Shown in pieces: positions 1 through 64,000 of a stretch of 64,000 bases of DNA (the stretch's first letter is position 1; each line of letters begins with the position of its first letter). A program made the position numbers and the translations under genes. Location: NCBI GenBank assembly GCA_015068325.1, contig SVKQ01000015.1, forward strand, positions 62,001 through 126,000, given 5' to 3'. The notes under the pieces are model-generated. The model made no database searches and was not told the origin of the DNA. It was given only the letters and a program-made list of their open reading frames with translations. The DNA comes from Oscillospiraceae bacterium (GTDB taxonomy: Bacteria; Bacillota; Clostridia; Oscillospirales; Oscillospiraceae).

Positions 1-274
1 CGTGTCCCAGCCCCCGCTTATCACGACAGATGAGGCCGACGCGCTCCAGCTCGCGGAGCTTGCCCGTGGCCTTGTCATGGGACCGGTGCAGCCGGGTGCG
101 AATCTCCCGGTTGGTACAGAACACGTATACACCGCGCTCATCCTGCAGACCGTTCATTTCCGACAGGCTGACGCGATCCGCCAGGATAGCGTACAGCAGC
201 TTTGCTCCGTCGGACAGCGCCATCTCCAGCAGCATGGCTGGAAGACGGATGAACTGTCCCTCGTTCTCATTCAT
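1..274 (-). CDS. RepA-type replication initiator, N-terminal fragment (runs off left edge)
   Basis: The minus strand encodes 91 residues beginning MNENEGQFIRLP and continues past the window edge. The AKLLYAIL...RVSLSEMNGL...DERGVYV pattern, followed by a winged-helix-like stretch, matches the N-terminal DNA-binding region of replication initiator protein A (RepA_N family) found on Firmicutes plasmids and integrative conjugative elements. The ATG at 274 is preceded by GGAGG at 288-292. This family binds its own origin and starts replication of the element. Its presence suggests that the left edge lies inside an ICE or integrated plasmid. The identification rests on N-terminal similarity only, because the rest of the gene is not visible. 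Confidence 0.7.
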   Translation of the reverse strand, partial: MNENEGQFIRLPAMLLEMALSDGAKLLYAILADRVSLSEMNGLQDERGVYVFCTNREIRTRLHRSHDKATGKLRELERVGLICRDKRGLGH

Positions 275-335
275 ATCTCCGGCCTCACCTCCTTCCTGTG
301 CGTATGCAGGCCGTTGTTTTGTGCCGTGCGGAACA

Positions 336-648
336 TTAGAAGCCCGTTTTCCGTGTTTTAGGTGAAATTACCCTGCTCTTTTTCTTGGCGTACTCGCTGG
401 CTGCTTTCCGGCGCTCGGCGCTGTACGGCGCAGTCAACCGGAAGCTCAGACGACCTTTTTCGATTTCAAAGGTCAAGCTGCCATGCTCATCGTCATCGGT
501 CTGTCTTCATTGTTGGGGATACCTGGCAGCAAACTGTGTGAGGCGCTTTTTCAGTTCTGTGTTATGGGTTTGCACCTCGATCAGATCGCTGTATTCATCA
601 AAATATATGGCAGTAGTTTTTCTGCCGCTTTGTAACTCCTGTTTTCAC
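336..648 (-). pseudogene. Decayed small ICE-associated gene
   Basis: The minus strand carries a recognisable but broken reading frame. A Shine-Dalgarno AGGAGG (655-660) precedes a GTG at 648. A one-base loss near 625-634 is needed to reach the frame that reads KTTAIYFDEYSDLIEV. An in-frame TGA lies at 507-509 (after RYPQQ). The frame then continues through GSLTFEIEKGRLSFRLTAPY to the stop at 336. This resembles the short proteins, often annotated only as hypothetical or 'molecular chaperone', that accompany RepA modules in Clostridia elements. The disrupted frame indicates that this end of the element is degenerating. Its function is unknown. Confidence 0.5.
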
Positions 649-763
649 AAAACACCTCCTGATTTGGGGATTGTTCTCTGGCTCAAGAACCGGAAAAGCG
701 GGTGGATTTTCCGATGGAAAGAGTCCGAACGATACAGGCATCGTTTGGAACACTCCCATTGGC

Positions 764-922
764 TTATTTGCGTTTTTTCCGGCTCTTGGCGTTATCGCCC
801 GTGATCATCCTCCCTGGATACATGGCCGCCTGCATGGCCGGTTCCTCTCCGAGAATCTCACTCCGGGGTTGCATCGCTCGGCCGGCGGGTACCGGCGTCT
901 TGGCAATGTCGTATCTTCTCAT
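764..922 (-). CDS. Hypothetical 52-residue protein
   Basis: An ATG at 922 opens a 52-codon frame (MRRYDIAKTPVPAG...GDNAKSRKKRK) with a strongly basic C-terminus. An in-frame stop lies just upstream, so the frame is closed. No convincing Shine-Dalgarno is present, and I recognise no family. It lies between the decayed ICE gene and the structured RNA. It may be a small element-encoded protein or a remnant of a longer one. Confidence 0.3.
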   Translation of the reverse strand: MRRYDIAKTPVPAGRAMQPRSEILGEEPAMQAAMYPGRMITGDNAKSRKKRK

Positions 923-1070
923 GCTGGGGGGTGTTTAATTGTCAAGGTACACTAGGGCTTAGGCCCTCTCACTAACCTATTGCCGAATTATTTCGGAAAA
1001 ATCCAAAACAATTTTTCATATATTTTTTCGTTGAGTAAAAGGACATCAGCATCGCCAGCTTCTGTGCATG

Positions 1071-1330
1071 AAAAAAAGGCCATCTTCGCGCAAAACAAAG
1101 ATGGCCTTTTCAATCACCGTTCGGAGCCGGATAAACAAAAAACCGTACGTTCGGCAGCAGGGGGAAGAGGGTCCTCCTGTTTATCCGACTTCGTACGGTG
1201 CTTGGTAGTTTCTCAACACAGTTTCCTGTGCTGCTCCGCTTGCTCGATTAAAAGTCCTTTATTCATTTGTCGTGAGCAAAGCATGAAATGCTGAGCGCAT
1301 GGAGACAAATATTGTTATATCTGCGTCTCT
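1071..1330 (-). ncRNA. Structured non-coding RNA, about 255 nt, with pseudoknot and own promoter/terminator
   Basis: A consensus promoter (1337-1365) fires leftwards and predicts a start near 1330. An intrinsic terminator ends the transcript near 1071, and no plausible reading frame lies between. On the RNA (minus) strand the 5' part has a 7-bp stem (1304-1310 with 1265-1271). A CACAG/CTGTG hairpin with a GAAA tetraloop follows around 1217-1230. The 3' domain has a 13-bp stem with one G-U pair (1178-1190 with 1125-1137). The segment 1192-1200 can pair either with 1142-1149 (8 bp, forming an H-type pseudoknot with the 13-bp stem) or with 1115-1120 (6 bp, nested). I could not assign it to tmRNA, RNase P, SRP or 6S RNA by signature sequences. 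The raiA-type class is one candidate to test. Confidence 0.65.
1074..1110 (-). terminator. Intrinsic terminator of the structured RNA
   Basis: An inverted repeat around AAGGCCATCTT/AAGATGGCCTT has its stem at about 1074-1087 and 1097-1110. On the minus strand it is followed by a run of seven T. The stem is also flanked by A/T runs on the other side, so it could work in both directions. Confidence 0.7.
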
Positions 1331-1336
1331 GTTTGC

Positions 1337-1365
1337 ATTATAATAGAACAAGAGTACGATGTCAA
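1337..1365 (-). promoter_or_regulatory. Sigma-A promoter of the structured RNA
   Basis: On the minus strand TTGACA (1360-1365) and TATAAT (1337-1342) are both perfect consensus hexamers with a 17-bp spacer. No coding start lies downstream, which is what led to the RNA call. Confidence 0.75.
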
Positions 1366-1739
1366 GCCTTTTTTTTGGACAGTTCAGAATTCTTTTCGAA
1401 TAGGTGTGAACCACAGGCATTGCTTCAAATCTCTGTCCCAGCAATGTACGATGATCGATGCACTGCGAGAGTGGATTATGGAGGCGGTATTGTCGTAGCA
1501 AGCAACGAATCTGCTGCATCAGATTCCGCTTTTCAGGGGCTCGCCCCTAAGACATCTTTTTACGAACCGCTGAAAGAAAAATCATGCACCAAACCTCCGA
1601 AGAAGGCAGGCAGTTGCCGGTAGACTGATGCTTTGTATGCGGGACTGAAAAACGATCACGTTCACAAGACTATCTTATTTTGCGGCAACACGCAAAATGA
1701 TCTCGTGCAGCGGGTTGTTTGTGAATGTGATGGCACAAA

Positions 1740-1771
1740 AAGCGCCTGCTCTTTACATAGAGCAGGCGCTT
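1740..1771. terminator. Bidirectional terminator-like hairpin
   Basis: A perfect 13-bp inverted repeat (1740-1752 with 1759-1771) encloses a 6-base loop and is flanked by A- and T-rich sequence. It lies about 130 bases beyond the stop of the 801-residue zinc-ribbon gene, which reads towards it. Confidence 0.6.
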
Positions 1772-1897
1772 TAGGCCGGGATCTGGTATTAGCGCTTGGA
1801 AAGTATGCGCGTCAGAACTCAATTGCGACTACAGTTGTAATCCTTTTCCTTTTCACTGTACGGATCTACGGAAGGAGGCCACCGGAAAGGCAGGAAC

Positions 1898-4303
1898 TTA
1901 TTCGTTTGGTTCGCCGCTAATTTCTTTCAGGTACGCTTTCGCGCACTCTACTATTTCAGCTCTTTCAGATTCGGTTAGGGCGTGACTCGAAGTTCCGGAC
2001 ATATCTGCTTGGACCCGGCGTTGCACATAAAAAATGATGTTGTACATTTCCTGTACGGATAAATATGAGGAATAACGGAGTTGGAGTGTGATTGCGATAC
2101 GCTCAGGCGGCATATTAAAGAGTGACACACGGCTGTACACAGTAATGAAAATCTCGAGAAGCGTTTCATAATTGTTCTTGGTTTCAATCAGTTTCTGCAT
2201 TGAATAAGTAACACCGGCGACATTCCGTTTAGTATCAGGACCAGGGAAAAAACGACTCTTTTGGTCATCAGACAGTTTATCAAACGCCACATTGAATTCT
2301 TCGCTTTGGAGCACAGGTTGTTCGGGGGACTGTACTGTTTTAGCTTGTCCTTTCTGCTTTTCCTCCTCAAGTTCTGCCTCTGCCGATCTCAACCACTTAT
2401 CAAGTTGGGCCATTGCAACAGGATCTTCCAAAATTTCTTCAATAGGGGTAGCCGTAGACATAGAAGGACTATCTGAGAGTCTGTCAGATAAATCATCTAT
2501 TTGTCTGGGCTCCTCCCTAACCTGATTACCGCAATAGCGGCAATACTTATCTGAACTTACAAGTTTGCCACCACATTTTTTACAGAGGGGAGTTGATTCC
2601 GCACCAACTTGTTCGTGTTTCATGCCACATTTATGGCAAAACACACTGCCAGGGATGAGTTTGCTCCCACATTTTCTGCAGAACAACTCTATAGGTTTCT
2701 TTTCTTCAGGAGGAGCTGCCAGTTCGCTACCGCAATACGCACAAAACGTGCTATCGCTTGCAATATACTTTTTCCCGCAATTTGAACAGAAACATGGAGC
2801 CGACGTCTTATGTACGGTCTGCGCATTGCTTTTCTCTACGGACGGGTTTGCCGGAGGGGAAATAACAACGCCGATTGCACGCATAATAGATTCCATTCCT
2901 GTTATCGTTTTGGCTAAAGAGTATCTTCTGCTCCCATCGTCCATGCAGAGTCCAAAACTGTGATTGTGGGTGAAATACTCGCTTGTGTAGAAATGTTTTT
3001 TTCCGTTGGAGATAATCAACCCAATATAGTTTACTTCACATTCAAGCGAGGCATCGTTTAATGATAGGATTACACCATGCTGTGACTTGTTTTTACTGGC
3101 AACAAACACAGGATTAAGAATCTGGTAATAGTCCTTGGGAACAGTTATACCCTTTGCTTGACAGCGCAAAACGGCGGATTTAATTATTTGTTCTACGCCC
3201 GTGACGCTTTGCAATTTGTCGGGTGTAAAGGTATCTGCAAAAAATGCATCCTTGAGTGCAGAAAAAGTAAACTGATAATTAAATGATCCCCCAAGTCCTG
3301 CCGCGGTTTTCTCAACAGTTTTCGCTTTAGGAACGACGGCTGCAGATTTATTTACCTCACAACTATTTCCGCCTGAAATCTTTTTTTCAGCGCTGTAGTT
3401 ATGAGGAGGTTCGGGGCTATGCTTTGTGTTACCAATATGCGGTACCGTCTCTGGATTTGTACGATTGCCGCCACTTGAAACTTCGGGAGGAGCTGTAAGT
3501 ATTTCGCCTGATGAAGGCTCTTTTTTATCTGGATCCAGAGGTATTTCTCTTTTCGACTTTTTCTTGCGAAGTCCGAGGAATACTAGAGCTACAACACCTA
3601 CACCACATACGCCAAAAATATAGTATTTAAGGTCGGTTGAGGTACTTACCGCATCCTCTTTTGGGGTGGTGTTAACGCTGCTGCCGGAGGTACCACTCTG
3701 CGAGGGTTGATTAATTGCGGTATATTTCGCACTATCAACTACGTTCTTGATGATTGCTCGTTGTTTTACGGAAACGTTCCCATTATAAGCAACAATCGAA
3801 ATGCGGATCATTTTTCGATCGACAATTGTAACATACTGGACACTATACTGCGGAGTATTCCCCGCTGAATACTTGATTGAGTCAACTATATATTTTACAC
3901 CGCCAACGGTGTAAGCCTCGCTACTATAGAGTGTAATCCCGAGTTCACTGTTTCTCGAGTGCATACCATTTGAAAGGTCTTGGAAATCTGCGTCTGATAA
4001 AGCCGCTAAAGAGCTGATTTCAGAAGGTTGCATCTTTATTTGGATCTCATAATCCTCGGTATAACCCAATAGATACATGCTATTTGTGCGCATATTTGCG
4101 AGAATATCTTCTCTTGAATATGGCAGGTATTTAATACTTGGATCATCTTCTTGGACATTGCGCATAAAAAACAGCATTTCATCCGGTAATTCTACCTTTA
4201 GATTCATCTCATATACATCGCATGTTTGGGTTGCGGATGCAACGATTGGAATCGCAAACAAACACGCCAAAATCACAACAATGACATTCAATATCCTTTT
4301 CAT
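1898..4303 (-). CDS. Exported/membrane protein with three zinc ribbons (801 aa)
   Basis: Function is not recognised. Visible layout: a signal-peptide-like N-terminus (1-25), an exported region to about 225, and one membrane helix at about 226-245 followed by KKKSKR, a positive-inside signal. A low-complexity linker leads to an unassigned domain at about 335-480. Three CxxC...CxxC zinc ribbons follow, at C506-C524, C542-C559 and C574-C591. A helical C-terminal domain covers about 670-790. The topology puts the zinc ribbons in the cytoplasm. The ATG at 4303 follows GGAGG with 6-base spacing and lies downstream of a good promoter (4420-4448). The gene is more AT-rich than the core region and stands divergent to two further zinc-ribbon genes, which suggests one acquired cluster. 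It may sense something outside the cell and signal inwards, but that is inference. Confidence 0.8.
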   Translation of the reverse strand: MKRILNVIVVILACLFAIPIVASATQTCDVYEMNLKVELPDEMLFFMRNVQEDDPSIKYLPYSREDILANMRTNSMYLLGYTEDYEIQIKMQPSEISSLAALSDADFQDLSNGMHSRNSELGITLYSSEAYTVGGVKYIVDSIKYSAGNTPQYSVQYVTIVDRKMIRISIVAYNGNVSVKQRAIIKNVVDSAKYTAINQPSQSGTSGSSVNTTPKEDAVSTSTDLKYYIFGVCGVGVVALVFLGLRKKKSKREIPLDPDKKEPSSGEILTAPPEVSSGGNRTNPETVPHIGNTKHSPEPPHNYSAEKKISGGNSCEVNKSAAVVPKAKTVEKTAAGLGGSFNYQFTFSALKDAFFADTFTPDKLQSVTGVEQIIKSAVLRCQAKGITVPKDYYQILNPVFVASKNKSQHGVILSLNDASLECEVNYIGLIISNGKKHFYTSEYFTHNHSFGLCMDDGSRRYSLAKTITGMESIMRAIGVVISPPANPSVEKSNAQTVHKTSAPCFCSNCGKKYIASDSTFCAYCGSELAAPPEEKKPIELFCRKCGSKLIPGSVFCHKCGMKHEQVGAESTPLCKKCGGKLVSSDKYCRYCGNQVREEPRQIDDLSDRLSDSPSMSTATPIEEILEDPVAMAQLDKWLRSAEAELEEEKQKGQAKTVQSPEQPVLQSEEFNVAFDKLSDDQKSRFFPGPDTKRNVAGVTYSMQKLIETKNNYETLLEIFITVYSRVSLFNMPPERIAITLQLRYSSYLSVQEMYNIIFYVQRRVQADMSGTSSHALTESERAEIVECAKAYLKEISGEPNE

Positions 4304-4419
4304 ACTGTGCCTCCAAACATGTCACACCTAACACCCACCTGCAAGAATTCATACTCGAATATGCGGACGCTTCTTTTTCATTGATGAACAATTAAACGGT
4401 AACAGTTTTCTATGTAATT

Positions 4420-4448
4420 ATTATATAGACTAATGAATAAACCGTCAA
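4420..4448 (-). promoter_or_regulatory. Sigma-A promoter of the 801-aa zinc-ribbon gene
   Basis: On the minus strand TTGACG (4443-4448) and TATAAT (4420-4425) are separated by 17 bp. They give a leader of about 110 nt before the ATG at 4303. Confidence 0.7.
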
Positions 4449-4518
4449 GTGAGCGAGTGACACAGGTGTAATTGAGAACCAAGTTTACGAAATATAATCA
4501 ATGACCACTGTTGTTCTA

Positions 4519-4547
4519 TTTACATCGCGGTTTAATTCTGATATACT
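4519..4547 (+). promoter_or_regulatory. Sigma-A promoter of the plus-strand zinc-ribbon pair
   Basis: TTTACA (4519-4524) and TATACT (4542-4547) have a 17-bp spacer and imply a leader of about 210 nt before the TTG start at 4765. The leader shows no obvious riboswitch. The sequence tattggaaaagaa occurs at about 4593 and again over the start codon, a small duplication. The two promoters occupy 4420-4547 of the 461-base divergent intergenic region. Confidence 0.6.
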
Positions 4548-4764
4548 TGATTTACTATGACGTTGAAAGACTGAACTAATGTGGCGTTAGATTATTGGAA
4601 AAGAAATATCATTTGCTTCTTTTTTGCCATGAGCAAAGGGTTTACAGACAATTATCAAATACTGTCGGAAATGATATATGACTAAAATCACGCACGGATG
4701 CAATCAGGAAGAACATCAGTATTACAGCATTTACAATATTATCATTGAAAGGGGTTGAAGACTA

Positions 4765-5358
4765 TTGGAAAAGAATGAGCGTGTTCGCATTTCATTGTTT
4801 TCTGTTGTGTCGGTGCTTGCTAGCGCAATTGGCGTTGTCTTATATAGCCTTTGCTTTTCCACTCATTCCGTGGCTGTGTTCACACTATTTAAGGTAGTTG
4901 CGATTGTTTCCATTATTATTCCTCCTGTTTCAAAGGCGCAGAGGTTATCAGTTCATAAAAGCGGAAAGGCCCTTGAGATATTATCCATCATTATTGCTGG
5001 ATTTAACTTTTACTGTGTAATCTTTGCTTTTACAAAGTTGCCAATTCTTATTGCATATTTGGGGTGGGTCATATGTGGAGTGACATACAAACTCGCGAAG
5101 GGAAGTTGGTGGCCACAAAAGGAAAAATGTTTATCTTTCGATGAAAGCGTTCCCGTTGTGTTATCCTGCAAAGAGCCCTCTGCGCAAGATAATGCAGTAG
5201 GTGCTTTAGAGATTACTGACACTATGCCAGAAACGAGGGACAATGACGATCTGGTTTTTGCGGATCAAAAACCGTGTTATTGCCGAAAGTGTGGAGCAAA
5301 GCTCGGAGATGACGTTTTATTTTGCCACCGTTGCGGAGCAAAAGTGATAGGAGGATAA
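4765..5358 (+). CDS. Membrane protein with C-terminal zinc ribbon (197 aa)
   Basis: A TTG start at 4765 is chosen because AAAGGGG (about 4749-4755) lies a suitable distance upstream. Residues ~10-115 contain four hydrophobic segments likely to be membrane helices. A hydrophilic linker follows, and the protein ends with a CRKCGAKL...CHRCGAK zinc ribbon. It has no recognised enzymatic motif. The stop is 3 bases before the next gene, so the two are surely co-transcribed and probably coupled. It shares its zinc-ribbon style with the divergent 801-residue protein, which suggests a common complex. Function unknown. Confidence 0.75.
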   Translation: MEKNERVRISLFSVVSVLASAIGVVLYSLCFSTHSVAVFTLFKVVAIVSIIIPPVSKAQRLSVHKSGKALEILSIIIAGFNFYCVIFAFTKLPILIAYLGWVICGVTYKLAKGSWWPQKEKCLSFDESVPVVLSCKEPSAQDNAVGALEITDTMPETRDNDDLVFADQKPCYCRKCGAKLGDDVLFCHRCGAKVIGG

Positions 5359-5361
5359 ACA

Positions 5362-6000
5362 ATGAAATGTCCAAAGTGTGGGATGATACTTCCCGAAGAC
5401 AGTGAGTTTTGCCAGTATTGCGGAACAAAGATCGAAGAAGAAGGCCAGTCTCAACTGTCTTGTACAAAATGTGGGAATGCTCTCACAGATGATAGCGATT
5501 TTTGCCAATACTGCGGGACCCCTGTTGGGAAAAAAACAGTTCTTCCTCAGACGCGCAGCCCTGAAATGGATAAGATTTTTCCTGAGAAGAGCAAAATAAA
5601 GAAAAAGGTTAATGCAAAAAAACCGTTGAAGATAGCAACGATTGTCCTTGCCATTGCTTTCGCCATTGTGGCCGGACTTTCCGTTTATCAATACTTCGCT
5701 GTAAAAGATACAATAGCTTCCTATAGGAATAGTGTTGACTCTCTTAGAACAGAAAATAGTAAATTTGATTCAACAATTAAAAGTCAAAACGAAACCATCA
5801 CGAATCAAAATGGAACCATCTATGATCTGAAAAGAACGCTTTCTTTTTATGAGCAGCACGCTGTCGTAGTTCCTGATGACGGAACAAATCTTTATCATAC
5901 TTATGGATGTGATTACCTAGATACCTCCTCTTTTTGGATCTATAATACTGAAGCGGCAATCGATGAAGGATTTAAGCCTTGCCCGCATTGTCAAAATTGA
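5362..6000 (+). CDS. Double zinc-ribbon protein with membrane helix and coiled coil (212 aa)
   Basis: The protein opens with two zinc ribbons (CPKCGMIL...CQYCGTK and CTKCGNAL...CQYCGTP, residues 3-55). A basic linker and one membrane helix (~88-108) follow, then a heptad-rich coiled coil (~112-160). A small C-terminal domain carries further cysteines (YGCDYL and CPHC). It overlaps nothing but begins 3 bases after the preceding stop, with the Shine-Dalgarno GGAGG inside the end of that gene. The architecture suggests a membrane-tethered adaptor with cytoplasmic zinc ribbons and an extracellular coiled coil. No known function can be assigned. Confidence 0.75.
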   Translation: MKCPKCGMILPEDSEFCQYCGTKIEEEGQSQLSCTKCGNALTDDSDFCQYCGTPVGKKTVLPQTRSPEMDKIFPEKSKIKKKVNAKKPLKIATIVLAIAFAIVAGLSVYQYFAVKDTIASYRNSVDSLRTENSKFDSTIKSQNETITNQNGTIYDLKRTLSFYEQHAVVVPDDGTNLYHTYGCDYLDTSSFWIYNTEAAIDEGFKPCPHCQN

Positions 6001-6480
6001 GCTGTCTCCTTTGAGATCAGATTAGCATGGCTTGTCGCATTTAATCATATCTAAGCATACCCTGCGCGGCGCGCGGGCGGGATCGCCCGGTTTTAGCCTT
6101 AGATTTAGCCTTTACAGGTTGTGAAACGTTGTTTTTTGCTGGTTTTTGCTGGCACTTGCGAAACGGCGGAAGTGGTTGCTATGACTGCGTTTTGGCACTC
6201 TCTGGTACCATCTGGTTAACATAAAACGGTAATTCGAATCTCGACACTCGGACCAAAAACGACGGATGCGCTTATGCGCAACCGCCGTTTTTCTGTTCGT
6301 TGAGATTCGAACAGGGCACTCGCGGAGCGAGAGAAACAGTCCGTTGGACTGTTTCGGTGCCCGCGTGCGTGCCGGTGAGCAATCGCGAAGCCCGGGCGAA
6401 TCTCGACACTCGGACCAAAGACAGGTTTCTTCGGACGGAGGCACTTTGTAAGGAAGTGCCTCTTTTTCGTTTTATTAATG
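6001..6480. repeat. Duplicated tRNA-3'-end-like sequence in gene-free region
   Basis: The 23-bp sequence beginning CGAATCTCGACACTCGGACC occurs at 6235-6257 and again at 6397-6419. A third, inverted partial copy lies at 6299-6309 with one mismatch. Each full copy resembles the 3' side of a T-arm plus acceptor stem ending in CCA, but no complete tRNA can be folded around either. Such fragments are typical of integration scars at tRNA genes. Short self-complementary runs also occur (for example around 6258-6295 and 6330-6352). No protein gene is supported here. Confidence 0.5.
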
Positions 6481-6503
6481 AGGAACAAACTTTATACTAT
6501 TGG

Positions 6504-6528
6504 TGTAACCAATCTGAAAAAAATCGTA
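6504..6528 (+). promoter_or_regulatory. Possible ECF-type promoter of the sigma factor gene
   Basis: TGTAAC (6504-6509) and CGTA (6525-6528), spaced by 15 bases, resemble the AAC/CGT signature recognised by ECF sigma factors. The -35-like motif is embedded in the palindrome ATTGGTGTAACCAAT. It lies about 50 bases before the sigma gene, compatible with autoregulation. The call is inferred from the motif only. Confidence 0.35.
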
Positions 6529-6576
6529 CTTATAGGGTGAAAGGCCTTTTAGCATTAACAGGAGGAGGTAGATGCT

Positions 6577-7131
6577 GTGGATGACGTACAGATTATCGAG
6601 CTGTTCTTTGCCCGTGATGAGCGTGCAGTCAAAGAAACGGACAAAAAATACGGTAAGCTGTGTTTCCGGGTTGCAAAGAATTTTCTGCTTAACAGCGAGG
6701 ATGCAGGGGAATGTGTGAATGATACATATTTGGTGGCATGGAACAAAATACCGCCCACTCACCCGAACAATCTCATGGCGTTTATCTGCAAAATCACACG
6801 CGTCCTATCGCTAAAGAGATTGGAACAGCTTAGAGCTGCAAAGCGCTCGGCACTTGAAATCGTGCCGTTGTCCGAATTAGAGGACATTCTGCCGGACAGT
6901 CGGATTGCCCCAGCCGTTGAAGATGGAGAAATCAGCAAAGCAATCAGTGCTTTTCTTCGGGCAGAGCAGGAAGACGCCCGAAATGTTTTCCTCCGGAGAT
7001 ACTGGTTTTCTGATTCCATCAGAGACATTGCTGAGCGGTATTCATTCACCGAAAGCAAAGTAAAGGCCATGCTGTTCCACTCCCGCAATAGGCTGCGCAA
7101 GTATTTAAAGAAAGAGGGAATTGAGGCATGA
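6577..7131 (+). CDS. ECF-type RNA polymerase sigma factor
   Basis: This 184-residue protein has the two-domain layout of sigma-70 family ECF factors. Region 2 covers residues ~5-90 (FFARDERAVKETDKKYG...EDAGECVNDTYLVAWNKIPP). A linker leads to region 4, which ends in a helix-turn-helix (~135-180, RYWFSDSIRDIAERYSFTESKVKAML). It would redirect RNA polymerase to a small regulon, with activity controlled by a partner at the membrane. GTG at 6577 is chosen because GGAGGAGG (6561-6568) lies 8 bases upstream. Its stop overlaps the next start as ATGA, which marks a coupled pair. Confidence 0.85.
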   Translation: MDDVQIIELFFARDERAVKETDKKYGKLCFRVAKNFLLNSEDAGECVNDTYLVAWNKIPPTHPNNLMAFICKITRVLSLKRLEQLRAAKRSALEIVPLSELEDILPDSRIAPAVEDGEISKAISAFLRAEQEDARNVFLRRYWFSDSIRDIAERYSFTESKVKAMLFHSRNRLRKYLKKEGIEA

Positions 7132-7811
7132 ACACTCCGCGAATTGCAATAGCATTGAATAATATTGATGACGATCTCATTTCTGCGGCGGCTTCCGAAA
7201 AGATAGTGCGAAAGAAACATGGTTGGCTCAAGTGTGTCGCCGCGGCAGCCTGCCTATGCCTTGTGGTTGTCGGGGCTTTAGGCGGAATAAACGCTTATAT
7301 GAAACAATATGTCGTCAACAATCGCTTTCCTGTGTATCCCGCTCCGGGCTTTGCTTCAGACTCCGCGATGGTTTCCCCTGAGCAGGCGGAATGTTTTAAT
7401 AAAGCAAATGATATCCACAATGAGCTTTCTGCTCAGAACTATGAATGGTACGGTAGCTGCTACTATGATTTTGATGAAAACAAAATCATGATTGGGCTAA
7501 CAGACGCCTCCAAGAGGAACATGGATACTGTACTGACCCATACAGAAGATACGATCATTGATTTTTATAAGTGCGATTATTCCTATTGCTATCTTTTAGA
7601 ACTGTATTACAAGCTGGACGGAAAGCGCACAGCTCTTTCCCTGCTGGGTGTAAAGAGATACAATATCAGTATTCAAAAGAATAGGGTTGAGGTATGGATT
7701 GAAAACGCAGACAAGTATGCGGCAATTTATATGATCAGCAAGATGGACGGTACTGGCGGAGCAATTGAATTCATCACCTGCACTTCGACAGATAGAACGA
7801 GCAGGGATTGA
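7128..7811 (+). CDS. Membrane-anchored protein, probable anti-sigma partner
   Basis: The start codon overlaps the sigma-factor stop by 4 bases. The protein has a short cytoplasmic segment (1-38), one membrane helix (~39-60) and an exported domain of about 165 residues with no family I recognise. Anti-sigma factors of clostridial ECF units are commonly encoded in exactly this position with this topology, so that role is inferred from context. The N-terminal segment is too short for a full classical anti-sigma zinc domain. The protein might instead be an exported target that is merely co-expressed. Confidence 0.6.
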   Translation: MNTPRIAIALNNIDDDLISAAASEKIVRKKHGWLKCVAAAACLCLVVVGALGGINAYMKQYVVNNRFPVYPAPGFASDSAMVSPEQAECFNKANDIHNELSAQNYEWYGSCYYDFDENKIMIGLTDASKRNMDTVLTHTEDTIIDFYKCDYSYCYLLELYYKLDGKRTALSLLGVKRYNISIQKNRVEVWIENADKYAAIYMISKMDGTGGAIEFITCTSTDRTSRD

Positions 7812-7919
7812 TTTGGTTTAGCTTCGCTCTGTCAACAGCGATTATCTCAATAGAGCTTTCCATTGTCCACAGTTATAACGAGCATCGGATTTTACTCCCC
7901 AAATCCGGAATAGAGAGGC

Positions 7920-7954
7920 AAAGCAGGCATGACTGTTGCGGTCATGCCTGCTTT
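7920..7954. terminator. Terminator hairpin after the ECF unit
   Basis: A perfect 14-bp inverted repeat (7920-7933 with 7941-7954) ends in AAA/TTT about 110 bases after the stop of the sigma-partner gene. Confidence 0.6.
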
Positions 7955-8170
7955 CATATCCTTATTTAGCCGGCAAATACCTGCCTCAAAGCACCTTCTT
8001 TGCGGAGGGTGCCCCGAAGCCTGTCTTTTTATGTTCGCAAGCCCGGTAGATCCATATGCGCTGCAGCGTCCCGGAGCGGGGCAGCCCGGGATCTGACGAA
8101 CCGGAACGTGGGCCGGGAAGCGATACACGGGGCCGACTCATCTTTCCCTGAGCACCGGAGGAATAAACGT
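7955..8170. other. Gene-free segment with strong self-complementarity
   Basis: No protein gene is supported. Nested inverted repeats are present: GTTCG at about 8033 pairs with CGAAC at about 8098, and AGATCC at about 8047 pairs with GGATCT at about 8090. Between them is CGCTGCAGCG. The segment could fold into one long imperfect hairpin. No promoter of consensus quality was found on either strand. Confidence 0.3.
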
Positions 8171-8173
8171 GAC

Positions 8174-8202
8174 AGCGCCCCCTCCGGATTGGAGGAGGCG
8201 CT
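8174..8202 (-). terminator. Terminator hairpin of the arcA-arcB operon
   Basis: A 12-bp inverted repeat (8174-8185 with 8191-8202, one G-U pair) lies 14 bases beyond the arcB stop. The following T-tract on the minus strand is weak. Confidence 0.55.
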
Positions 8203-8216
8203 CTTTTCATGCTGTA

Positions 8217-9209
8217 TCATTGCAGCGTGGCATACATAACAGCCTTGATGGTGTGCATGCGGTTCTCCGCCTCGCGGAATTGGCGGGCCTGCTTGCCCAG
8301 AAACACCTCGTCGGTGACCTCCATGGCCTCCAGGCCGTACTTTTGGTAGATCTCCTCACCCACGGTGGTCTCCCGGTCGTGGAATGCGGGCAGGCAGTGC
8401 ATAAAGATAGCCTCGGGCTTGGCCATGGCCATGACTCTGCCGTTGACCTGATAGGGCAGCAGCAGGCGGATGCGCTTCTCCCACAGTTCTGCCGGCTCGC
8501 CCATGGACACCCAGATGTCGGTATACAGCACGTCGCAGTCCCTGGCACCCTGGGCCACGTCGCTGGTGAATTCCAGCACCGCGCCGGTCTCAGCGGCTAC
8601 AGCCCGGCACTTCTCCACCAGGGTGGCCGCCGGCATCAGTTCCTCCGGGGCACAGGCACAGAAATGCATGCCCAGCTTGGCACACACCACCATCAGCGAG
8701 TTGGCCACGTTGTTGCGGGCGTCGCCGAAGAAGGTCAGCTTGCGGCCCTTCAGCTCACCGAACTCCTCCCGTACGGTGAGGATATCCGCCAGCATCTGGG
8801 TAGGATGGAAGTCATCGGTGAGGCCGTTCCACACCGGCACGCCGGAGTATTTGGCCAGGTCCTCCACCACCGACTGCTTGAAGCCCCGGTACTCGATACC
8901 ATCGAACATGCGGCCCAGTACCTTGGCCGTGTCGGCCAGAGATTCCTTCTTTCCCATCTGGGAGGAGCCGGGGTCCAGGAACGTGACGCCCATGCCCAGA
9001 TCCCGGGCCCCCACCTCGAAGGCGCAGCGGGTGCGGGTAGAGGTCTTTTCAAACAGCAGCACGATCTGCTTGTCGGTGAGCCACTTGTGCTCCACGCCGG
9101 CGTACTTCATCCGCTTGAACTCAGCGGACAGATCCAGCAGATAGTTGATCTCCTCCGGCGTATAGTCCAGCAGTGTGAGGAAGCTTCTTCCCCGGATGTT
9201 CAGTCCCAT
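8217..9209 (-). CDS. arcB: Ornithine carbamoyltransferase (catabolic)
   Basis: This enzyme interconverts citrulline plus phosphate with ornithine plus carbamoyl phosphate in the cytoplasm. The carbamoyl-phosphate loop STRTR lies at about residues 57-61 and the ornithine/zinc-type motif HCLPAFHD near the C-terminus. The length of 330 residues is normal. ATG at 9209 is preferred over 9215 because the Shine-Dalgarno GGAGGAG would be only 3 bases from the latter. It lies directly behind arginine deiminase in the same transcript, so the catabolic ArcB role is more likely than biosynthetic ArgF. No carbamate kinase gene (arcC) follows. Confidence 0.9.
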   Translation of the reverse strand: MGLNIRGRSFLTLLDYTPEEINYLLDLSAEFKRMKYAGVEHKWLTDKQIVLLFEKTSTRTRCAFEVGARDLGMGVTFLDPGSSQMGKKESLADTAKVLGRMFDGIEYRGFKQSVVEDLAKYSGVPVWNGLTDDFHPTQMLADILTVREEFGELKGRKLTFFGDARNNVANSLMVVCAKLGMHFCACAPEELMPAATLVEKCRAVAAETGAVLEFTSDVAQGARDCDVLYTDIWVSMGEPAELWEKRIRLLLPYQVNGRVMAMAKPEAIFMHCLPAFHDRETTVGEEIYQKYGLEAMEVTDEVFLGKQARQFREAENRMHTIKAVMYATLQ

Positions 9210-9260
9210 GATCATTCTCCTCCTGTAGTATGGTTGTGTTATGTAAAGTGACTTTCTTCG

Positions 9261-10490
9261 TCATTGGCCGCGGATCAGCGGCATGGACATGCAGCGCGGG
9301 CCGCCCCGGCCCCGGGACAGCTCCGACGAAGGCATCTCCAGCACCTGAACGCCCCTCTCGCGCAGCAGCTCGTTGGTCACATCGTTGCGCTGGTAGACCA
9401 CGATCTTGCCCGGCGCCACACACAGCGTGTTGGAGCCGTCGTTCCACTGCTCCCGGGCTGCTGCGATGGGATCGCCGCCGCCGCAGGGAATCAGCTCCAC
9501 GCCGCCGGTGTGGGTATAGGTTTCCAAAATGTGCTCCAGGCTGCCGTCCACCTGGCGGATGTGCAGCTCATCGGTGGAAACGGAATCCGGCGTAATCTCA
9601 TACACCGTCAGCGGCCCCAGGATGGCCGGATGCACGGTATAGCGCGCCGTGTCGATCTGTGTGAACACGGTGTCCAGATGCATAAATGCGCGGCAGGCGG
9701 GGATCTCAAAGGCCAGCACCGTGCGGATCTGCGCGTCAGGATCCCGGAACAGGCTGCGGGCCGCCGTCTCGATACCGTCTGGCATGGTGCGTTGGGAAAT
9801 GCCGATGGCCAGCGTATCAGCCGTCAGATTCAGCACGTCTCCACCTTCGATACTGGCGTGGAGATCGCGGCCGTAGTAGCGCTTTACCCGCCCGGCAAAG
9901 TCGGGGTGATAGCGGAAGATATAGTCGGCGTAAATGGTCTCCCGCCGGCGGGTGGGATAGTGCATCCGGTTCAACAGCACACCGGTGCCCACCGAGGCAA
10001 AGGGATCCCGGGTGAAATACAGGTTGGGCATGGGGTCCACCAGCAGGTCATCCGGCGGGGCGATCCTGTCCTGCAGGGAGTAGGCCGACACATTGCCCAT
10101 CTCCCGCAGGGTGATGCCCTCCATGGTCTTCTCCACCAGCGCCTTGCCCTGGAACTTCTCTGTCAGCCAGGCATAGAGCTTGTCCTGCCAGCGGCGGGTC
10201 TTGATGTTGCCCTCGCTGAGCCACTGGTAGAGGAACTGCTCTGTGAGCTCCGGGTACAGCCGCAGCACCTCCGTCATCAGATCCTCCAAATACACCACCT
10301 CGGCGCCGGCCTCTCGCAGGATGGCGGCAAACGCGTCGTGCTCCCGCTGTGCCGCCCGCAGATATGGGATGTCGTCAAACAGCAGCTCCGGCAGTCGGTC
10401 CGGCGTCAGATGCAGCAACTCTCTGCCGGGCCGGTGCAGCAGCACCTTTTTCAGGGGTCCGATCTCGTTTCGCACGCAAATTCCCGTCAT
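9261..10490 (-). CDS. arcA: Arginine deiminase
   Basis: The enzyme hydrolyses L-arginine to citrulline and ammonia, the first step of the ATP-yielding arginine deiminase pathway. Family landmarks in order are an N-terminal EIGPLKKVLLHRPG, then FTRDPFAS, EGGDVL and HLDTVFT. The nucleophilic cysteine is in GGPRCMSMPL close to the C-terminus. At 409 residues the protein is full length. GAGGAGG precedes the ATG at 10490. A strong promoter lies about 100 bases upstream, and arcB follows after about 50 bases. Together they convert arginine to ornithine and carbamoyl phosphate. The nearby AspT-like and YfcC-type carriers are plausible arginine/ornithine or amino-acid exchangers. Confidence 0.95.
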   Translation of the reverse strand: MTGICVRNEIGPLKKVLLHRPGRELLHLTPDRLPELLFDDIPYLRAAQREHDAFAAILREAGAEVVYLEDLMTEVLRLYPELTEQFLYQWLSEGNIKTRRWQDKLYAWLTEKFQGKALVEKTMEGITLREMGNVSAYSLQDRIAPPDDLLVDPMPNLYFTRDPFASVGTGVLLNRMHYPTRRRETIYADYIFRYHPDFAGRVKRYYGRDLHASIEGGDVLNLTADTLAIGISQRTMPDGIETAARSLFRDPDAQIRTVLAFEIPACRAFMHLDTVFTQIDTARYTVHPAILGPLTVYEITPDSVSTDELHIRQVDGSLEHILETYTHTGGVELIPCGGGDPIAAAREQWNDGSNTLCVAPGKIVVYQRNDVTNELLRERGVQVLEMPSSELSRGRGGPRCMSMPLIRGQ

Positions 10491-10589
10491 AGCTCCTCCT
10501 CGTATGTGTCGCCGGATGATCCGTGCGATTGGTCATATTGCCCTTGTCCGGCGGCAGCTGCCACGGCGGGCTTGGTCAATTTCACTCCT

Positions 10590-10619
10590 ATTGTACGGCA
10601 AACAGCCACACCCTGTCAA
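10590..10619 (-). promoter_or_regulatory. Sigma-A promoter of arcA-arcB
   Basis: On the minus strand TTGACA (10614-10619) and TACAAT (10590-10595) have an 18-bp spacer, giving a leader of about 93 nt. The promoter begins 15 bases after the stop of a truncated NUDIX gene. Confidence 0.75.
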
Positions 10620-10634
10620 CCGCCTGCCGTCACT

Positions 10635-10763
10635 TCAGCGCGTGGCCCCAACTGCCGTTCGGCCGCCGGGGCAGTCGTCGGCCAAACGATCCAGCGCCAG
10701 CACCCTGTCTCCGTCCGCGATCATACACGAGTTGGTAAAGGTCACCGTCTCACACTCTCGCAT
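10635..10763 (-). pseudogene. Truncated NUDIX hydrolase (8-oxo-dGTP diphosphatase-like)
   Basis: The 42 residues starting MRECETVTFTNSCMIADGDR match the first strands of MutT/NUDIX enzymes that hydrolyse oxidised nucleotides, including the expected N-terminal Cys and TN motif. After DCPGG the similarity ends and a stop follows. The NUDIX box (GX5EX7REUXEEXGU) is absent in all frames downstream. A GGAG precedes the ATG at 10763. The arcA promoter begins immediately after the break, consistent with a deletion that joined the two. The remnant is not expected to be catalytic. Confidence 0.6.
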
Positions 10764-10811
10764 AGCTGCTCCACATCCCATCCGTCCGGTATGCTTATCG
10801 CTGTACAGGCC

Positions 10812-10850
10812 AAAAATGCCCCTGCTCCGCACAGGCGCAGGGGCGTTTTT
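10812..10850 (-). terminator. Terminator of the aspT-like gene
   Basis: The inverted repeat TGCCCCTGC/GCAGGGGCG is flanked by AAAAA and TTTTT. On the minus strand it lies about 100 bases beyond the transporter stop and ends in a T-tract, so it is an intrinsic terminator. Confidence 0.7.
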
Positions 10851-10952
10851 GTGATATACGCCGGGACGCTGCCGCGTCCCCGGATCGCGTCCGTCTCTCC
10901 TGACGGCCGGGACGATAATAGCACGCCCGGGACATAAAAGCAAAGCGGCACT

Positions 10953-12200
10953 TCAAAGGAGCGTGACAATAAACTGTACGCCCAAAACCACCAGAACAAG
11001 GGCAGCGGGGTAGACGGCCGCATAGGCGGTGGCCACGTCGCCGGTGCCGGCGGCGCGGATCAGCGTGCCCAGGGCCGGCGTGCTGGTCATGCCGCCGGTG
11101 ATGGCACCCAGATTGTTCAAGAGTTGCATGTGCAGCACTCGGGAGGCAAAAAAGTACCCGCAAACCATGGGGATAACCGTCATCAGCGCGCCATAGACGA
11201 ACAGGATCGCCCCCTGCTCCCGCAGGATCTCCACGAAGCCGGAGCCGCCGGGCACGCCGGCGCCGATCAGAAACAGCATCAGGCCGATCTCCCGGAGCGT
11301 CTCCAGTGCGTGCGGGTCGACGGACAGATCCAGCCCGCCCAGTTTCCGCAGATGACCGAAGAGCAGCCCCATCAACAGGGCACCGCCGGTGTTGCCCAGC
11401 GAAAAGACCGCGCCACCGGGCAGCGGAATACTGATCCTGCCCAGCAGAATCCCCGCCGCCACGGCAAAGGCGAACACGAACATGCCCATCGGATCGACGC
11501 GGAAGGCGGCCTTTTTGGGGGGACTGCTCTCCCCGGCCTCCGCCCGAAGGAGTGCGCGCTCTCTCTGCATATTTGTGCGCAGCAGCCTGGGTACCAGCTG
11601 CACGAACAGTACCACTCCCACCACGCCGAAAGGATAGGCGATGGCATATCCCACGGAGACCTCCCGCAGCAGCAACTCGCTGCCGGCCACAGCCTCCTGG
11701 GCGGCTGCATAACCGGGCGTCGTCGTCAGTGCGCCGGACAGGAGGCCCGCCGCCAGAGCAGAGTCGATGCCCCCGGCCAGGACCAGAACCACGCACACGC
11801 CCGCACCAAAGCCGATCACGATCACCGCCAGCAGCACGTAAGACTTGATGTTTTGCCTGAAATCCCGAAAAAAATGCGGCCCGGCAATCAAGCCAACGGC
11901 CGCCACAAAGCAGAGCAGCCCTACATTCTGGATCAGGCTGAAGGTGGCACGCAGGCTGTCGCCGCTGGCCGTGATCAGCCCGATGCGATGGAGAAGCGAT
12001 GCGTCGGCAAAGCCGAAGTGCCCAAACAGCAGGGCGACCAGAAACACGGCGGAGGTGCCCAGCCTGAGCCCCCGGATGTTGACAGAGCCCAGCAGGTATC
12101 CCAGCACGGCGATGAAAAAGGTGAGAAACAGCCCGTTGCTGCACACCCCGCTGATCAGTTGGTTCAGATACTCCATTTTGTCGTCATTCCATGCAGTCAC
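10953..12200 (-). CDS. AspT/YidE-family putative amino-acid antiporter
   Basis: About 415 residues form two blocks of five membrane helices separated by a hydrophilic loop (~190-230). Each block has the GG-T-TP-like signature of the aspartate:alanine exchanger family (LLSGALTTTPGYAAA and LGAITGGMTSTPALGTL). The TrkA_C regulatory domains often found between the halves are missing, so this is a short version. GTG at 12200 is chosen because AGGAGAGG lies 5 bases upstream; ATG at 12176 is an alternative with a poorer site. Family members exchange amino acids across the membrane. Substrate is unknown; proximity to arcA-arcB makes an amino-acid precursor/product exchange plausible. Confidence 0.75.
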   Translation of the reverse strand: MTAWNDDKMEYLNQLISGVCSNGLFLTFFIAVLGYLLGSVNIRGLRLGTSAVFLVALLFGHFGFADASLLHRIGLITASGDSLRATFSLIQNVGLLCFVAAVGLIAGPHFFRDFRQNIKSYVLLAVIVIGFGAGVCVVLVLAGGIDSALAAGLLSGALTTTPGYAAAQEAVAGSELLLREVSVGYAIAYPFGVVGVVLFVQLVPRLLRTNMQRERALLRAEAGESSPPKKAAFRVDPMGMFVFAFAVAAGILLGRISIPLPGGAVFSLGNTGGALLMGLLFGHLRKLGGLDLSVDPHALETLREIGLMLFLIGAGVPGGSGFVEILREQGAILFVYGALMTVIPMVCGYFFASRVLHMQLLNNLGAITGGMTSTPALGTLIRAAGTGDVATAYAAVYPAALVLVVLGVQFIVTLL

Positions 12201-12276
12201 CAGAGCCTCTCCTGCAGAGCAGCGCCGAAAACGAGCCGGCCCGGCGGGCGGCCGGCGCCGTTTTCGGCGCGCTGTG
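12201..12276 (-). terminator. Large GC-rich stem-loop between the DUF975 and AspT-like genes
   Basis: CAGCGCCGAAAACG on one side and CGTTTTCGGCGCGCTG on the other form a long stem enclosing a GC-rich loop. It fills the whole intergenic space. No T-tract follows, so it may act as an attenuator or mRNA-stability element rather than a full terminator. Confidence 0.45.
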
Positions 12277-12984
12277 TCAGCTCTGTATTCGTTTGAGATC
12301 CTCGTCGTGCAGCCTGACTCTGTCGCGGAAAAAAACCGCCGTCGCGCACTTGAGTCTTGGCATGACATAGATAAACGGGACGACCAGCAGCAGGCTGATG
12401 ATGATCTCGCCGGCATATCCCAAAAGCAGCCCGAGGAGCTTACGCTTGTATCCCTTCATCAGATATTTGGATACGCGTATGGCCTCTGGCACCCCCATCC
12501 CGGGATTCTGCGCCAGTAAAAACGGCGCCATGGCGTAGTTCATGGCAGCGACGATCCCCGGCACGAACAGCAGGAGCGACCACAGCGTCACCCGGACAGA
12601 CAGAAACAGCCGCAGCAATATGGCGTCAAACACGGCAGGTCTGTAAAAGAACAGCGTGCGCTGGTCTGCACACTCTCCCCGCAGCCGCAGGAGCATGACC
12701 CGGTCGAGTCCCCACTCCACAGCACTCCCCACAAAGAGGGACACCAGCAGATACAGAGCCAGGCCGATGTAGACATATTTCATGACCTGCGCGCCGGCGC
12801 CGAAACGGCCGGACCGGACCCCCAGGGAAACCGCCATCAGCAAGAGCTGCACCACAAAGAAGGAAAACAGGCTGACTCCGCCCAGAACGATGGCTGTGAC
12901 GGAGATGCGCAGCAGCTGCCCGTCGAAACGGCCCAGGGCCTGGCTCGCTCTTTTCCTGATCGCTCGGTTCGTTTCCAAAGACAT
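12277..12984 (-). CDS. DUF975 integral membrane protein
   Basis: The 235-residue protein has about six hydrophobic segments and the DUF975 hallmarks. These are LLFVPGIVAAMNYAMAPFLL, then NPGMGVPEAIRVSKYLMKGYK and a final IYVMPRLKCATAVFFRD. A GGAGGAGG sits just ahead of the ATG at 12984. Members of this family are widespread in Firmicutes and have no defined biochemical role. Its place between two transporter genes on the same strand suggests co-expression with amino-acid transport, but nothing in the sequence shows the substrate or partner. Confidence 0.7.
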   Translation of the reverse strand: MSLETNRAIRKRASQALGRFDGQLLRISVTAIVLGGVSLFSFFVVQLLLMAVSLGVRSGRFGAGAQVMKYVYIGLALYLLVSLFVGSAVEWGLDRVMLLRLRGECADQRTLFFYRPAVFDAILLRLFLSVRVTLWSLLLFVPGIVAAMNYAMAPFLLAQNPGMGVPEAIRVSKYLMKGYKRKLLGLLLGYAGEIIISLLLVVPFIYVMPRLKCATAVFFRDRVRLHDEDLKRIQS

Positions 12985-13030
12985 GCCTCCTCCCTGCTGC
13001 AGTCGCAGGCTTACACGCCGGGACCGCGTT

Positions 13031-14476
13031 TTAGAACGGCCCCAGGGCGATCACATTGGCAACGATCACCACGATCAGACCCACGGCATACTCGATGCAG
13101 AGGAATTTCCACCAGAACTTGACCCAGGTGACATAGGGGATGCCCGCCATGGCCAGACCCGCATGGATGTTGCCGGAGGTGGGCGTGAACGGGTTGGACA
13201 ATCCGTCTCCGATGACCTCGCACTGCACGGCGACCTGCCTTGTCAGGCCGGTCATCTCCGCCAGCGGCGCCATGATGGGCATGGTGGCGGTGGCCTGTCC
13301 GGAGCCGGACGGGATGATGTAGTTCATGAGGCACTGGAATATGTACTGTCCGACGACCGCCATGTAGTCAGGCAGCTTGGACACCACGCTCGCCGCGCCG
13401 TGCAGGATCGTGTGGAGGATCGCCGCGTCGTTCAGCACCACCAGGATCGCCCGGGCAAAGCCGACCATCATGGCGCCGACGACAATGGTCTTCATGCCGG
13501 CCACCAGCTGGTCGCAGAACCAGTTGATTCCCTCGCCGTAGATCAGCGCCGCGATAACGCCCATGACCATGAACACACCTGACATTTCCTCAAAATACCA
13601 GCCCCTTTTCAGGATGCCCCAGATCACGATGGCGAAGGCAATGACGACCACCGCCAGAATCGCCTTCCGCTTTTTATTGAACTCCGGTAGCGAAGAGAAG
13701 TCCACGTGGTTGTTTTCCAGGTAGACCTTGTCCATTTCATACATCAGGGATCTGGACTGGTCCTTCTCCAGCCGCTTGGCATAGTAGATGAGGATCAGGT
13801 CGAGGGTGATGATGAACACGGCCAGTGCAATGATGTGGAAGGACATTCCGGAGAACATGGGCAGCCCGGCGATGCCCTGGGCGACGCCCAGCGTATAGGT
13901 GTTGGTGGTGGCGCCTGCAAAGCCGGCCGCACCGCCGCACATGACGATGCCGATCACGATCAGTGAATCGTAGCCGGCGCCGATCATGATGGGTGCGAGG
14001 ATCGGGATGAAGCAGAGCATCTCCTCGTATGTGCCCACCGTGGACGCCATGATGGCAAAGAGCGTGGCGAGGATCGGGATCACGAGGAATTTATTCTTGC
14101 CCATCTTCATGATCAGCCGTCCGACCCCCGACGTAATGGTGCCTGTCTCGCCCACCACATAGAAGCAGCCCACGCAGATAAAGATGGCAAAGATGATCTC
14201 AGGCACCGCCTCCATACCGCGTATGAACGAGGTGATGTACTGCATGAAGGAGATGTGCTTCTGCTCCTCCAGCACGTGCCAGGTGTCCGGGTCAACCACG
14301 CTGCGGGTCCTCTCCGTCCCGTCCGCCTGGGTATACGTCACCTCCATCGTGTCATAGGAGCTGGAGGGGATCACATAGGAAAGAATCGAAAACAGCAAGA
14401 CGAGGATCATCATGACCGCAAAGGGCCTCGGGAATTCCAGCTTTTTCCGCTTTTTTCCATTGGCAGTTACTTCCAT
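13031..14476 (-). CDS. YfcC-family (C4-dicarboxylate/basic amino-acid carrier-like) transporter
   Basis: About 481 residues form 11-12 membrane helices with the conserved features of the YfcC/DcuC-related ion-transporter family. These include an N-terminal P-PFAVMMI helix, GTYEEMLCF, the GGAAGFAGATTNTYTLGVAQ region and the C-terminal SGSGQATATMPIMAPL with TPTSGNIHA. ATG at 14476 is preferred because AAGGAG lies 7 bases upstream; the longer frame upstream lacks a site. Members near arginine-deiminase or peptidase genes are often proposed arginine/ornithine or peptide-derived amino-acid carriers. Position after an M20 peptidase and a D-aminoacylase-like gene suggests uptake of their substrate. 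Substrate is inferred. Confidence 0.75.
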   Translation of the reverse strand: MEVTANGKKRKKLEFPRPFAVMMILVLLFSILSYVIPSSSYDTMEVTYTQADGTERTRSVVDPDTWHVLEEQKHISFMQYITSFIRGMEAVPEIIFAIFICVGCFYVVGETGTITSGVGRLIMKMGKNKFLVIPILATLFAIMASTVGTYEEMLCFIPILAPIMIGAGYDSLIVIGIVMCGGAAGFAGATTNTYTLGVAQGIAGLPMFSGMSFHIIALAVFIITLDLILIYYAKRLEKDQSRSLMYEMDKVYLENNHVDFSSLPEFNKKRKAILAVVVIAFAIVIWGILKRGWYFEEMSGVFMVMGVIAALIYGEGINWFCDQLVAGMKTIVVGAMMVGFARAILVVLNDAAILHTILHGAASVVSKLPDYMAVVGQYIFQCLMNYIIPSGSGQATATMPIMAPLAEMTGLTRQVAVQCEVIGDGLSNPFTPTSGNIHAGLAMAGIPYVTWVKFWWKFLCIEYAVGLIVVIVANVIALGPF

Positions 14477-14551
14477 TTTCTTTCTCCTTTCCCTAACAAA
14501 TTCTCGCAGGCCGCAGCCTGCGGCCCCGGTGCGGCAGGGGCGCAAATTGCC

Positions 14552-15397
14552 TCACCGCAGCTCATCCAGACTGTCGCCGATGGTTCCGATCTCCACAGCC
14601 CTCCTCTCTTTTCTGGAAAGTGTTTTCGGAGCTCTGACCGCAGCGTGGCGGCCACGGGCCGGTCTGTCTGCGCTCCCGGCCGCTCCGATCCGCTGAGCGA
14701 CGTATTGCGTGATATGCTCCGCCGCTGCCCGAAACTCCTCGGAAAAGGCAAAGGCAAACGCCTCTCCGTTTTCACCGCGGAGCATCAGCACCGGAAACGG
14801 CCTCTCGACCTTCTCATTCTCCTTTCGGAGTGTGGTCACACAGGCTCTGCGCATCTCCTCCAGCCCGCAGCCGGTGACGGCGTCAAACCGCCAGACGCGG
14901 CCCCCGCTGTAGAACTCTGAGTCGATCAGGGATTTTACCTCGGTGTAGGTATACAGCAGCGTGTCCTCCAGGATGAAGTGTGTGCTCTGATAGTTGGAGG
15001 ATCGCGCCCGTCCGTCTTCCGGATCCACCCGGAAGAGGGGCTCGGTCTTGATGCCCATGGGGGCATACCCCCGCAGCGTCAGCGTTTCAAGGCCCTCCAT
15101 GTCCTCCTGGTCGAGCGCCAGCTCCACCTGGGCGTTTCTCTCCAGCTTCTCTTCGGAGATACAGCGGGCGGCCGTTTCATCCACCTCAGCACCCGTCACC
15201 TTGACAGAGCGCTGCCTGAACCACTGCCACACGGCCATGAGCCCGAAGGCGATCCCGATGATCAGGAAAACGCCGCCCCGTTCCTGGTGGTACCCCACCG
15301 AGCCGATGGCAAAGCCCAGCACCAGCAGGAAGAGCACCGAATATCGGTTCTTCCGGTAAAAGTAAAAGCCAGTCCTCTCGTCATACGCTCGTTCCAT
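14552..15397 (-). CDS. Hypothetical membrane protein (281 aa)
   Basis: GGGAGG lies a few bases before the ATG at 15397. Two hydrophobic helices (~18-36 and ~42-60) are followed by a soluble region of about 215 residues containing LLYTYTEVKSLIDSEFYSGG and a basic, arginine-rich tail (~245-275). A second domain resembling a PH-like fold is possible (VTGAEVDE... to ...FAFSEEFRAAAEHI), but I recognise no family with certainty. It lies between the amidohydrolase and the YfcC-type carrier with short gaps, so it likely belongs to the same transcript. No catalytic motif seen. Confidence 0.6.
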   Translation of the reverse strand: MERAYDERTGFYFYRKNRYSVLFLLVLGFAIGSVGYHQERGGVFLIIGIAFGLMAVWQWFRQRSVKVTGAEVDETAARCISEEKLERNAQVELALDQEDMEGLETLTLRGYAPMGIKTEPLFRVDPEDGRARSSNYQSTHFILEDTLLYTYTEVKSLIDSEFYSGGRVWRFDAVTGCGLEEMRRACVTTLRKENEKVERPFPVLMLRGENGEAFAFAFSEEFRAAAEHITQYVAQRIGAAGSADRPARGRHAAVRAPKTLSRKERRAVEIGTIGDSLDELR

Positions 15398-15418
15398 CGT
15401 ATCCTCCCAACGGCGATC

Positions 15419-16777
15419 CTACCGGAAGGGGATGAATCTGCCCAGTCTGCGGTGTACAGTCACTCCGTTTTCAATGGCCATGTCTCCGCCGATCAGCACA
15501 TATTCGATCCCGTCCGGTTTTTCCAGTCTGCCGAAATCGGCCCGGTCCATGATCGTCTCCGGGTCAAACACGGTGATGTCCGCGTCGCATCCCTCCGCGA
15601 TCCGGCCCTTGGTGAACAGGCGCAGCCGGTTCGCCGGCTCCAGCGTCATCTTGCGCAGCGCGTCTATGAGCGGGAGCTCTCCGGCCTCCCGTACGTATCG
15701 TCCCAACACCCTGGGAAACGTCCCCGCCGCCCGGGGATGGCCGCTGCCGTTTTTCAACAGTCCGTCGGAGGCGATCATCCCGGCGGGATTTTTGACCGCC
15801 AGCCGGATGTCCTTCTCCCGTAGGGAAAAGGCCACCGCCAGCATGGCGGGGTAGTTCTCTCTGGCATCCCGGAAGATCTCCTCTGTGCACCTCACGTACC
15901 GGTAGGGTTCTCCTGTCAGCATGATGTCGCTGTAGGTCTTGCCCCAGTTCTCCAGGCACCCCTCGTCAAAAACCGTTGATCCGATGGGGCAGGAAAAGGC
16001 GTTGTAGGGGTAGGTATCGAAATTGAGTCCCCGATCCCGCTCCATGGCGCTGTTGATCAGGTCCAGTGCCTCCTGCATGTTGCCGTAGGCCGAGCAGCTG
16101 GAGAGGTGCGAGATCTGGAACCGGGGCCGGATCTCCCGGGAAAAGCGGACCAGTTCACGGACGGGGTCGATGTTTTTCAGGGCGTCGTTTCTGTAGTGTG
16201 CCGACACCAGATGGTTTGGGTCGTCGGAAGCCGTTACGGCAAACAGCATCTCGTCATAGGTGATGGCCGGGTCGTACTCTATCCCGAACGAGATGCCGTT
16301 GGCCCCCTCCTGGAGTTCGGCGATCAGCTCCCGCCGGTACTTCTCCCGTTGCTCCTGTGTGGAAGGGGTGTGCGGCCCAAGGCCGTCGCGGGTACGCAGT
16401 ACATTGTAGCCGGTCTGCATGGTATAGTTGACGGGGGCCCCACCCAGCTCGCGGAGAATCTCCTTGAACACCCGGAGGGGCTGTCTGGAGTGGCCGCAGT
16501 TGCCGCCGCAGACCGTCGTCACACCCATCTCCAGCATGCGGTCCCCGATGCAGTACCGCCTGCCGTCCTTTTCGAAATCCTCCTCATGCATGTGGATGTC
16601 GATAAAGCCTGGCGAGACCACCTTGCCCGCCGCGTCGATCCGTACTCTGGCCTCGGGTACGCCGCTGCCGATATAATCGATGATCCCGTTTCTGACTCCG
16701 ATACTGGCCCCGGTCATCCGGCCGCTCCGATAGTCGGGATATGTCCCGTTCACAAACAAAATATCAAGCACTTGCAC
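15419..16777 (-). CDS. N-acyl-D-amino-acid deacylase-like amidohydrolase
   Basis: The 452-residue protein belongs to the amidohydrolase superfamily, D-aminoacylase branch, which cleaves N-acyl-D-amino acids or related amides. Visible landmarks are the metal-binding HMH in SPGFIDIHMHEEDF, a cysteine in GGNCGHS that is typical of this branch, histidines in SAHYR and QISHL, and the catalytic aspartate of ASDG. The ending HPRAAGTFPRVLGRYVRE...EPANRL is characteristic. A GTG start at 16777 follows AAAGGG. It is 49 bases behind the M20 peptidase. The pair suggests stepwise hydrolysis of acylated or peptidic amino acids. Exact substrate is unknown. Confidence 0.8.
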   Translation of the reverse strand: MQVLDILFVNGTYPDYRSGRMTGASIGVRNGIIDYIGSGVPEARVRIDAAGKVVSPGFIDIHMHEEDFEKDGRRYCIGDRMLEMGVTTVCGGNCGHSRQPLRVFKEILRELGGAPVNYTMQTGYNVLRTRDGLGPHTPSTQEQREKYRRELIAELQEGANGISFGIEYDPAITYDEMLFAVTASDDPNHLVSAHYRNDALKNIDPVRELVRFSREIRPRFQISHLSSCSAYGNMQEALDLINSAMERDRGLNFDTYPYNAFSCPIGSTVFDEGCLENWGKTYSDIMLTGEPYRYVRCTEEIFRDARENYPAMLAVAFSLREKDIRLAVKNPAGMIASDGLLKNGSGHPRAAGTFPRVLGRYVREAGELPLIDALRKMTLEPANRLRLFTKGRIAEGCDADITVFDPETIMDRADFGRLEKPDGIEYVLIGGDMAIENGVTVHRRLGRFIPFR

Positions 16778-16825
16778 GACACCCTTTCCATTCTGTGCGC
16801 CTCCGGATCTGCCGCCGCTGCGGCG

Positions 16826-18028
16826 TCAACCGTCTTCCCTCTCGCAGAAGTCGCAGGCGATGTTTGCGTAGAAGGATACGAAATTGTACAGCATATCCAC
16901 CGGGACGTTCTCATCCTTGGTGTGGGAATTGGCCAGCAGACCTGGGCCGAAGATACCGGTGGGGATATGCAGATAGGTGGACAAAACGCCCGCATCTGTC
17001 CATCCGCGGCTCCTGTTGATGGGAACATCATCCGTTTTCAGGAACTGACTGAGAACCTTTGTGATGCATTTGTTGATCTTTGCCTCCGGATCTGCCACAG
17101 CCGGCGCATGGGCCAGCGTTTTCATCTGGCCGTTCGGCATCAGGGAGATGACAGCGTTGAAATCGGGGTCCTCGGCGTGTAGCTCATCGATGATGTCCTG
17201 ATACTCCTTCAGCACTGTCTCCGTCGTCTCGCCCGGCACATACCGCCTGTCGAGCTGCAGGGTGCACTCGCCGGCGACGGTACTCACCTGGTCCCCGCCG
17301 AAGATCCGGCCATAGTTCATGATGGCGGGGCCCATGTACTCGTTGGTCCGGGTCTTGAGCACGGGCTCCAGCTTCTCCGCCACCCGCTCGATGAACTTCG
17401 AGGCCTTGGAAATGGCGTTCACCCCCAGTTGGGCCTGCCCGCCGTGCATGGTCTTGCCCTTGAACTTGATCTCGATCCACTCCAGACCGCGGTTGCCCAG
17501 GGAGAAGCCATAGCCGGACGGCTCGCCCACGATGGCGCCGTCGTAACGGTTTCCCTCCAATACGAAGATCTCCGTCCCGTCGGACTCCTCCTCCTCGCCG
17601 CAGACTGCGGTGAACAGAATGTCGCCCTTCAGGCGGATCCCCGCCCGCTTCAGCACCAGCAGGGCGAGCATCATGCAGGCCACGCCGCCCTTCATGTCGT
17701 TGCTTCCGCGCCCGTAGAGGCGACCGTCCTTCACGACGGGGTTAAAGGGCTCCACGATCATGTCATACGGCGGCACCGTATCGATGTGCCCGTTGAAGAG
17801 CAGTTTCGGGCCGTCCCCCGTCCCGGGCAGGGAAATATATACATTGTTTCGCTCGCCCTCCACGTGGACCTTTTTCACCTCGAAGCCGTTTTTTACCGCC
17901 CAGTCATAGATATAGTCCCCCACCCGGGCCTCCCTGCCGGGGACATCGCAATGACTCGGGATCCGAACGAGTTCCGACGTCAGTCCGATGATCTCGTCGG
18001 CTGTGTAATAGCTTGAAAAGTCGATCAT
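16826..18028 (-). CDS. M20-family metallopeptidase (ArgE/DapE/ACY1-like)
   Basis: The 401-residue cytoplasmic hydrolase has all M20 metal ligands: H81-x-D83 in NGHIDTVPP, D111 in GRGSNDMKGG, the E145/E146 pair in CGEEEESDG, E169 in VGEPS and a late histidine in NSHTKDENV. The dimerisation domain lies between about residues 180 and 290. The family removes acyl or peptidyl groups from amino acids, often arginine or ornithine derivatives. ATG at 18028 is chosen because AGGAGG lies 6 bases upstream. It is first gene of the long minus-strand run leading to the transporters. Which amide it cleaves cannot be read from sequence. Confidence 0.85.
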   Translation of the reverse strand: MIDFSSYYTADEIIGLTSELVRIPSHCDVPGREARVGDYIYDWAVKNGFEVKKVHVEGERNNVYISLPGTGDGPKLLFNGHIDTVPPYDMIVEPFNPVVKDGRLYGRGSNDMKGGVACMMLALLVLKRAGIRLKGDILFTAVCGEEEESDGTEIFVLEGNRYDGAIVGEPSGYGFSLGNRGLEWIEIKFKGKTMHGGQAQLGVNAISKASKFIERVAEKLEPVLKTRTNEYMGPAIMNYGRIFGGDQVSTVAGECTLQLDRRYVPGETTETVLKEYQDIIDELHAEDPDFNAVISLMPNGQMKTLAHAPAVADPEAKINKCITKVLSQFLKTDDVPINRSRGWTDAGVLSTYLHIPTGIFGPGLLANSHTKDENVPVDMLYNFVSFYANIACDFCEREDG

Positions 18029-18253
18029 TTTGTACCTCCTCTCTCGAAACAGCAGTAAAATGGTACGATAGTGCGCTGTGATCCGCCCCATGCCTGCCCC
18101 GGAACGGATCGCTTTACTGTGCTGTATTGTATCATTCCTCCACTAACATCTTACGAACGTTTTCCCCCTGGATTTTTTGCATTTTTAGCGTATTTCACGC
18201 ATTTTCTGTCTTATTCATGCTCCTTTCTGCGTCTGCCCTGCCCACAAAAAACC

Positions 18254-18277
18254 GCCGCGGGAGTTTGCTCCCGCGGC
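18254..18277 (-). terminator. Terminator of the polyphosphate operon
   Basis: A perfect 10-bp stem (18254-18263 with 18268-18277) and a TTTG loop are followed on the minus strand by GGTTTTTT. It lies about 35 bases beyond the DUF4956 stop and is a textbook intrinsic terminator. Confidence 0.8.
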
Positions 18278-18309
18278 AGTCGTCCTGTATTTCACTTTCA
18301 GCGCAGCGT

Positions 18310-18981
18310 TTACAGCTGACTCTGGGCCTCCGCATAGGGCAGAACAGCGATCTCCAGATTGCCGTTTTTGGTGCGCAGCTCGTCGATGAAGGCCTTCTCC
18401 TCCCGCTGATCCTTCATGCGGATCTTGAAGGACAAGCGGAACATGGAGCCCATACCGGTGGTCTTGACGCCCATACTCTCAACGCTGGTCAGGTAGTGGC
18501 CAAAGGTATCATCAAACACATCCGTGTAGTCCAGAGACTCGGGAATGGTGACCTTCAGCAGCTTGTATTCCGGCATGCTCCTGTGTTCAAAGATGGGCAG
18601 AGACGAGAGCAGGAAGAAGAGGGTCGCCATGCCGATCAGGATCACCACGCCATAGGCCAGGTATCCCATGCCGAAGGCGATGCCGGCACCCATGGCGATG
18701 AGGATGGAAGCGATCTCGTCGGAGCTGCCCTGGGCGCTGCGGAAGCGGATCAGGGCGAAGGCACCGCCGATGGCCACGCCGGCGCCGATGTTGCCGCTGA
18801 CGAAGGTGATGACCGTGGCCACCATGAATGGGATGATGGCGTTGACGATGAAGAACCGCCGGGCGGCGCGGATGCGGAAGGACATCAGCCAGGCGAACAA
18901 AACGCCGCTGAGCAGTGCTGCCGCCGCCATGGCGAAGAACTCGCTGACCGTTACGGAGGTGGAATAGATGGAATCAAACAT
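18310..18981 (-). CDS. DUF4956 membrane protein
   Basis: The 223-residue protein has four hydrophobic segments (~10-110) containing the DUF4956 core GNIGAGVAIGGAFALIRFRSAQGSSDEIASIL. A cytoplasmic C-terminal domain of about 100 residues follows. ATG at 18981 follows AAGGA and leaves 16 bases to the upstream VTC gene. DUF4956 genes regularly pair with VTC-domain genes in bacteria. The protein is therefore a likely membrane partner of the polymerase, perhaps moving or anchoring the product. That role is inferred from association; the family has no proven activity that I know of. Confidence 0.8.
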   Translation of the reverse strand: MFDSIYSTSVTVSEFFAMAAAALLSGVLFAWLMSFRIRAARRFFIVNAIIPFMVATVITFVSGNIGAGVAIGGAFALIRFRSAQGSSDEIASILIAMGAGIAFGMGYLAYGVVILIGMATLFFLLSSLPIFEHRSMPEYKLLKVTIPESLDYTDVFDDTFGHYLTSVESMGVKTTGMGSMFRLSFKIRMKDQREEKAFIDELRTKNGNLEIAVLPYAEAQSQL

Positions 18982-18997
18982 GATGGACCCGTCCTTT

Positions 18998-19696
18998 CTA
19001 TCTGGTATGCACCAGTTGCTGTCTGTACGCTTCTCCGTATTTGGAAAAGCTGCTTTTGCGGATCTGCCCGCTGCTGAGGATGTCAGCCAGCCACAGCGGC
19101 AGAGCCTGTTGGACCTTGATCTCCAGGATGGTGTGGCCTTCCGGCAGGAGGGGCACGCCATCCATGGTCTTCGTCAGCACCAGGTCCTCGGTGCGGTAGC
19201 GTGGAGCGTGATCGATGGTCAGCCGCAGGTCTCCCCCCGGCTCGAAATACGCTTCCCGATCGTAGACGATCAGGCAGGCCGGCGCCAGCGTGCCGTAGTA
19301 GTCCCGGAAATAGGTGATCTCCCTGTTGATCTGTCCGCCGGCGCAGATATCGCCGTCGCCGTGGAAAAAGGTGTCCACCAGCGGGATCGTGCTCTGTACC
19401 CGCCGCTTGTAGACGATGTCGTAGGCCTTGCGCTTGAGCTCCAGGAACACCGGAGAGGTGTCTGTGGCGAGGCCGTAGGAACGCAGGCGGATCTTCTCCT
19501 TAAAGGCCGGCTTCTCTATGGAGGTGCGGATCAGCAGGTAATCCGGCGTGTCGTAGTAGAGAGAGGCGATGGAGGTACGGCCGTACTCGTCCAGCACCAT
19601 GCGGTCCCGCAGCCGCTCCTTCAAGAACGCCGTCTGCTCCGCGTCCAGCAGATATTTCAGCTCATACCGCTTCATGACCACGATAGGCTCTGCCAT
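18998..19696 (-). CDS. VTC-domain protein, putative polyphosphate polymerase
   Basis: The 232-residue protein is almost entirely a VTC domain, the tunnel-fold catalytic domain known from the yeast vacuolar transporter chaperone that makes polyphosphate from ATP. Conserved basic and acidic strands are visible: KRYELKYLL, RLRSYG, FLELKRKAYDIVYKRRV, YDREAYF, LTIDHAPRYR and ILEIKVQQALPLWL. No SPX or membrane domain is attached. ATG at 19696 is preferred because AAGGAGG lies 8 bases upstream; earlier GTG/ATG codons would sit on top of it. It is cotranscribed with a DUF4956 membrane protein and two degenerate signalling proteins. Confidence 0.85.
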   Translation of the reverse strand: MAEPIVVMKRYELKYLLDAEQTAFLKERLRDRMVLDEYGRTSIASLYYDTPDYLLIRTSIEKPAFKEKIRLRSYGLATDTSPVFLELKRKAYDIVYKRRVQSTIPLVDTFFHGDGDICAGGQINREITYFRDYYGTLAPACLIVYDREAYFEPGGDLRLTIDHAPRYRTEDLVLTKTMDGVPLLPEGHTILEIKVQQALPLWLADILSSGQIRKSSFSKYGEAYRQQLVHTR

Positions 19697-19732
19697 ATCC
19701 ATCACCTCCTTCCCCGTTTGTTTTCGTTTGCT

Positions 19733-20932
19733 TTACAGGTCGATCTCCAGCAGGAACTCGCCGCCGCGGATGCGGGCGCTCTGGCGGCCGTTGTGGGCCC
19801 GTACGATCTCCTTCACCCGCCACAGACCCAGCCCGACGCCGGAGGTGTCCCCAGCGTTCTCCAACCGGATGAACCGATCGAAGATCCGTTCGGCGTTCTG
19901 CTCCGGCAGGTCGGTGTCACCGGTCTGCCGCAGCGTCACCCGGCCGCTGCTCTCCGTCACGGAGATGGCCGCTTTTGTCAGGCTGAACTGCAGGGCGTTG
20001 TCCAGCAGCTCCCGCACCAGCTGCTCCATGGCCTCCCTGTTTCCCTGCAGAGGCACGGGAGTCTCCGCGTCTACCCGCAGCACCAGTCCCCGCGCCCGAA
20101 AGCGCTCCTCATACTGTGCCGCGGTGTCCCGCACCAGCGCGCCCAGATCCAGCGTCTCCGTGCGCACTTCCTCAAAGATGGCCAGCGCGCCCAGGTCCTT
20201 CACCAACCCCGTCATCTGCCGCACCTGCCGGTCTATAGATCGGGTCTCCTCCGAGGCGCCGCCCGCCCGCTCCAGCAGCTCCACGTCAGCGTGGATCACC
20301 GTCAGCGGCACTTGGAAGGCCTTCTCGGCGTCGGCGATAAATCTCTTCTGCCGCCGGTCGGCCTCCTCCAGCGGGTGGAACAGCTTCTCGCTGGTGACGC
20401 GCAGCACCAGATAACTGATCAACACGGCCAGCAGTCCGCCCACAACGGAGATGATGAGGATGCGGTAAGAGGGCAGCAGCTCCCGCCCCTGATCAATGAC
20501 GGTGACGAAGGTCCTCCCGTCCGCCTCATAGATGCGGTAGCGATAGGTGGTGCGGGTCCAGCCGGTGTCCTGCTTCGTCAGCAGCTGCCGGGCCCAGCTC
20601 TCCGCCTCCGTCTCGTCCACGGCGGAGAGGGCGAAGGCCACCCGCTCAGCCCTGCCATTCTCATCAAAGGCATAGGTAAAATACCGGATGGAGGCTGTCA
20701 GCTCCGGGGAATCCGGCCCCATGGGGCCGATGCGGCGGAATTCTCCCACCGGCGGCGTGCTGCCCGGACGGCCAAAGCTGCCCTGCCCCTCCGCCAGCAG
20801 TGATGTGACGCGGTCGGCATCCTCGCTGGCCATGGTGAAGTTGACACCGTTGATCACCGTCAGCAGTACCGCCAGCAGCACCGCAACGGCTGCCACCGCA
20901 TATAAAATGAATTGTTTTCGAACTTTATGCAT
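19733..20932 (-). CDS. Degenerate sensor histidine kinase (phosphoacceptor lost)
   Basis: The 399 residues comprise a membrane helix (~8-28), an extracellular domain (~30-155), a second helix (~157-177), then dimerisation and HATPase_c regions. The H-box reads FIADAEKAFQVPLTVI, so the phosphoacceptor histidine of the usual D-A-S-H-E-L-K-T-P-L is Lys204. The N-box is kept (ELLDNALQFS, N312) and so is the G2 loop (GVGLGL, 365-370). The G1 motif DxGxG has become Q-T-G-D-T (336-340). It therefore looks like a pseudokinase that may still sense and bind a partner. The start overlaps the receiver gene's stop by 8 bases. Confidence 0.8.
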   Translation of the reverse strand: MHKVRKQFILYAVAAVAVLLAVLLTVINGVNFTMASEDADRVTSLLAEGQGSFGRPGSTPPVGEFRRIGPMGPDSPELTASIRYFTYAFDENGRAERVAFALSAVDETEAESWARQLLTKQDTGWTRTTYRYRIYEADGRTFVTVIDQGRELLPSYRILIISVVGGLLAVLISYLVLRVTSEKLFHPLEEADRRQKRFIADAEKAFQVPLTVIHADVELLERAGGASEETRSIDRQVRQMTGLVKDLGALAIFEEVRTETLDLGALVRDTAAQYEERFRARGLVLRVDAETPVPLQGNREAMEQLVRELLDNALQFSLTKAAISVTESSGRVTLRQTGDTDLPEQNAERIFDRFIRLENAGDTSGVGLGLWRVKEIVRAHNGRQSARIRGGEFLLEIDL

Positions 20933-21314
20933 GGTCGTTCACCGCCTCATATCCTTTCTCCGCCTCACGCAGCGGCGGCAGGCTCTCCAGCAGTGCCAGC
21001 AGCTCACCCGGCAAAAACGGATAAGCCAGACAGGCGTCGGGCGCCGTCTCTCCCCGCAGCTCCACGGGACGAACCGGATGATCCTGCAGGAGCACCGACC
21101 GGGTGCTCTCGCGCCGCAGCGCCGCCGTTACGGCGCCGACGTCCGCCCGGGGAAGGCACCGATCCAGGATGGCCAGGTCAAAGCCCCTTCCCGCCAGCAG
21201 CCGCATCACCTGTGTCCCGTCAAAGGCTGTCACGACCGCATGACCGCTGCCGGTCAGCAGCTTGTCATAGGCTGTCAGCAGGTCCCGGTCCGGGGCTGCT
21301 ATCAGGATCCGCAT
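20925..21314 (-). CDS. Stand-alone degenerate receiver domain
   Basis: The 129-residue protein has a CheY-like receiver fold and no DNA-binding output domain. The phosphoacceptor aspartate is kept (D51 in FDLAILD). The acidic pair that binds magnesium is replaced (ILIAAPDRD in place of ILIVDDE), and the conserved lysine of the K-P motif is tyrosine (AYPFLP). It is unlikely to be phosphorylated normally. ATG at 21314 is preferred to 21320 for spacing from AAAGGCGG. It is first gene of the operon with the pseudokinase, VTC and DUF4956 genes. A scaffold or sensor role in controlling polyphosphate synthesis is possible but inferred. Confidence 0.7.
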   Translation of the reverse strand: MRILIAAPDRDLLTAYDKLLTGSGHAVVTAFDGTQVMRLLAGRGFDLAILDRCLPRADVGAVTAALRRESTRSVLLQDHPVRPVELRGETAPDACLAYPFLPGELLALLESLPPLREAEKGYEAVNDHA

Positions 21315-21376
21315 GGTCATCACCGCCTTTCGTCGATCCTCATTTTCGTTAACGTGTCTTTGCTTGTGTGGGTACA

Positions 21377-21408
21377 GCATATCGGGAACACCTTAAACCA
21401 TCCTTAAA
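21377..21408 (-). promoter_or_regulatory. Promoter with 11-bp-spaced OmpR/PhoP-type repeats
   Basis: On the minus strand TTTAAGG occurs twice at exactly 11-bp spacing (21402-21408 and 21391-21397). A TATGCT -10 lies about 9 bases beyond the second copy, so the repeats cover the -35 position. This is the layout of PhoP/OmpR-family activated promoters. The receiver in the operon has no DNA-binding domain, so the activator must be encoded elsewhere. Confidence 0.55.
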
Positions 21409-21462
21409 TTGTAAAAAAATTTTTTGTACGCCTTCATGCCGCGGCAGAGGGGTTGTACGCGG

Positions 21463-21492
21463 TTGACAACCGCCCGCCGGATGGTCTAAACT
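21463..21492 (+). promoter_or_regulatory. Sigma-A promoter of the CARF-nuclease gene
   Basis: TTGACA (21463-21468) and TAAACT (21487-21492) have an 18-bp spacer. The predicted start near 21500 means the ATG at 21502 would be leaderless, which favours the ATG at 21529. Confidence 0.65.
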
Positions 21493-21528
21493 GTAGAAAA
21501 CATGCAGAGGACCAGATGGGGTGAGATA

Positions 21529-22719
21529 ATGCATATGGAGACGCTGATTGAGCTGTATGACGAGCGGCCGCTGGAGAACGTGCTGGGTGTGGAGATGTTC
21601 CGCCCGGCCCGGGTGGTCTACGTCTGCCCGGAGGAGGCGGCCCGGGACACCCGGCTGCAGGAGAAACTGCGGGCCTATTTCACCCACCGGGGACAGCGGG
21701 TGGAGCTGATCTTCATGAAGGCCAGCGTCTACGATACGGACTCCATGCTGCAGCTCTTCCGCAAGCTGGCGGAGCGGTATCCCGGCTGCGCGCTGGACAT
21801 CACCGGTGGCACCGACGCCGTGCTCTTCGCCGCCGGGCTCCACAGCGCGGAGCTGCCTATCCCCGTGTTCACCTACAGCCGTCGGAAGAACAGCTTTTTC
21901 GACATCCGCAACGCCCCCTTCGCCGCCGATCTACCCTGCGACGTGTCCTACTCCGTGGAGGACTGCTTCCTGATGGCGGGCGGCGCCATGCGGCCCGGCC
22001 GGGTGGACAACAGCATCCTGCCCCTCTATCTGCCGGACGTAGAACCCTTTTTCCAACTCTATATGGACCACCGGCGCCAGTGGAACCGGATCGTGTCCTA
22101 TATCCAGCGGCTCTCCCCCACTGAGCAGGACGGCTCCTTCTCCCTGCTGGCCTCCGGCAACTACACCGTCAAGGGGGAGCAGGGTACCCGCATCAGCGCG
22201 CCGGAGGCAGCCCTCCGCGACCTGCAGAAGATCGGCTTCATCCGTGACCTGGAGATCGAGCGGGACCAGCACGTCTCTTTCCACATCCGGGACGGACAGA
22301 CCCGCACCTGGCTGCGGGACGTGGGCAGTGTGCTGGAGCTGTATATCTACAAGGCCTGTCTGGACAGCGGTCTCTTCGACGATGTGCGCACCAGCGCCAT
22401 CGTGGACTGGGAGGGCGACGGCGGCGATCACGCCGTCACCAACGAGCTGGACGTGATGTGCACCCGGGGCGTGACGCCGGTGTTCATCAGCTGCAAAACC
22501 GGCGAGGTCCGGACGGAGGCGCTCAACGAGCTGGCCATCCTCCGGGATCGCTTTGGCGGGAAGATCGCCCGGGCGGCCATCGTCACCGCTGAGCGCGGCG
22601 GTGCCGCCATGCGTAACCGGGCCGCCGAGCTGGACATTCAGGTGATCGACCTGCGGGATCTGGCCGGCAGCCGGTTGGAACAACACCTGCGGACACTCAT
22701 GGCCACTCCGCGGGATTGA
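21529..22719 (+). CDS. Card1-like CARF-domain nuclease (DUF1887 family), CRISPR-orphan
   Basis: The protein has 396 residues. Residues ~1-130 form a CARF-like Rossmann domain with the ligand-loop motif DITGGTDAV (90-98), of the type that binds cyclic oligoadenylate in type III CRISPR effectors. A winged-helix-like linker (~180-255) follows. The C-terminal PD-(D/E)xK nuclease fold has E270 (GSVLELYIY), D308 (TNELDVM) and S321-x-K323 (FISCKTG). The usual E/D of the E-x-K motif is serine here. Known relatives cut nucleic acid when activated by cA4. GGGGTGAG precedes the chosen ATG. No cas gene, Cas10 or repeat array is present in the window. It may be a stand-alone defence or stress effector. 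Confidence 0.8.
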   Translation: MHMETLIELYDERPLENVLGVEMFRPARVVYVCPEEAARDTRLQEKLRAYFTHRGQRVELIFMKASVYDTDSMLQLFRKLAERYPGCALDITGGTDAVLFAAGLHSAELPIPVFTYSRRKNSFFDIRNAPFAADLPCDVSYSVEDCFLMAGGAMRPGRVDNSILPLYLPDVEPFFQLYMDHRRQWNRIVSYIQRLSPTEQDGSFSLLASGNYTVKGEQGTRISAPEAALRDLQKIGFIRDLEIERDQHVSFHIRDGQTRTWLRDVGSVLELYIYKACLDSGLFDDVRTSAIVDWEGDGGDHAVTNELDVMCTRGVTPVFISCKTGEVRTEALNELAILRDRFGGKIARAAIVTAERGGAAMRNRAAELDIQVIDLRDLAGSRLEQHLRTLMATPRD

Positions 22720-22740
22720 GCAGCACAGCGAATAAAAATC

Positions 22741-22770
22741 GGCGGGCAGGGGTCTATGCCCCTGCCCGCC
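22741..22770. terminator. Convergent bidirectional terminator
   Basis: A perfect 12-bp stem (22741-22752 with 22759-22770) and 6-base loop lie between the converging CARF-nuclease and XRE genes. It probably serves both. Confidence 0.65.
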
Positions 22771-22785
22771 GTCTGCTGCAGGTCG

Positions 22786-23535
22786 CTATTCATATTTTTT
22801 CCCCACCGCATAGAGCGGGACCACCAGGCCACACAGCGTGATCAGCGCGGACACCATCTCCAGTTCCTTCCAGTCGGGCAGACAGGTCCGCAAACCGAAC
22901 AGCGCCGCTGGAAACACCACCATGACAGCTATGGCCCACACGCAGCAAACGGCGTGGATGTGAGGCCAGTTGCTGTTGTTGAAGCTGAGCCCCGGCACGT
23001 TCAGCCGCAGAACCGCGTCATGATAAGCCGTGATGCGGTTTTCATCATAATAGGACGGCAGTGTAGTCCGGGAAAACAGGCAGAAATAGGCCCCGAACAG
23101 CGCGGCGAGAGCGGGAATCGCGAACCACTGATCCAACTGATGTCCGTACCGGCACAGCAGAAACACCTCCGCGCTCTCCACCAGTAACGCGATGCAGTAG
23201 GCCAGGCGCCACCACTTGTTCTCCCGGTATGTTCTGGCCTGCTTTTCACCGGAATAGGTGATGGCTGTCTTTACGACGCTCTCCATCTCTCCGGCGTCCA
23301 TAGCGCCGCTCTCCGCCAGCCGGCGGCACAGGAGCAACTCCGTCACTGTCACCTCCAACAGCTCTGACAGCGGGATCAGCAGGACCGTGTCCGGAATGCT
23401 GGCACCTGTCTCCCATTTGCTGACGGCCTTGTCGGATATGTAGAGCTGACGGGCCAGTTCCTTTTGGGTGTATCCCTTCTCCCGGCGCAGAGCAGCTACG
23501 AACGCGCCGAATTTCTGTTTATCGATTTCAAACAT
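22786..23535 (-). CDS. XRE-family regulator with membrane domain
   Basis: The 249-residue protein has an N-terminal helix-turn-helix (~1-70; FVAALRREKGYTQKELARQLYISDKAVSKWETG). A linker and about four membrane helices (~105-245) follow. Such proteins are thought to hold a DNA-binding domain at the membrane and respond to envelope signals. ATG at 23535 is chosen because the promoter at 23554-23582 predicts a start near 23547, which excludes the upstream GTG at 23544. It stands divergent from the LtaS-like gene, so control of cell-envelope polymer synthesis is a reasonable guess. Targets are unknown. Confidence 0.75.
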   Translation of the reverse strand: MFEIDKQKFGAFVAALRREKGYTQKELARQLYISDKAVSKWETGASIPDTVLLIPLSELLEVTVTELLLCRRLAESGAMDAGEMESVVKTAITYSGEKQARTYRENKWWRLAYCIALLVESAEVFLLCRYGHQLDQWFAIPALAALFGAYFCLFSRTTLPSYYDENRITAYHDAVLRLNVPGLSFNNSNWPHIHAVCCVWAIAVMVVFPAALFGLRTCLPDWKELEMVSALITLCGLVVPLYAVGKKYE

Positions 23536-23553
23536 ATACCTCACCTCGCCGTC

Positions 23554-23582
23554 ATTGTACGGCAGAGCAGCCTATTTGACAA
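23554..23582 (-). promoter_or_regulatory. Sigma-A promoter of the XRE membrane regulator
   Basis: On the minus strand TTGTCA (23577-23582) and TACAAT (23554-23559) have a 17-bp spacer. The leader is very short, about 12 nt. Confidence 0.65.
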
Positions 23583-23703
23583 CCGAATGTCGGTAGAGTC
23601 CGCAAAACCGCTCTCTTCTATGTGGCCACCGCCCTCCGCCTGATTTGCTGCGGCTCGTCACAGATAAAAACTTTTTTACATTTTTCTTCTCTTTTCGACA
23701 AAC

Positions 23704-23714
23704 GGTGCTATAAT
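23704..23714 (+). promoter_or_regulatory. Extended -10 promoter of the LtaS-like gene
   Basis: TGCTATAAT contains a perfect TATAAT (23709-23714) preceded by TGn, an extended -10. No good -35 lies at 17 bp. The sequence upstream is strongly T-rich. Confidence 0.5.
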
Positions 23715-23774
23715 AGAAAAGGTTTTTCCCTGATACGGGCTTTTTGCATATCTGCTGTTGCTTGAGGAGGTCTT

Positions 23775-25850
23775 ATGAACGGTTCCATATTGGAGGAGCG
23801 GCAAACCCGACAGGAGCGCGGCCGGAGCCGTGTTGCCCTGCCCCTTTTCCTTGCGGCAAGTCTTCTCTACTTTGAGTTTCTGCTCCTGCTGGGGAACCAG
23901 ATCCCCTTCTCCTGGCAAGGTCTTGCATACGTTGTGCTGTTCAATGCCTCGGCCGCCGCGCTGGTGTGGCTGCTCCTCACGATATGGCCCGGCAAACGGG
24001 GTAATTTTGTGCTTTTGTGCATCCTTCTGACACTGACCACCTTGTTTTTCGGCATAGAGTACTTTTGCAAGGTCTTCTTTTCCAACTATATGTCTCTGTC
24101 TTCACTGTCTGCCGGGACCGGCGGCGTAGTGAGCAGTTTCTTCGGCACGGTGATCAGTCTCGTCCTGCGGGGCTTCTGGATGGTCCTGCTCCTCCTTCTC
24201 CCTCTGGCCGCTCTGATCATCCTGTACCGGCTGGATATGATCTCATTCACCGGCAGCAGTCGGACACGAATCATCGCCGTTGTCGGTGCTGTCGTGCTTT
24301 TTCTGGCGGGGCGAGCCCTCGTTGCGATCGACCAAACCACCGGTACGCGCTACGCCTCTGCCTATGAGTTCGACTCCGCCGTATCGACCTTCGGCCTCAC
24401 CACAGCCACCCGGCTGGATCTCCAATACCTCCTCTTCGGCAACCCCACTGCCTCGGAATTCGACTATACCGATCCTGCGGAGGAGGAGCCCGAAAACCCG
24501 TCTGGTCAGGAGAACATCCACGAAGAGCCGGAGGTCGATCCAACCCCCGTTGAGGATCCCGTCCCCATCGTATACGGATACAATACGCTGGACATTGATT
24601 TTGCAGCGCTGGCGGAGAGCGCACCCAACTCCGTGATCGCGGGAGCCCACTCCTACGTGTCCTCCCTCACGCCTTCCCGTCAAAACCCCTATACGGGGCT
24701 CTTCGCCGGAAAGAATCTGATCCTGATCAGTGCCGAGGCCTTCAGCCGTGAGGTCATCAGTGAGGAGTACACCCCCACCCTCTATCGCTTGTATACGAAG
24801 GGTATCCGCTTTGAGGACTACTATCAGCCCGCCTGGGGCGGCAGTACCTCCACCGGTGAATTCTCCAATATGACAAGTCTGATCCCCGTCCACGGCGTCA
24901 GCAGCATACGGGATACAGCCCATAACAACATGTGCTGTACGCTGGGCAACCAGCTGCGTCAGCTGGGCTATTTCAGCCGGGCCTATCACCCCCACACCTA
25001 CAATTACTACAGCCGCGATCTGACCCATGAAAACCTCGGCTACGACCAGTACATCGGCTATGGCAACGGGCTGGAGGACCAGATCACCTGGCAATGGCCC
25101 GAGAGTGACCTGGAACTGATGGAGGCCACCGTGGACGCCTATATCGACCAGCAGCCCTTCAGCATCTACTATATGACCGTCAGCGGTCACGCCGGCTACG
25201 GCTGGGGAGAAAACGCCATGTCCTACAAGCACCGCCAGGAGGTGGCGGAGCTGGATGCCTGCCAGGGTGTACAGGGCTACATCGCATGCAACCTGGAGCT
25301 GGAAGCTGCCATGTCCTATCTGGTGGCCCGGCTGGAGGCAGCCGGCATTGCTGACGATACTGTGATCGTGCTGGCCACGGATCACTACCCCTACGGTCTG
25401 GAGCAGAGCTCCTCCACCCGATTCGGCACCGCGCTGGGTGAGCTCTACGGATACGATTGGCGGACACCCTGGGAGCGGGACCACAGCGCGCTGATCGTGT
25501 GGAGCGGCTGTCTGGAGGATGAGGAGCCCATCGTCGTGGATACGCCGGTGTACAGTCTGGATATCGTGCCCACGCTCTCCAACCTTTTGGGTCTCCAGTA
25601 TGACTCCCGCCTGCTGGTGGGGCGGGATGCCCTGTCCGATACGCCGCCGCTGGTTCTCTGGATCGACCGCAGCTGGAAAACAGACAAGGCCTGCTACAAC
25701 GCCTCCACCGGACAATACACGGTGTTTGACGGTTACGAGGATCAAGCAGACGAGGCATACTTCGCCGCCGTCAATCAGGCCATCTCCAATAAGTTCTCCT
25801 TTTCCAAAATCGTTCTGGAGCAGGACTATTACAACCTCCTTTTCGGCTGA
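23775..25850 (+). CDS. LtaS-like sulfatase-fold phosphoglycerol transferase
   Basis: The 691-residue protein has five N-terminal membrane helices (~20-180), a Pro/Glu-rich linker (~235-270) and an extracellular sulfatase-fold domain (~310-650). Metal and nucleophile motifs are visible: NLILISAEAFSREVI, the threonine in GGSTSTGEFSNMTSL and VIVLATDHYPYG. Family members polymerise glycerol phosphate from phosphatidylglycerol to make lipoteichoic acid or related polymers at the outer face of the membrane. AGGAGG precedes the ATG at 23775. It is a single gene ending at a strong terminator. The exact polymer is uncertain, because related enzymes act on other glycans. Confidence 0.8.
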   Translation: MNGSILEERQTRQERGRSRVALPLFLAASLLYFEFLLLLGNQIPFSWQGLAYVVLFNASAAALVWLLLTIWPGKRGNFVLLCILLTLTTLFFGIEYFCKVFFSNYMSLSSLSAGTGGVVSSFFGTVISLVLRGFWMVLLLLLPLAALIILYRLDMISFTGSSRTRIIAVVGAVVLFLAGRALVAIDQTTGTRYASAYEFDSAVSTFGLTTATRLDLQYLLFGNPTASEFDYTDPAEEEPENPSGQENIHEEPEVDPTPVEDPVPIVYGYNTLDIDFAALAESAPNSVIAGAHSYVSSLTPSRQNPYTGLFAGKNLILISAEAFSREVISEEYTPTLYRLYTKGIRFEDYYQPAWGGSTSTGEFSNMTSLIPVHGVSSIRDTAHNNMCCTLGNQLRQLGYFSRAYHPHTYNYYSRDLTHENLGYDQYIGYGNGLEDQITWQWPESDLELMEATVDAYIDQQPFSIYYMTVSGHAGYGWGENAMSYKHRQEVAELDACQGVQGYIACNLELEAAMSYLVARLEAAGIADDTVIVLATDHYPYGLEQSSSTRFGTALGELYGYDWRTPWERDHSALIVWSGCLEDEEPIVVDTPVYSLDIVPTLSNLLGLQYDSRLLVGRDALSDTPPLVLWIDRSWKTDKACYNASTGQYTVFDGYEDQADEAYFAAVNQAISNKFSFSKIVLEQDYYNLLFG

Positions 25851-25906
25851 TCGAATTCTACCTCCATAACCGCCTATATCCGGCGGCCGCCGGGCTGAAA
25901 GCAAAT

Positions 25907-25939
25907 GGGGAGCAGACGCTGCGTCTGCTCCCCGTTTTT
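25907..25939 (+). terminator. Terminator of the LtaS-like gene
   Basis: A perfect 12-bp stem (25907-25918 with 25922-25933) and 3-base loop are followed by GTTTTT on the plus strand. Confidence 0.8.
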
Positions 25940-26051
25940 ACATGTGATTCGCCGTCCGATCTCGTGGCTCTTTCCGCCCATAGCTTTGATTTTCAGTCTC
26001 ATGGCTATATGCTGAAAGATCCACATGGCGGACTCGCGGGATATGACTCTC

Positions 26052-27983
26052 TCAATACAGCTTTGCGCCGGCCGGGATGTGGGAATCCACCAACAGCAGG
26101 TGTAGCTTCTCCTCTTCGCCTTCCTTATGAACGGCGGAGATCAGCATGCCGCAGGATTCGATACCCATCATCTGGCGAGGCGGCAGATTGGTGATGGCGA
26201 TAGCTGTCTTGCCCACCAGTTCCTCCGGTTCATAGTAGGCGCGGATACCGGAGAGGATGGTGCGCTCTGTGCCGGAGCCGTCATCCAGCGTGAACTGCAG
26301 GAGCTTTTTGGACTTGGGCACAGCCTCGCAGGCCAGGATCTTCACGGCGCGGAAGTCGGACCGGCTGAAGGTCTCGAAGTCCACCTGGTCGGCAAACAGC
26401 GGCTCCACCACCACGTTGGAGAAATCGATCTTCTCCTCCGCTGCCGACTGCGCCGGTGCGGGCTTCGTCTCCTTTTTCTGGGTACTCTTGGGCTTCATGG
26501 TCGGGAACAGGATCACGTCCTGGATGGAATCGGTACCGCAGAGCATCATGGAACAGCGGTCGATGCCAAAGCCGAGTCCTCCGGTGGGGGGCATACCGTA
26601 CTCCAGCGCCAGGACAAAGTCCTCGTCCATCATGTCGGCCTCCTCGTCGCCTTGGGCGCGCTTGGCGGCCTGGGCCTTGAAGCGCTCGTACTGGTCGATG
26701 GGATCGTTCAGCTCGCTGAAGGCATTGCCCATTTCGCAGGAGCAGATGAACGCCTCGTACCGCTCCGTCAGATGCGGGTCGGCGGGGCTGCGCTTGGCCA
26801 GCGGACTGACCTCCACCGGATACATGGTGATGAAGGTGGGTTGGATCAGCTTCTCCTCCACCTTCTGGTCGAAGGTTTCATACAGGGCGTTGCCCCAGGT
26901 GCAGTCCACCCCCTCCATGTCCACGCCCACGCTCCGGGCCAGGGCCACGGCGGCGTCGGCATCGCCCTCGCAGGCCATGAAGTCCGCGCCGGTAAACTCC
27001 TTCACCGCGCCCGCCATGGTCATGCGGCGCCAGCCGGGGGTCAGGTCCACGTCGTGACCCATCCAATTGACCTGATAGGTACCCAGGATCTCCTTGGCCG
27101 CGCCGGAGAGGATACCCTCCAGAATGTCCATCATCCCCTCGAGATCGGTAAAAGCCTGGTAGAGTTCGCAGGTGGTGAACTCGGGGTTGTGGCGGGTGTC
27201 CATGCCCTCATTGCGGAAGATGCGGCCCACCTCGAACACCCGCTCCATGCCGCCCACGATCAGTCGCTTCAGGTGCAGCTCCGTGGCGATGCGCAAATAC
27301 ATGTCGATGTCCAGCGTGTTGTGGTGGGTGATGAAGGGCCGGGCGGTGGCGCCGCCGGCGATGGGGCTGAGTACGGGGGTCTCCACCTCCATAAAGCCCC
27401 GCTCTTCCAGATAGCGGCGGACATAGGAGACGAACCGGCTGCGAATCTCAAAGTTCCGCTTGGACTCGGGGTTCATGATCAAATCCACATACCGCTGGCG
27501 ATAGCGCAGTTCCTTGTCTGTCAGGCCGTGGAACTTCTCCGGCAGGGGCTGCAGGGACTTGCTCAACAGCGTGATCTCGCTGACGCGCACGCTCATCTCG
27601 CCCCGCTGGGTGCGAAACACCTCGCCCCGGACACCCACGATGTCGCCGATGTCAAACTTCTTGAAGCGGTCGTAGATCTCCGCATCCATCTCGTCCCGGC
27701 GGACGTAGAGCTGGATGCGGCCGGACCGGTCCTGCAGATCGCAGAAGGACACCTTGCCCATGCCGCGCTTGCTCATCAGCCGGCCGCCCAGAGAGACGGC
27801 CCTGCCCTCCAGCGCATCAAACTGCTCCTTGATCTCCTGGGCGTGGTGGGTCACGTCGTAGGTGGTGTGCAGGAAGGGATCCATCCCCGCGTCCCGCAGC
27901 GCCTGCAGCTTGTCCCGGCGCACCTGCAGGATCTCGCTCAACTCCTGCTGCGATTGGTTGTTGTGATTGGCCTGCTCTGCCAT
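26052..27983 (-). CDS. lysS: Lysyl-tRNA synthetase (class II) with C-terminal tRNA-binding domain
   Basis: The enzyme charges tRNA-Lys with lysine using ATP. The 643 residues contain an anticodon-binding OB fold (~65-165). The class II core follows with motif 1 (FMEVETPVLSPIAGG), motif 2 (FEVGRIFRNEGMDTRHNPEFT) and motif 3 (GLGFGIDRCSMML, ~480-495). After a charged linker (~505-530) there is a second OB-fold domain (~540-643: SDFRAVKILACEAVPKSKKLLQF...PPRQMMGIESCGM). This is the EMAP-II/MetRS-C-type tRNA-binding domain. Usual bacterial LysRS ends before this, so the protein is a natural fusion. GGAG precedes the ATG. It follows greA by 46 bases in one operon. Confidence 0.95.
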   Translation of the reverse strand: MAEQANHNNQSQQELSEILQVRRDKLQALRDAGMDPFLHTTYDVTHHAQEIKEQFDALEGRAVSLGGRLMSKRGMGKVSFCDLQDRSGRIQLYVRRDEMDAEIYDRFKKFDIGDIVGVRGEVFRTQRGEMSVRVSEITLLSKSLQPLPEKFHGLTDKELRYRQRYVDLIMNPESKRNFEIRSRFVSYVRRYLEERGFMEVETPVLSPIAGGATARPFITHHNTLDIDMYLRIATELHLKRLIVGGMERVFEVGRIFRNEGMDTRHNPEFTTCELYQAFTDLEGMMDILEGILSGAAKEILGTYQVNWMGHDVDLTPGWRRMTMAGAVKEFTGADFMACEGDADAAVALARSVGVDMEGVDCTWGNALYETFDQKVEEKLIQPTFITMYPVEVSPLAKRSPADPHLTERYEAFICSCEMGNAFSELNDPIDQYERFKAQAAKRAQGDEEADMMDEDFVLALEYGMPPTGGLGFGIDRCSMMLCGTDSIQDVILFPTMKPKSTQKKETKPAPAQSAAEEKIDFSNVVVEPLFADQVDFETFSRSDFRAVKILACEAVPKSKKLLQFTLDDGSGTERTILSGIRAYYEPEELVGKTAIAITNLPPRQMMGIESCGMLISAVHKEGEEEKLHLLLVDSHIPAGAKLY

Positions 27984-28029
27984 CTGCAGATTCTCCTTTC
28001 GTATCGTGGGTGTGTCTCCCGCGGCTGCT

Positions 28030-28503
28030 TTATCGATCGATGCGGTCCACGCGATAGTGAATCACGCCTCTGGGGGCCTCCACGCTGACCTCGTCACCCA
28101 TACGGGCGCCCATCAGCGCCTTGCCGAAGGGGGAGTCCTCGCTGACGGCGCGGCTCATCACGTCGGCTTCCTGGGAGCCGACGATCCTGTATTCCGGCAG
28201 CTGCTTGCCGCTGTCCAGATTGGTCACGGTGACACGGCAGCCGATGGAGATTCTGTCGGAGTCCTCTGCCTCGTCCACGATAACGGCGTGCAGCAGGATG
28301 TCTTCCAGCTCGGCGATACGGGAGTACAGCTTGCCCTGCTCGTTCTTGGCCTCGTCGTACTCACTGTTCTCGCTCAGGTCGCCGAAGCCCCTGGCCTCTT
28401 TGATCAGCTCTGCGATCTCATCAGCCCGGGTGGTCTTACTGTAGTCCAGTTCCCTCTTCAGCTCGTCATACCGCTCCTGGCTCATCTTGAATTCTTTTAT
28501 CAT
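28030..28503 (-). CDS. greA: Transcript cleavage/elongation factor GreA
   Basis: The 157-residue protein rescues backtracked RNA polymerase by stimulating transcript cleavage. The N-terminal coiled coil carries the acidic tip (RADEIAELIKEARGFGDLSENSEYDEAKNEQ), and the C-terminal FKBP-like domain ends in EAPRGVIHYRV. ATG at 28503 is preferred, with AAAGGA upstream; the long upstream frame has no site. It is first gene of a two-gene operon with lysS driven by a perfect consensus promoter. The greA-lysS order is common in Clostridia. Confidence 0.93.
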   Translation of the reverse strand: MIKEFKMSQERYDELKRELDYSKTTRADEIAELIKEARGFGDLSENSEYDEAKNEQGKLYSRIAELEDILLHAVIVDEAEDSDRISIGCRVTVTNLDSGKQLPEYRIVGSQEADVMSRAVSEDSPFGKALMGARMGDEVSVEAPRGVIHYRVDRIDR

Positions 28504-28583
28504 GCCTATACGTCCTTTCTTGCCCTCTCTCCGGCCGTAAACCGACCTGAAACAGGCGAAGTGCTCATAATACGTCACATTGC

Positions 28584-28612
28584 ATTATAGTGAGTTTCCC
28601 TTCCCGTGTCAA
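28584..28612 (-). promoter_or_regulatory. Perfect consensus sigma-A promoter of greA-lysS
   Basis: On the minus strand TTGACA (28607-28612), a 17-bp spacer and TATAAT (28584-28589) match consensus at every position. The -35 overlaps the stop codon of the upstream hypothetical gene. Confidence 0.85.
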
Positions 28613-29304
28613 GCGCCGGATCCCAACGTGTGTACCCCGATTTCCGCTGTCGGCAGCGCACCGGCCGCCCACAGCGCCGCCACCAGCTGCGGCGACACAG
28701 GATAGGGATCCAGCGCCGCCCGCCGCAGCGGCGGCAGCTCATAGCACACCGTCTGCCGCCGGGCACAATCCGGCCCCAGCAGTACCGCAGGGATCCCCTC
28801 TGCCGGATTGCCGAAGCACACCTGCAGCGCCGGGAAACCACCGTGTCCCGCAGCGACTCCATACCGGTGCCGGAGAGCGCTGCTCAGTTTCTCCGCCTCC
28901 GGCACATCCAGCAGCACATAGCGGCAGCGACGGCTCAGCAGCTCCGCCGCCTGCCACACCGCAGCGTCGGCCCGGGGCGCCGACAGCAACGCGGTGGATA
29001 TCCCCGGGCAGATCTGCCGCTGGGCGCAGAACCGCTCCAATAGCTGAGGCAGCAGCGCCTGTCGCAGCTGCCGCTCCTCCACCGGGTGAAATCTGCCCCG
29101 CCAGGCAGCAGGCCAGTCGGTTGGCATCACACAGCGGCGGATAGCCCGGCGCTCCATCTCCAGCAGCGCCCGGCGGACACGCCGGTCCAAGCGCCGCCCG
29201 CTGCCTCGTGTCTCCAGCGCCAGGAAGTTCACACCACCGAGGTGCAGCGGATGCAGCTCAGCCTCGGGGCGGCCCTCCCCGCCCCGAATCAGATACCCAT
29301 ACAT
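28609..29304 (-). CDS. Hypothetical protein (231 aa)
   Basis: The frame is closed and GC-rich like its neighbours. The Shine-Dalgarno GGGAGGA lies 6 bases before the ATG at 29304. The sequence is arginine- and alanine-rich without membrane helices. Segments such as LLSRRCRYVLLDVPEAEKLSSALRHRYGVA suggest an alpha/beta fold with a Rossmann-like strand, but I recognise no family. The ribosome-binding site lies inside a hairpin (29311-29341), so translation may be regulated. Sits between the FtsEX-linked hydrolase and greA on the same strand. Confidence 0.55.
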   Translation of the reverse strand: MYGYLIRGGEGRPEAELHPLHLGGVNFLALETRGSGRRLDRRVRRALLEMERRAIRRCVMPTDWPAAWRGRFHPVEERQLRQALLPQLLERFCAQRQICPGISTALLSAPRADAAVWQAAELLSRRCRYVLLDVPEAEKLSSALRHRYGVAAGHGGFPALQVCFGNPAEGIPAVLLGPDCARRQTVCYELPPLRRAALDPYPVSPQLVAALWAAGALPTAEIGVHTLGSGA

Positions 29305-29310
29305 ATGAAT

Positions 29311-29341
29311 TCCTCCCGCCCCATTGTATGGAGCGGGAGGA
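29311..29341 (-). promoter_or_regulatory. Hairpin that covers the ribosome-binding site of the 231-aa gene
   Basis: A 9-bp stem (29311-29319 with 29333-29341) and 13-base loop lie 24 bases after the M23-hydrolase stop. The 3' arm on the RNA contains GGGAGGA, the only Shine-Dalgarno for the ATG at 29304. With no T-tract it may serve as weak terminator, translation control, or both. Confidence 0.45.
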
Positions 29342-29364
29342 TCGTCTATTCACGGCTGTGTCGT

Positions 29365-30588
29365 TTACCATCCATAGCGGACCCATCCGGTCAGATAGTT
29401 CAGCGGATCTTTCAGGGCATAGTCCTCGTGGATCTCAAAGTGGATGTGGGGGCCGTTGGAGTTTCCGGTGTTGCCCACCAGGCCGATCACCTGGCCCTGG
29501 CTGACCTGCTGGCCCTCGCTGACCAGGATGCGGCTCATGTGGCCGTAGGTGGTGTAGTATCCGGCCGCCCCGTGCTGGATGATCACGCAATTGCCCAGGC
29601 CGCCATACCAACGGGCCAGGATCACCGTACCGGACTTGGAAGCCAAGATGTTGGTTCCGTAGGAGGCCCCAATGTCCACACCTTGGTGGTTGGTGGTGCC
29701 GATGTAGTTGGTGGACGCGCGGGACCGCCAGCCCACCGGAGAGGTGATCAGCCGCGTGTCATTGGTGGGCCAGGCATAGCCGCCGGAAGTGGCCCCCGGC
29801 GAACCGGAGTTGTCCCCGCCGGTCTCGCCCTGCTGCTGTTGCTGTTGTTGCTGCTCCCGCTGACGGCGTTCCTCTTCCTCTCGCTGCTTGCGCAGGCGCT
29901 CCTGCTCCTCGTTGTATCTCCGGATCTCCTCCTCCAACTGGGCCGCCGCGGCGGCCTCCTCATCATACATCTTCTGAATGGCACCCTCCTGGGCGGAATA
30001 CTGGGCGATCAAGGTGTTGGCTGCGGCTAACTGCTCTTCCAGCTCGGCCTTGGCAGCGTCCAGATCGGCCTTCTGCTCCTCCAGCGCGGTCCGATCCGCT
30101 GCCAACTGCGCCCGGATGCGCTGCAGCTCGTCAATGACCGACTGGTTGTAGTTCATGACCTCATTGACGAAATCCAGCCGGCTCAAAAGATCGGTGAAAC
30201 TCTTGGCCTTGAACAGCACCGACCAGTAGGAGATCATGCCCCTCTCCTCTTCCTCGCGGGTCTGGCGGCAGAAAATCTCATACTGCACCGCCTCCTGCGC
30301 CTCGTTCTCCTCAATGCGGGCGGTGGTCTCGCCGATCTGCATTTCGATCAGCTCGATTTCCTCCAGCAGCGCCGTGTTGCGCTGGTCCAGAATGTATTTC
30401 TGCTCCATGGCGTTCTGCTTGCCGGCCTTGGCGGCGTCCAGCTGATTCTTCAGCTCGGCGACCTTCTCCTTGGTCTCCTCCAGCTTTTCAGCGGTAGTCT
30501 GGGCATAAGCGGTAGCGGGCGCCGGGAGGCAAACCGTACCTAACACCATGGCAAACGCCAGCACCATACACAGGATTTTCTTTCTCAT
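29365..30588 (-). CDS. M23 peptidoglycan hydrolase with coiled coil (EnvC/PcsB-like)
   Basis: The 407-residue exported protein has a signal peptide (~1-30) and a long coiled coil (~32-250). A poly-glutamine-rich hinge (~255-270) leads to a C-terminal M23/LytM endopeptidase domain (~290-405). The zinc ligands are visible in NHQGVDIG and HIHFE, and the YGHM motif is intact, so the enzyme is probably active. FtsEX-linked hydrolases or activators (PcsB, EnvC, CwlO) share this coiled-coil plus catalytic layout. Here it directly follows ftsE and ftsX. It likely cleaves septal or sidewall peptidoglycan when the ABC complex hydrolyses ATP. The ATG at 30588 follows GGAG. Confidence 0.88.
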   Translation of the reverse strand: MRKKILCMVLAFAMVLGTVCLPAPATAYAQTTAEKLEETKEKVAELKNQLDAAKAGKQNAMEQKYILDQRNTALLEEIELIEMQIGETTARIEENEAQEAVQYEIFCRQTREEEERGMISYWSVLFKAKSFTDLLSRLDFVNEVMNYNQSVIDELQRIRAQLAADRTALEEQKADLDAAKAELEEQLAAANTLIAQYSAQEGAIQKMYDEEAAAAAQLEEEIRRYNEEQERLRKQREEEERRQREQQQQQQQQGETGGDNSGSPGATSGGYAWPTNDTRLITSPVGWRSRASTNYIGTTNHQGVDIGASYGTNILASKSGTVILARWYGGLGNCVIIQHGAAGYYTTYGHMSRILVSEGQQVSQGQVIGLVGNTGNSNGPHIHFEIHEDYALKDPLNYLTGWVRYGW

Positions 30589-30606
30589 GTTCCGCTCCTT
30601 ATCTCA

Positions 30607-31491
30607 TCACACACGCAGGAACTTGCGGATGGCGGTCAGACTGCCTCCGATACCCACGAAGATGCCTACTGCCAGGAAGAAGCCGGCCACCGGGCCCTGG
30701 ATCTGGTCAAAGGGCACGATATGCAGCAGCTGCAGCGTATCCGAATTCTCCACGCCCTGCATGATGGCCCGGTACAGCAGCCACTGCAGGGCAAAGGCGG
30801 CCGCCGCGCTGATCAGCCCGATCAGCAGCCCCTCGTAGACGAAGGGCCATCGGATGAAGCCGTCCGTGGCACCCACCATCTTCATGATGGCGATCTCATC
30901 CTTCCGGTCAAATGTGGTCAGCTTGATGGTATTGGAGATGATGAACACCGACACGATCAGCAGGATCGCGATCAGCGCAATGCTGATGACACCGGCGATG
31001 TTGCGCACCGTCAGGAACCCCTCGGAGATGTTCTTGTCGGCGCGGGTATCCGCCACACCATACACGGCCCTGACCGCTTCATCTGTCTGAGGCATCTGCT
31101 CCAGATCCCGCAGGTGGATCACATAGCGGTGGCGGAAAATAGCGGGGTCCAGGTCGCTGTACTCGTTACTGTCATCGTACTGCTCCACATAGCTGTCCCT
31201 TGCCTCTTCCCGTGAGACGAAGGTACAGTCGGCCACGTTGGGAATCTTCTCCAACTCTGTCTGCAGCGCCATGGCCTCTTCGTCGCTGAGATACTCATCC
31301 ACAAAGGCAAGTATCGCATTCTCCCGCTGCAGGTCCTTCAGGTTCTCATTGGCGTTGTAGGCCACCAGAGAGAAGGTACCCATGATCAGCAGGCAAGCCA
31401 CCGTGATGCCGATAGCCGCAAAGGACATAAATCCGTGAGAGCCCATGTTGTTGACGCCCTCGCGAAAGAAAAAACCAAAATTGTGCCTCAT
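30607..31491 (-). CDS. ftsX: Cell-division ABC-transporter-like permease FtsX
   Basis: The 294-residue protein has the FtsX layout: a membrane helix (~22-44), a large extracellular loop (~45-165) and three C-terminal helices with the conserved KLTTFDRKDEIAIMKMVGATDGFIRWPF segment. It transmits ATP hydrolysis by FtsE to an extracellular peptidoglycan hydrolase. The start overlaps the ftsE stop by 4 bases (ATGA) and the hydrolase gene follows after 18 bases. Length is typical of Firmicutes FtsX. Confidence 0.92.
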   Translation of the reverse strand: MRHNFGFFFREGVNNMGSHGFMSFAAIGITVACLLIMGTFSLVAYNANENLKDLQRENAILAFVDEYLSDEEAMALQTELEKIPNVADCTFVSREEARDSYVEQYDDSNEYSDLDPAIFRHRYVIHLRDLEQMPQTDEAVRAVYGVADTRADKNISEGFLTVRNIAGVISIALIAILLIVSVFIISNTIKLTTFDRKDEIAIMKMVGATDGFIRWPFVYEGLLIGLISAAAAFALQWLLYRAIMQGVENSDTLQLLHIVPFDQIQGPVAGFFLAVGIFVGIGGSLTAIRKFLRV

Positions 31492-32171
31492 GCCTTTACC
31501 TCATACGTCCCCATGCCGTCGCCCACGATGACGCCGTCCTCGATCATGATGACCCGCTTGTCAAAGTGGTTCACCAGGCCCTTTTCGTGTGTCACCACCA
31601 TCACCGTGGTGCCCAGAGCATTGATGCGCTCCAGCAGCGTCATGATCTCCAGCGAACGGGCCGGGTCCAGGTTGCCGGTGGGCTCATCGGCCACGATGGT
31701 GCTGGGGTTGTTCACCAGCGCCCGGGCAATGGCTACGCGCTGCTGCTCGCCGCCGCTGAGCTCGTCCGGGTAGCGGCGCTCCATGCCGGCCAGTCCCACC
31801 AGCTCCAGTACGTAGGGGATACGGCTCTGCAGTTCCTTGCGGGAGGCACCCACGGCCCGCATGGCCAGAGCCAGGTTTTCAAACACTGTCTTGTTGAGAA
31901 TCAGGCGGAAATCCTGAAAGATCGTGCCGACGGTGCGGCGCACCAGCGGGATCTGCCGTTCGGAGATGATACTCATGGAGAACCCATTGACCATCACACG
32001 CCCGGAAGTGGGAATCACCTCACCGGTCAGCAGCTTGATGATGGTGGACTTGCCGGAGCCGGAGGGTCCCACCAGAAACACGAATTCCCCGTCCTCTATG
32101 CCAAAGGAAATACCCTGCAGTGCATCCGTACCATTTTCATATGTTTTTACAACGTCTGTAAAACGAATCAT
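31488..32171 (-). CDS. ftsE: Cell-division ATP-binding protein FtsE
   Basis: The 227-residue ABC ATPase has Walker A (GPSGSGKST), Q-loop, signature motif LSGGEQQRVAIARAL, Walker B (IVADEPTGNLD) and the H-loop (VVTHE). These features and the IRFTDVVKTYENG opening are standard for FtsE. It energises FtsX to control septal peptidoglycan cleavage. ATG at 32171 is preferred over the upstream start, with GAGGAC nearby. The gene is first in ftsE-ftsX-M23 hydrolase and lies behind a good promoter at 32243-32271. Confidence 0.93.
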   Translation of the reverse strand: MIRFTDVVKTYENGTDALQGISFGIEDGEFVFLVGPSGSGKSTIIKLLTGEVIPTSGRVMVNGFSMSIISERQIPLVRRTVGTIFQDFRLILNKTVFENLALAMRAVGASRKELQSRIPYVLELVGLAGMERRYPDELSGGEQQRVAIARALVNNPSTIVADEPTGNLDPARSLEIMTLLERINALGTTVMVVTHEKGLVNHFDKRVIMIEDGVIVGDGMGTYEVKA

Positions 32172-32242
32172 AGCACCAGTCCTCAATTATCCTGCCTGTT
32201 TCTCGTTCCGCATTTTTTTCGCAGGATCCGACGATATGTTAC

Positions 32243-32271
32243 ATTATATACAAAAAGTTACAAAATGGCAA
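32243..32271 (-). promoter_or_regulatory. Sigma-A promoter of ftsE-ftsX-hydrolase
   Basis: On the minus strand TTGCCA (32266-32271) and TATAAT (32243-32248) have a 17-bp spacer in a locally AT-rich block. Confidence 0.75.
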
Positions 32272-32315
32272 CCGGTAATATATTAAATAACTATGAACTT
32301 TACATAACATGGAAA

Positions 32316-32345
32316 CGCCCGCCGGGACCGCTGTCCCGACGGGCG
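32316..32345 (-). terminator. Terminator-like hairpin after the PucR/CdaR-type gene
   Basis: A 13-bp stem (32316-32328 with 32333-32345, one G-U pair) lies 17 bases beyond the regulator's stop. The minus-strand tail reads TTTCC, a weak T-tract. Confidence 0.6.
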
Positions 32346-32361
32346 CCGATTCGCGTCTTTC

Positions 32362-33456
32362 TTATGCGTCGATCCCGCGGCTGGTCAGATATTTCTTGAC
32401 CATCAGCGCCACCTTGAAGGTGATGGCATCGTCAAACTCACGCAGGTCGAGGCCGGTGAGCTTCTTGATCTTCTCCAAGCGGTACACCAGCGTATTGCGG
32501 TGTACAAACAGCTTACGGGCCGTTTCAGACACGTTCAGGTTGTTCTCGAAGAACTTGTAAATGGTGAACAGCGTCTCCTGATCCAGCGAGTCGATGGGGT
32601 TCTTCTTGAACACCTCCTGCAGGAACATCTCGCACAAGGTCGTGGGCAACTGGTAAATCAGCCGGCCGATGCCCAGGTTCTCATAGTTGATGACGTAGCG
32701 CTCGGTGTCGAACACCTTTCCCACCTCGATGGCGATCTGCGCCTCCTTATAGGACTTGGCCAGATCCCGCAGGTGCAGCGCCACGGTGCCGATACCCACA
32801 AAGACGCGGCTCTCGCCATCCACCCGCAGGGCCTCCTCGATCCGCGCGGCGATCCGCTCCAGATCCCGGGTGTCAGCGCCGTCATTCATCTGGTGGATCA
32901 GGGCTACATCCTCCTCGCCCACACTGAGAACAAAGTCATTCTGCCGGTCGGGGAACAGATTCTGGATCACATCCAGCGGCACAGCCTCGTCGTGCTCGCC
33001 GGTAGGACGGATCACAAATACGCCCCGGGGCACCTCGGCCGCCACGTGGAGCTCCTTGGCCCGCATATAGATGTCGCTGATGAGGATGTTGTCGGAGATG
33101 ATGTTCTTGATGAAAGAGCCCTTGTCGTGCTTCTCCTCGTAATAGGTCTTGGCAGAGTTCAGCGCCACTGCGGCCATGGAGCACACGGTGCGGCCCACAC
33201 TATCGTCGCCGCTGGTGAACACCGCATAGTCAAAGTGGCCGCCCCAGCCCGGCAGCGTCTTGAAGGTCCTGCCCTCCAGCACGACACAGTTGTTCTCAGC
33301 GGCGTTGATGGTGTCCACATATTTGGACCACTTTTTACCGATACCTGTCAGTTCGCTGCAGGCGATCACGGTACCCTCTGCGTCGATAACGCCGATGGTG
33401 CGGTCCGTTGTCTCCTTGAGCTGCAGCACTACATTCTGAAAGATCCGTCCTGACAT
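32362..33456 (-). CDS. PucR/CdaR-type transcriptional regulator
   Basis: The 364-residue protein begins with a sensor domain (~1-130; KETTDRTIGVIDAEGTVIACSELTGIG) like that of sugar-diacid regulators. A middle GGDEF-like region (~150-280) follows, and the C-terminus is a PucR-type helix-turn-helix (~295-360: FFENNLNVSETARKLFVHRNTLVYRLEKIKKLTG). ATG at 33456 is preferred because GGGAGGG lies just upstream. No adjacent sugar-diacid or purine genes exist, so the effector is unknown. It is transcribed alone from a 17-bp-spaced promoter. Confidence 0.8.
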   Translation of the reverse strand: MSGRIFQNVVLQLKETTDRTIGVIDAEGTVIACSELTGIGKKWSKYVDTINAAENNCVVLEGRTFKTLPGWGGHFDYAVFTSGDDSVGRTVCSMAAVALNSAKTYYEEKHDKGSFIKNIISDNILISDIYMRAKELHVAAEVPRGVFVIRPTGEHDEAVPLDVIQNLFPDRQNDFVLSVGEEDVALIHQMNDGADTRDLERIAARIEEALRVDGESRVFVGIGTVALHLRDLAKSYKEAQIAIEVGKVFDTERYVINYENLGIGRLIYQLPTTLCEMFLQEVFKKNPIDSLDQETLFTIYKFFENNLNVSETARKLFVHRNTLVYRLEKIKKLTGLDLREFDDAITFKVALMVKKYLTSRGIDA

Positions 33457-33515
33457 GTTGTCCCTCCCGCCGACCTGATAGGTCATTTTGTGCAAACTGT
33501 CAAGTTCTGCTCTCC

Positions 33516-33544
33516 ATTATATCGTCATAATCACGGTTTTGCAA
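33516..33544 (-). promoter_or_regulatory. Sigma-A promoter of the PucR/CdaR-type regulator
   Basis: On the minus strand TTGCAA (33539-33544) and TATAAT (33516-33521) have a 17-bp spacer. Confidence 0.7.
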
Positions 33545-33614
33545 GAGGTTTTTTCATGTATTTCACAAATTTTTGTCCCATTTTTAGGCGTTCTGTCGAT
33601 ATATTTCCAGCAAA

Positions 33615-34316
33615 CTATTCTTTCAGCAGCGCCAGTTCCATCTCTGTCAGCTTCCGGTATGTCCCCGGAGCCAGACTCTCGTCCAGCTGCAGCGGGCCCA
33701 TGGCCAGCCGCTTTAGATAGATCACCGGTCGGCCGCAGTGGGCCAACATCCGCTTGACCTGGTGGAATTTACCCTCCTGCAGCGTCACCAGGCACTCCTG
33801 GGGTGACAGGATCTCCAGCTTTGCCGGGCGGCAGACCAGACCGTCGGCCAGTGTCATGCCGGCGGCGAAAGTCTCTTCATCCGACGGCTCCAGATCCTCC
33901 GCCACCCGGGCGTAGTACAGCTTGTCCACATGGCGGCGGGGGCTCAGCAGCCGGTGGGCCAGGTCACCGTCATCGGTCAACAGCAGCAGCCCCTCCGTAT
34001 CCTTGTCCAGGCGTCCCACCGGAAACAGTTCCCGCCTCCGCCATGCCGCCGGCAGCAGGTCCAGCACGGTAGGCTGGTCTCTGTCCTCCGTGGCCGACAA
34101 CACCCCCGCCGGCTTGTGGAGCATCACGTACAGGTGCTCTTCATACGCCAGCAACTCACCGTCTACCCGGAGCTGCGTCTGCGCGGGGTCGATTTTCTCC
34201 TCCGGTGAACCGGCGATCCGACCGTCCGCCGTCACGCGGCCTTGGCGCACCAGCCCCTTCACCTCGCGCCGGGACCACCTGCCGGTGGACGCCAGCACCT
34301 TATCCAGCCGTTCCAT
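33615..34316 (-). CDS. RsuA/RluB-type pseudouridine synthase
   Basis: The 233-residue enzyme isomerises uridine to pseudouridine in ribosomal RNA. It has an N-terminal S4 RNA-binding domain (~1-58, MERLDKVLASTGRWSRREVKGLVRQGRVT). The catalytic domain carries the active-site aspartate in GRLDKDTEGLLLLTDDG (~100-115) and the KFHQVKRMLAHCG motif. ATG at 34316 is preferred because GAGGTGAG is upstream; the longer frame is arginine/proline-rich and unlikely. Whether it modifies 16S (RsuA) or 23S rRNA (RluB-like) cannot be fixed from sequence alone. Confidence 0.88.
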   Translation of the reverse strand: MERLDKVLASTGRWSRREVKGLVRQGRVTADGRIAGSPEEKIDPAQTQLRVDGELLAYEEHLYVMLHKPAGVLSATEDRDQPTVLDLLPAAWRRRELFPVGRLDKDTEGLLLLTDDGDLAHRLLSPRRHVDKLYYARVAEDLEPSDEETFAAGMTLADGLVCRPAKLEILSPQECLVTLQEGKFHQVKRMLAHCGRPVIYLKRLAMGPLQLDESLAPGTYRKLTEMELALLKE

Positions 34317-34390
34317 ACTCTCACCTCGCCTCACATTGTAGCATATTTGCATCGGCTTGGAAATATGAAATATAACGAGGGGTGATCGAT

Positions 34391-34858
34391 ATGGTAGTGA
34401 TCCACATCCGGGATTTCCGGCGCCGGGCAGCCGCGGCAGGTGCGCTGCTGATATTGGCGGCGGCGGTGAGCTTTCTGCTGGCGGGCTGTCTGGGGCGAAG
34501 CGGTGAAACTGACTCGCCGCCAACGGCCGCCGCCACTGAAGATGAGCGTCTGGCTTATCTGACGGAGCTGGGTTGGCAGGTAAAGCCGGAGCCGGTAGAG
34601 ACGCTGGTGCTGCAGCTGCCGGAGAACGTAGCAGCATCTTACGGCGACTACGCGGCGCTGCAGGAGGCGCAGGGCTTCGACTTCGTCCGGCTGGGCGGAA
34701 AAACGGTACAGCGTTATACTTATGCGGTGGAGAACTATCCCGGCTATGAAGGCCCGGTGCAGCTCAATCTGTACGTCTGCGACGGGGTCGTGGCGGGCGG
34801 CGACGTGATCGCACCGGGCGAGAACGGCTTTCTGCGGGAACTGGCGTTCCCGGAATAA
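34391..34858 (+). CDS. DUF4830 lipoprotein
   Basis: The 155-residue protein starts with an arginine-rich n-region and hydrophobic core ending in the lipobox LAGC, so it is probably lipid-anchored outside the membrane. The rest matches DUF4830: RLAYLTELGWQV, YAALQEAQGFDFVRLGGKTVQRYTYAVENYPGY and GGDVI. GAGGGG lies 8 bases before the ATG at 34391. The gene stands alone, divergent from the pseudouridine synthase and convergent with tuf. The family is common in Clostridia and has no assigned function. Confidence 0.75.
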   Translation: MVVIHIRDFRRRAAAAGALLILAAAVSFLLAGCLGRSGETDSPPTAAATEDERLAYLTELGWQVKPEPVETLVLQLPENVAASYGDYAALQEAQGFDFVRLGGKTVQRYTYAVENYPGYEGPVQLNLYVCDGVVAGGDVIAPGENGFLRELAFPE

Positions 34859-34862
34859 AAAA

Positions 34863-34891
34863 AGAGACCCGAAGCGGTGCTTCGGGTCTCT
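34863..34891. terminator. Bidirectional terminator between the DUF4830 gene and tuf
   Basis: A perfect 13-bp stem (34863-34875 with 34879-34891) and 3-base loop lie between converging genes. An A-run on the left gives a T-tract for tuf transcripts. Confidence 0.75.
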
Positions 34892-34906
34892 TCTGCTTGG
34901 CGTAGA

Positions 34907-36109
<1,203 letters not shown>

Positions 36110-36151
36110 TTGAAAAAATCCTCCTTAACAGTTGTACAATGGTGTTTTCAC

Positions 36152-36204
36152 GCAGTGTTACAGCTCAACACTGCTATTCTACAGTATTTGCCGGGGAAAA
36201 TCAA
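36152..36204 (-). promoter_or_regulatory. tuf promoter with leader hairpin
   Basis: On the minus strand TTGATT (36199-36204) and TAGAAT (36176-36181) have a 17-bp spacer. Right after the start site, GCAGTGTT and AACACTGC form an 8-bp hairpin (about 36152-36174). Confidence 0.65.
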
Positions 36205-36219
36205 TCGTTATTTCACGAT

Positions 36220-38328
36220 TTAGCCATTTTCGCGGCCGTTGTGCCTGTTGATCAGCTTTTCCTGCAGGCCCTTGGGCAACTCCACATAGTGGCTGGGCTC
36301 CATGGTGTACTGTCCGCGGCCCTGGGTCCGGGAGCGTAGGTTGGTGGCATAGCCGAACATCTCGCTGAGCGGCACGAAAGCGTCGATCTGCTGCGCGCCG
36401 GAGCGGGCCTCATAGCCCTGGATCTGTCCGCGGCGGCCATTCAGGTCACCGATGACGTCGCCCATATACTCGTCGGGCACGATGACGCACACCTTCATGA
36501 TGGGCTCCAGCAGTACGGGGTCTGCCTCCCGCATGGCCTCCTTGAATGCCATGGAGCCGGCAATCTTGAACGCCATCTCAGAGGAGTCCACCTCGTGATA
36601 GGAGCCGTCGTACAGCGTGACCTTCACGTCCACTACGGGATAGCCGGCCAGCACACCGGCCAGCATGGCGCCCTGAACACCGGCATCCACCGCGGGGATG
36701 AATTCCTTGGGGATCGCGCCGCCCACCACGGCGTTGACAAACTCATAGCCCTTGCCGGACTCGTTGGGCTCCACCGTGATCTTCACGTGGCCGTATTGGC
36801 CGGAGCCGCCGGTTTGGCGCTTGTAGCGGGTCTCGTGGTTGACCTTCTTGCGGATGGTCTCCTTGTAGGCCACCTGAGGCGCGCCCACATTGGCCTCCAC
36901 CTTGAACTCACGCAACAGACGGTCCACGATGATCTCCAAGTGCAGCTCACCCATGCCGGCGATGATGGTCTGGCCCGTCTCCTCATCCGTATAGGTACGG
37001 AAAGTGGGGTCCTCCTCAGCCAGCTTACTGAGGGCGATGCCCATCTTCTCTTGGCCGGCCTTGGTCTTGGGTTCGATTGCCACGCGGATTACCGGCTCGG
37101 GGAATTCCATGCTCTCCAGGATGATGGGATGCTTCTCGTCGCACAGCGTGTCGCCGGTGGTGGTGTTCTTCAGGCCCACCACGGCGGCGATGTCGCCGGC
37201 ATAGACGCACTCGATGTCTTCCCGGTGGTTGGCATGCATCTGCAGGATGCGGCCCATCCGCTCCCGGTGTCCCTTGGTGGCGTTCAGCACGGCGGAGCCG
37301 GCCGTCAGCGTACCGGAGTAGACACGGAAGAAGCCCAAACGACCCACATAGGGGTCGGTCATGATCTTGAAGGCCAGCGCCGCAAAGGGCTCCTCATCAG
37401 AGGAGTGGCGCTCCTCTTCCTTATCGGTCTTGGGGTTGATACCCACGATGGCGGGCACGTCGGTGGGAGCGGGCATATAGTCCACGATGGCGTCCAGCAG
37501 CTTCTGCACGCCCTTGTTGCGGTAGGAAGAGCCGCAGGTCACGGGCACCATCTCCACGGCCACGGTGGCCTGGCGGATGGCGGCGCGGATCTTGTCAACG
37601 GGGATCTCCTTCCCCTCCAGATACAGCTCCATGATCTCATCGTCGAACATGGAAACGGCATCCAGCAGCTTCTCCCGGTACTCGTTGGCCAGATCCACCA
37701 TATCCTCGGGGATCGGCTCCACCCGCATGTCCTCGCCCAGCTTGTCGTAATAGACATCGGCGTCCATCTCCACCAGGTCGATGATACCCTTGAAGGTATC
37801 CTCCTTCCCGATGGGCAGCTGGATGGGCACGGCATTAGCCTTGAGCCGGTCTGCCACCATATCCAGCACGTGGAAGAAATCCGCGCCGGTGATGTCCATC
37901 TTGTTGACGTAGATCATGCGGGGGACGTGGTAGTGGTCGGCCTGGCGCCACACGGTCTCAGACTGAGGCTCCACGCCGCCCTTGGCGCACATGACGGTCA
38001 CGCTGCCGTCCAGCACGCGCAGAGAACGCTCCACCTCCACAGTAAAGTCCACGTGACCCGGGGTGTCGATGATGTTGATGCGCGTCTGGGGGAACTGATC
38101 CTTGGAACCCTTCCAGTAGCAGGTGGTAGCGGCGGAGGTGATGGTGATGCCACGCTCCTGCTCCTGCTCCATCCAGTCCATGGTGGCAGTACCCTCGTGC
38201 GTCTCACCGATCTTGTAGTTGACGCCCGTGTAGTACAGAATACGCTCTGTCGTGGTGGTCTTGCCTGCATCAATGTGGGCCATGATGCCGATATTTCTTG
38301 TATTTTCCAGTGTAACCTTTCTCGGCAT
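36220..38328 (-). CDS. fusA: Elongation factor G
   Basis: The 702-residue translocation GTPase has [27 protein letters not shown] and NKMD in domain I and the expected five-domain length. The C-terminus contains the domain IV/V signature [12 protein letters not shown]. It lies 30 bases after rpsG in the str operon order rpsL-rpsG-fusA. The ATG at 38328 follows AAGGAGA. Confidence 0.97.
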
Positions 38329-38358
38329 ACCGTTCTCCTTTTACTCGTCTCGCGGGGC

Positions 38359-38829
38359 TTACCAGCGGAAGTGGGCGAACGCCTTGTTGGATTCGGCCAT
38401 CTTGTGGGTATCCTCGCGCTTCTTCACGGCCGCGCCGGTGTTGTTGGCGGCGTCCATGATCTCGCCTGCCAGGCGCTCAGCCATGGTGCGCTCGCCGCGG
38501 GCACGGGCGTAGTTGGTCAGCCAGCGCAGACCCAGGGTCTGACGACGGGCAGGACGCACCTCCATGGGCACCTGATAGGTGGCGCCGCCGACACGGCGGG
38601 CCTTGACTTCCAGGCTGGGCATGATGTTCTCCATGGCCTGGACAAAAACTTCCTGGGGCTCGTTGCCGGTCTTTTCCTTGATGATGTCAAAGGCACCATA
38701 CACGACCTTCTGAGCCACGCCCTTCTTGCCGTCCAGCATGATGCTGTTGACCAGCTTGGTCACCAGCACGCTGCCGTACATGGGATCGGGCAGAATTTCT
38801 CTCTTGGGAACGTTACCTCTTCTGGGCAC
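38359..38829 (-). CDS. rpsG: Ribosomal protein S7
   Basis: The 156-residue S7 organises the 30S head and is often an autogenous regulator of the str operon. The start is a GTG at 38829 ([15 protein letters not shown] after Met), because GGAGGG lies 6 bases upstream and the length then matches S7 exactly; the longer frame adds a non-conserved MKEGSK. The gap to rpsL (38830-38977) contains an ACAGCC/GGCTGT hairpin that could be a regulatory site. Confidence 0.96.
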
Positions 38830-38977
38830 TTTGCTTCCCTCCTTCATAAGAATATGATTTCATCGGTACTCAACAGCCTGTCCCGGCTGTTGTACGGCCT
38901 GCCAAAGAGGTACATATATCATATCTGCATATATAAAACCTGTTCGGCAAAGCTCAATTCAGTTTTGCTGGGGTGGT

Positions 38978-39394
38978 TTACTTGCTCTTGGGACGCTTGG
39001 CGCCGTACTTGGAACGCGCCTGCATACGGCCCTGAACGCCCTGGGTATCCAGCGTGCCGCGGATGATGTGGTAGCGGACGCCGGGCAGGTCCTTGACACG
39101 GCCGCCGCGGATCATGACCACGGAGTGCTCCTGCAGGGAATGGCCGACACCGGGGATGTACGCGGTGACCTCATAGCCGTTCGTCAGGCGGACACGGGCG
39201 ATCTTGCGCAGAGCGGAGTTGGGCTTCTTGGGGGTCGCGGTTCTCACCGCCGTGCAGACGCCGCGCTTCTGAGGGGAGGACTGGTTGGTCTCCTTGTTCT
39301 TCAGCGTGTTCAGGCCCTTCTGCATAGCGGGGGAATTGGACTTGTAAGTAGCCGCCTTCCGGCCCTGCTTGACCAGCTGATTAAAAGTAGGCAT
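38978..39394 (-). CDS. rpsL: Ribosomal protein S12
   Basis: The 138-residue decoding-centre protein begins [13 protein letters not shown]. It shows the conserved KPNSALRK and [11 protein letters not shown] loops, where streptomycin-resistance substitutions arise in other bacteria; the K42-type lysine is present in [11 protein letters not shown] at 39394 is chosen over the longer frame by family length and AAGGAG upstream. Ends ...AKRPKSK as usual. Confidence 0.97.
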
Positions 39395-39480
39395 GCAATG
39401 AAACTCCTTTCTTTCAGATTTATGGGAATGCTCCCTATATTTTCCGCGGAACAAGGGGATCTTATTCCGGAAAAACCACA

Positions 39481-39726
39481 TTACTTTGCCAGCAGTGCCA
39501 CGGCGGCGGTGCCCACCGCAATGCCGGCGGCCCGGCCCAGCTGCGCCAGTGTGCAGCCCTCCTCTACGGCAACGCCCCGCTGGGCGCAGAGCTGCCGCAC
39601 CGGCTCCGTCAGGCGGGGATCAGCATCGCAGGCCAGGTAGACACACCTGACCATTCCGGCCTCTATGGCGCGGCGGGTCTGCTTCAGACCGGTCACCTTG
39701 TCTCCTGCGGCGAGCCCTTCCAGCAC
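39481..39726 (-). CDS. Ribosomal L7Ae/L30e-like protein (YbxF-type)
   Basis: The 81-residue protein has the L7Ae-fold features [28 protein letters not shown] and [27 protein letters not shown]. In Bacillus the homologous gene (ybxF/rplGB) also lies just before rpsL and encodes a K-turn RNA-binding protein. It is first gene of the str operon after the promoter at 39789-39817. The role on the ribosome or in mRNA regulation is not settled. Confidence 0.88.
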
Positions 39727-39788
39727 CGGTCTTCCCTCCCTGCCATTGGCATGGCAAAATTCGCGGAACGATATCCGCGCAATTTGGA

Positions 39789-39817
39789 ATTATAGCATAG
39801 CCTCCGTCCATCGTCAA
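39789..39817 (-). promoter_or_regulatory. Sigma-A promoter of the str operon
   Basis: On the minus strand TTGACG (39812-39817) and TATAAT (39789-39794) have a 17-bp spacer. The promoter lies between the rpoC terminator and the L7Ae-like gene. Confidence 0.8.
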
Positions 39818-39884
39818 GTGGAATTGAGCCAATAATTTGGAATTTTGCCGGAAAATACCGGATAAATCCCGTCATTTTCTACGA

Positions 39885-39919
39885 AAAACGGTGCCTGACA
39901 TACTGTCGGGCACCGTTTT
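39885..39919 (-). terminator. Terminator of rpoB-rpoC
   Basis: A 16-bp stem (39885-39900 with 39904-39919, one G-U pair) has AAAA/TTTT ends and lies 19 bases after the rpoC stop. Confidence 0.8.
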
Positions 39920-39938
39920 GGGTTGGGGCTCCGTGCGC

Positions 39939-43646
<3,708 letters not shown>

Positions 43647-43667
43647 ACTGTTGGCTCCTCCTTTTCC

Positions 43668-47348
<3,681 letters not shown>

Positions 47349-47537
47349 CTTCAATCCTCACGCCTTTCTTTTCGCTTTTTGTGGGGGAAACTGTCCGCGG
47401 TCCGGCTTTGTCGGGTTTGATACACCCGGGTTTGTTGCCTGTTTCAGGGCGCCCCCGCTTGTTTTTTGCCGCGAACGGTAGTATACTATGAACAGTAAAA
47501 GGGGTACGAGGCCCCGCTATCCGAACATGAGCAATTT

Positions 47538-47566
47538 ATTTTACCAGTTTCTCCTTGACTTGTCAA
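47538..47566 (-). promoter_or_regulatory. Sigma-A promoter of rpoB-rpoC
   Basis: On the minus strand TTGACA (47561-47566) and TAAAAT (47538-47543) have a 17-bp spacer. The leader to the ATG at 47348 is about 180 nt and contains the palindrome TAGTATACTA. Confidence 0.78.
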
Positions 47567-47609
47567 GGGGATTTTTGTTTGATACATGCCATTTCGGCTG
47601 CAGAATATA

Positions 47610-47639
47610 AAAACGGCTGCTCTGCGGAGCAGCCGTTTT
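47610..47639 (-). terminator. Terminator of the HAD phosphatase unit
   Basis: A 13-bp stem (47610-47622 with 47627-47639) overlaps the gene's stop codon and is followed on the minus strand by A/T sequence. Confidence 0.65.
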
Positions 47640-48322
47640 TATATTCTCATCCGCCGGGCGTTGTTCTCCCGGCAAAAAAACGACCTCACCTCGGTCAGCG
47701 TGGGCAGGATCGCGGCCGTCAGACGGCGCATCTCGTCGTCCGGTGCCATCAGGTCCGGCACCATCACGGTGCGCATTCCTGCGGCACAGGCGGCGCGGAC
47801 GCCGTTGAAGGAGTCCTCGATCACCCAGCAGTCCGCCGGGTCGACGCCCAGCTCCGCCGCTGCCAGCAGGAAAACGTCCGGCGCCGGCTTGCCGTGCTCC
47901 ACGCGATCACCGCCTGCGACCGCTTTGAAAAACGGCAGCAGGCCTCCCTCCTCCAGTTCCAGGCAGGCCTCCTCCGTCGGCGTGGAGGAGGCCACCGCCA
48001 GGGGAACGCCTTGCCTGCGGAAATATGTCAGCAGTGCCCGTGCGCCTTCCTTCACCGGCATGCGGCCGCCGCCGTACCGTTCCCGGCGCAAAAGCCGCAC
48101 CCGGCGCAGACAGGCGTCATAGGGAAAATCCGGCCCATATACTTCTTGGAATACCTGTCTGGTCTCCTCCTCTGTGATGCCCAGGCACCGTAGCAGCGTG
48201 TCCCGGATGTTTTTGGCACAGCCTGCCTGCACCACCGTCTCCCAGCACAGGATGGTAGCCAGTTCCGAGTCGAACAGTGTCCCGTCCATGTCGAAGAGGA
48301 CGGCCCCTGGTATGATCCCCAT
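47639..48322 (-). CDS. HAD-superfamily phosphatase (beta-phosphoglucomutase-like)
   Basis: The 227-residue protein has HAD motif I DMDGTLFDS (nucleophile D11 and D13), motif II (AVASSTP), motif III lysine (HGKPAPD) and motif IV (VIEDSFNGV). A helical cap domain lies between motifs I and II. Enzymes of this subfamily dephosphorylate sugar phosphates or nucleotides. The substrate is not readable. It follows the carboxylesterase by 20 bases, so the pair is probably co-transcribed. Confidence 0.85.
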   Translation of the reverse strand: MGIIPGAVLFDMDGTLFDSELATILCWETVVQAGCAKNIRDTLLRCLGITEEETRQVFQEVYGPDFPYDACLRRVRLLRRERYGGGRMPVKEGARALLTYFRRQGVPLAVASSTPTEEACLELEEGGLLPFFKAVAGGDRVEHGKPAPDVFLLAAAELGVDPADCWVIEDSFNGVRAACAAGMRTVMVPDLMAPDDEMRRLTAAILPTLTEVRSFFCRENNARRMRI

Positions 48323-48342
48323 CGCTTCCCCTCTCAGACCGC

Positions 48343-50103
48343 TTATTCCTGCCAGCCCTGCATGGCATCCAGAATGGGATACAGGGCGGCATAGGGCTCA
48401 TCGGTCTCACCCACGGATGCACCCAGTTCAAAGATGCGGCCGGGATCGGACACCGCCTCCCACCGGGGCAGGCCCTCGCCGTTGGGATCGCCGGTGGCGA
48501 TGAAGTTGCGGAAGTAGCCGTGCATGATCTCACCCAGCGTCCGGTCGCTCTCGTCGTAGAGCTTTGACCCATTGGGGATATTGCCGTAAAAATAGGCTTC
48601 CTCGCCGCCGTGGTTGCCGCCCAGGCGGCCGTTGTCCTTGGTGAACCAGTACGCATAGACCGGAATATCCTCCGCCAGTGCCTGTCTCGTCCAGCAGTAG
48701 TGGCCGTGGGTGAAAATGGCCGCCGAGTAGATGTCGATCCAGTTGGTCCTGGCCTCCGCATCTGTGGCAGCGGGATACAGCGCCAGCACCTCGTCGGCGC
48801 GCCGGCCGAAGTAATCCCGTACCTTCTGCTCGTAGTTCTTCAGCTTCGCGTTGTCAAAGAGGATAAACAGAGCACCCTCGGTGCGGTTGTAGCCGTGGAG
48901 GATAGCCTCTTCATTGTGGATCCCCTTTTGATAGGATTCATAGGGCGACTCCGTGAGCACGCAGCCGTCTACGGTGATATGGTGATGCTGATTGGTGGCA
49001 GCTACCAGCTGCTCCGCCGGAATGTCTCGCAGTTCCTTCAGCGAGGCCGCACCCAGCTTCTCCTTCGTCGCCGCGCCGGCGGCATACGCCTCCTCCAGCG
49101 TACGGTAGGAGTGCGCCGGCTCCGGCGCTGTGACGGTACTGCTCTCGCCGATGGCCCGGCGGAACAGGCCCTTCGCCAGCGGCGAGGTGCACAGCGCGGT
49201 GACGCAGGCGCTACCCGCCGATTCGCCGGCGATGGTCACGTTGTCCGGGTCGCCGCCAAAGGCGGCGATGTTGCTGCGCACCCACTCCAGCGCCTTGATC
49301 TGGTCCAGCAGACCGTAGTTGCCGGTGGTGCCGCTGGGGGACTCCGCCGCCAGCGCCGGATCGGCAAAGAAGCCGAATACGCCCAGCCTGTAGCCCATGT
49401 TCACCACGATCACGCCGTCCCGGGCCAATCCCGCGCCGCTGTAATCGGCATACCAGGGCTGTCCGGTCATCAGCGAGCCACCGTGGATATACACCAGCAC
49501 CGGCGCGTCCGTCACTTTTCCCGCCGGCTTCCAGATGTTCAGATAGAGGGAGTCCTCACTCATTACATCCCGGCAGTTGTCCTTGGTTGTGACGGTATAG
49601 TCGTGGTAGCCGATGATATCCGCCAGCGAGCCGTAGATGGCCCCGTTGCTGGGCTGCATGCCCATGGGGGCAAAGTGATCCGCCGCCAGCACGCCCTCCC
49701 AGGGTTCCGGGTCCTGCGGCTCCTTCCATCGCAGCTCACCCACCGGCGGCTTGGCATAGGGGATGCCAGCATAGACCTCCACAGCGCCGTCTCCGGTGGT
49801 CACCCCGGTCAGCTGCCCCTGGGCCACGGTGACGATCTCCGTGACGGCAGGATTTCTGCCCTCCACCGCCGGCCGCAGCAAAAACGGCCCCTGCGTACAG
49901 GCCAGCACCACCGTCAGCACGGCGATGAGTCCCACCCAGCTGCCGAAGCGCAGCAGCCACGGCTTGTCCAGCAGCACGTTTTTCCGCAGGAAAAAGAAGC
50001 CCGCCAGCACGGCCAGCGCCAGCACCCAGCCCCACAGGCTGTTTTTATTGAACTCCAACAGCGTCAAAAACACGACGCCAACCACGATCAGCCCTATCAT
50101 CAT
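48343..50103 (-). CDS. Membrane-anchored type B carboxylesterase
   Basis: The 586-residue protein starts with three hydrophobic helices (~1-75). A full carboxylesterase (COesterase) alpha/beta-hydrolase domain follows (~85-580). Landmarks are the oxyanion-hole HGGSLMTG, EDSLYLN, the nucleophile elbow GESAGSA and a late GGNHGGEEAYF region that supplies the catalytic histidine. The ATG at 50103 follows GGGAG; a GTG at 50133 is an alternative. These enzymes hydrolyse esters. The three-helix anchor would place the catalytic domain outside the cell. Substrate is unknown. Confidence 0.8.
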   Translation of the reverse strand: MMIGLIVVGVVFLTLLEFNKNSLWGWVLALAVLAGFFFLRKNVLLDKPWLLRFGSWVGLIAVLTVVLACTQGPFLLRPAVEGRNPAVTEIVTVAQGQLTGVTTGDGAVEVYAGIPYAKPPVGELRWKEPQDPEPWEGVLAADHFAPMGMQPSNGAIYGSLADIIGYHDYTVTTKDNCRDVMSEDSLYLNIWKPAGKVTDAPVLVYIHGGSLMTGQPWYADYSGAGLARDGVIVVNMGYRLGVFGFFADPALAAESPSGTTGNYGLLDQIKALEWVRSNIAAFGGDPDNVTIAGESAGSACVTALCTSPLAKGLFRRAIGESSTVTAPEPAHSYRTLEEAYAAGAATKEKLGAASLKELRDIPAEQLVAATNQHHHITVDGCVLTESPYESYQKGIHNEEAILHGYNRTEGALFILFDNAKLKNYEQKVRDYFGRRADEVLALYPAATDAEARTNWIDIYSAAIFTHGHYCWTRQALAEDIPVYAYWFTKDNGRLGGNHGGEEAYFYGNIPNGSKLYDESDRTLGEIMHGYFRNFIATGDPNGEGLPRWEAVSDPGRIFELGASVGETDEPYAALYPILDAMQGWQE

Positions 50104-50194
50104 GTAAACTCCCTGTACCGTGTCGCTCTTCACCAGGCGGACCGTCAGGATCGGAACACTGCATCGTGCAGACTCTGATCCCGTGCGCCAAGGC

Positions 50195-51079
50195 TCACCC
50201 GATCCGCCTCTCCTGCGTATCCTTCAGAAATCTCTGCAGCCCTTCCGGAAGCTCAGAGACCGGATCGAGCCCCGTATCGCCCAACTCGACCAGCTTGTTC
50301 ATCCCGTGGTAATCGCTTCCCGCCGTGACATACAGGCCGTAGCGATCCGCAAAACCGAGGATCTCCCGGGTCAGCTTTTTTGTAAAGCCGGAATAGAATG
50401 CCTCCACGCCCTGGAGCCCGTATCCCATCAGCCGCCGCAGCCGCCGGTCCATTTCGTCGCCCAGGATCAGCTGATCCCCGCTCCCATAGGCAGGGTGGGC
50501 CAGCACCGGGATGCCGCCGCCGGACAGGATGCCGGCAATGGCCTCCTCCGGCAGGACATACTCGCCGCGGAAGCGGAGCTGATCAATATACTGCCGGATG
50601 GCCTGCTCCTTGGTCTCCGCATAGCCGTACTTCACCATCAGGTTTCCCAGATGGGGCTTGCCGGGGTTGTCCAGCGCAAGCAGCTGTGCCTGCTCCTCCT
50701 CCGGGAAAGTGAATCCGAACTCTGTCCGCAGGAAATCCAGCCGGGCAGCCACCTTGTTCATACGGTAGCGGTGGCCCCGTTCTACGACGCTTCGCATGCT
50801 CTCTGCCTCCGGATCATAGCCGTATCCGAGGATATGATACTTTCCCTCTTTGTCCCTGCAGGAAAACTCCACACCGGCCAGAAACTGCGGATCGCCATCC
50901 TCCCACATCTCCCGGATCATCTGACAGCCCTTGACCGCGTCATGGTCCGTCAGCGAGAACAACTCGATCCCCGCTCTTTTTACACGCGCGAGGACCACCT
51001 CCGGCGGATCGCTCCCGTCAGAGATGGTCGAGTGCATATGCAGATCGATGTTCTTCAGCTGTTTCACGGCGTCACTCAA
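50195..51079 (-). CDS. PHP-domain phosphoesterase (YciV/RNase AM-like)
   Basis: The 294-residue protein has PHP metal-binding motifs DLHMHSTISDGS (~12-23), LTDHDAVKG, a glutamate in GVEFS, AHPAYGSG and SDYHGMNK. Relatives hydrolyse 3',5'-nucleoside bisphosphates or shorten small RNA ends. The TTG start at 51079 overlaps the STAS gene's stop; a GTG at 51067 is an alternative because neither has a strong ribosome-binding site. Its place at the end of a partner-switching operon is unusual and could link stress signalling to nucleotide turnover, but this is inference. Confidence 0.78.
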   Translation of the reverse strand: MSDAVKQLKNIDLHMHSTISDGSDPPEVVLARVKRAGIELFSLTDHDAVKGCQMIREMWEDGDPQFLAGVEFSCRDKEGKYHILGYGYDPEAESMRSVVERGHRYRMNKVAARLDFLRTEFGFTFPEEEQAQLLALDNPGKPHLGNLMVKYGYAETKEQAIRQYIDQLRFRGEYVLPEEAIAGILSGGGIPVLAHPAYGSGDQLILGDEMDRRLRRLMGYGLQGVEAFYSGFTKKLTREILGFADRYGLYVTAGSDYHGMNKLVELGDTGLDPVSELPEGLQRFLKDTQERRIG

Positions 51080-51368
51080 TGGTCAGGATATCCGAGAAGC
51101 CGGTGACCTCAAAGATATCCATCACGATCCCGTTCACATGTCTGACTTTCATCTCTCCCTGCTTCGCCATGGTCTTCTGCGTTGAAAGCAGCACGCGCAG
51201 CCCAGCGGAGGAGAGATACGCCAGATCGGCAAGATCGAGCGTCAGCATCGTTACTCCGTCCAGCGTCTCCTTCAGTATCTTTTCCAGCTCCGGCGCGGTG
51301 GTGGTGTCCAGACGTCCCTCCAGCGCAATGGTCAGTTCCGCTCCGTTTTTTATCTGATCGATTTTCAT
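51072..51368 (-). CDS. STAS-domain anti-sigma-factor antagonist
   Basis: The 98-residue protein is a single STAS domain (SpoIIAA/RsbV-like). The conserved serine lies in LAYLSSAGLRVLLSTQKTM, where RsbW-type kinases phosphorylate and SpoIIE-type phosphatases dephosphorylate. It is encoded 95 bases after the STAS-kinase-HATPase fusion and in the same direction as the RsbU-like phosphatase. It is thus the likely switching partner. The target sigma factor or other output is not encoded in the operon. Confidence 0.88.
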   Translation of the reverse strand: MKIDQIKNGAELTIALEGRLDTTTAPELEKILKETLDGVTMLTLDLADLAYLSSAGLRVLLSTQKTMAKQGEMKVRHVNGIVMDIFEVTGFSDILTIE

Positions 51369-51463
51369 GTCAAGCGCCCCTTTTGGCCATTTTGTTGAGA
51401 TGCTCTGTCATCCGGGGATCTTCGCCCGGCACGACGCCGGCCGTTCTCCCGCCGGGTCGTCCT

Positions 51464-53038
51464 CTACAGATTCTTTTTCAGCGTCAGGATGTTCTGTCCG
51501 TCCCTGTATTCATAGGTCACGTCATCCATGGTCTTCTTCGTCAGGAAGATCCCCAGACCACCCACCTCCCGATCCTGGGCGGGGAGCGTCACGTCCGGGT
51601 CGTCCTTTGCCAGCGGGTCGTAGGGGACCCCGTGATCCATGAAGGTGATCGTCACGGTGATGGGCTCCTCAGAGACCTCCACGCGCACTGTCGCCTTCCC
51701 CTTGTCCGGGGCATAGGCATAGTTCGCGATGTTGACGAATATCTCCTCCACGGCGACGCCGATCTGCAGCAGCGCCCTGGGCGGGCAGTCCACCGCCTCC
51801 AGATGCCGCTCCACGAAGGACTGCACGGCCGGAAGATTTTCTGTCACGGCTTCGACCTCCAGCTCACTGGCGGAAAACAGCAGCGTATCCACCCTGTCGA
51901 GAAGCTGCAGCAGTTCGTCTTTCCAGAACGCGATCTCCGCCCGCCCCGTCTCCGTTTCCAGCCCTCCGCGACGAATGGAGCGGCGGATCATACGGGTGTA
52001 GCCGATCACGCGGGCCTTGTCCTCGACCTCCCGGATCTTTGTCTCGCTGCCTGTTCCCAGATAGGCCTCCAGTGATTTGCGCCAAAAGGTACGGCCCGTC
52101 TCAAAATCAAAGCCCTGGAACTTTTTGATGACCTCGTGGTCCAACTCCGAATAACCCACAAAGGAATTGTACATGGAGGCCAGCTCAAAGACGGGGTGGC
52201 CCACCGCCAGGGTATCCATGTCGATGAGCAATACCTCGTCGTTTTGCAGTTCCAGGTTCTTCGTATGGTAATCCCCGTGAAGCATGTGGTCGTCATGGGG
52301 CACCGCCTCCACAAGAGAGAGCAGCTTGTTCCCGGCCTCCTCCGGCAGGTGGTTCTGCATGAACCGGGCCCAGCTCAGCGCTGTCTCCCGCATATCCGGC
52401 AGTTTCCCGGCGGGCACCAGCGTACCGTGGATCTTTTTGAGCATCTCTACATACTCCCTGACACACCAGTCCATCTTCTCCGGTTCGGTAGCCAGGATCT
52501 TGGAGAAAGATCTGGCGTTCAAGAGTTCAAACACCGAGCCATAGCTGTCTCCGACCTGCACCACGTCATAGGAGATCGCAGTGGGAATGCCAAGGATCAG
52601 CGCAAGGCGCGCCACCTCACGCTCATGCTGGATGTCCGCCAGTGCGTCAGCGTTGTTATAAACCTTGACCACGTTGTCCTGATCAATGCGATAGATGGTG
52701 CCGTTGGCTCCGCGGCCGATCTCCTCACAGCCCTCCACGGAGATGACCCGATAGGCTTTTTCCACCGTCATCATCTCTGTGAAACCGGTCATTTCCAGGA
52801 TCTCATAGACCTCGGAACTGACACCTATGATGGTCATGTCCGTGCAGGCCTTCCTCACGCGCAGCAGCACGCGCAGCCCGGCGCTGGAGATATAATCCAG
52901 CGCCGCCGCATCCAGAGTGACGGGAACGGCCTTTTTCCCGGCCAACCGGGCCAGGATATCCGCCTCCACCTGTGCTGCGTTGTTGGAGTCGATGCGTCCC
53001 GCCAGTTCAATCCTTACGGCTTCTCTGTTATTCGGCAT
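51464..53038 (-). CDS. Fusion protein: STAS - APH-like kinase - HATPase (RsbW-like)
   Basis: The 524-residue protein joins three domains. A STAS domain (1-~95) has the switch serine in YISSAGLRVLL (51-52). A central aminoglycoside-phosphotransferase-like kinase (~100-370) has a Gly-rich loop IGRGANGTIYRI, the Brenner motif HGDYHTKN (D256, N261) and IDMDT (D273). A C-terminal histidine-kinase-like ATPase (~390-524) has the N-box EEIFVNIANYAY, DHG (468-470) and GGLGI. The last domain resembles RsbW/SpoIIAB anti-sigma kinases. One chain therefore carries both an antagonist-like domain and a kinase that could act on it. The start overlaps the phosphatase stop by 11 bases. Confidence 0.85.
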   Translation of the reverse strand: MPNNREAVRIELAGRIDSNNAAQVEADILARLAGKKAVPVTLDAAALDYISSAGLRVLLRVRKACTDMTIIGVSSEVYEILEMTGFTEMMTVEKAYRVISVEGCEEIGRGANGTIYRIDQDNVVKVYNNADALADIQHEREVARLALILGIPTAISYDVVQVGDSYGSVFELLNARSFSKILATEPEKMDWCVREYVEMLKKIHGTLVPAGKLPDMRETALSWARFMQNHLPEEAGNKLLSLVEAVPHDDHMLHGDYHTKNLELQNDEVLLIDMDTLAVGHPVFELASMYNSFVGYSELDHEVIKKFQGFDFETGRTFWRKSLEAYLGTGSETKIREVEDKARVIGYTRMIRRSIRRGGLETETGRAEIAFWKDELLQLLDRVDTLLFSASELEVEAVTENLPAVQSFVERHLEAVDCPPRALLQIGVAVEEIFVNIANYAYAPDKGKATVRVEVSEEPITVTITFMDHGVPYDPLAKDDPDVTLPAQDREVGGLGIFLTKKTMDDVTYEYRDGQNILTLKKNL

Positions 53039-54680
53039 GGTCTATACCTCCTGCCTGTCCCCTGTATTCTATACACAGCATGGTCAAATCGTCGAACTGC
53101 TCCGCGTCTTTTACAAACCCGTCCACCGCAGCGCGCATGTTCCGCAGGATCTTCTCCGGCGCGGCATCCGATTCTGTATTCAAGATCCCGAGCATCCGCT
53201 CTGTGCCGAACATCTTTCCCTCTGCGTCTGTTGCCTCGGGCACGCCGTCTGTGTACAGGAACAGCTTTGCGCCCGGTTCCAGCTGGAGCTCATAGTCCTT
53301 GTACTGCATGCCCTCCATGCCGCCGATGACGAGACCGTGCCGGCCCTTAATCAGTTCGAAGCGGCCGTCCGCGCGCTTCAAGGCGGGATACTCGTGTCCG
53401 GCGTTGGCCGCCGTCAGCTTGCCGGTGGAGATCTCCAGAATGCCGAGCCAGACGGTAACGAACATCTCCTGTTGGTTGTTGGAACAAATGGCCTCATTGG
53501 TCTTGGTCAGGATCTCCGCAGCGGATCTGCCCAGCATGGCGCAGCTCTGCAGGATGATCTTGGAGGCCATCATGAAGAGCGCAGCCGGCACGCCCTTTCC
53601 CGATACATCTGCCATCACGAGGCACAGGTGATTGTCATCGATCAGGAAAAAGTCATAGAAATCGCCGCCGACCTCCTTGGCCGGGTCCATACTGGCATAG
53701 AGTGAGAACTCATGCCGCTCCGGGAATGGGGGGAAGATATTCGGCAGCATACCGAGCTGGATCCGGGTCGCCAGAGCCAGCTCGGTGCCGATGCGCTCCT
53801 TTTCCGCCGCCAGTGCGGTCAGGTTCTCCATGTACTGGACCATATCCGTCTCCATCGTGTCAATGGAGCTCGCCAGGTTGGATATCTCCTCGAATTTGCT
53901 GATCGCGCCCAGCTCTTCGCCCTTGGTATTTTCCCTTGCAAACCGGGCTGCCTCATCGGAGGCCTTTTTGACGGGAATGACGACCTGTTTCCGGATATAG
54001 AGTGCAATGGACACGGTGACCGCGACCGCCAACAGGAAAGTCGAAATGGCGATATGGAGCAGGTACGCATCCCGCGCCTCGTCGAGCTCGCGGACGGGCC
54101 GCTGTACGCAGAGGATCGCGGCCACATCGCCCGCCGAATCGGTGACGGGCACCATCGTGGTGATATGGGGGTGCTGTCCATCCGTCGGGTTCGTGCGATA
54201 TACCGTTTCATACAGCGCCTTCTTTTCGTACAGCGCTCTGTACTTCTGTCGATACTCCTCATTCGTGGTATCCCGTTTGTGGCCCAGCTCCCACTCTACA
54301 TATTCCGAATTGTCGACCGTGTTGTCGACCGGGTTGAACACGGAGACGAATCTCCCGTAATCGCTGGTGTCCACAAGGATGACATAGATCAGCGAAACGC
54401 TCATTTTTTTGCAGTAAGCGTCAAGATACTCTTTGGTCTGCAGATACTCCTCCTCTTCCTCCCCGTCGAGATACGCGGCGAGATGATCGCCGTTCACCCG
54501 CATCGCGGCCGTATCCGCCATATGATAGGTCGAGGTGGAATACTCCTGTTTGAAGGAGTTCGTAAAGCTCACATATCCGATCGCACTTACGATCACGCCA
54601 AAAACAGCCAGCAGCAGGATGATGGCGCAAATGATATTGACTGCCATACGGGAGCGCAGTTTCGTCAGTATCTTCCTCAT
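53028..54680 (-). CDS. Membrane SpoIIE/RsbU-type PP2C phosphatase with HAMP
   Basis: The 550-residue protein has a membrane helix (~14-38), an extracellular sensor domain (~40-200) and a second helix (~207-230). A HAMP-like linker (~230-285), a coiled stretch and a PP2C phosphatase domain (~310-540) follow. Metal-binding motifs are visible: EVGGDFYDFFLID, LVMADVSGKGVPAALFM, FLYTDGVPEA and FDDLTM. It would dephosphorylate STAS proteins in response to an outside signal. The next two genes encode STAS proteins, which fits an RsbU role. Confidence 0.88.
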   Translation of the reverse strand: MRKILTKLRSRMAVNIICAIILLLAVFGVIVSAIGYVSFTNSFKQEYSTSTYHMADTAAMRVNGDHLAAYLDGEEEEEYLQTKEYLDAYCKKMSVSLIYVILVDTSDYGRFVSVFNPVDNTVDNSEYVEWELGHKRDTTNEEYRQKYRALYEKKALYETVYRTNPTDGQHPHITTMVPVTDSAGDVAAILCVQRPVRELDEARDAYLLHIAISTFLLAVAVTVSIALYIRKQVVIPVKKASDEAARFARENTKGEELGAISKFEEISNLASSIDTMETDMVQYMENLTALAAEKERIGTELALATRIQLGMLPNIFPPFPERHEFSLYASMDPAKEVGGDFYDFFLIDDNHLCLVMADVSGKGVPAALFMMASKIILQSCAMLGRSAAEILTKTNEAICSNNQQEMFVTVWLGILEISTGKLTAANAGHEYPALKRADGRFELIKGRHGLVIGGMEGMQYKDYELQLEPGAKLFLYTDGVPEATDAEGKMFGTERMLGILNTESDAAPEKILRNMRAAVDGFVKDAEQFDDLTMLCIEYRGQAGGIDHAE

Positions 54681-54826
54681 ACTCTCATTTTCACATCCCC
54701 TTTGGAATTGTCAGAACTGCGACGCTCCGGACGGGTGATCCGCGCGAGGCTGCGGACTGGCTGCATTTGATATCGATCATTCTTTTCCTGTCTCCGCATC
54801 TCTGTCAGAAGAACGATCGTCTCCAT
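54677..54826 (-). CDS. Possible small protein coupled to the phosphatase gene
   Basis: A 49-codon frame (METIVLLTEMRRQEK...) ends in a TGA that overlaps the phosphatase ATG as ATGA, the usual sign of translational coupling. It is rich in arginine. No convincing ribosome-binding site precedes any start, so it may be chance or the tail of a longer frame that starts near 54901. Confidence 0.25.
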   Translation of the reverse strand: METIVLLTEMRRQEKNDRYQMQPVRSLARITRPERRSSDNSKGDVKMRV

Positions 54827-54890
54827 TGAACGGTCATCACCAACTGAACACCGTCCCGGAAAACGTATATCCGGCCGGCATATGGTCTTC

Positions 54891-55397
54891 TTAAAAATCA
54901 AGATATGATTGATATGTCCGCTCCGGGTCCCTTACCAGCAGGTCCCAGTCTTTCCATTCATGGGTGGCTGCCTCCGAAAAAAGAAACACATGCGTTTGGT
55001 TTTCCCGAGGAGCAGAAGTGAACGGGTCCTCTCCCGGATAGCCCCATTCTTCCGTACTGAAGCTGGCTCTGCCCTTTCCGGAATAACGGAAATCGCCGGG
55101 GCAGAGATAATAACCCACCAGCCTGCCTTTGTCAAACACCGCGTTTGCCGGTTCCGGATCGAAATAACCGCAATAGTGGCCTCTGGCGTCCTCTCCGCTG
55201 TCGGAGTCTGCCAGAAAGTATTGGGTCCCTGCGCGGCGGATGATCCATTTTGACTTCTCAGCGTGGAATACATCCAGTTCCGCCTGAGAATATTCCTGCT
55301 CAACCAGATATACTTTTTGTCCGTCAGCAGTTTCGGCCTCCACGCACTTTTTGAACGGGTCACTCCCCGGTGCAGCCGTAATAGCAGCGTGTTTCAT
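54891..55397 (-). CDS. Hypothetical protein (168 aa)
   Basis: ATG at 55397 is chosen because GGAGGAGG lies just upstream. The soluble sequence is rich in aromatic and acidic residues (HYCGYFDPEPANAVFDKGRLVGYYLCPGDFRYSGKG) and has no membrane helix or catalytic motif that I recognise. It lies upstream of the partner-switching operon on the same strand, about 210 bases from the phosphatase. Function unknown. Confidence 0.55.
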   Translation of the reverse strand: MKHAAITAAPGSDPFKKCVEAETADGQKVYLVEQEYSQAELDVFHAEKSKWIIRRAGTQYFLADSDSGEDARGHYCGYFDPEPANAVFDKGRLVGYYLCPGDFRYSGKGRASFSTEEWGYPGEDPFTSAPRENQTHVFLFSEAATHEWKDWDLLVRDPERTYQSYLDF

Positions 55398-55446
55398 AAC
55401 GTCCTCCTCCATCATCTGTTCTGCAGACACGATTCGGCTCGAGTGA

Positions 55447-55609
55447 TCAATACCACTGTCTCCACATGCCTTGGGACAACAGCGTGAATAAAAATGCCGT
55501 TATCAACGCTGTTGCCACGACCCTCGGCGTTAGGAATATGCCGTTGACCAGTTGAGTCAGGGCACCCGGATCGATTTCATTGTCTCGGCAAACCGGATTT
55601 TGCTTAAGT
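55447..55609 (-). pseudogene. Possible C-terminal remnant of a membrane protein
   Basis: Between the GNAT gene and the preceding hypothetical gene, one minus-strand frame reads about 54 residues (NEIDPGALTQLVNGIFLTP...LLSQGMWRQWY) to a stop at 55447. It is hydrophobic in its second half like a terminal membrane helix. There is no start codon or ribosome-binding site. It may be the leftover 3' end of a deleted gene. Confidence 0.25.
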
Positions 55610-55614
55610 CCATA

Positions 55615-56499
55615 TCAAAGAGACTTCTGCATGCAATACATGACGTGCCCTTTCGGATAATCTTCAAGCATGCCGGTTACTCTTTCATAGCCGTTCTTTT
55701 TGAAAAATCCCACATTCCAATCAAATGCTTCAATAAACATAACGTCAGCACCGTTTTCCTTTACCTCCCGCTCTAACTCGACAAGGAGCTGAGAGCCGAT
55801 CCCTTGATTACGGTACTTTTCTTCCACCCAGAGCGCATCTATATCTGTGCCATTCCAGCCATCAACACCGCCGACAAATCCGGCAATGATTTTTCCACTT
55901 TCGTCCACGGTTTTCTTGCTCAGAGGGATGTATTCATGCTCGCGAGGCGCAATGACGCTGTCATATTCGTGCAATCTGGCGGAAAGGAGCTCCACGTCCT
56001 TTTCGTCGCCGCACTTGATCTCATATCCTTTGTGAGCCGATGGGCAATATCCCTCGGAAGTGCAGTCGAGCCGCTTTGTCATAAAAAAGTGGTCATGTCC
56101 CTTCGGCACGCCTGTCATGGTGTCGTTGAGCATATAACCGTGTTTGTCGTAGAACGGTTTTGCCTGCCAGTCAAAGGTTCCGACCATTGCGAGATAGCAA
56201 CCGCGTTTCTTTGCTTCACGTTCAGCCTCCCGGAGGAGTGCAGAGGCCATCCCCTGCCGGCGAAACGCTTCTGCCACCCACAGGTCATAAATCGATGCCG
56301 TTCTCAGACCGTCAACAGACAAAATGCATCCGCCGAGGAGGTCCCCGTTTTCATCGGTGACGACAAAAACAAGCTCTTCGTCTGCGTCCTCTTCCGGCTG
56401 TGCGATCGTGTTGAAAGCATTGTCCGCCTGTTCTAAGAGAAACTCCCTGTCGTCTCCTGAGCAAGGTATCATTTCGAATATCATTTCTGTTTTCTCCAT
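55615..56499 (-). CDS. Tandem GNAT N-acetyltransferase
   Basis: The 294-residue protein contains two GNAT domains. The first (~8-143) has the acetyl-CoA loop AEAFRRQGMASALL and the second (~160-294) has VEEKYRNQGIGSQLL. Each ends in a D/N-W-x-x-x-F/FYDKHGY or FFKKNGY strand. Both pyrophosphate loops (R/Q-x-x-G-x-G/A) look usable. Double-GNAT enzymes acetylate small molecules, including antibiotics, but no substrate can be named. An internal ATG at 56484 has the better Shine-Dalgarno (GGAG) and may be the true start. The recombinase stop is 14 bases upstream, so a mobile element abuts the gene. Confidence 0.8.
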   Translation of the reverse strand: MEKTEMIFEMIPCSGDDREFLLEQADNAFNTIAQPEEDADEELVFVVTDENGDLLGGCILSVDGLRTASIYDLWVAEAFRRQGMASALLREAEREAKKRGCYLAMVGTFDWQAKPFYDKHGYMLNDTMTGVPKGHDHFFMTKRLDCTSEGYCPSAHKGYEIKCGDEKDVELLSARLHEYDSVIAPREHEYIPLSKKTVDESGKIIAGFVGGVDGWNGTDIDALWVEEKYRNQGIGSQLLVELEREVKENGADVMFIEAFDWNVGFFKKNGYERVTGMLEDYPKGHVMYCMQKSL

Positions 56500-56513
56500 A
56501 AATCTTGATTTGT

Positions 56514-58187
56514 CTATTTATGTGTTATCAATGTCACGCACTCGATATGTGAATCGTTGTCCAAACTCAGCGACATGTCCTCATCGATAATCGGGAGCTT
56601 GAATCTGATGGATTTCAGCCACTGGCCATTGGGCTGCCGCTCTTCATAAATCTGGATTTCGTCGATCAGGGATTCCATCAGATGTCTGCGCTCAGCCTCG
56701 TCCATGACTGCGTACATTTTATCAAAATAAAACAGGATTTTGTAGATGTTATCTCCTGTTATTTTCTCAGCTTCTATCGTTCTTTTCTTTGCCTTGGCAT
56801 CCAGGAGGAGTCCTTCCAACTCATCGATCCGGTCATATGCTTTTGACAAGCGGTCTTCCAGATCAGACTTCCGACGGGTATAGTGCTTATCATCGAAGTC
56901 CAGTCCATCGATCTCTTCCAATAGTTTGCTTTTCAGAGAATAGAAGTGACGCAGCTCTTTTTCATAGTTCTCGATTTCCTGATCGATCGTTACGGTATCG
57001 ACCTTCATGTCGATCTTGGACTGCATCAGTGCCGCGAATTTAGGCCTTTTGACAAGCTGTGTGATCACTTCTACTACCGCATTATCCAGGACCTCTTCGC
57101 TGATCTGCTTCTTGTAATCACACTTATGTCCTCGCGTCGATAAACGGTGTTTACAGCCATAGAAATAATAGTCCTTATATTTCTTTCCATCACGGTGCTT
57201 AACGCTCTTATTGCCGTACATTCCGGCGCCACAGAGCGGGCATTTCACGATCCCGGTCAGCAGATGGATCCGCTCATTCTTTCCGCGGTTTACATGCTCA
57301 TATTTCTTCGCCTGGGCTTCAACCTTCACCTGAGCCGCCTGCCAGTCATCCTCCGAAATAATACCTTCATGGCGTCCGTCGACCAGGATATAATCGTCTT
57401 TTTCAACCAGGTGGTAGTCATTCCTGGTCCCATGGACCTTTTCAGTCCTTCTCCGCCCGTAAGCGATCTTCCCGCAGTAAACCGGATTCTGAATGATTCT
57501 GCGGATCAGCGCAGCGTCAAAATACGGGTTCTTTCCGTTCTGTCTCTCGATCTTGTGAATCCCCTGATTGGCAAGGTAACGCGCAATGCCGTTGGAACCC
57601 ATATCGGTATGGAGATACCGGTCAAAAATGATCCTGATCGCCTCTGCTTCCTCTTCATTGATCTCCAGGGCACCGTTAACCAGTCTGTATCCGTAAGGGG
57701 CAAATCCGCCCACCCAGCGACCTTCACGGGCCTTCTGCATGCGGCCTTCCAGGGTCTGGACACGGATATTATCTTTTTCGATCTCCGCTACTGCCGACAA
57801 TACCGAGATGATCAGTTTACCGGCGTCTTTGGAACTGTCTATGCCGTCTTCAACACAGATCAGGTTGACGCCGAAATCCTGCATGGTCTGCAGGGAGGAG
57901 AGAACATCCGCAGCATTCCGCCCGAAGCGGGACAGCTTGAATACGAGAACATAGGATACCCCGTCTTTGTCCGCCTTGATATCCTCGATCATTTGATTGA
58001 ACTGAACGCGGCCTTCAATGGATCTGCCGGACTTTCCGGCATCCTCATATTCTCCGACGATCTCATAGCCGTTAAAGTCCGCAAAGGCCTTCATACGGGC
58101 TTTCTGCGCGTCCAGAGAGTATCCATCGACCTGCATGGCCGTCGATACCCGGGTATATGTGTAGACTTTGACTCTTGCTTTCTCCAT
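56514..58187 (-). CDS. Large serine recombinase
   Basis: The 557-residue enzyme has an N-terminal resolvase catalytic domain (~5-155) with the nucleophilic serine in YTRVST (S15) and the R-rich active site (KLSRFGRN). A recombinase domain (~165-270), a zinc ribbon (CPLCGAGM...YGCKHR...CDYKK, ~330-375) and a coiled coil (~410-470) follow. The C-terminus extends into an IEVV/NNIR-type tail. Such enzymes excise and integrate ICEs and phages at att sites. GGAG precedes the ATG. The gene is the element-end gene, next to the chromosomal GNAT gene, so an att site is expected near 56500. Confidence 0.9.
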   Translation of the reverse strand: MEKARVKVYTYTRVSTAMQVDGYSLDAQKARMKAFADFNGYEIVGEYEDAGKSGRSIEGRVQFNQMIEDIKADKDGVSYVLVFKLSRFGRNAADVLSSLQTMQDFGVNLICVEDGIDSSKDAGKLIISVLSAVAEIEKDNIRVQTLEGRMQKAREGRWVGGFAPYGYRLVNGALEINEEEAEAIRIIFDRYLHTDMGSNGIARYLANQGIHKIERQNGKNPYFDAALIRRIIQNPVYCGKIAYGRRRTEKVHGTRNDYHLVEKDDYILVDGRHEGIISEDDWQAAQVKVEAQAKKYEHVNRGKNERIHLLTGIVKCPLCGAGMYGNKSVKHRDGKKYKDYYFYGCKHRLSTRGHKCDYKKQISEEVLDNAVVEVITQLVKRPKFAALMQSKIDMKVDTVTIDQEIENYEKELRHFYSLKSKLLEEIDGLDFDDKHYTRRKSDLEDRLSKAYDRIDELEGLLLDAKAKKRTIEAEKITGDNIYKILFYFDKMYAVMDEAERRHLMESLIDEIQIYEERQPNGQWLKSIRFKLPIIDEDMSLSLDNDSHIECVTLITHK

Positions 58188-58214
58188 ATCGTTTCTCCAA
58201 TACCCAGCCTATTG

Positions 58215-58565
58215 TTATTCCTTCGTATTTTCAAGCATATTCATATAGGCGAGGAGACGTCTTTTCTTAACTTCTGAGAAGGTGCGGAAGCTGTCAACCA
58301 ACTGCTCCTCTGCATCTTCCTTGATCTCAGTATCTATGTAGGGAAGGCTGCCGGACGTTTCGGTCCGACCCCTTCCGGTCAGGAGCGTTTCAGGGGAAAT
58401 CTGCAAAGCCTCACAGATCACCATGATCTTATCTGCCCCGGGATTGGTCTTCTTGCTCCTCCAATCGCTGATCGTTTTGGTAGAGATCCCGGTCATTTTT
58501 GACAACCTGTACTGAGAGACTCCTTGTTCTTCCATGATCTGAAACATGCGCTCGCTGATGGTCAT
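58215..58565 (-). CDS. XRE-family helix-turn-helix regulator
   Basis: The 116-residue protein has an N-terminal HTH (ERMFQIMEEQGVSQYRLSKMTGISTKTISDWRSKKTNPG, ~5-45) and a short acidic tail that may mediate dimer formation. It overlaps the preceding gene by 4 bases (ATGA) and lies 27 bases before the recombinase gene. Regulators in this position usually control excision and transfer of the element. Binding site unknown. Confidence 0.82.
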   Translation of the reverse strand: MTISERMFQIMEEQGVSQYRLSKMTGISTKTISDWRSKKTNPGADKIMVICEALQISPETLLTGRGRTETSGSLPYIDTEIKEDAEEQLVDSFRTFSEVKKRRLLAYMNMLENTKE

Positions 58566-58849
58566 GATGCTTTCTCCTTAAAGCCGGATATCTGTATATA
58601 CGGACTATACCATATATCCGCTCTGTTTTCAAGAGAAAGTTTTGCGTCAGCTTCTTTTCTGGCCTGCAGGCTAAGCCGTATAAACCGAAGATACACGTCC
58701 TGAAGATCCTGGAACATGATAACCTTCTTGGGATCCGGCCAGGAATCGATATCCAGTTCCTCTGCATGCCTGGCGATCAGTTCTGAGAGGAAATCTGCGA
58801 AGTGTGACCAAATATCATTGCCCGGCGTCCTGCCGTCAACAACGCTCAT
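58562..58849 (-). CDS. Hypothetical element-encoded protein (95 aa)
   Basis: ATG at 58849 follows GGAGGTG closely; an upstream frame beginning near 58909 lacks a site. The protein is helical (WSHFADFLSELIARHAEELDIDSWPDPKKVIMFQDLQDVYLRFIRLSLQARKEAD) and contains no known motif. It is coupled to the XRE gene by an ATGA overlap. Probably a small mobile-element protein involved in regulation. Confidence 0.6.
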   Translation of the reverse strand: MSVVDGRTPGNDIWSHFADFLSELIARHAEELDIDSWPDPKKVIMFQDLQDVYLRFIRLSLQARKEADAKLSLENRADIWYSPYIQISGFKEKAS

Positions 58850-58881
58850 GAAAAGCACCTCCTGTAAATCAAAAGAATCAT
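58846..58881 (-). CDS. Possible 11-residue leader peptide
   Basis: AGGAGG (about 58887-58892) and 5 bases precede an ATG at 58881. The frame MILLIYRRCFS stops with a TGA that overlaps the next ATG (58849). The arrangement suggests translational coupling or leader control of the downstream small protein and regulator. Confidence 0.35.
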   Translation of the reverse strand: MILLIYRRCFS

Positions 58882-58901
58882 TTTTACCTCCTGTCTGCAA
58901 G

Positions 58902-58974
58902 TTATCCACATCCTATCCACTCAGGAAACCCAATCAATACATTACGTATTGAATCGATTGAATCGATTGATAGG
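58902..58974. other. Origin-like cluster: DnaA box, inverted repeat and short iterons
   Basis: TTATCCACA (58902-58910) matches the DnaA box at all nine positions. It is followed by CAATAC/GTATTG (58935-58940 with 58946-58951). Direct repeats ATTGAATCG lie at 58948-58956 and 58957-58965, with a partial third copy at 58966-58974. The surroundings are AT-rich and a replication-initiator-like gene is adjacent. This looks like the origin of an autonomously replicating element. Confidence 0.45.
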
Positions 58975-58997
58975 ATGGATATTTTATTGATAAGTAC

Positions 58998-59423
58998 TCA
59001 TTGTTCTTTTTCTTTTATTGTGTTGTGTTCACCTGTACAGGGAAATCCGTCGTTGGTTTCACCTGTCAACTGATTCTCCCATCCTGGTTTTTCCTCTGCA
59101 GGCTTTCCCAATGGATCCGCCTGATCTGGAGGACATTCCCTGACCAGATACTCTGTATCTGCCAGCTGGCCGGTTTCTGTCCGGATCCTGTGCCTCGTGA
59201 CATATCCATACCTCTCCAATTCATTCACGGTGCTGCGGACGGAATCGATGCCATCCTTGCTGAGCCGGGCAAGACCTTTCATGTTGTAATTCCAATCGTC
59301 CGGAAGACTTAACATGACCGACAGCAGCCCCTTGGCCTTCAACGACAATCGTTTGTCCTTCAGATGGTAGTTGGCCATTACCGTGAAATTCTTATTTCGC
59401 TCTACGCGAAATACCTGTGACAT
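58998..59423 (-). CDS. Replication-initiator-like helix-turn-helix protein
   Basis: The 141-residue protein begins MSQVFRVERNKNFTVMANYHLKDKRLSLKAKGLL and contains a winged-helix stretch (~30-90: SLPDDWNYNMKGLARLSKDGIDSVRSTVNELERYGYV). This pattern is typical of small replication or helix-turn-helix proteins of ICEs and plasmids in Clostridia. The C-terminal ~45 residues are low-complexity and acidic. ATG at 59423 follows GGAGG. It is flanked by the origin-like cluster on one side and a terminator-like leader on the other, consistent with plasmid-type copy control. Confidence 0.65.
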   Translation of the reverse strand: MSQVFRVERNKNFTVMANYHLKDKRLSLKAKGLLSVMLSLPDDWNYNMKGLARLSKDGIDSVRSTVNELERYGYVTRHRIRTETGQLADTEYLVRECPPDQADPLGKPAEEKPGWENQLTGETNDGFPCTGEHNTIKEKEQ

Positions 59424-59490
59424 TGCTTTTACCTCCTTTGTCTTTTTCTGAAAACTGTGAGTAGGACACCCGGAGGTTTTTTGCTTTTGG

Positions 59491-59580
59491 GGAAAAACAA
59501 AAAGCCGGGTCACATAGATACGCACCGACAGACGAACCCAAAGAGTCCGCCAAAATCGATATGTGTCTATGTAACCCGGC
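59491..59580 (-). promoter_or_regulatory. Terminator-like leader hairpin ahead of the initiator gene
   Basis: The arms 59504-59523 and 59561-59580 pair with about 17 of 20 positions, enclosing about 37 bases. On the minus strand the stem is followed by TTTTTGTTTTT (59493-59503). It lies 70 bases before the initiator ATG, so it may attenuate its transcription; a transfer-origin role is also possible. Confidence 0.5.
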
Positions 59581-59776
59581 AATCAAACTGCCGACGGCCG
59601 CCCTGATGCAGCCTTACCGTATCCATCCTTCCGGACAGATACCATATCGGAACCCGGCAATCTCAGGAACGGGAACCGATCAACGAATCAGACATTTCTG
59701 ATTCCCCATATATGTTCCTTTTCGGAACAATGCCATTTTATCAGCCTGCAGTTTTACTGTCAAGCCACCAAAAACA

Positions 59777-59800
59777 CGTTGACGGTTTTGAGCGTCAACG
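59777..59800. repeat. 7-bp inverted repeat beside the iteron array
   Basis: CGTTGAC (59777-59783) and GTCAACG (59794-59800) form a small hairpin directly before the repeat array. Its position suggests it is part of the same control or transfer region. Confidence 0.35.
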
Positions 59801-59976
59801 CAACTGCTCGCCAAGTATTTCTCTACCTGGCAAGCAGTGCATTGCCGTCCATATCTACTACTTGGCAAGCAATGCATACCTGTATGATTTGGTACTTGGC
59901 AAGCAGGGCCTGCACTTACAGGTTTTGCAAATTGGCAAGCAGGGTCCGGATGGCTGTTTACTACTTTGCAAGCAGT
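59801..59976 (+). repeat. Iteron-like array, about 35-bp period
   Basis: The core TGGCAAGCA occurs at 59828, 59863, 59897 and 59933, with a one-mismatch copy at 59966. The start-to-start distances are 35, 34, 36 and 33 bases. The flanks agree with a longer consensus near TACTTGGCAAGCAGTGCA. An inverted copy with one mismatch lies around 59802-59815. The intervening sequences differ from each other. The array looks like initiator-binding iterons or a transfer/partition site. It is not a CRISPR, because the conserved part is short and imperfect. Confidence 0.6.
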
Positions 59977-60166
59977 GTACAGATCCGGACCTGCGCCAAT
60001 TTCTGCACCAGGCTCGTTGGGAACACATCCCAAACCCAGAAATCACACTTCGTGTGAGCTGCGCGTTTTTTCAAAAACGCTGAATGGATCGAAACGGAAA
60101 TTACAAATTCACAGAAACACTATAGAAGCAAAAATCATATTATCCATATCCATCAGAGCAGATAAT
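59977..60166. other. Intergenic tail without a gene
   Basis: After the array there are two small hairpins (TCACAC/GTGTGA near 60043-60057 and GCGTTTTT/AAAAACGC near 60063-60081), then AT-rich sequence up to the stop of the Na/Pi cotransporter gene. No frame of note is present. The mobile element probably ends somewhere in this stretch. Confidence 0.4.
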
Positions 60167-61915
60167 TCAACTAGTCAGCCTGTACTTGTGCTGAAAGAAA
60201 ATGTATTCTTGCTTATATTCCTCATCTGAATTTTTGAGAACACGCTGGTTTTCATGTATGTTCATAGTGCTGCCTGCTGAATCAAGGACACATCCCGAAA
60301 TATTTGAACAATGATCAGACACCCTTTCAAGATTCGTCAGAAGATCTGACCACACAAATCCCGCCGCCACGGAACACTCACCCCTTTGGAGCCGTAAAAA
60401 ATGACGGGTTCGAAGATCTTCTTTCAGCATGTCAATGACCTCTTCCAAAGGCTCTGTTTTGCGTGCAGCTTCAATATCTTCCTCTGAAAACGCAGAAAAA
60501 GACAAGTTCAGTATTTCTGTTACTGCGGCACATATCGTTCTGTATTCGTCTACAGCGTCATCTGAAAACTCAACGTTTTTATTTATGATTTCTTCAGCTG
60601 ATTCCAGAATATTCACTGCATGATCTGCAATTCGTTCATAGTCTCCGATCAACTTCAAATATTCTGTTGCTTTGACACTTTCTTCATCTCCCAAATGGCG
60701 AGAGGTCAGTTTCAAAAGATACGTGCTGATCAAGTCTTCAAGATGATCCGTGTTATTTTCCGCTTCACGGATACGATCTGCAATTACTTTATCATAGTTC
60801 AGAACGCATGCAGCGCTATCACGGAATGCCCGGATTGACAATTCTGCCATGTTACTGAGCACCTGCCTGCATTGGTTCAACGCAAGAGCAGGGCTTCCGA
60901 GTAAACGTTCGTCAAGTTCCTTTTCCTTTTCCGGCACTTTTGCATCAGGAAGAATCCTGCAGACCATTTGTTCAAGGACCTGACTGAACGGAAGCATCAG
61001 TAATGTACAAAGGATATTAAACATCGAATGGAATACCGCAATTCCCATCATGTCTGCAGCCTGCGTCAGGAATATCGGGGCAAATATAGCTTTTACCAGG
61101 CAGAAAACCATCAGCCATACCGCAGCCCCTATGAGATTGAAGGAAAAATGAACAAGCGCAGCTCTTTTAGCATTTCTGGTTGTACCGATTGAAGAAAGCA
61201 TTGCCGTTATGCAGGTGCCAATATTCTGTCCCATAATTATCGGGATTGCCGCACCGTAAGAAACTGCGCCTGTAGAGGCAAGCGCCTGTAGAATACCTAC
61301 TGATGCAGAGCTGGACTGTATAATGGCCGTCAGGACCGCACCGGCAATTACCCCAAGAACAGGATTCGTAAAGGCAAGGAACATCTGTTGAAATGACGGA
61401 ACACTTCGTAATACCGAGACAGCATCTGACATGGTTTCCATTCCGTACATAAGCGTAGCAAAACCGAGTAAAATCAGTCCCGTATCCTTTCGCTTACTGT
61501 TTTTGGATGCCATATAGAAAATGATGCCCGCCAATGCGAGGACCGGTGTAAATGATGACGGTTTTAACAGGCGGATGAAAAAGTTACTGCTCTCTATTCC
61601 GGCAAGGCTTAGAATCCACGCAGTTACAGTCGTCCCGATATTTGCTCCCATAATAACATTGATGGACTGTTTCAGGGTCATCAGCCCCGAGTTAACAAAT
61701 CCAACCACCATGACCGTGGTCGCCGATGAGCTTTGGATGATAGCCGTAACACCCAGTCCTGTCAAAAGCCCGGCAAATCGATTGGTCGTCATACGCCCCA
61801 GAAGCGCTTTTAACCTGTTGCCCGCCCTGCGTTCAAGCGCCTGCCCCATCAGTGTCATGCCGAACAGAAACAGGCTTAAGCCGCCGATCAGATTCAAAAC
61901 ATTAAATAAATCCAT
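60167..61915 (-). CDS. Na/phosphate cotransporter-PhoU fusion protein
   Basis: The 582-residue protein has two inverted NptA-type repeats in the membrane part (~1-330). Each carries the QSSSAT/QSSSAS signature (GVTAIIQSSSATTVMV and TAIIQSSSASVGIL) plus GxNIGT motifs. A C-terminal PhoU-like helical domain (~350-560) follows. Bacterial relatives import inorganic phosphate with sodium or regulate its level. The PhoU part suggests feedback. A PhoP-box-like promoter lies upstream, and a PhoR-like kinase gene lies 0.9 kb further up, so phosphate control is likely. Confidence 0.88.
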   Translation of the reverse strand: MDLFNVLNLIGGLSLFLFGMTLMGQALERRAGNRLKALLGRMTTNRFAGLLTGLGVTAIIQSSSATTVMVVGFVNSGLMTLKQSINVIMGANIGTTVTAWILSLAGIESSNFFIRLLKPSSFTPVLALAGIIFYMASKNSKRKDTGLILLGFATLMYGMETMSDAVSVLRSVPSFQQMFLAFTNPVLGVIAGAVLTAIIQSSSASVGILQALASTGAVSYGAAIPIIMGQNIGTCITAMLSSIGTTRNAKRAALVHFSFNLIGAAVWLMVFCLVKAIFAPIFLTQAADMMGIAVFHSMFNILCTLLMLPFSQVLEQMVCRILPDAKVPEKEKELDERLLGSPALALNQCRQVLSNMAELSIRAFRDSAACVLNYDKVIADRIREAENNTDHLEDLISTYLLKLTSRHLGDEESVKATEYLKLIGDYERIADHAVNILESAEEIINKNVEFSDDAVDEYRTICAAVTEILNLSFSAFSEEDIEAARKTEPLEEVIDMLKEDLRTRHFLRLQRGECSVAAGFVWSDLLTNLERVSDHCSNISGCVLDSAGSTMNIHENQRVLKNSDEEYKQEYIFFQHKYRLTS

Positions 61916-61972
61916 ATAATACTCTCCATTCTGTTTTTCTCAGTTACAGAATAGAGATCTAACATCAAAAAC

Positions 61973-62002
61973 ATTATCGCGCCTTAGTAAAATCCTTGTA
62001 AA
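61973..62002 (-). promoter_or_regulatory. PhoP-box-like promoter of the Na/Pi gene
   Basis: On the minus strand TTTACA (61997-62002) and TTTACT (61986-61991) are direct repeats spaced 11 bp start to start, the TTNACA-N5-TTNACA layout of Firmicutes PhoP boxes. GATAAT (61973-61978) is an 18-bp-spaced -10 relative to TTTACA. Confidence 0.55.
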
Positions 62003-62049
62003 ACGAGAATAGTAAAGGCAGAATCCGTAGCTCCTGCCCCTGCTGGTAA

Positions 62050-62844
62050 TTATGCCGTTTGTGAATTAGCCATATTTACAATATCCCCGACACCGTCAAG
62101 GATGATGCTTGGACGGTAGGCGAACTGCGTAAGTGTTTCTTTTGAGGAAATGCCGGACAATACTAATACCGTGGACATTCCGCTTTCAAGTCCGGAAATA
62201 ATATCCGTGTCCATTCGGTCACCGATCATGACTGCTTCAGCGCTGTGACAACCTAACATTTTGAGCCCGGTTCGCATCATCAACGGATTTGGTTTTCCGC
62301 AGAAATACGCCTGTTTTCCCGTCGCCATCTCGATAGGAGAGATCAAAGCGCGGCAAGCCGGAGCGATCCCGTTTTCGATAGGTCCGGAAATATCGGAATT
62401 CGCGCCGATCAGTTTTGCTCCCGCAAGAACGAGATTCGTCGCTTTCGTCAACGACTCCAGCGAATAAGTCTTTCCTTCGCCCACGATCACATAATCCGGA
62501 TTGACGTCGTTCATTGTGACGCCGGCATCGTATAACGCGTTAATGAGTGCAGACGCGCCGATAACGTAGGCGGAGCAACCCGGCGCTTGATCCTTTATAA
62601 ACGCAGCCGTGGCGAGTGCGCTTGTGTAAAAGTGCTCTTCCGACACGTCAAGCCCGATTCTTGCGAGTTTTTGTTTTAATTCTTTCGGTGTATGACCGCT
62701 GTTGTTCGTCAGAAACAAAAACTCTTTTTTGTTTGATTTCAGCCATTCGATAAATTCATTCACCCCGGGCAGAACACGGTTGCCGTGATAGATTACGCCG
62801 TCCATATCACAAATGAAGCCTTTTTTCTCATTAAAATCAAGCAT
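62050..62844 (-). CDS. HAD-IIA phosphatase (NagD/4-nitrophenylphosphatase-like)
   Basis: The 264-residue enzyme shows HAD motifs CDMDGVIYHGN, LTNNSGHTP, the motif III lysine CGKPNPLMM and MIGDRMDTDI, with a C2-type cap in between (~95-195). ATG at 62844 overlaps the kinase stop by 8 bases and GAGGAGG lies upstream, so the two are translationally coupled. NagD-like enzymes dephosphorylate nucleotides or sugar phosphates; here phosphate salvage under Pho control is plausible but inferred. Confidence 0.86.
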   Translation of the reverse strand: MLDFNEKKGFICDMDGVIYHGNRVLPGVNEFIEWLKSNKKEFLFLTNNSGHTPKELKQKLARIGLDVSEEHFYTSALATAAFIKDQAPGCSAYVIGASALINALYDAGVTMNDVNPDYVIVGEGKTYSLESLTKATNLVLAGAKLIGANSDISGPIENGIAPACRALISPIEMATGKQAYFCGKPNPLMMRTGLKMLGCHSAEAVMIGDRMDTDIISGLESGMSTVLVLSGISSKETLTQFAYRPSIILDGVGDIVNMANSQTA

Positions 62845-64000
62845 AATACTCGGGTTCCTCCTCAGAGAGAATCTGTTTTGGCTTGTTGGGTATCGTAACG
62901 ATAAACTCTGACCCTTCCCCAACTGCGCTTTTCACTTCAATTCTTCCGTTATGGATCATAACCGCATGTTTAACGATAGACAGACCAAGACCTGTTCCGC
63001 CGACCTCTTTGCTGCGGCTCTTATCCACACGATAAAAACGCTCAAAAATACGTTTCTGATCCGTTTCTGGAATGCCTATTCCTGTATCTTTTACCGATAG
63101 TACGGTACTATGCTCTTTTTGCGCAACCGTAACGATTACATTGCCTCCGGTATGATTATACTTGATTGCATTATCACAAAGATTATACGCAATGCTGTAC
63201 AGCAACTGTGGGATTGCTTTTACGGGTGCACTTTCTCCACCAATATCAATCGAAATATCCATCGCAGAAGCAGCAGCCTCTAGAGAATCAACAGCATTTT
63301 CTGCGATACGATATAGATCGCAGTCCTCCCATTTCATATCAACACCGCCACTGTCCAGCTTTGTCAGATCAATAATATCTTCGATCAGCTTCGTCATCCG
63401 CAGTGATTCTGTGTGGATCTTTTCGGCAAACGGCTTGATATCCTCCTCTTTTACCAGCCCGTTTTTAAGAAGCTCCGCATAGCCGGATATAGCATGGAGC
63501 GGTGTTTTCAGTTCATGTGACACATTTGCGCTGAACTCCTGCCGAATCAGGGCTGCTTTTTCGATCTCTTCCTGATCCTGTCTTAACTGTGCCTGCTGCG
63601 CTGAAATATGGTGAAGCAGCGGTTCTATTTCTTTATAATCTTCCTGACCATAGTACTGGTTCGGATGTTCCAAATCTATTTCATTGATGGGTTTGACGAT
63701 CTTTTTGGCGATCCGGGACGCCAGAACAAATGAAAGGATCAATGCGACAAGGATGACAAAACATATCGGTTGAGCAAAGCCGAAGAGAAGGCTCCATACA
63801 GAAAGCTGAGCGATTGACATACGGAAAACCGACCCGTCGGGAAGTCTTTTAGCAGCATAGTACTGCTGATCTGCCAGGGTATAGGAATGTCTGGTAGATT
63901 CTCCGAATCCCTCCTTCAAAGCCTGCTGAATCTCCGGCCGTTCCAGATGATTCTGCATTGAAGCTGTATCTGCTTCGTTATCAAAGAGGACATTTCCATC
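62837..64000 (-). CDS. PhoR-like sensor histidine kinase (5' end outside window)
   Basis: The frame is open to the window edge and gives 387 C-terminal residues. A PAS-like/extracellular segment (DGNVLFDNEADTASMQNHLERPEIQ) leads to a membrane helix and a HAMP-like linker. The H-box is NVSHELKTPLHAI; the N-box (LCDNAIKYNHTGG), G1 (VKDTGIGIP) and G2 (GTGLGLSIV) are all intact. This is a full, active-looking kinase, unlike the degenerate one near 20 kb. Context with a Na/Pi-PhoU protein and HAD phosphatase supports a phosphate-sensing PhoR role. The response regulator is presumably encoded beyond the edge. Confidence 0.88.
   Translation of the reverse strand, partial: DGNVLFDNEADTASMQNHLERPEIQQALKEGFGESTRHSYTLADQQYYAAKRLPDGSVFRMSIAQLSVWSLLFGFAQPICFVILVALILSFVLASRIAKKIVKPINEIDLEHPNQYYGQEDYKEIEPLLHHISAQQAQLRQDQEEIEKAALIRQEFSANVSHELKTPLHAISGYAELLKNGLVKEEDIKPFAEKIHTESLRMTKLIEDIIDLTKLDSGGVDMKWEDCDLYRIAENAVDSLEAAASAMDISIDIGGESAPVKAIPQLLYSIAYNLCDNAIKYNHTGGNVIVTVAQKEHSTVLSVKDTGIGIPETDQKRIFERFYRVDKSRSKEVGGTGLGLSIVKHAVMIHNGRIEVKSAVGEGSEFIVTIPNKPKQILSEEEPEYYA

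Follow-up and report, generated by a model that had tools for sequence, protein, structure and literature searches.

In the Salmonella prophage Gifsy-1, IsrK is a short RNA that opens the start of a small ORF in a read-through transcript, and the next gene is translationally coupled to this ORF, according to PMC4825925. The same source describes an sRNA gene with its own terminator, a read-through mRNA (orf45-anrP) arising from the same promoter, complementarity between the short RNA and the downstream leader, and alternative structures in the long transcript. The layout of the loci described here suggests a likeness to IsrK in these features, with a small upstream ORF before the next gene in many of them, although the coupling is shown for IsrK and the likeness here is one of gene order. 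Two further systems are close in layout. C4 of phages P1/P7 is an antisense RNA acting in an immunity setting through two short segments, one of whose targets lies over a ribosome-binding site (PMC5320573, in excerpt), and the short leader RNA CI of phage P4 pairs with the flanking seqA and seqC of its own transcription unit (PMC4825925, in excerpt). Here we report an apparently undescribed small-RNA family with a comparable layout, carried on mobile DNA of gut and rumen Clostridia.

The window RNA and its element

The first copy was noticed in the window, the whole 64,000-nt stretch of Oscillospiraceae DNA that was analysed. A sequence-only reading had proposed an orphan structured RNA there and had given no strand; the RNA is assigned to the minus strand, because both the promoter and the hairpin with its U-run lie on it. 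The perfect consensus promoter of that reading is a sigma-70 type site at 1337..1365 (minus strand; TTGACA 1365-1360, 17 nt, TATAAT 1342-1337), the sole 12/12 match within 800-1800, and its intrinsic terminator is the long hairpin and U-run at 1110-1071 on the same strand. A simple terminator scan listed four plus-strand sites and missed this hairpin, in our opinion because the A-run pairs with the U-run and uses up the T tract. The supposedly frame-free stretch is indeed devoid of minus-strand frames of at least 60 codons between 274 and 1258; the plus strand has a 104-codon frame at 980-1294, and a 7-codon minus-strand frame begins at 1069. Folding also speaks for a structured RNA, as had been claimed: minus-strand 1335-1073 folds at -97.1 kcal/mol, better than all 200 shuffles (-64.1 +/- 4.3 kcal/mol; 0/200 equal, z -7.6), and the plus strand folds strongly as well (z -5.4), as expected of a complement.

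The promoter and the terminator-like hairpins together suggest two forms of the RNA, both from the minus strand like every feature below: a long form of about 260 nt (1071..1330) running through the U-run of the P3 hairpin, and a short form starting near 1330 and ending near 1137, at the first U-run. Their 5' part contains R1 (conserved UAAUCGAGCAAGCG, 1237..1250), which is complementary to the loop region of P3 (in homologues, to R1' immediately past the U-run as well), and AAGCGGAGCAG (1231..1241), near-invariant in the first alignment of 20 sequences. The P2 hairpin, GCAGCACAG-GAAA-CUGUGUUG (1214..1234), was taken from the fold and seen in homologues by eye, with no covariation detected, and is followed by the conserved single-stranded element ACUACCA (1203..1209; alignment). 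R2 (CCGUACGAAGU, 1188..1198), identified as the switching segment by the pairing tests, is the 5' strand of the first terminator hairpin, whose 3' strand T (CGUACGGU) lies together with the U-run at 1137..1149 (sequence and alignment). Its rival partner R2' (GCUCCGAACGG, 1117..1127) forms 9 of 11 pairs in the window and 10-11 in many homologues. The P3 hairpin (1071..1110) is terminator-like with a U-run in the window and conceals a Shine-Dalgarno sequence in homologues, and behind it stands a probable decayed leader peptide, MHRSWRC plus stop (1046..1069), where relatives read MRRIWRCYIAAYP.

The segment 1192-1200 is complementary to both 1142-1149 and 1115-1120, as the sequence-only reading had it. 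On the minus strand, the pairing with 1142-1149 gives a terminator-like hairpin with U6 (1142-1137) behind it, and that with 1115-1120 is part of the minimum-energy fold. The two are mutually exclusive as proposed, but a pseudoknot appears only with the inner GGATAAAC/GTTTATCC stem held fixed, and the arrangement is better read as sRNA terminator versus sRNA-target pairing.

A mobile-element setting had been supposed as well, and the RNA does lie between the integrase/repA and zinc-ribbon genes of what is probably an integrated element, some 8.5 kb long (int, repA, RNA, zinc-ribbon genes). To the left, outside the window, are a tRNA-Pro gene and a tyrosine integrase, followed by a RepA_N replication initiator, whose N-terminal part occupies 2..274 of the minus strand and continues outside the window (frame and domain match), and then by the RNA; integrase, repA and RNA share the minus strand. 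A 23-bp repeat of the tRNA-Pro 3' end at 6233..6255 (plus strand; repeat match) is the probable right end (attR), and 21 bp of the same tRNA end recur at 6397 (6397-6417). With copies of the tRNA-Pro 3' end at L006:17739-17761 and at these two window sites on its right side, the element may be tandem or may adjoin an older one. Three zinc-ribbon proteins are encoded in the element, at 1898-4303 (minus), 4765-5358 (plus) and 5362-6000 (plus).

Homologues, the R2:R2' pairing and the target

With the window RNA as query, blastn found one relative in the genus, no match among plasmids and one unannotated 4.1-kb record among phages; homologue L003 as query matched two plasmid records in the leader and regulator part only (query position 197 onwards), as well as three phage records, L003 itself among them. 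A gapped pattern derived from the first relatives hit 34 genome contigs, 28 of them real copies by eye and six chance matches (L024, L025, L034, L036, L043, L053), and in viral contigs it hit 16 stretches, with L005 as the only real copy by eye. The pattern copies lie mostly in records labelled Clostridia, Lachnospiraceae, Oscillospiraceae or Ruminococcaceae, and those of L042 and L050 carry the labels Erysipelotrichaceae and Faecalitalea; by record title, Faecalicatena contorta, Muricomes intestini and Faecalitalea cylindroides are named isolates with copies. A covariance model built from 20 sequences, the window included, was applied at cut-offs that varied by search and, with the own genome counted wherever it was searched, matched 11/391 genomes of the class, 17/394 of the order, 5/70 and 19/247 of two families (some weak ones false), and 1/18 and 1/6 in two further families. 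Of 378 genomes sampled across the phylum, none matched at 1e-6 except the one from which the window comes. Opposite-strand model matches were discarded, and the weak matches L068, L074, L075 and L089-L092 were rejected as false by eye (L092 resembles a CRISPR array, L091 a terminator only). After removal of the near-identical copies L044, L058, L035, L059, L041, L095 and L099, the pattern and the model together gave 58 dereplicated loci including the window, mostly Clostridia; the RNA is therefore a member of a family rather than an orphan.

No Rfam 15 family, raiA, ROOL and GOLLD included, reached its gathering score in the window, which agrees with the earlier failure to name the RNA, and the best permissive match within 900-1500 was isrD on the terminator hairpin (17 bits against a gathering score of 37). 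An Rfam search of nine homologue loci (L002, L003 and L005 among them) gave no match for the RNA itself. The conserved sequence consists of UAAUCGMGYAAGCGGAG(CAG), which is R1, then AAACUACCA, and GCACCGUACGAAG, which is R2 and the 5' strand of the terminator hairpin, with the variable hairpin P2 between the conserved segments. ACUACCA is conserved and unpaired family-wide, and could be a contact for a protein or the ribosome. The RNA of L057 contains an inserted, diverged second P2/R2-like stretch, as if partly duplicated.

Retention of promoter and terminator in homologues and compensatory changes in their stems had been named beforehand as checks. The terminator is retained, with a U-run in 56/58 loci. 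The promoter is retained in part: a promoter-like site within 160 nt upstream of R1 was scored in only 16/58 loci, a count made without a shuffle control (11/16 loci without R2', 5/42 with R2'). The gene context suggests that in many of the others the RNA forms the end of an upstream operon's transcript. In the first alignment (14 pairs), RNAalifold detected no two-sided changes, the sRNA's own stems being too conserved or misaligned; thus, the covariation evidence comes from R2:R2', and not from P2 or the terminator.

R2' was found in 42 of the 58 loci, 6-34 nt past the terminator, but the search criterion itself includes complementarity to R2, so this count alone is no proof of pairing and the proof has to come from covariation. 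Pairing occurs in 314 of the 341 base-pair cells that 31 distinct R2/R2' combinations provide, and two-sided changes occupy 37 cells at 7 of the 11 positions; shuffles average 9.0 such cells, and 0/500 reach the observed cells or score. Controls in which R2 and R2' were slid were at most 44% paired. When partners were swapped and the best complement was re-searched per leader, 0/20000 swaps reached the cognate mean of 18.4 (swapped 14.0; 42 loci), and likewise 0/20000 reached the cognate score in the first 31 leader loci. Examples of cognate pairs are CCGUAUGAUGG with CCAUCAUACGA (L104), CCGUGCGAGUC with UACUCGCACGG (L086) and CCGUAAGAAGC with GCUUCUUGCGG (L032). The compensatory changes therefore fall in the switching helix, and the R2:R2' pairing is under selection. 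The terminator U-run is present in 41/42 leader loci, and the short distance from it to R2' leaves no room for a promoter between them; hence, the target should arise only by read-through of the sRNA gene.

Behind R2', the stability of P3 exceeds that of shuffles in 34/42 loci (z below -2), and the hairpin conceals an AAAGGA-type ribosome-binding site, whose mean unpaired probability is 0.12 (40 scored). In 24/42 loci, a leader peptide of 11-36 residues ending W-x6-Y-P-stop starts at this hidden site, under a rule requiring a W, and YP or FP at the end; in an earlier count, which took the first start after the Shine-Dalgarno sequence and required no motif, 17 of the first 31 leader loci had YP-stop peptides. 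Examples are MFYTVWQCQIAKYP, MKWLCYQARYP, MYLQGWQAAIAAYP and MRRIWRCYIAAYP, and the ends of the 24 peptides read approximately W[LQ]Cx(I/T)AxYP. The Trp and the Pro-stop resemble those of TnaC, although the spacing differs. The stop codon often opens a stretch that by eye complements the next gene's ribosome-binding site (UAAUCUCC with GGAGAUUA), and a frame of at least 60 codons stands behind the peptide in 23 of the 24 loci. In 14/42 loci, the hidden site directly starts a regulator-size gene of 94-196 codons, eight of which are XRE-type by eye; in 4/42, the window included, neither a leader peptide nor a direct gene was found. Two XRE genes tested gave good HTH_3/HTH_19 matches, and among eleven other regulators tested L079 and L103 pass the sigma-70 region 4 cut-off, the rest giving weaker matches or none. 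In L005, the regulator is followed by a MazF-like gene, a Tn916-type excisionase (Xis) and an integrase. Upstream genes in several loci are S24/LexA-like, ImmA-like (M78) or Y-family polymerase genes (Pfam on L044 and L037), which are DNA-damage-related. The pemK RNA motif (Rfam RF02913) occurs about 0.65-0.85 kb downstream of the RNA in L026, L080, L086 and L104 (4/6 sources).

R2' is absent, by the same criterion, from the other 16 loci, and these solitary copies retain R1 and the conserved unpaired nucleotides. LexA-type boxes lie in the same 160-nt upstream stretch in 8/58 loci (6/16 without R2', 2/42 with R2'), against a shuffled mean of 0.4 (maximum 3) and 1/58 in a control window. They lie over the promoter in five loci, just downstream of it in two, and in one locus without a scored promoter. 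The strict form GAACN4GTTC has four occurrences in 23 loci of up to 8 kb, three of them at the RNA promoter. As these boxes sit near the promoters of several, mostly solitary, copies, DNA damage is a likely input (SOS-type control). In L028, L031 and L033, a Mob_Pre-like relaxase frame follows the RNA (Pfam on L033 only). A mini-ORF ATG-ACR-TAG with a Shine-Dalgarno-like stretch precedes this frame in the same three loci. The solitary copy L033, which has a LexA-type box, fits the rare R2' of L052 from the same MAG best of all 42 leaders. Together with this clear fit, the three same-genome pairs of solitary copy and leader gave rank 1, rank 3 (a partial fit) and rank 25 of 42, the last being no fit (L094 stood for the near-identical L095).

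Proposed mechanism and alternatives

We lean, by somewhat more than an even judgement, towards a two-isoform riboregulator of an integrative element that activates its target in trans, as IsrK does. In the intact family form, one transcription unit would give two products: most transcripts would end at the R2:T terminator hairpin as an sRNA of about 130-200 nt, and some would read through into an mRNA carrying R2' within 6-34 nt and then P3. P3 would hide the ribosome-binding site of the leader peptide, or directly that of an HTH or sigma-like regulator. Two contacts between sRNA and leader, one of R2 with R2' and the other of R1 with the loop region of P3, would set the translation of the regulator, which precedes excisionase and integrase genes in several loci. 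The leader would be OFF by default, with P3 closed, and accumulated sRNA would switch it ON in trans. Activation is preferred because the leader is predicted to be OFF by itself.

The second contact was approached in several ways, all on the first 31 leader loci. A gapless fixed-register comparison of R1 with the P3 region was not significant (1419/20000 swaps), and a duplex-energy comparison with extended R1, run after the gapless one had failed, gave 44/20000 swaps; R1 is also complementary to R1' directly past the U-run, where 6/20000 swaps reach the cognate score. The R1:P3 register differs between subgroups, and in many loci the R1 pairing stops close to the Shine-Dalgarno sequence. R2, for its part, is occupied within the terminator stem once the sRNA is complete, and would have to exchange strands to pair in trans. 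Forcing R2:R2' in the read-through RNA has a median cost of 8.9 kcal/mol (range 0-26; 42 loci). At equilibrium co-folding, the site is unpaired at 0.116 alone and 0.127 with the sRNA, rising by more than 0.2 in only 1/40 loci, and the idea that sRNA binding melts P3 at equilibrium is thus unsupported. Since co-folding fails to open the site and forcing the pairing is costly, these calculations do not settle the choice between activation and repression.

Repression, as in C4 of P1/P7 and CI of P4, is the best-surviving alternative, and we consider it possible though rather unlikely. Here, the sRNA on R2' and the P3 loop, 5' of the ribosome-binding site, would block translation or cause early termination, and would thereby give immunity against related elements. 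The layout fits, as the excerpts of PMC5320573 and PMC4825925 also describe an sRNA gene and, behind it on one transcript, a pair of complementary target sites close to a start site; solitary copies without a target of their own (16/58) would make sense as immunity RNAs, and the end of the R1 pairing near the Shine-Dalgarno sequence would suit a block there. However, folding predicts a closed leader even when no sRNA is present, which makes further repression seem redundant, and a separate opening step would be required.

The window copy raises the question of decay. Its sRNA core scores 107.8 bits against the family model (the window being among the 20 sequences that built it), and R1, P2, ACUACCA, R2 and the terminator are all retained. 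Its R2:R2' pairing is lengthened by GUCGGAUAAAC/GUUUAUCCGGC and so already lies within the minimum-energy fold of the long form, and the forcing cost is 0, as in L038 and L077. Its P3 has turned into a long hairpin of terminator type that offers no good ribosome-binding site, and no regulator gene was found for this copy, with no minus-strand frame of 60 codons between the leader and repA. Accordingly, this copy is read as one that has kept the sRNA and a perfect promoter, the part with its own target having decayed. A LexA-type box was not found at the window promoter, and scanning the genome of the window for a second target yielded no more matches than the reversed control (six, the RNA itself included, versus 11). 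Without a good Shine-Dalgarno sequence, and with a truncated peptide and no regulator found, the window RNA is probably a constitutive sRNA that acts, if at all, on other elements. That the stretch is instead a functionless relic with terminator-like hairpins would suit the decayed target half and the lack of a regulator gene, but the high-scoring core, the intact R1, P2, R2 and ACUACCA and the perfect promoter make this improbable.

We give still less credence to a purely cis switch in the read-through RNA, in which fold A (R1:R1', R2:T, P3 closed) and fold B (R2:R2', R1 with the P3 arm, site free) would be flipped by a protein, a ligand or a stalled ribosome, possibly via ACUACCA: the complementarity of R1 to R1' and the R1:R1' pairing in predicted read-through folds of L002, L061 and L086, shifted in L104, are in its favour, as is the site freed by forced fold B in L104 and partly in L080, but of these five homologues L080 does not form R1:R1' and L002, L061 and L086 keep P3 closed under forced fold B, R1 and the conserved unpaired nucleotides persist in the solitary copies though these lack R2', and the near-universal U-run makes a free short RNA likely. 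A riboswitch, moreover, has its domain always in cis with an expression platform, and 16/58 copies stand without the R2' leader. An oriT or single-strand origin was set aside on sight of the leader and terminator pattern.

Returning to activation in trans, a broader and more speculative scheme, which we put forward tentatively and hold to be doubtful, would couple DNA damage to element exit. LexA-type control of the sRNA, sRNA control of the hidden start and an arrest-type W-x6-YP-stop peptide would together gate a sigma-like regulator of xis/int, and solitary copies, some beside Mob_Pre relaxases, would act in trans between the elements of one cell as RNA cross-talk or immunity.

Comparison with known systems

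Among the literature matches listed, none was seen to describe this RNA or the W-x6-YP peptide, and the family may sit unnamed among the 16,482 motif models of PMC8040213. The pemK RNA motif shares the locus type but is a separate motif lying well downstream, and has no match in the window. A C4 antisense RNA covariance match (Rfam) was found neither in the window nor in the nine homologue loci. The C4-type trait of two segments complementary to the start-site region of the same transcript is nonetheless present in homologues, strongly for R2:R2' and more weakly for R1:P3, and imperfectly in the window. C4 differs in being cut out by RNase P and in repressing (PMC5320573, in excerpt), whereas the present RNA has an intrinsic terminator at its 3' end, and the 5' strand of this hairpin doubles as a pairing segment. 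CI acts by transcription termination (PMC4825925, in excerpt), a mode that the RNA proposed here may or may not share, and the likeness to it is one of layout.

IsrK differs from this family in its phylum, and the RNA described here has no Rfam match of any kind in the window or the nine homologue loci. The W-x6-YP-stop peptide, the site hidden in P3, the R1' past the U-run and the LexA-type boxes of some loci also set the family apart from IsrK, as does its target, an HTH or sigma-like gene, which stands before xis/int in L005.

To our knowledge, the timing of excision of integrative elements in gut Clostridia is little understood. The present loci offer a concrete RNA circuit for this decision, with base-pairing open to reporter assays, and it is present in named isolates. 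The added leader peptide, if the proposal is true, may be a new arrest peptide. The principle is already known from enterobacterial prophages; as far as we have seen, the novelty lies in the family and its host group, in the double target, and in the peptide and LexA-type boxes. If the proposal holds, the logic of an sRNA plus a read-through mRNA, as in IsrK, C4 and CI, would extend to Clostridia.
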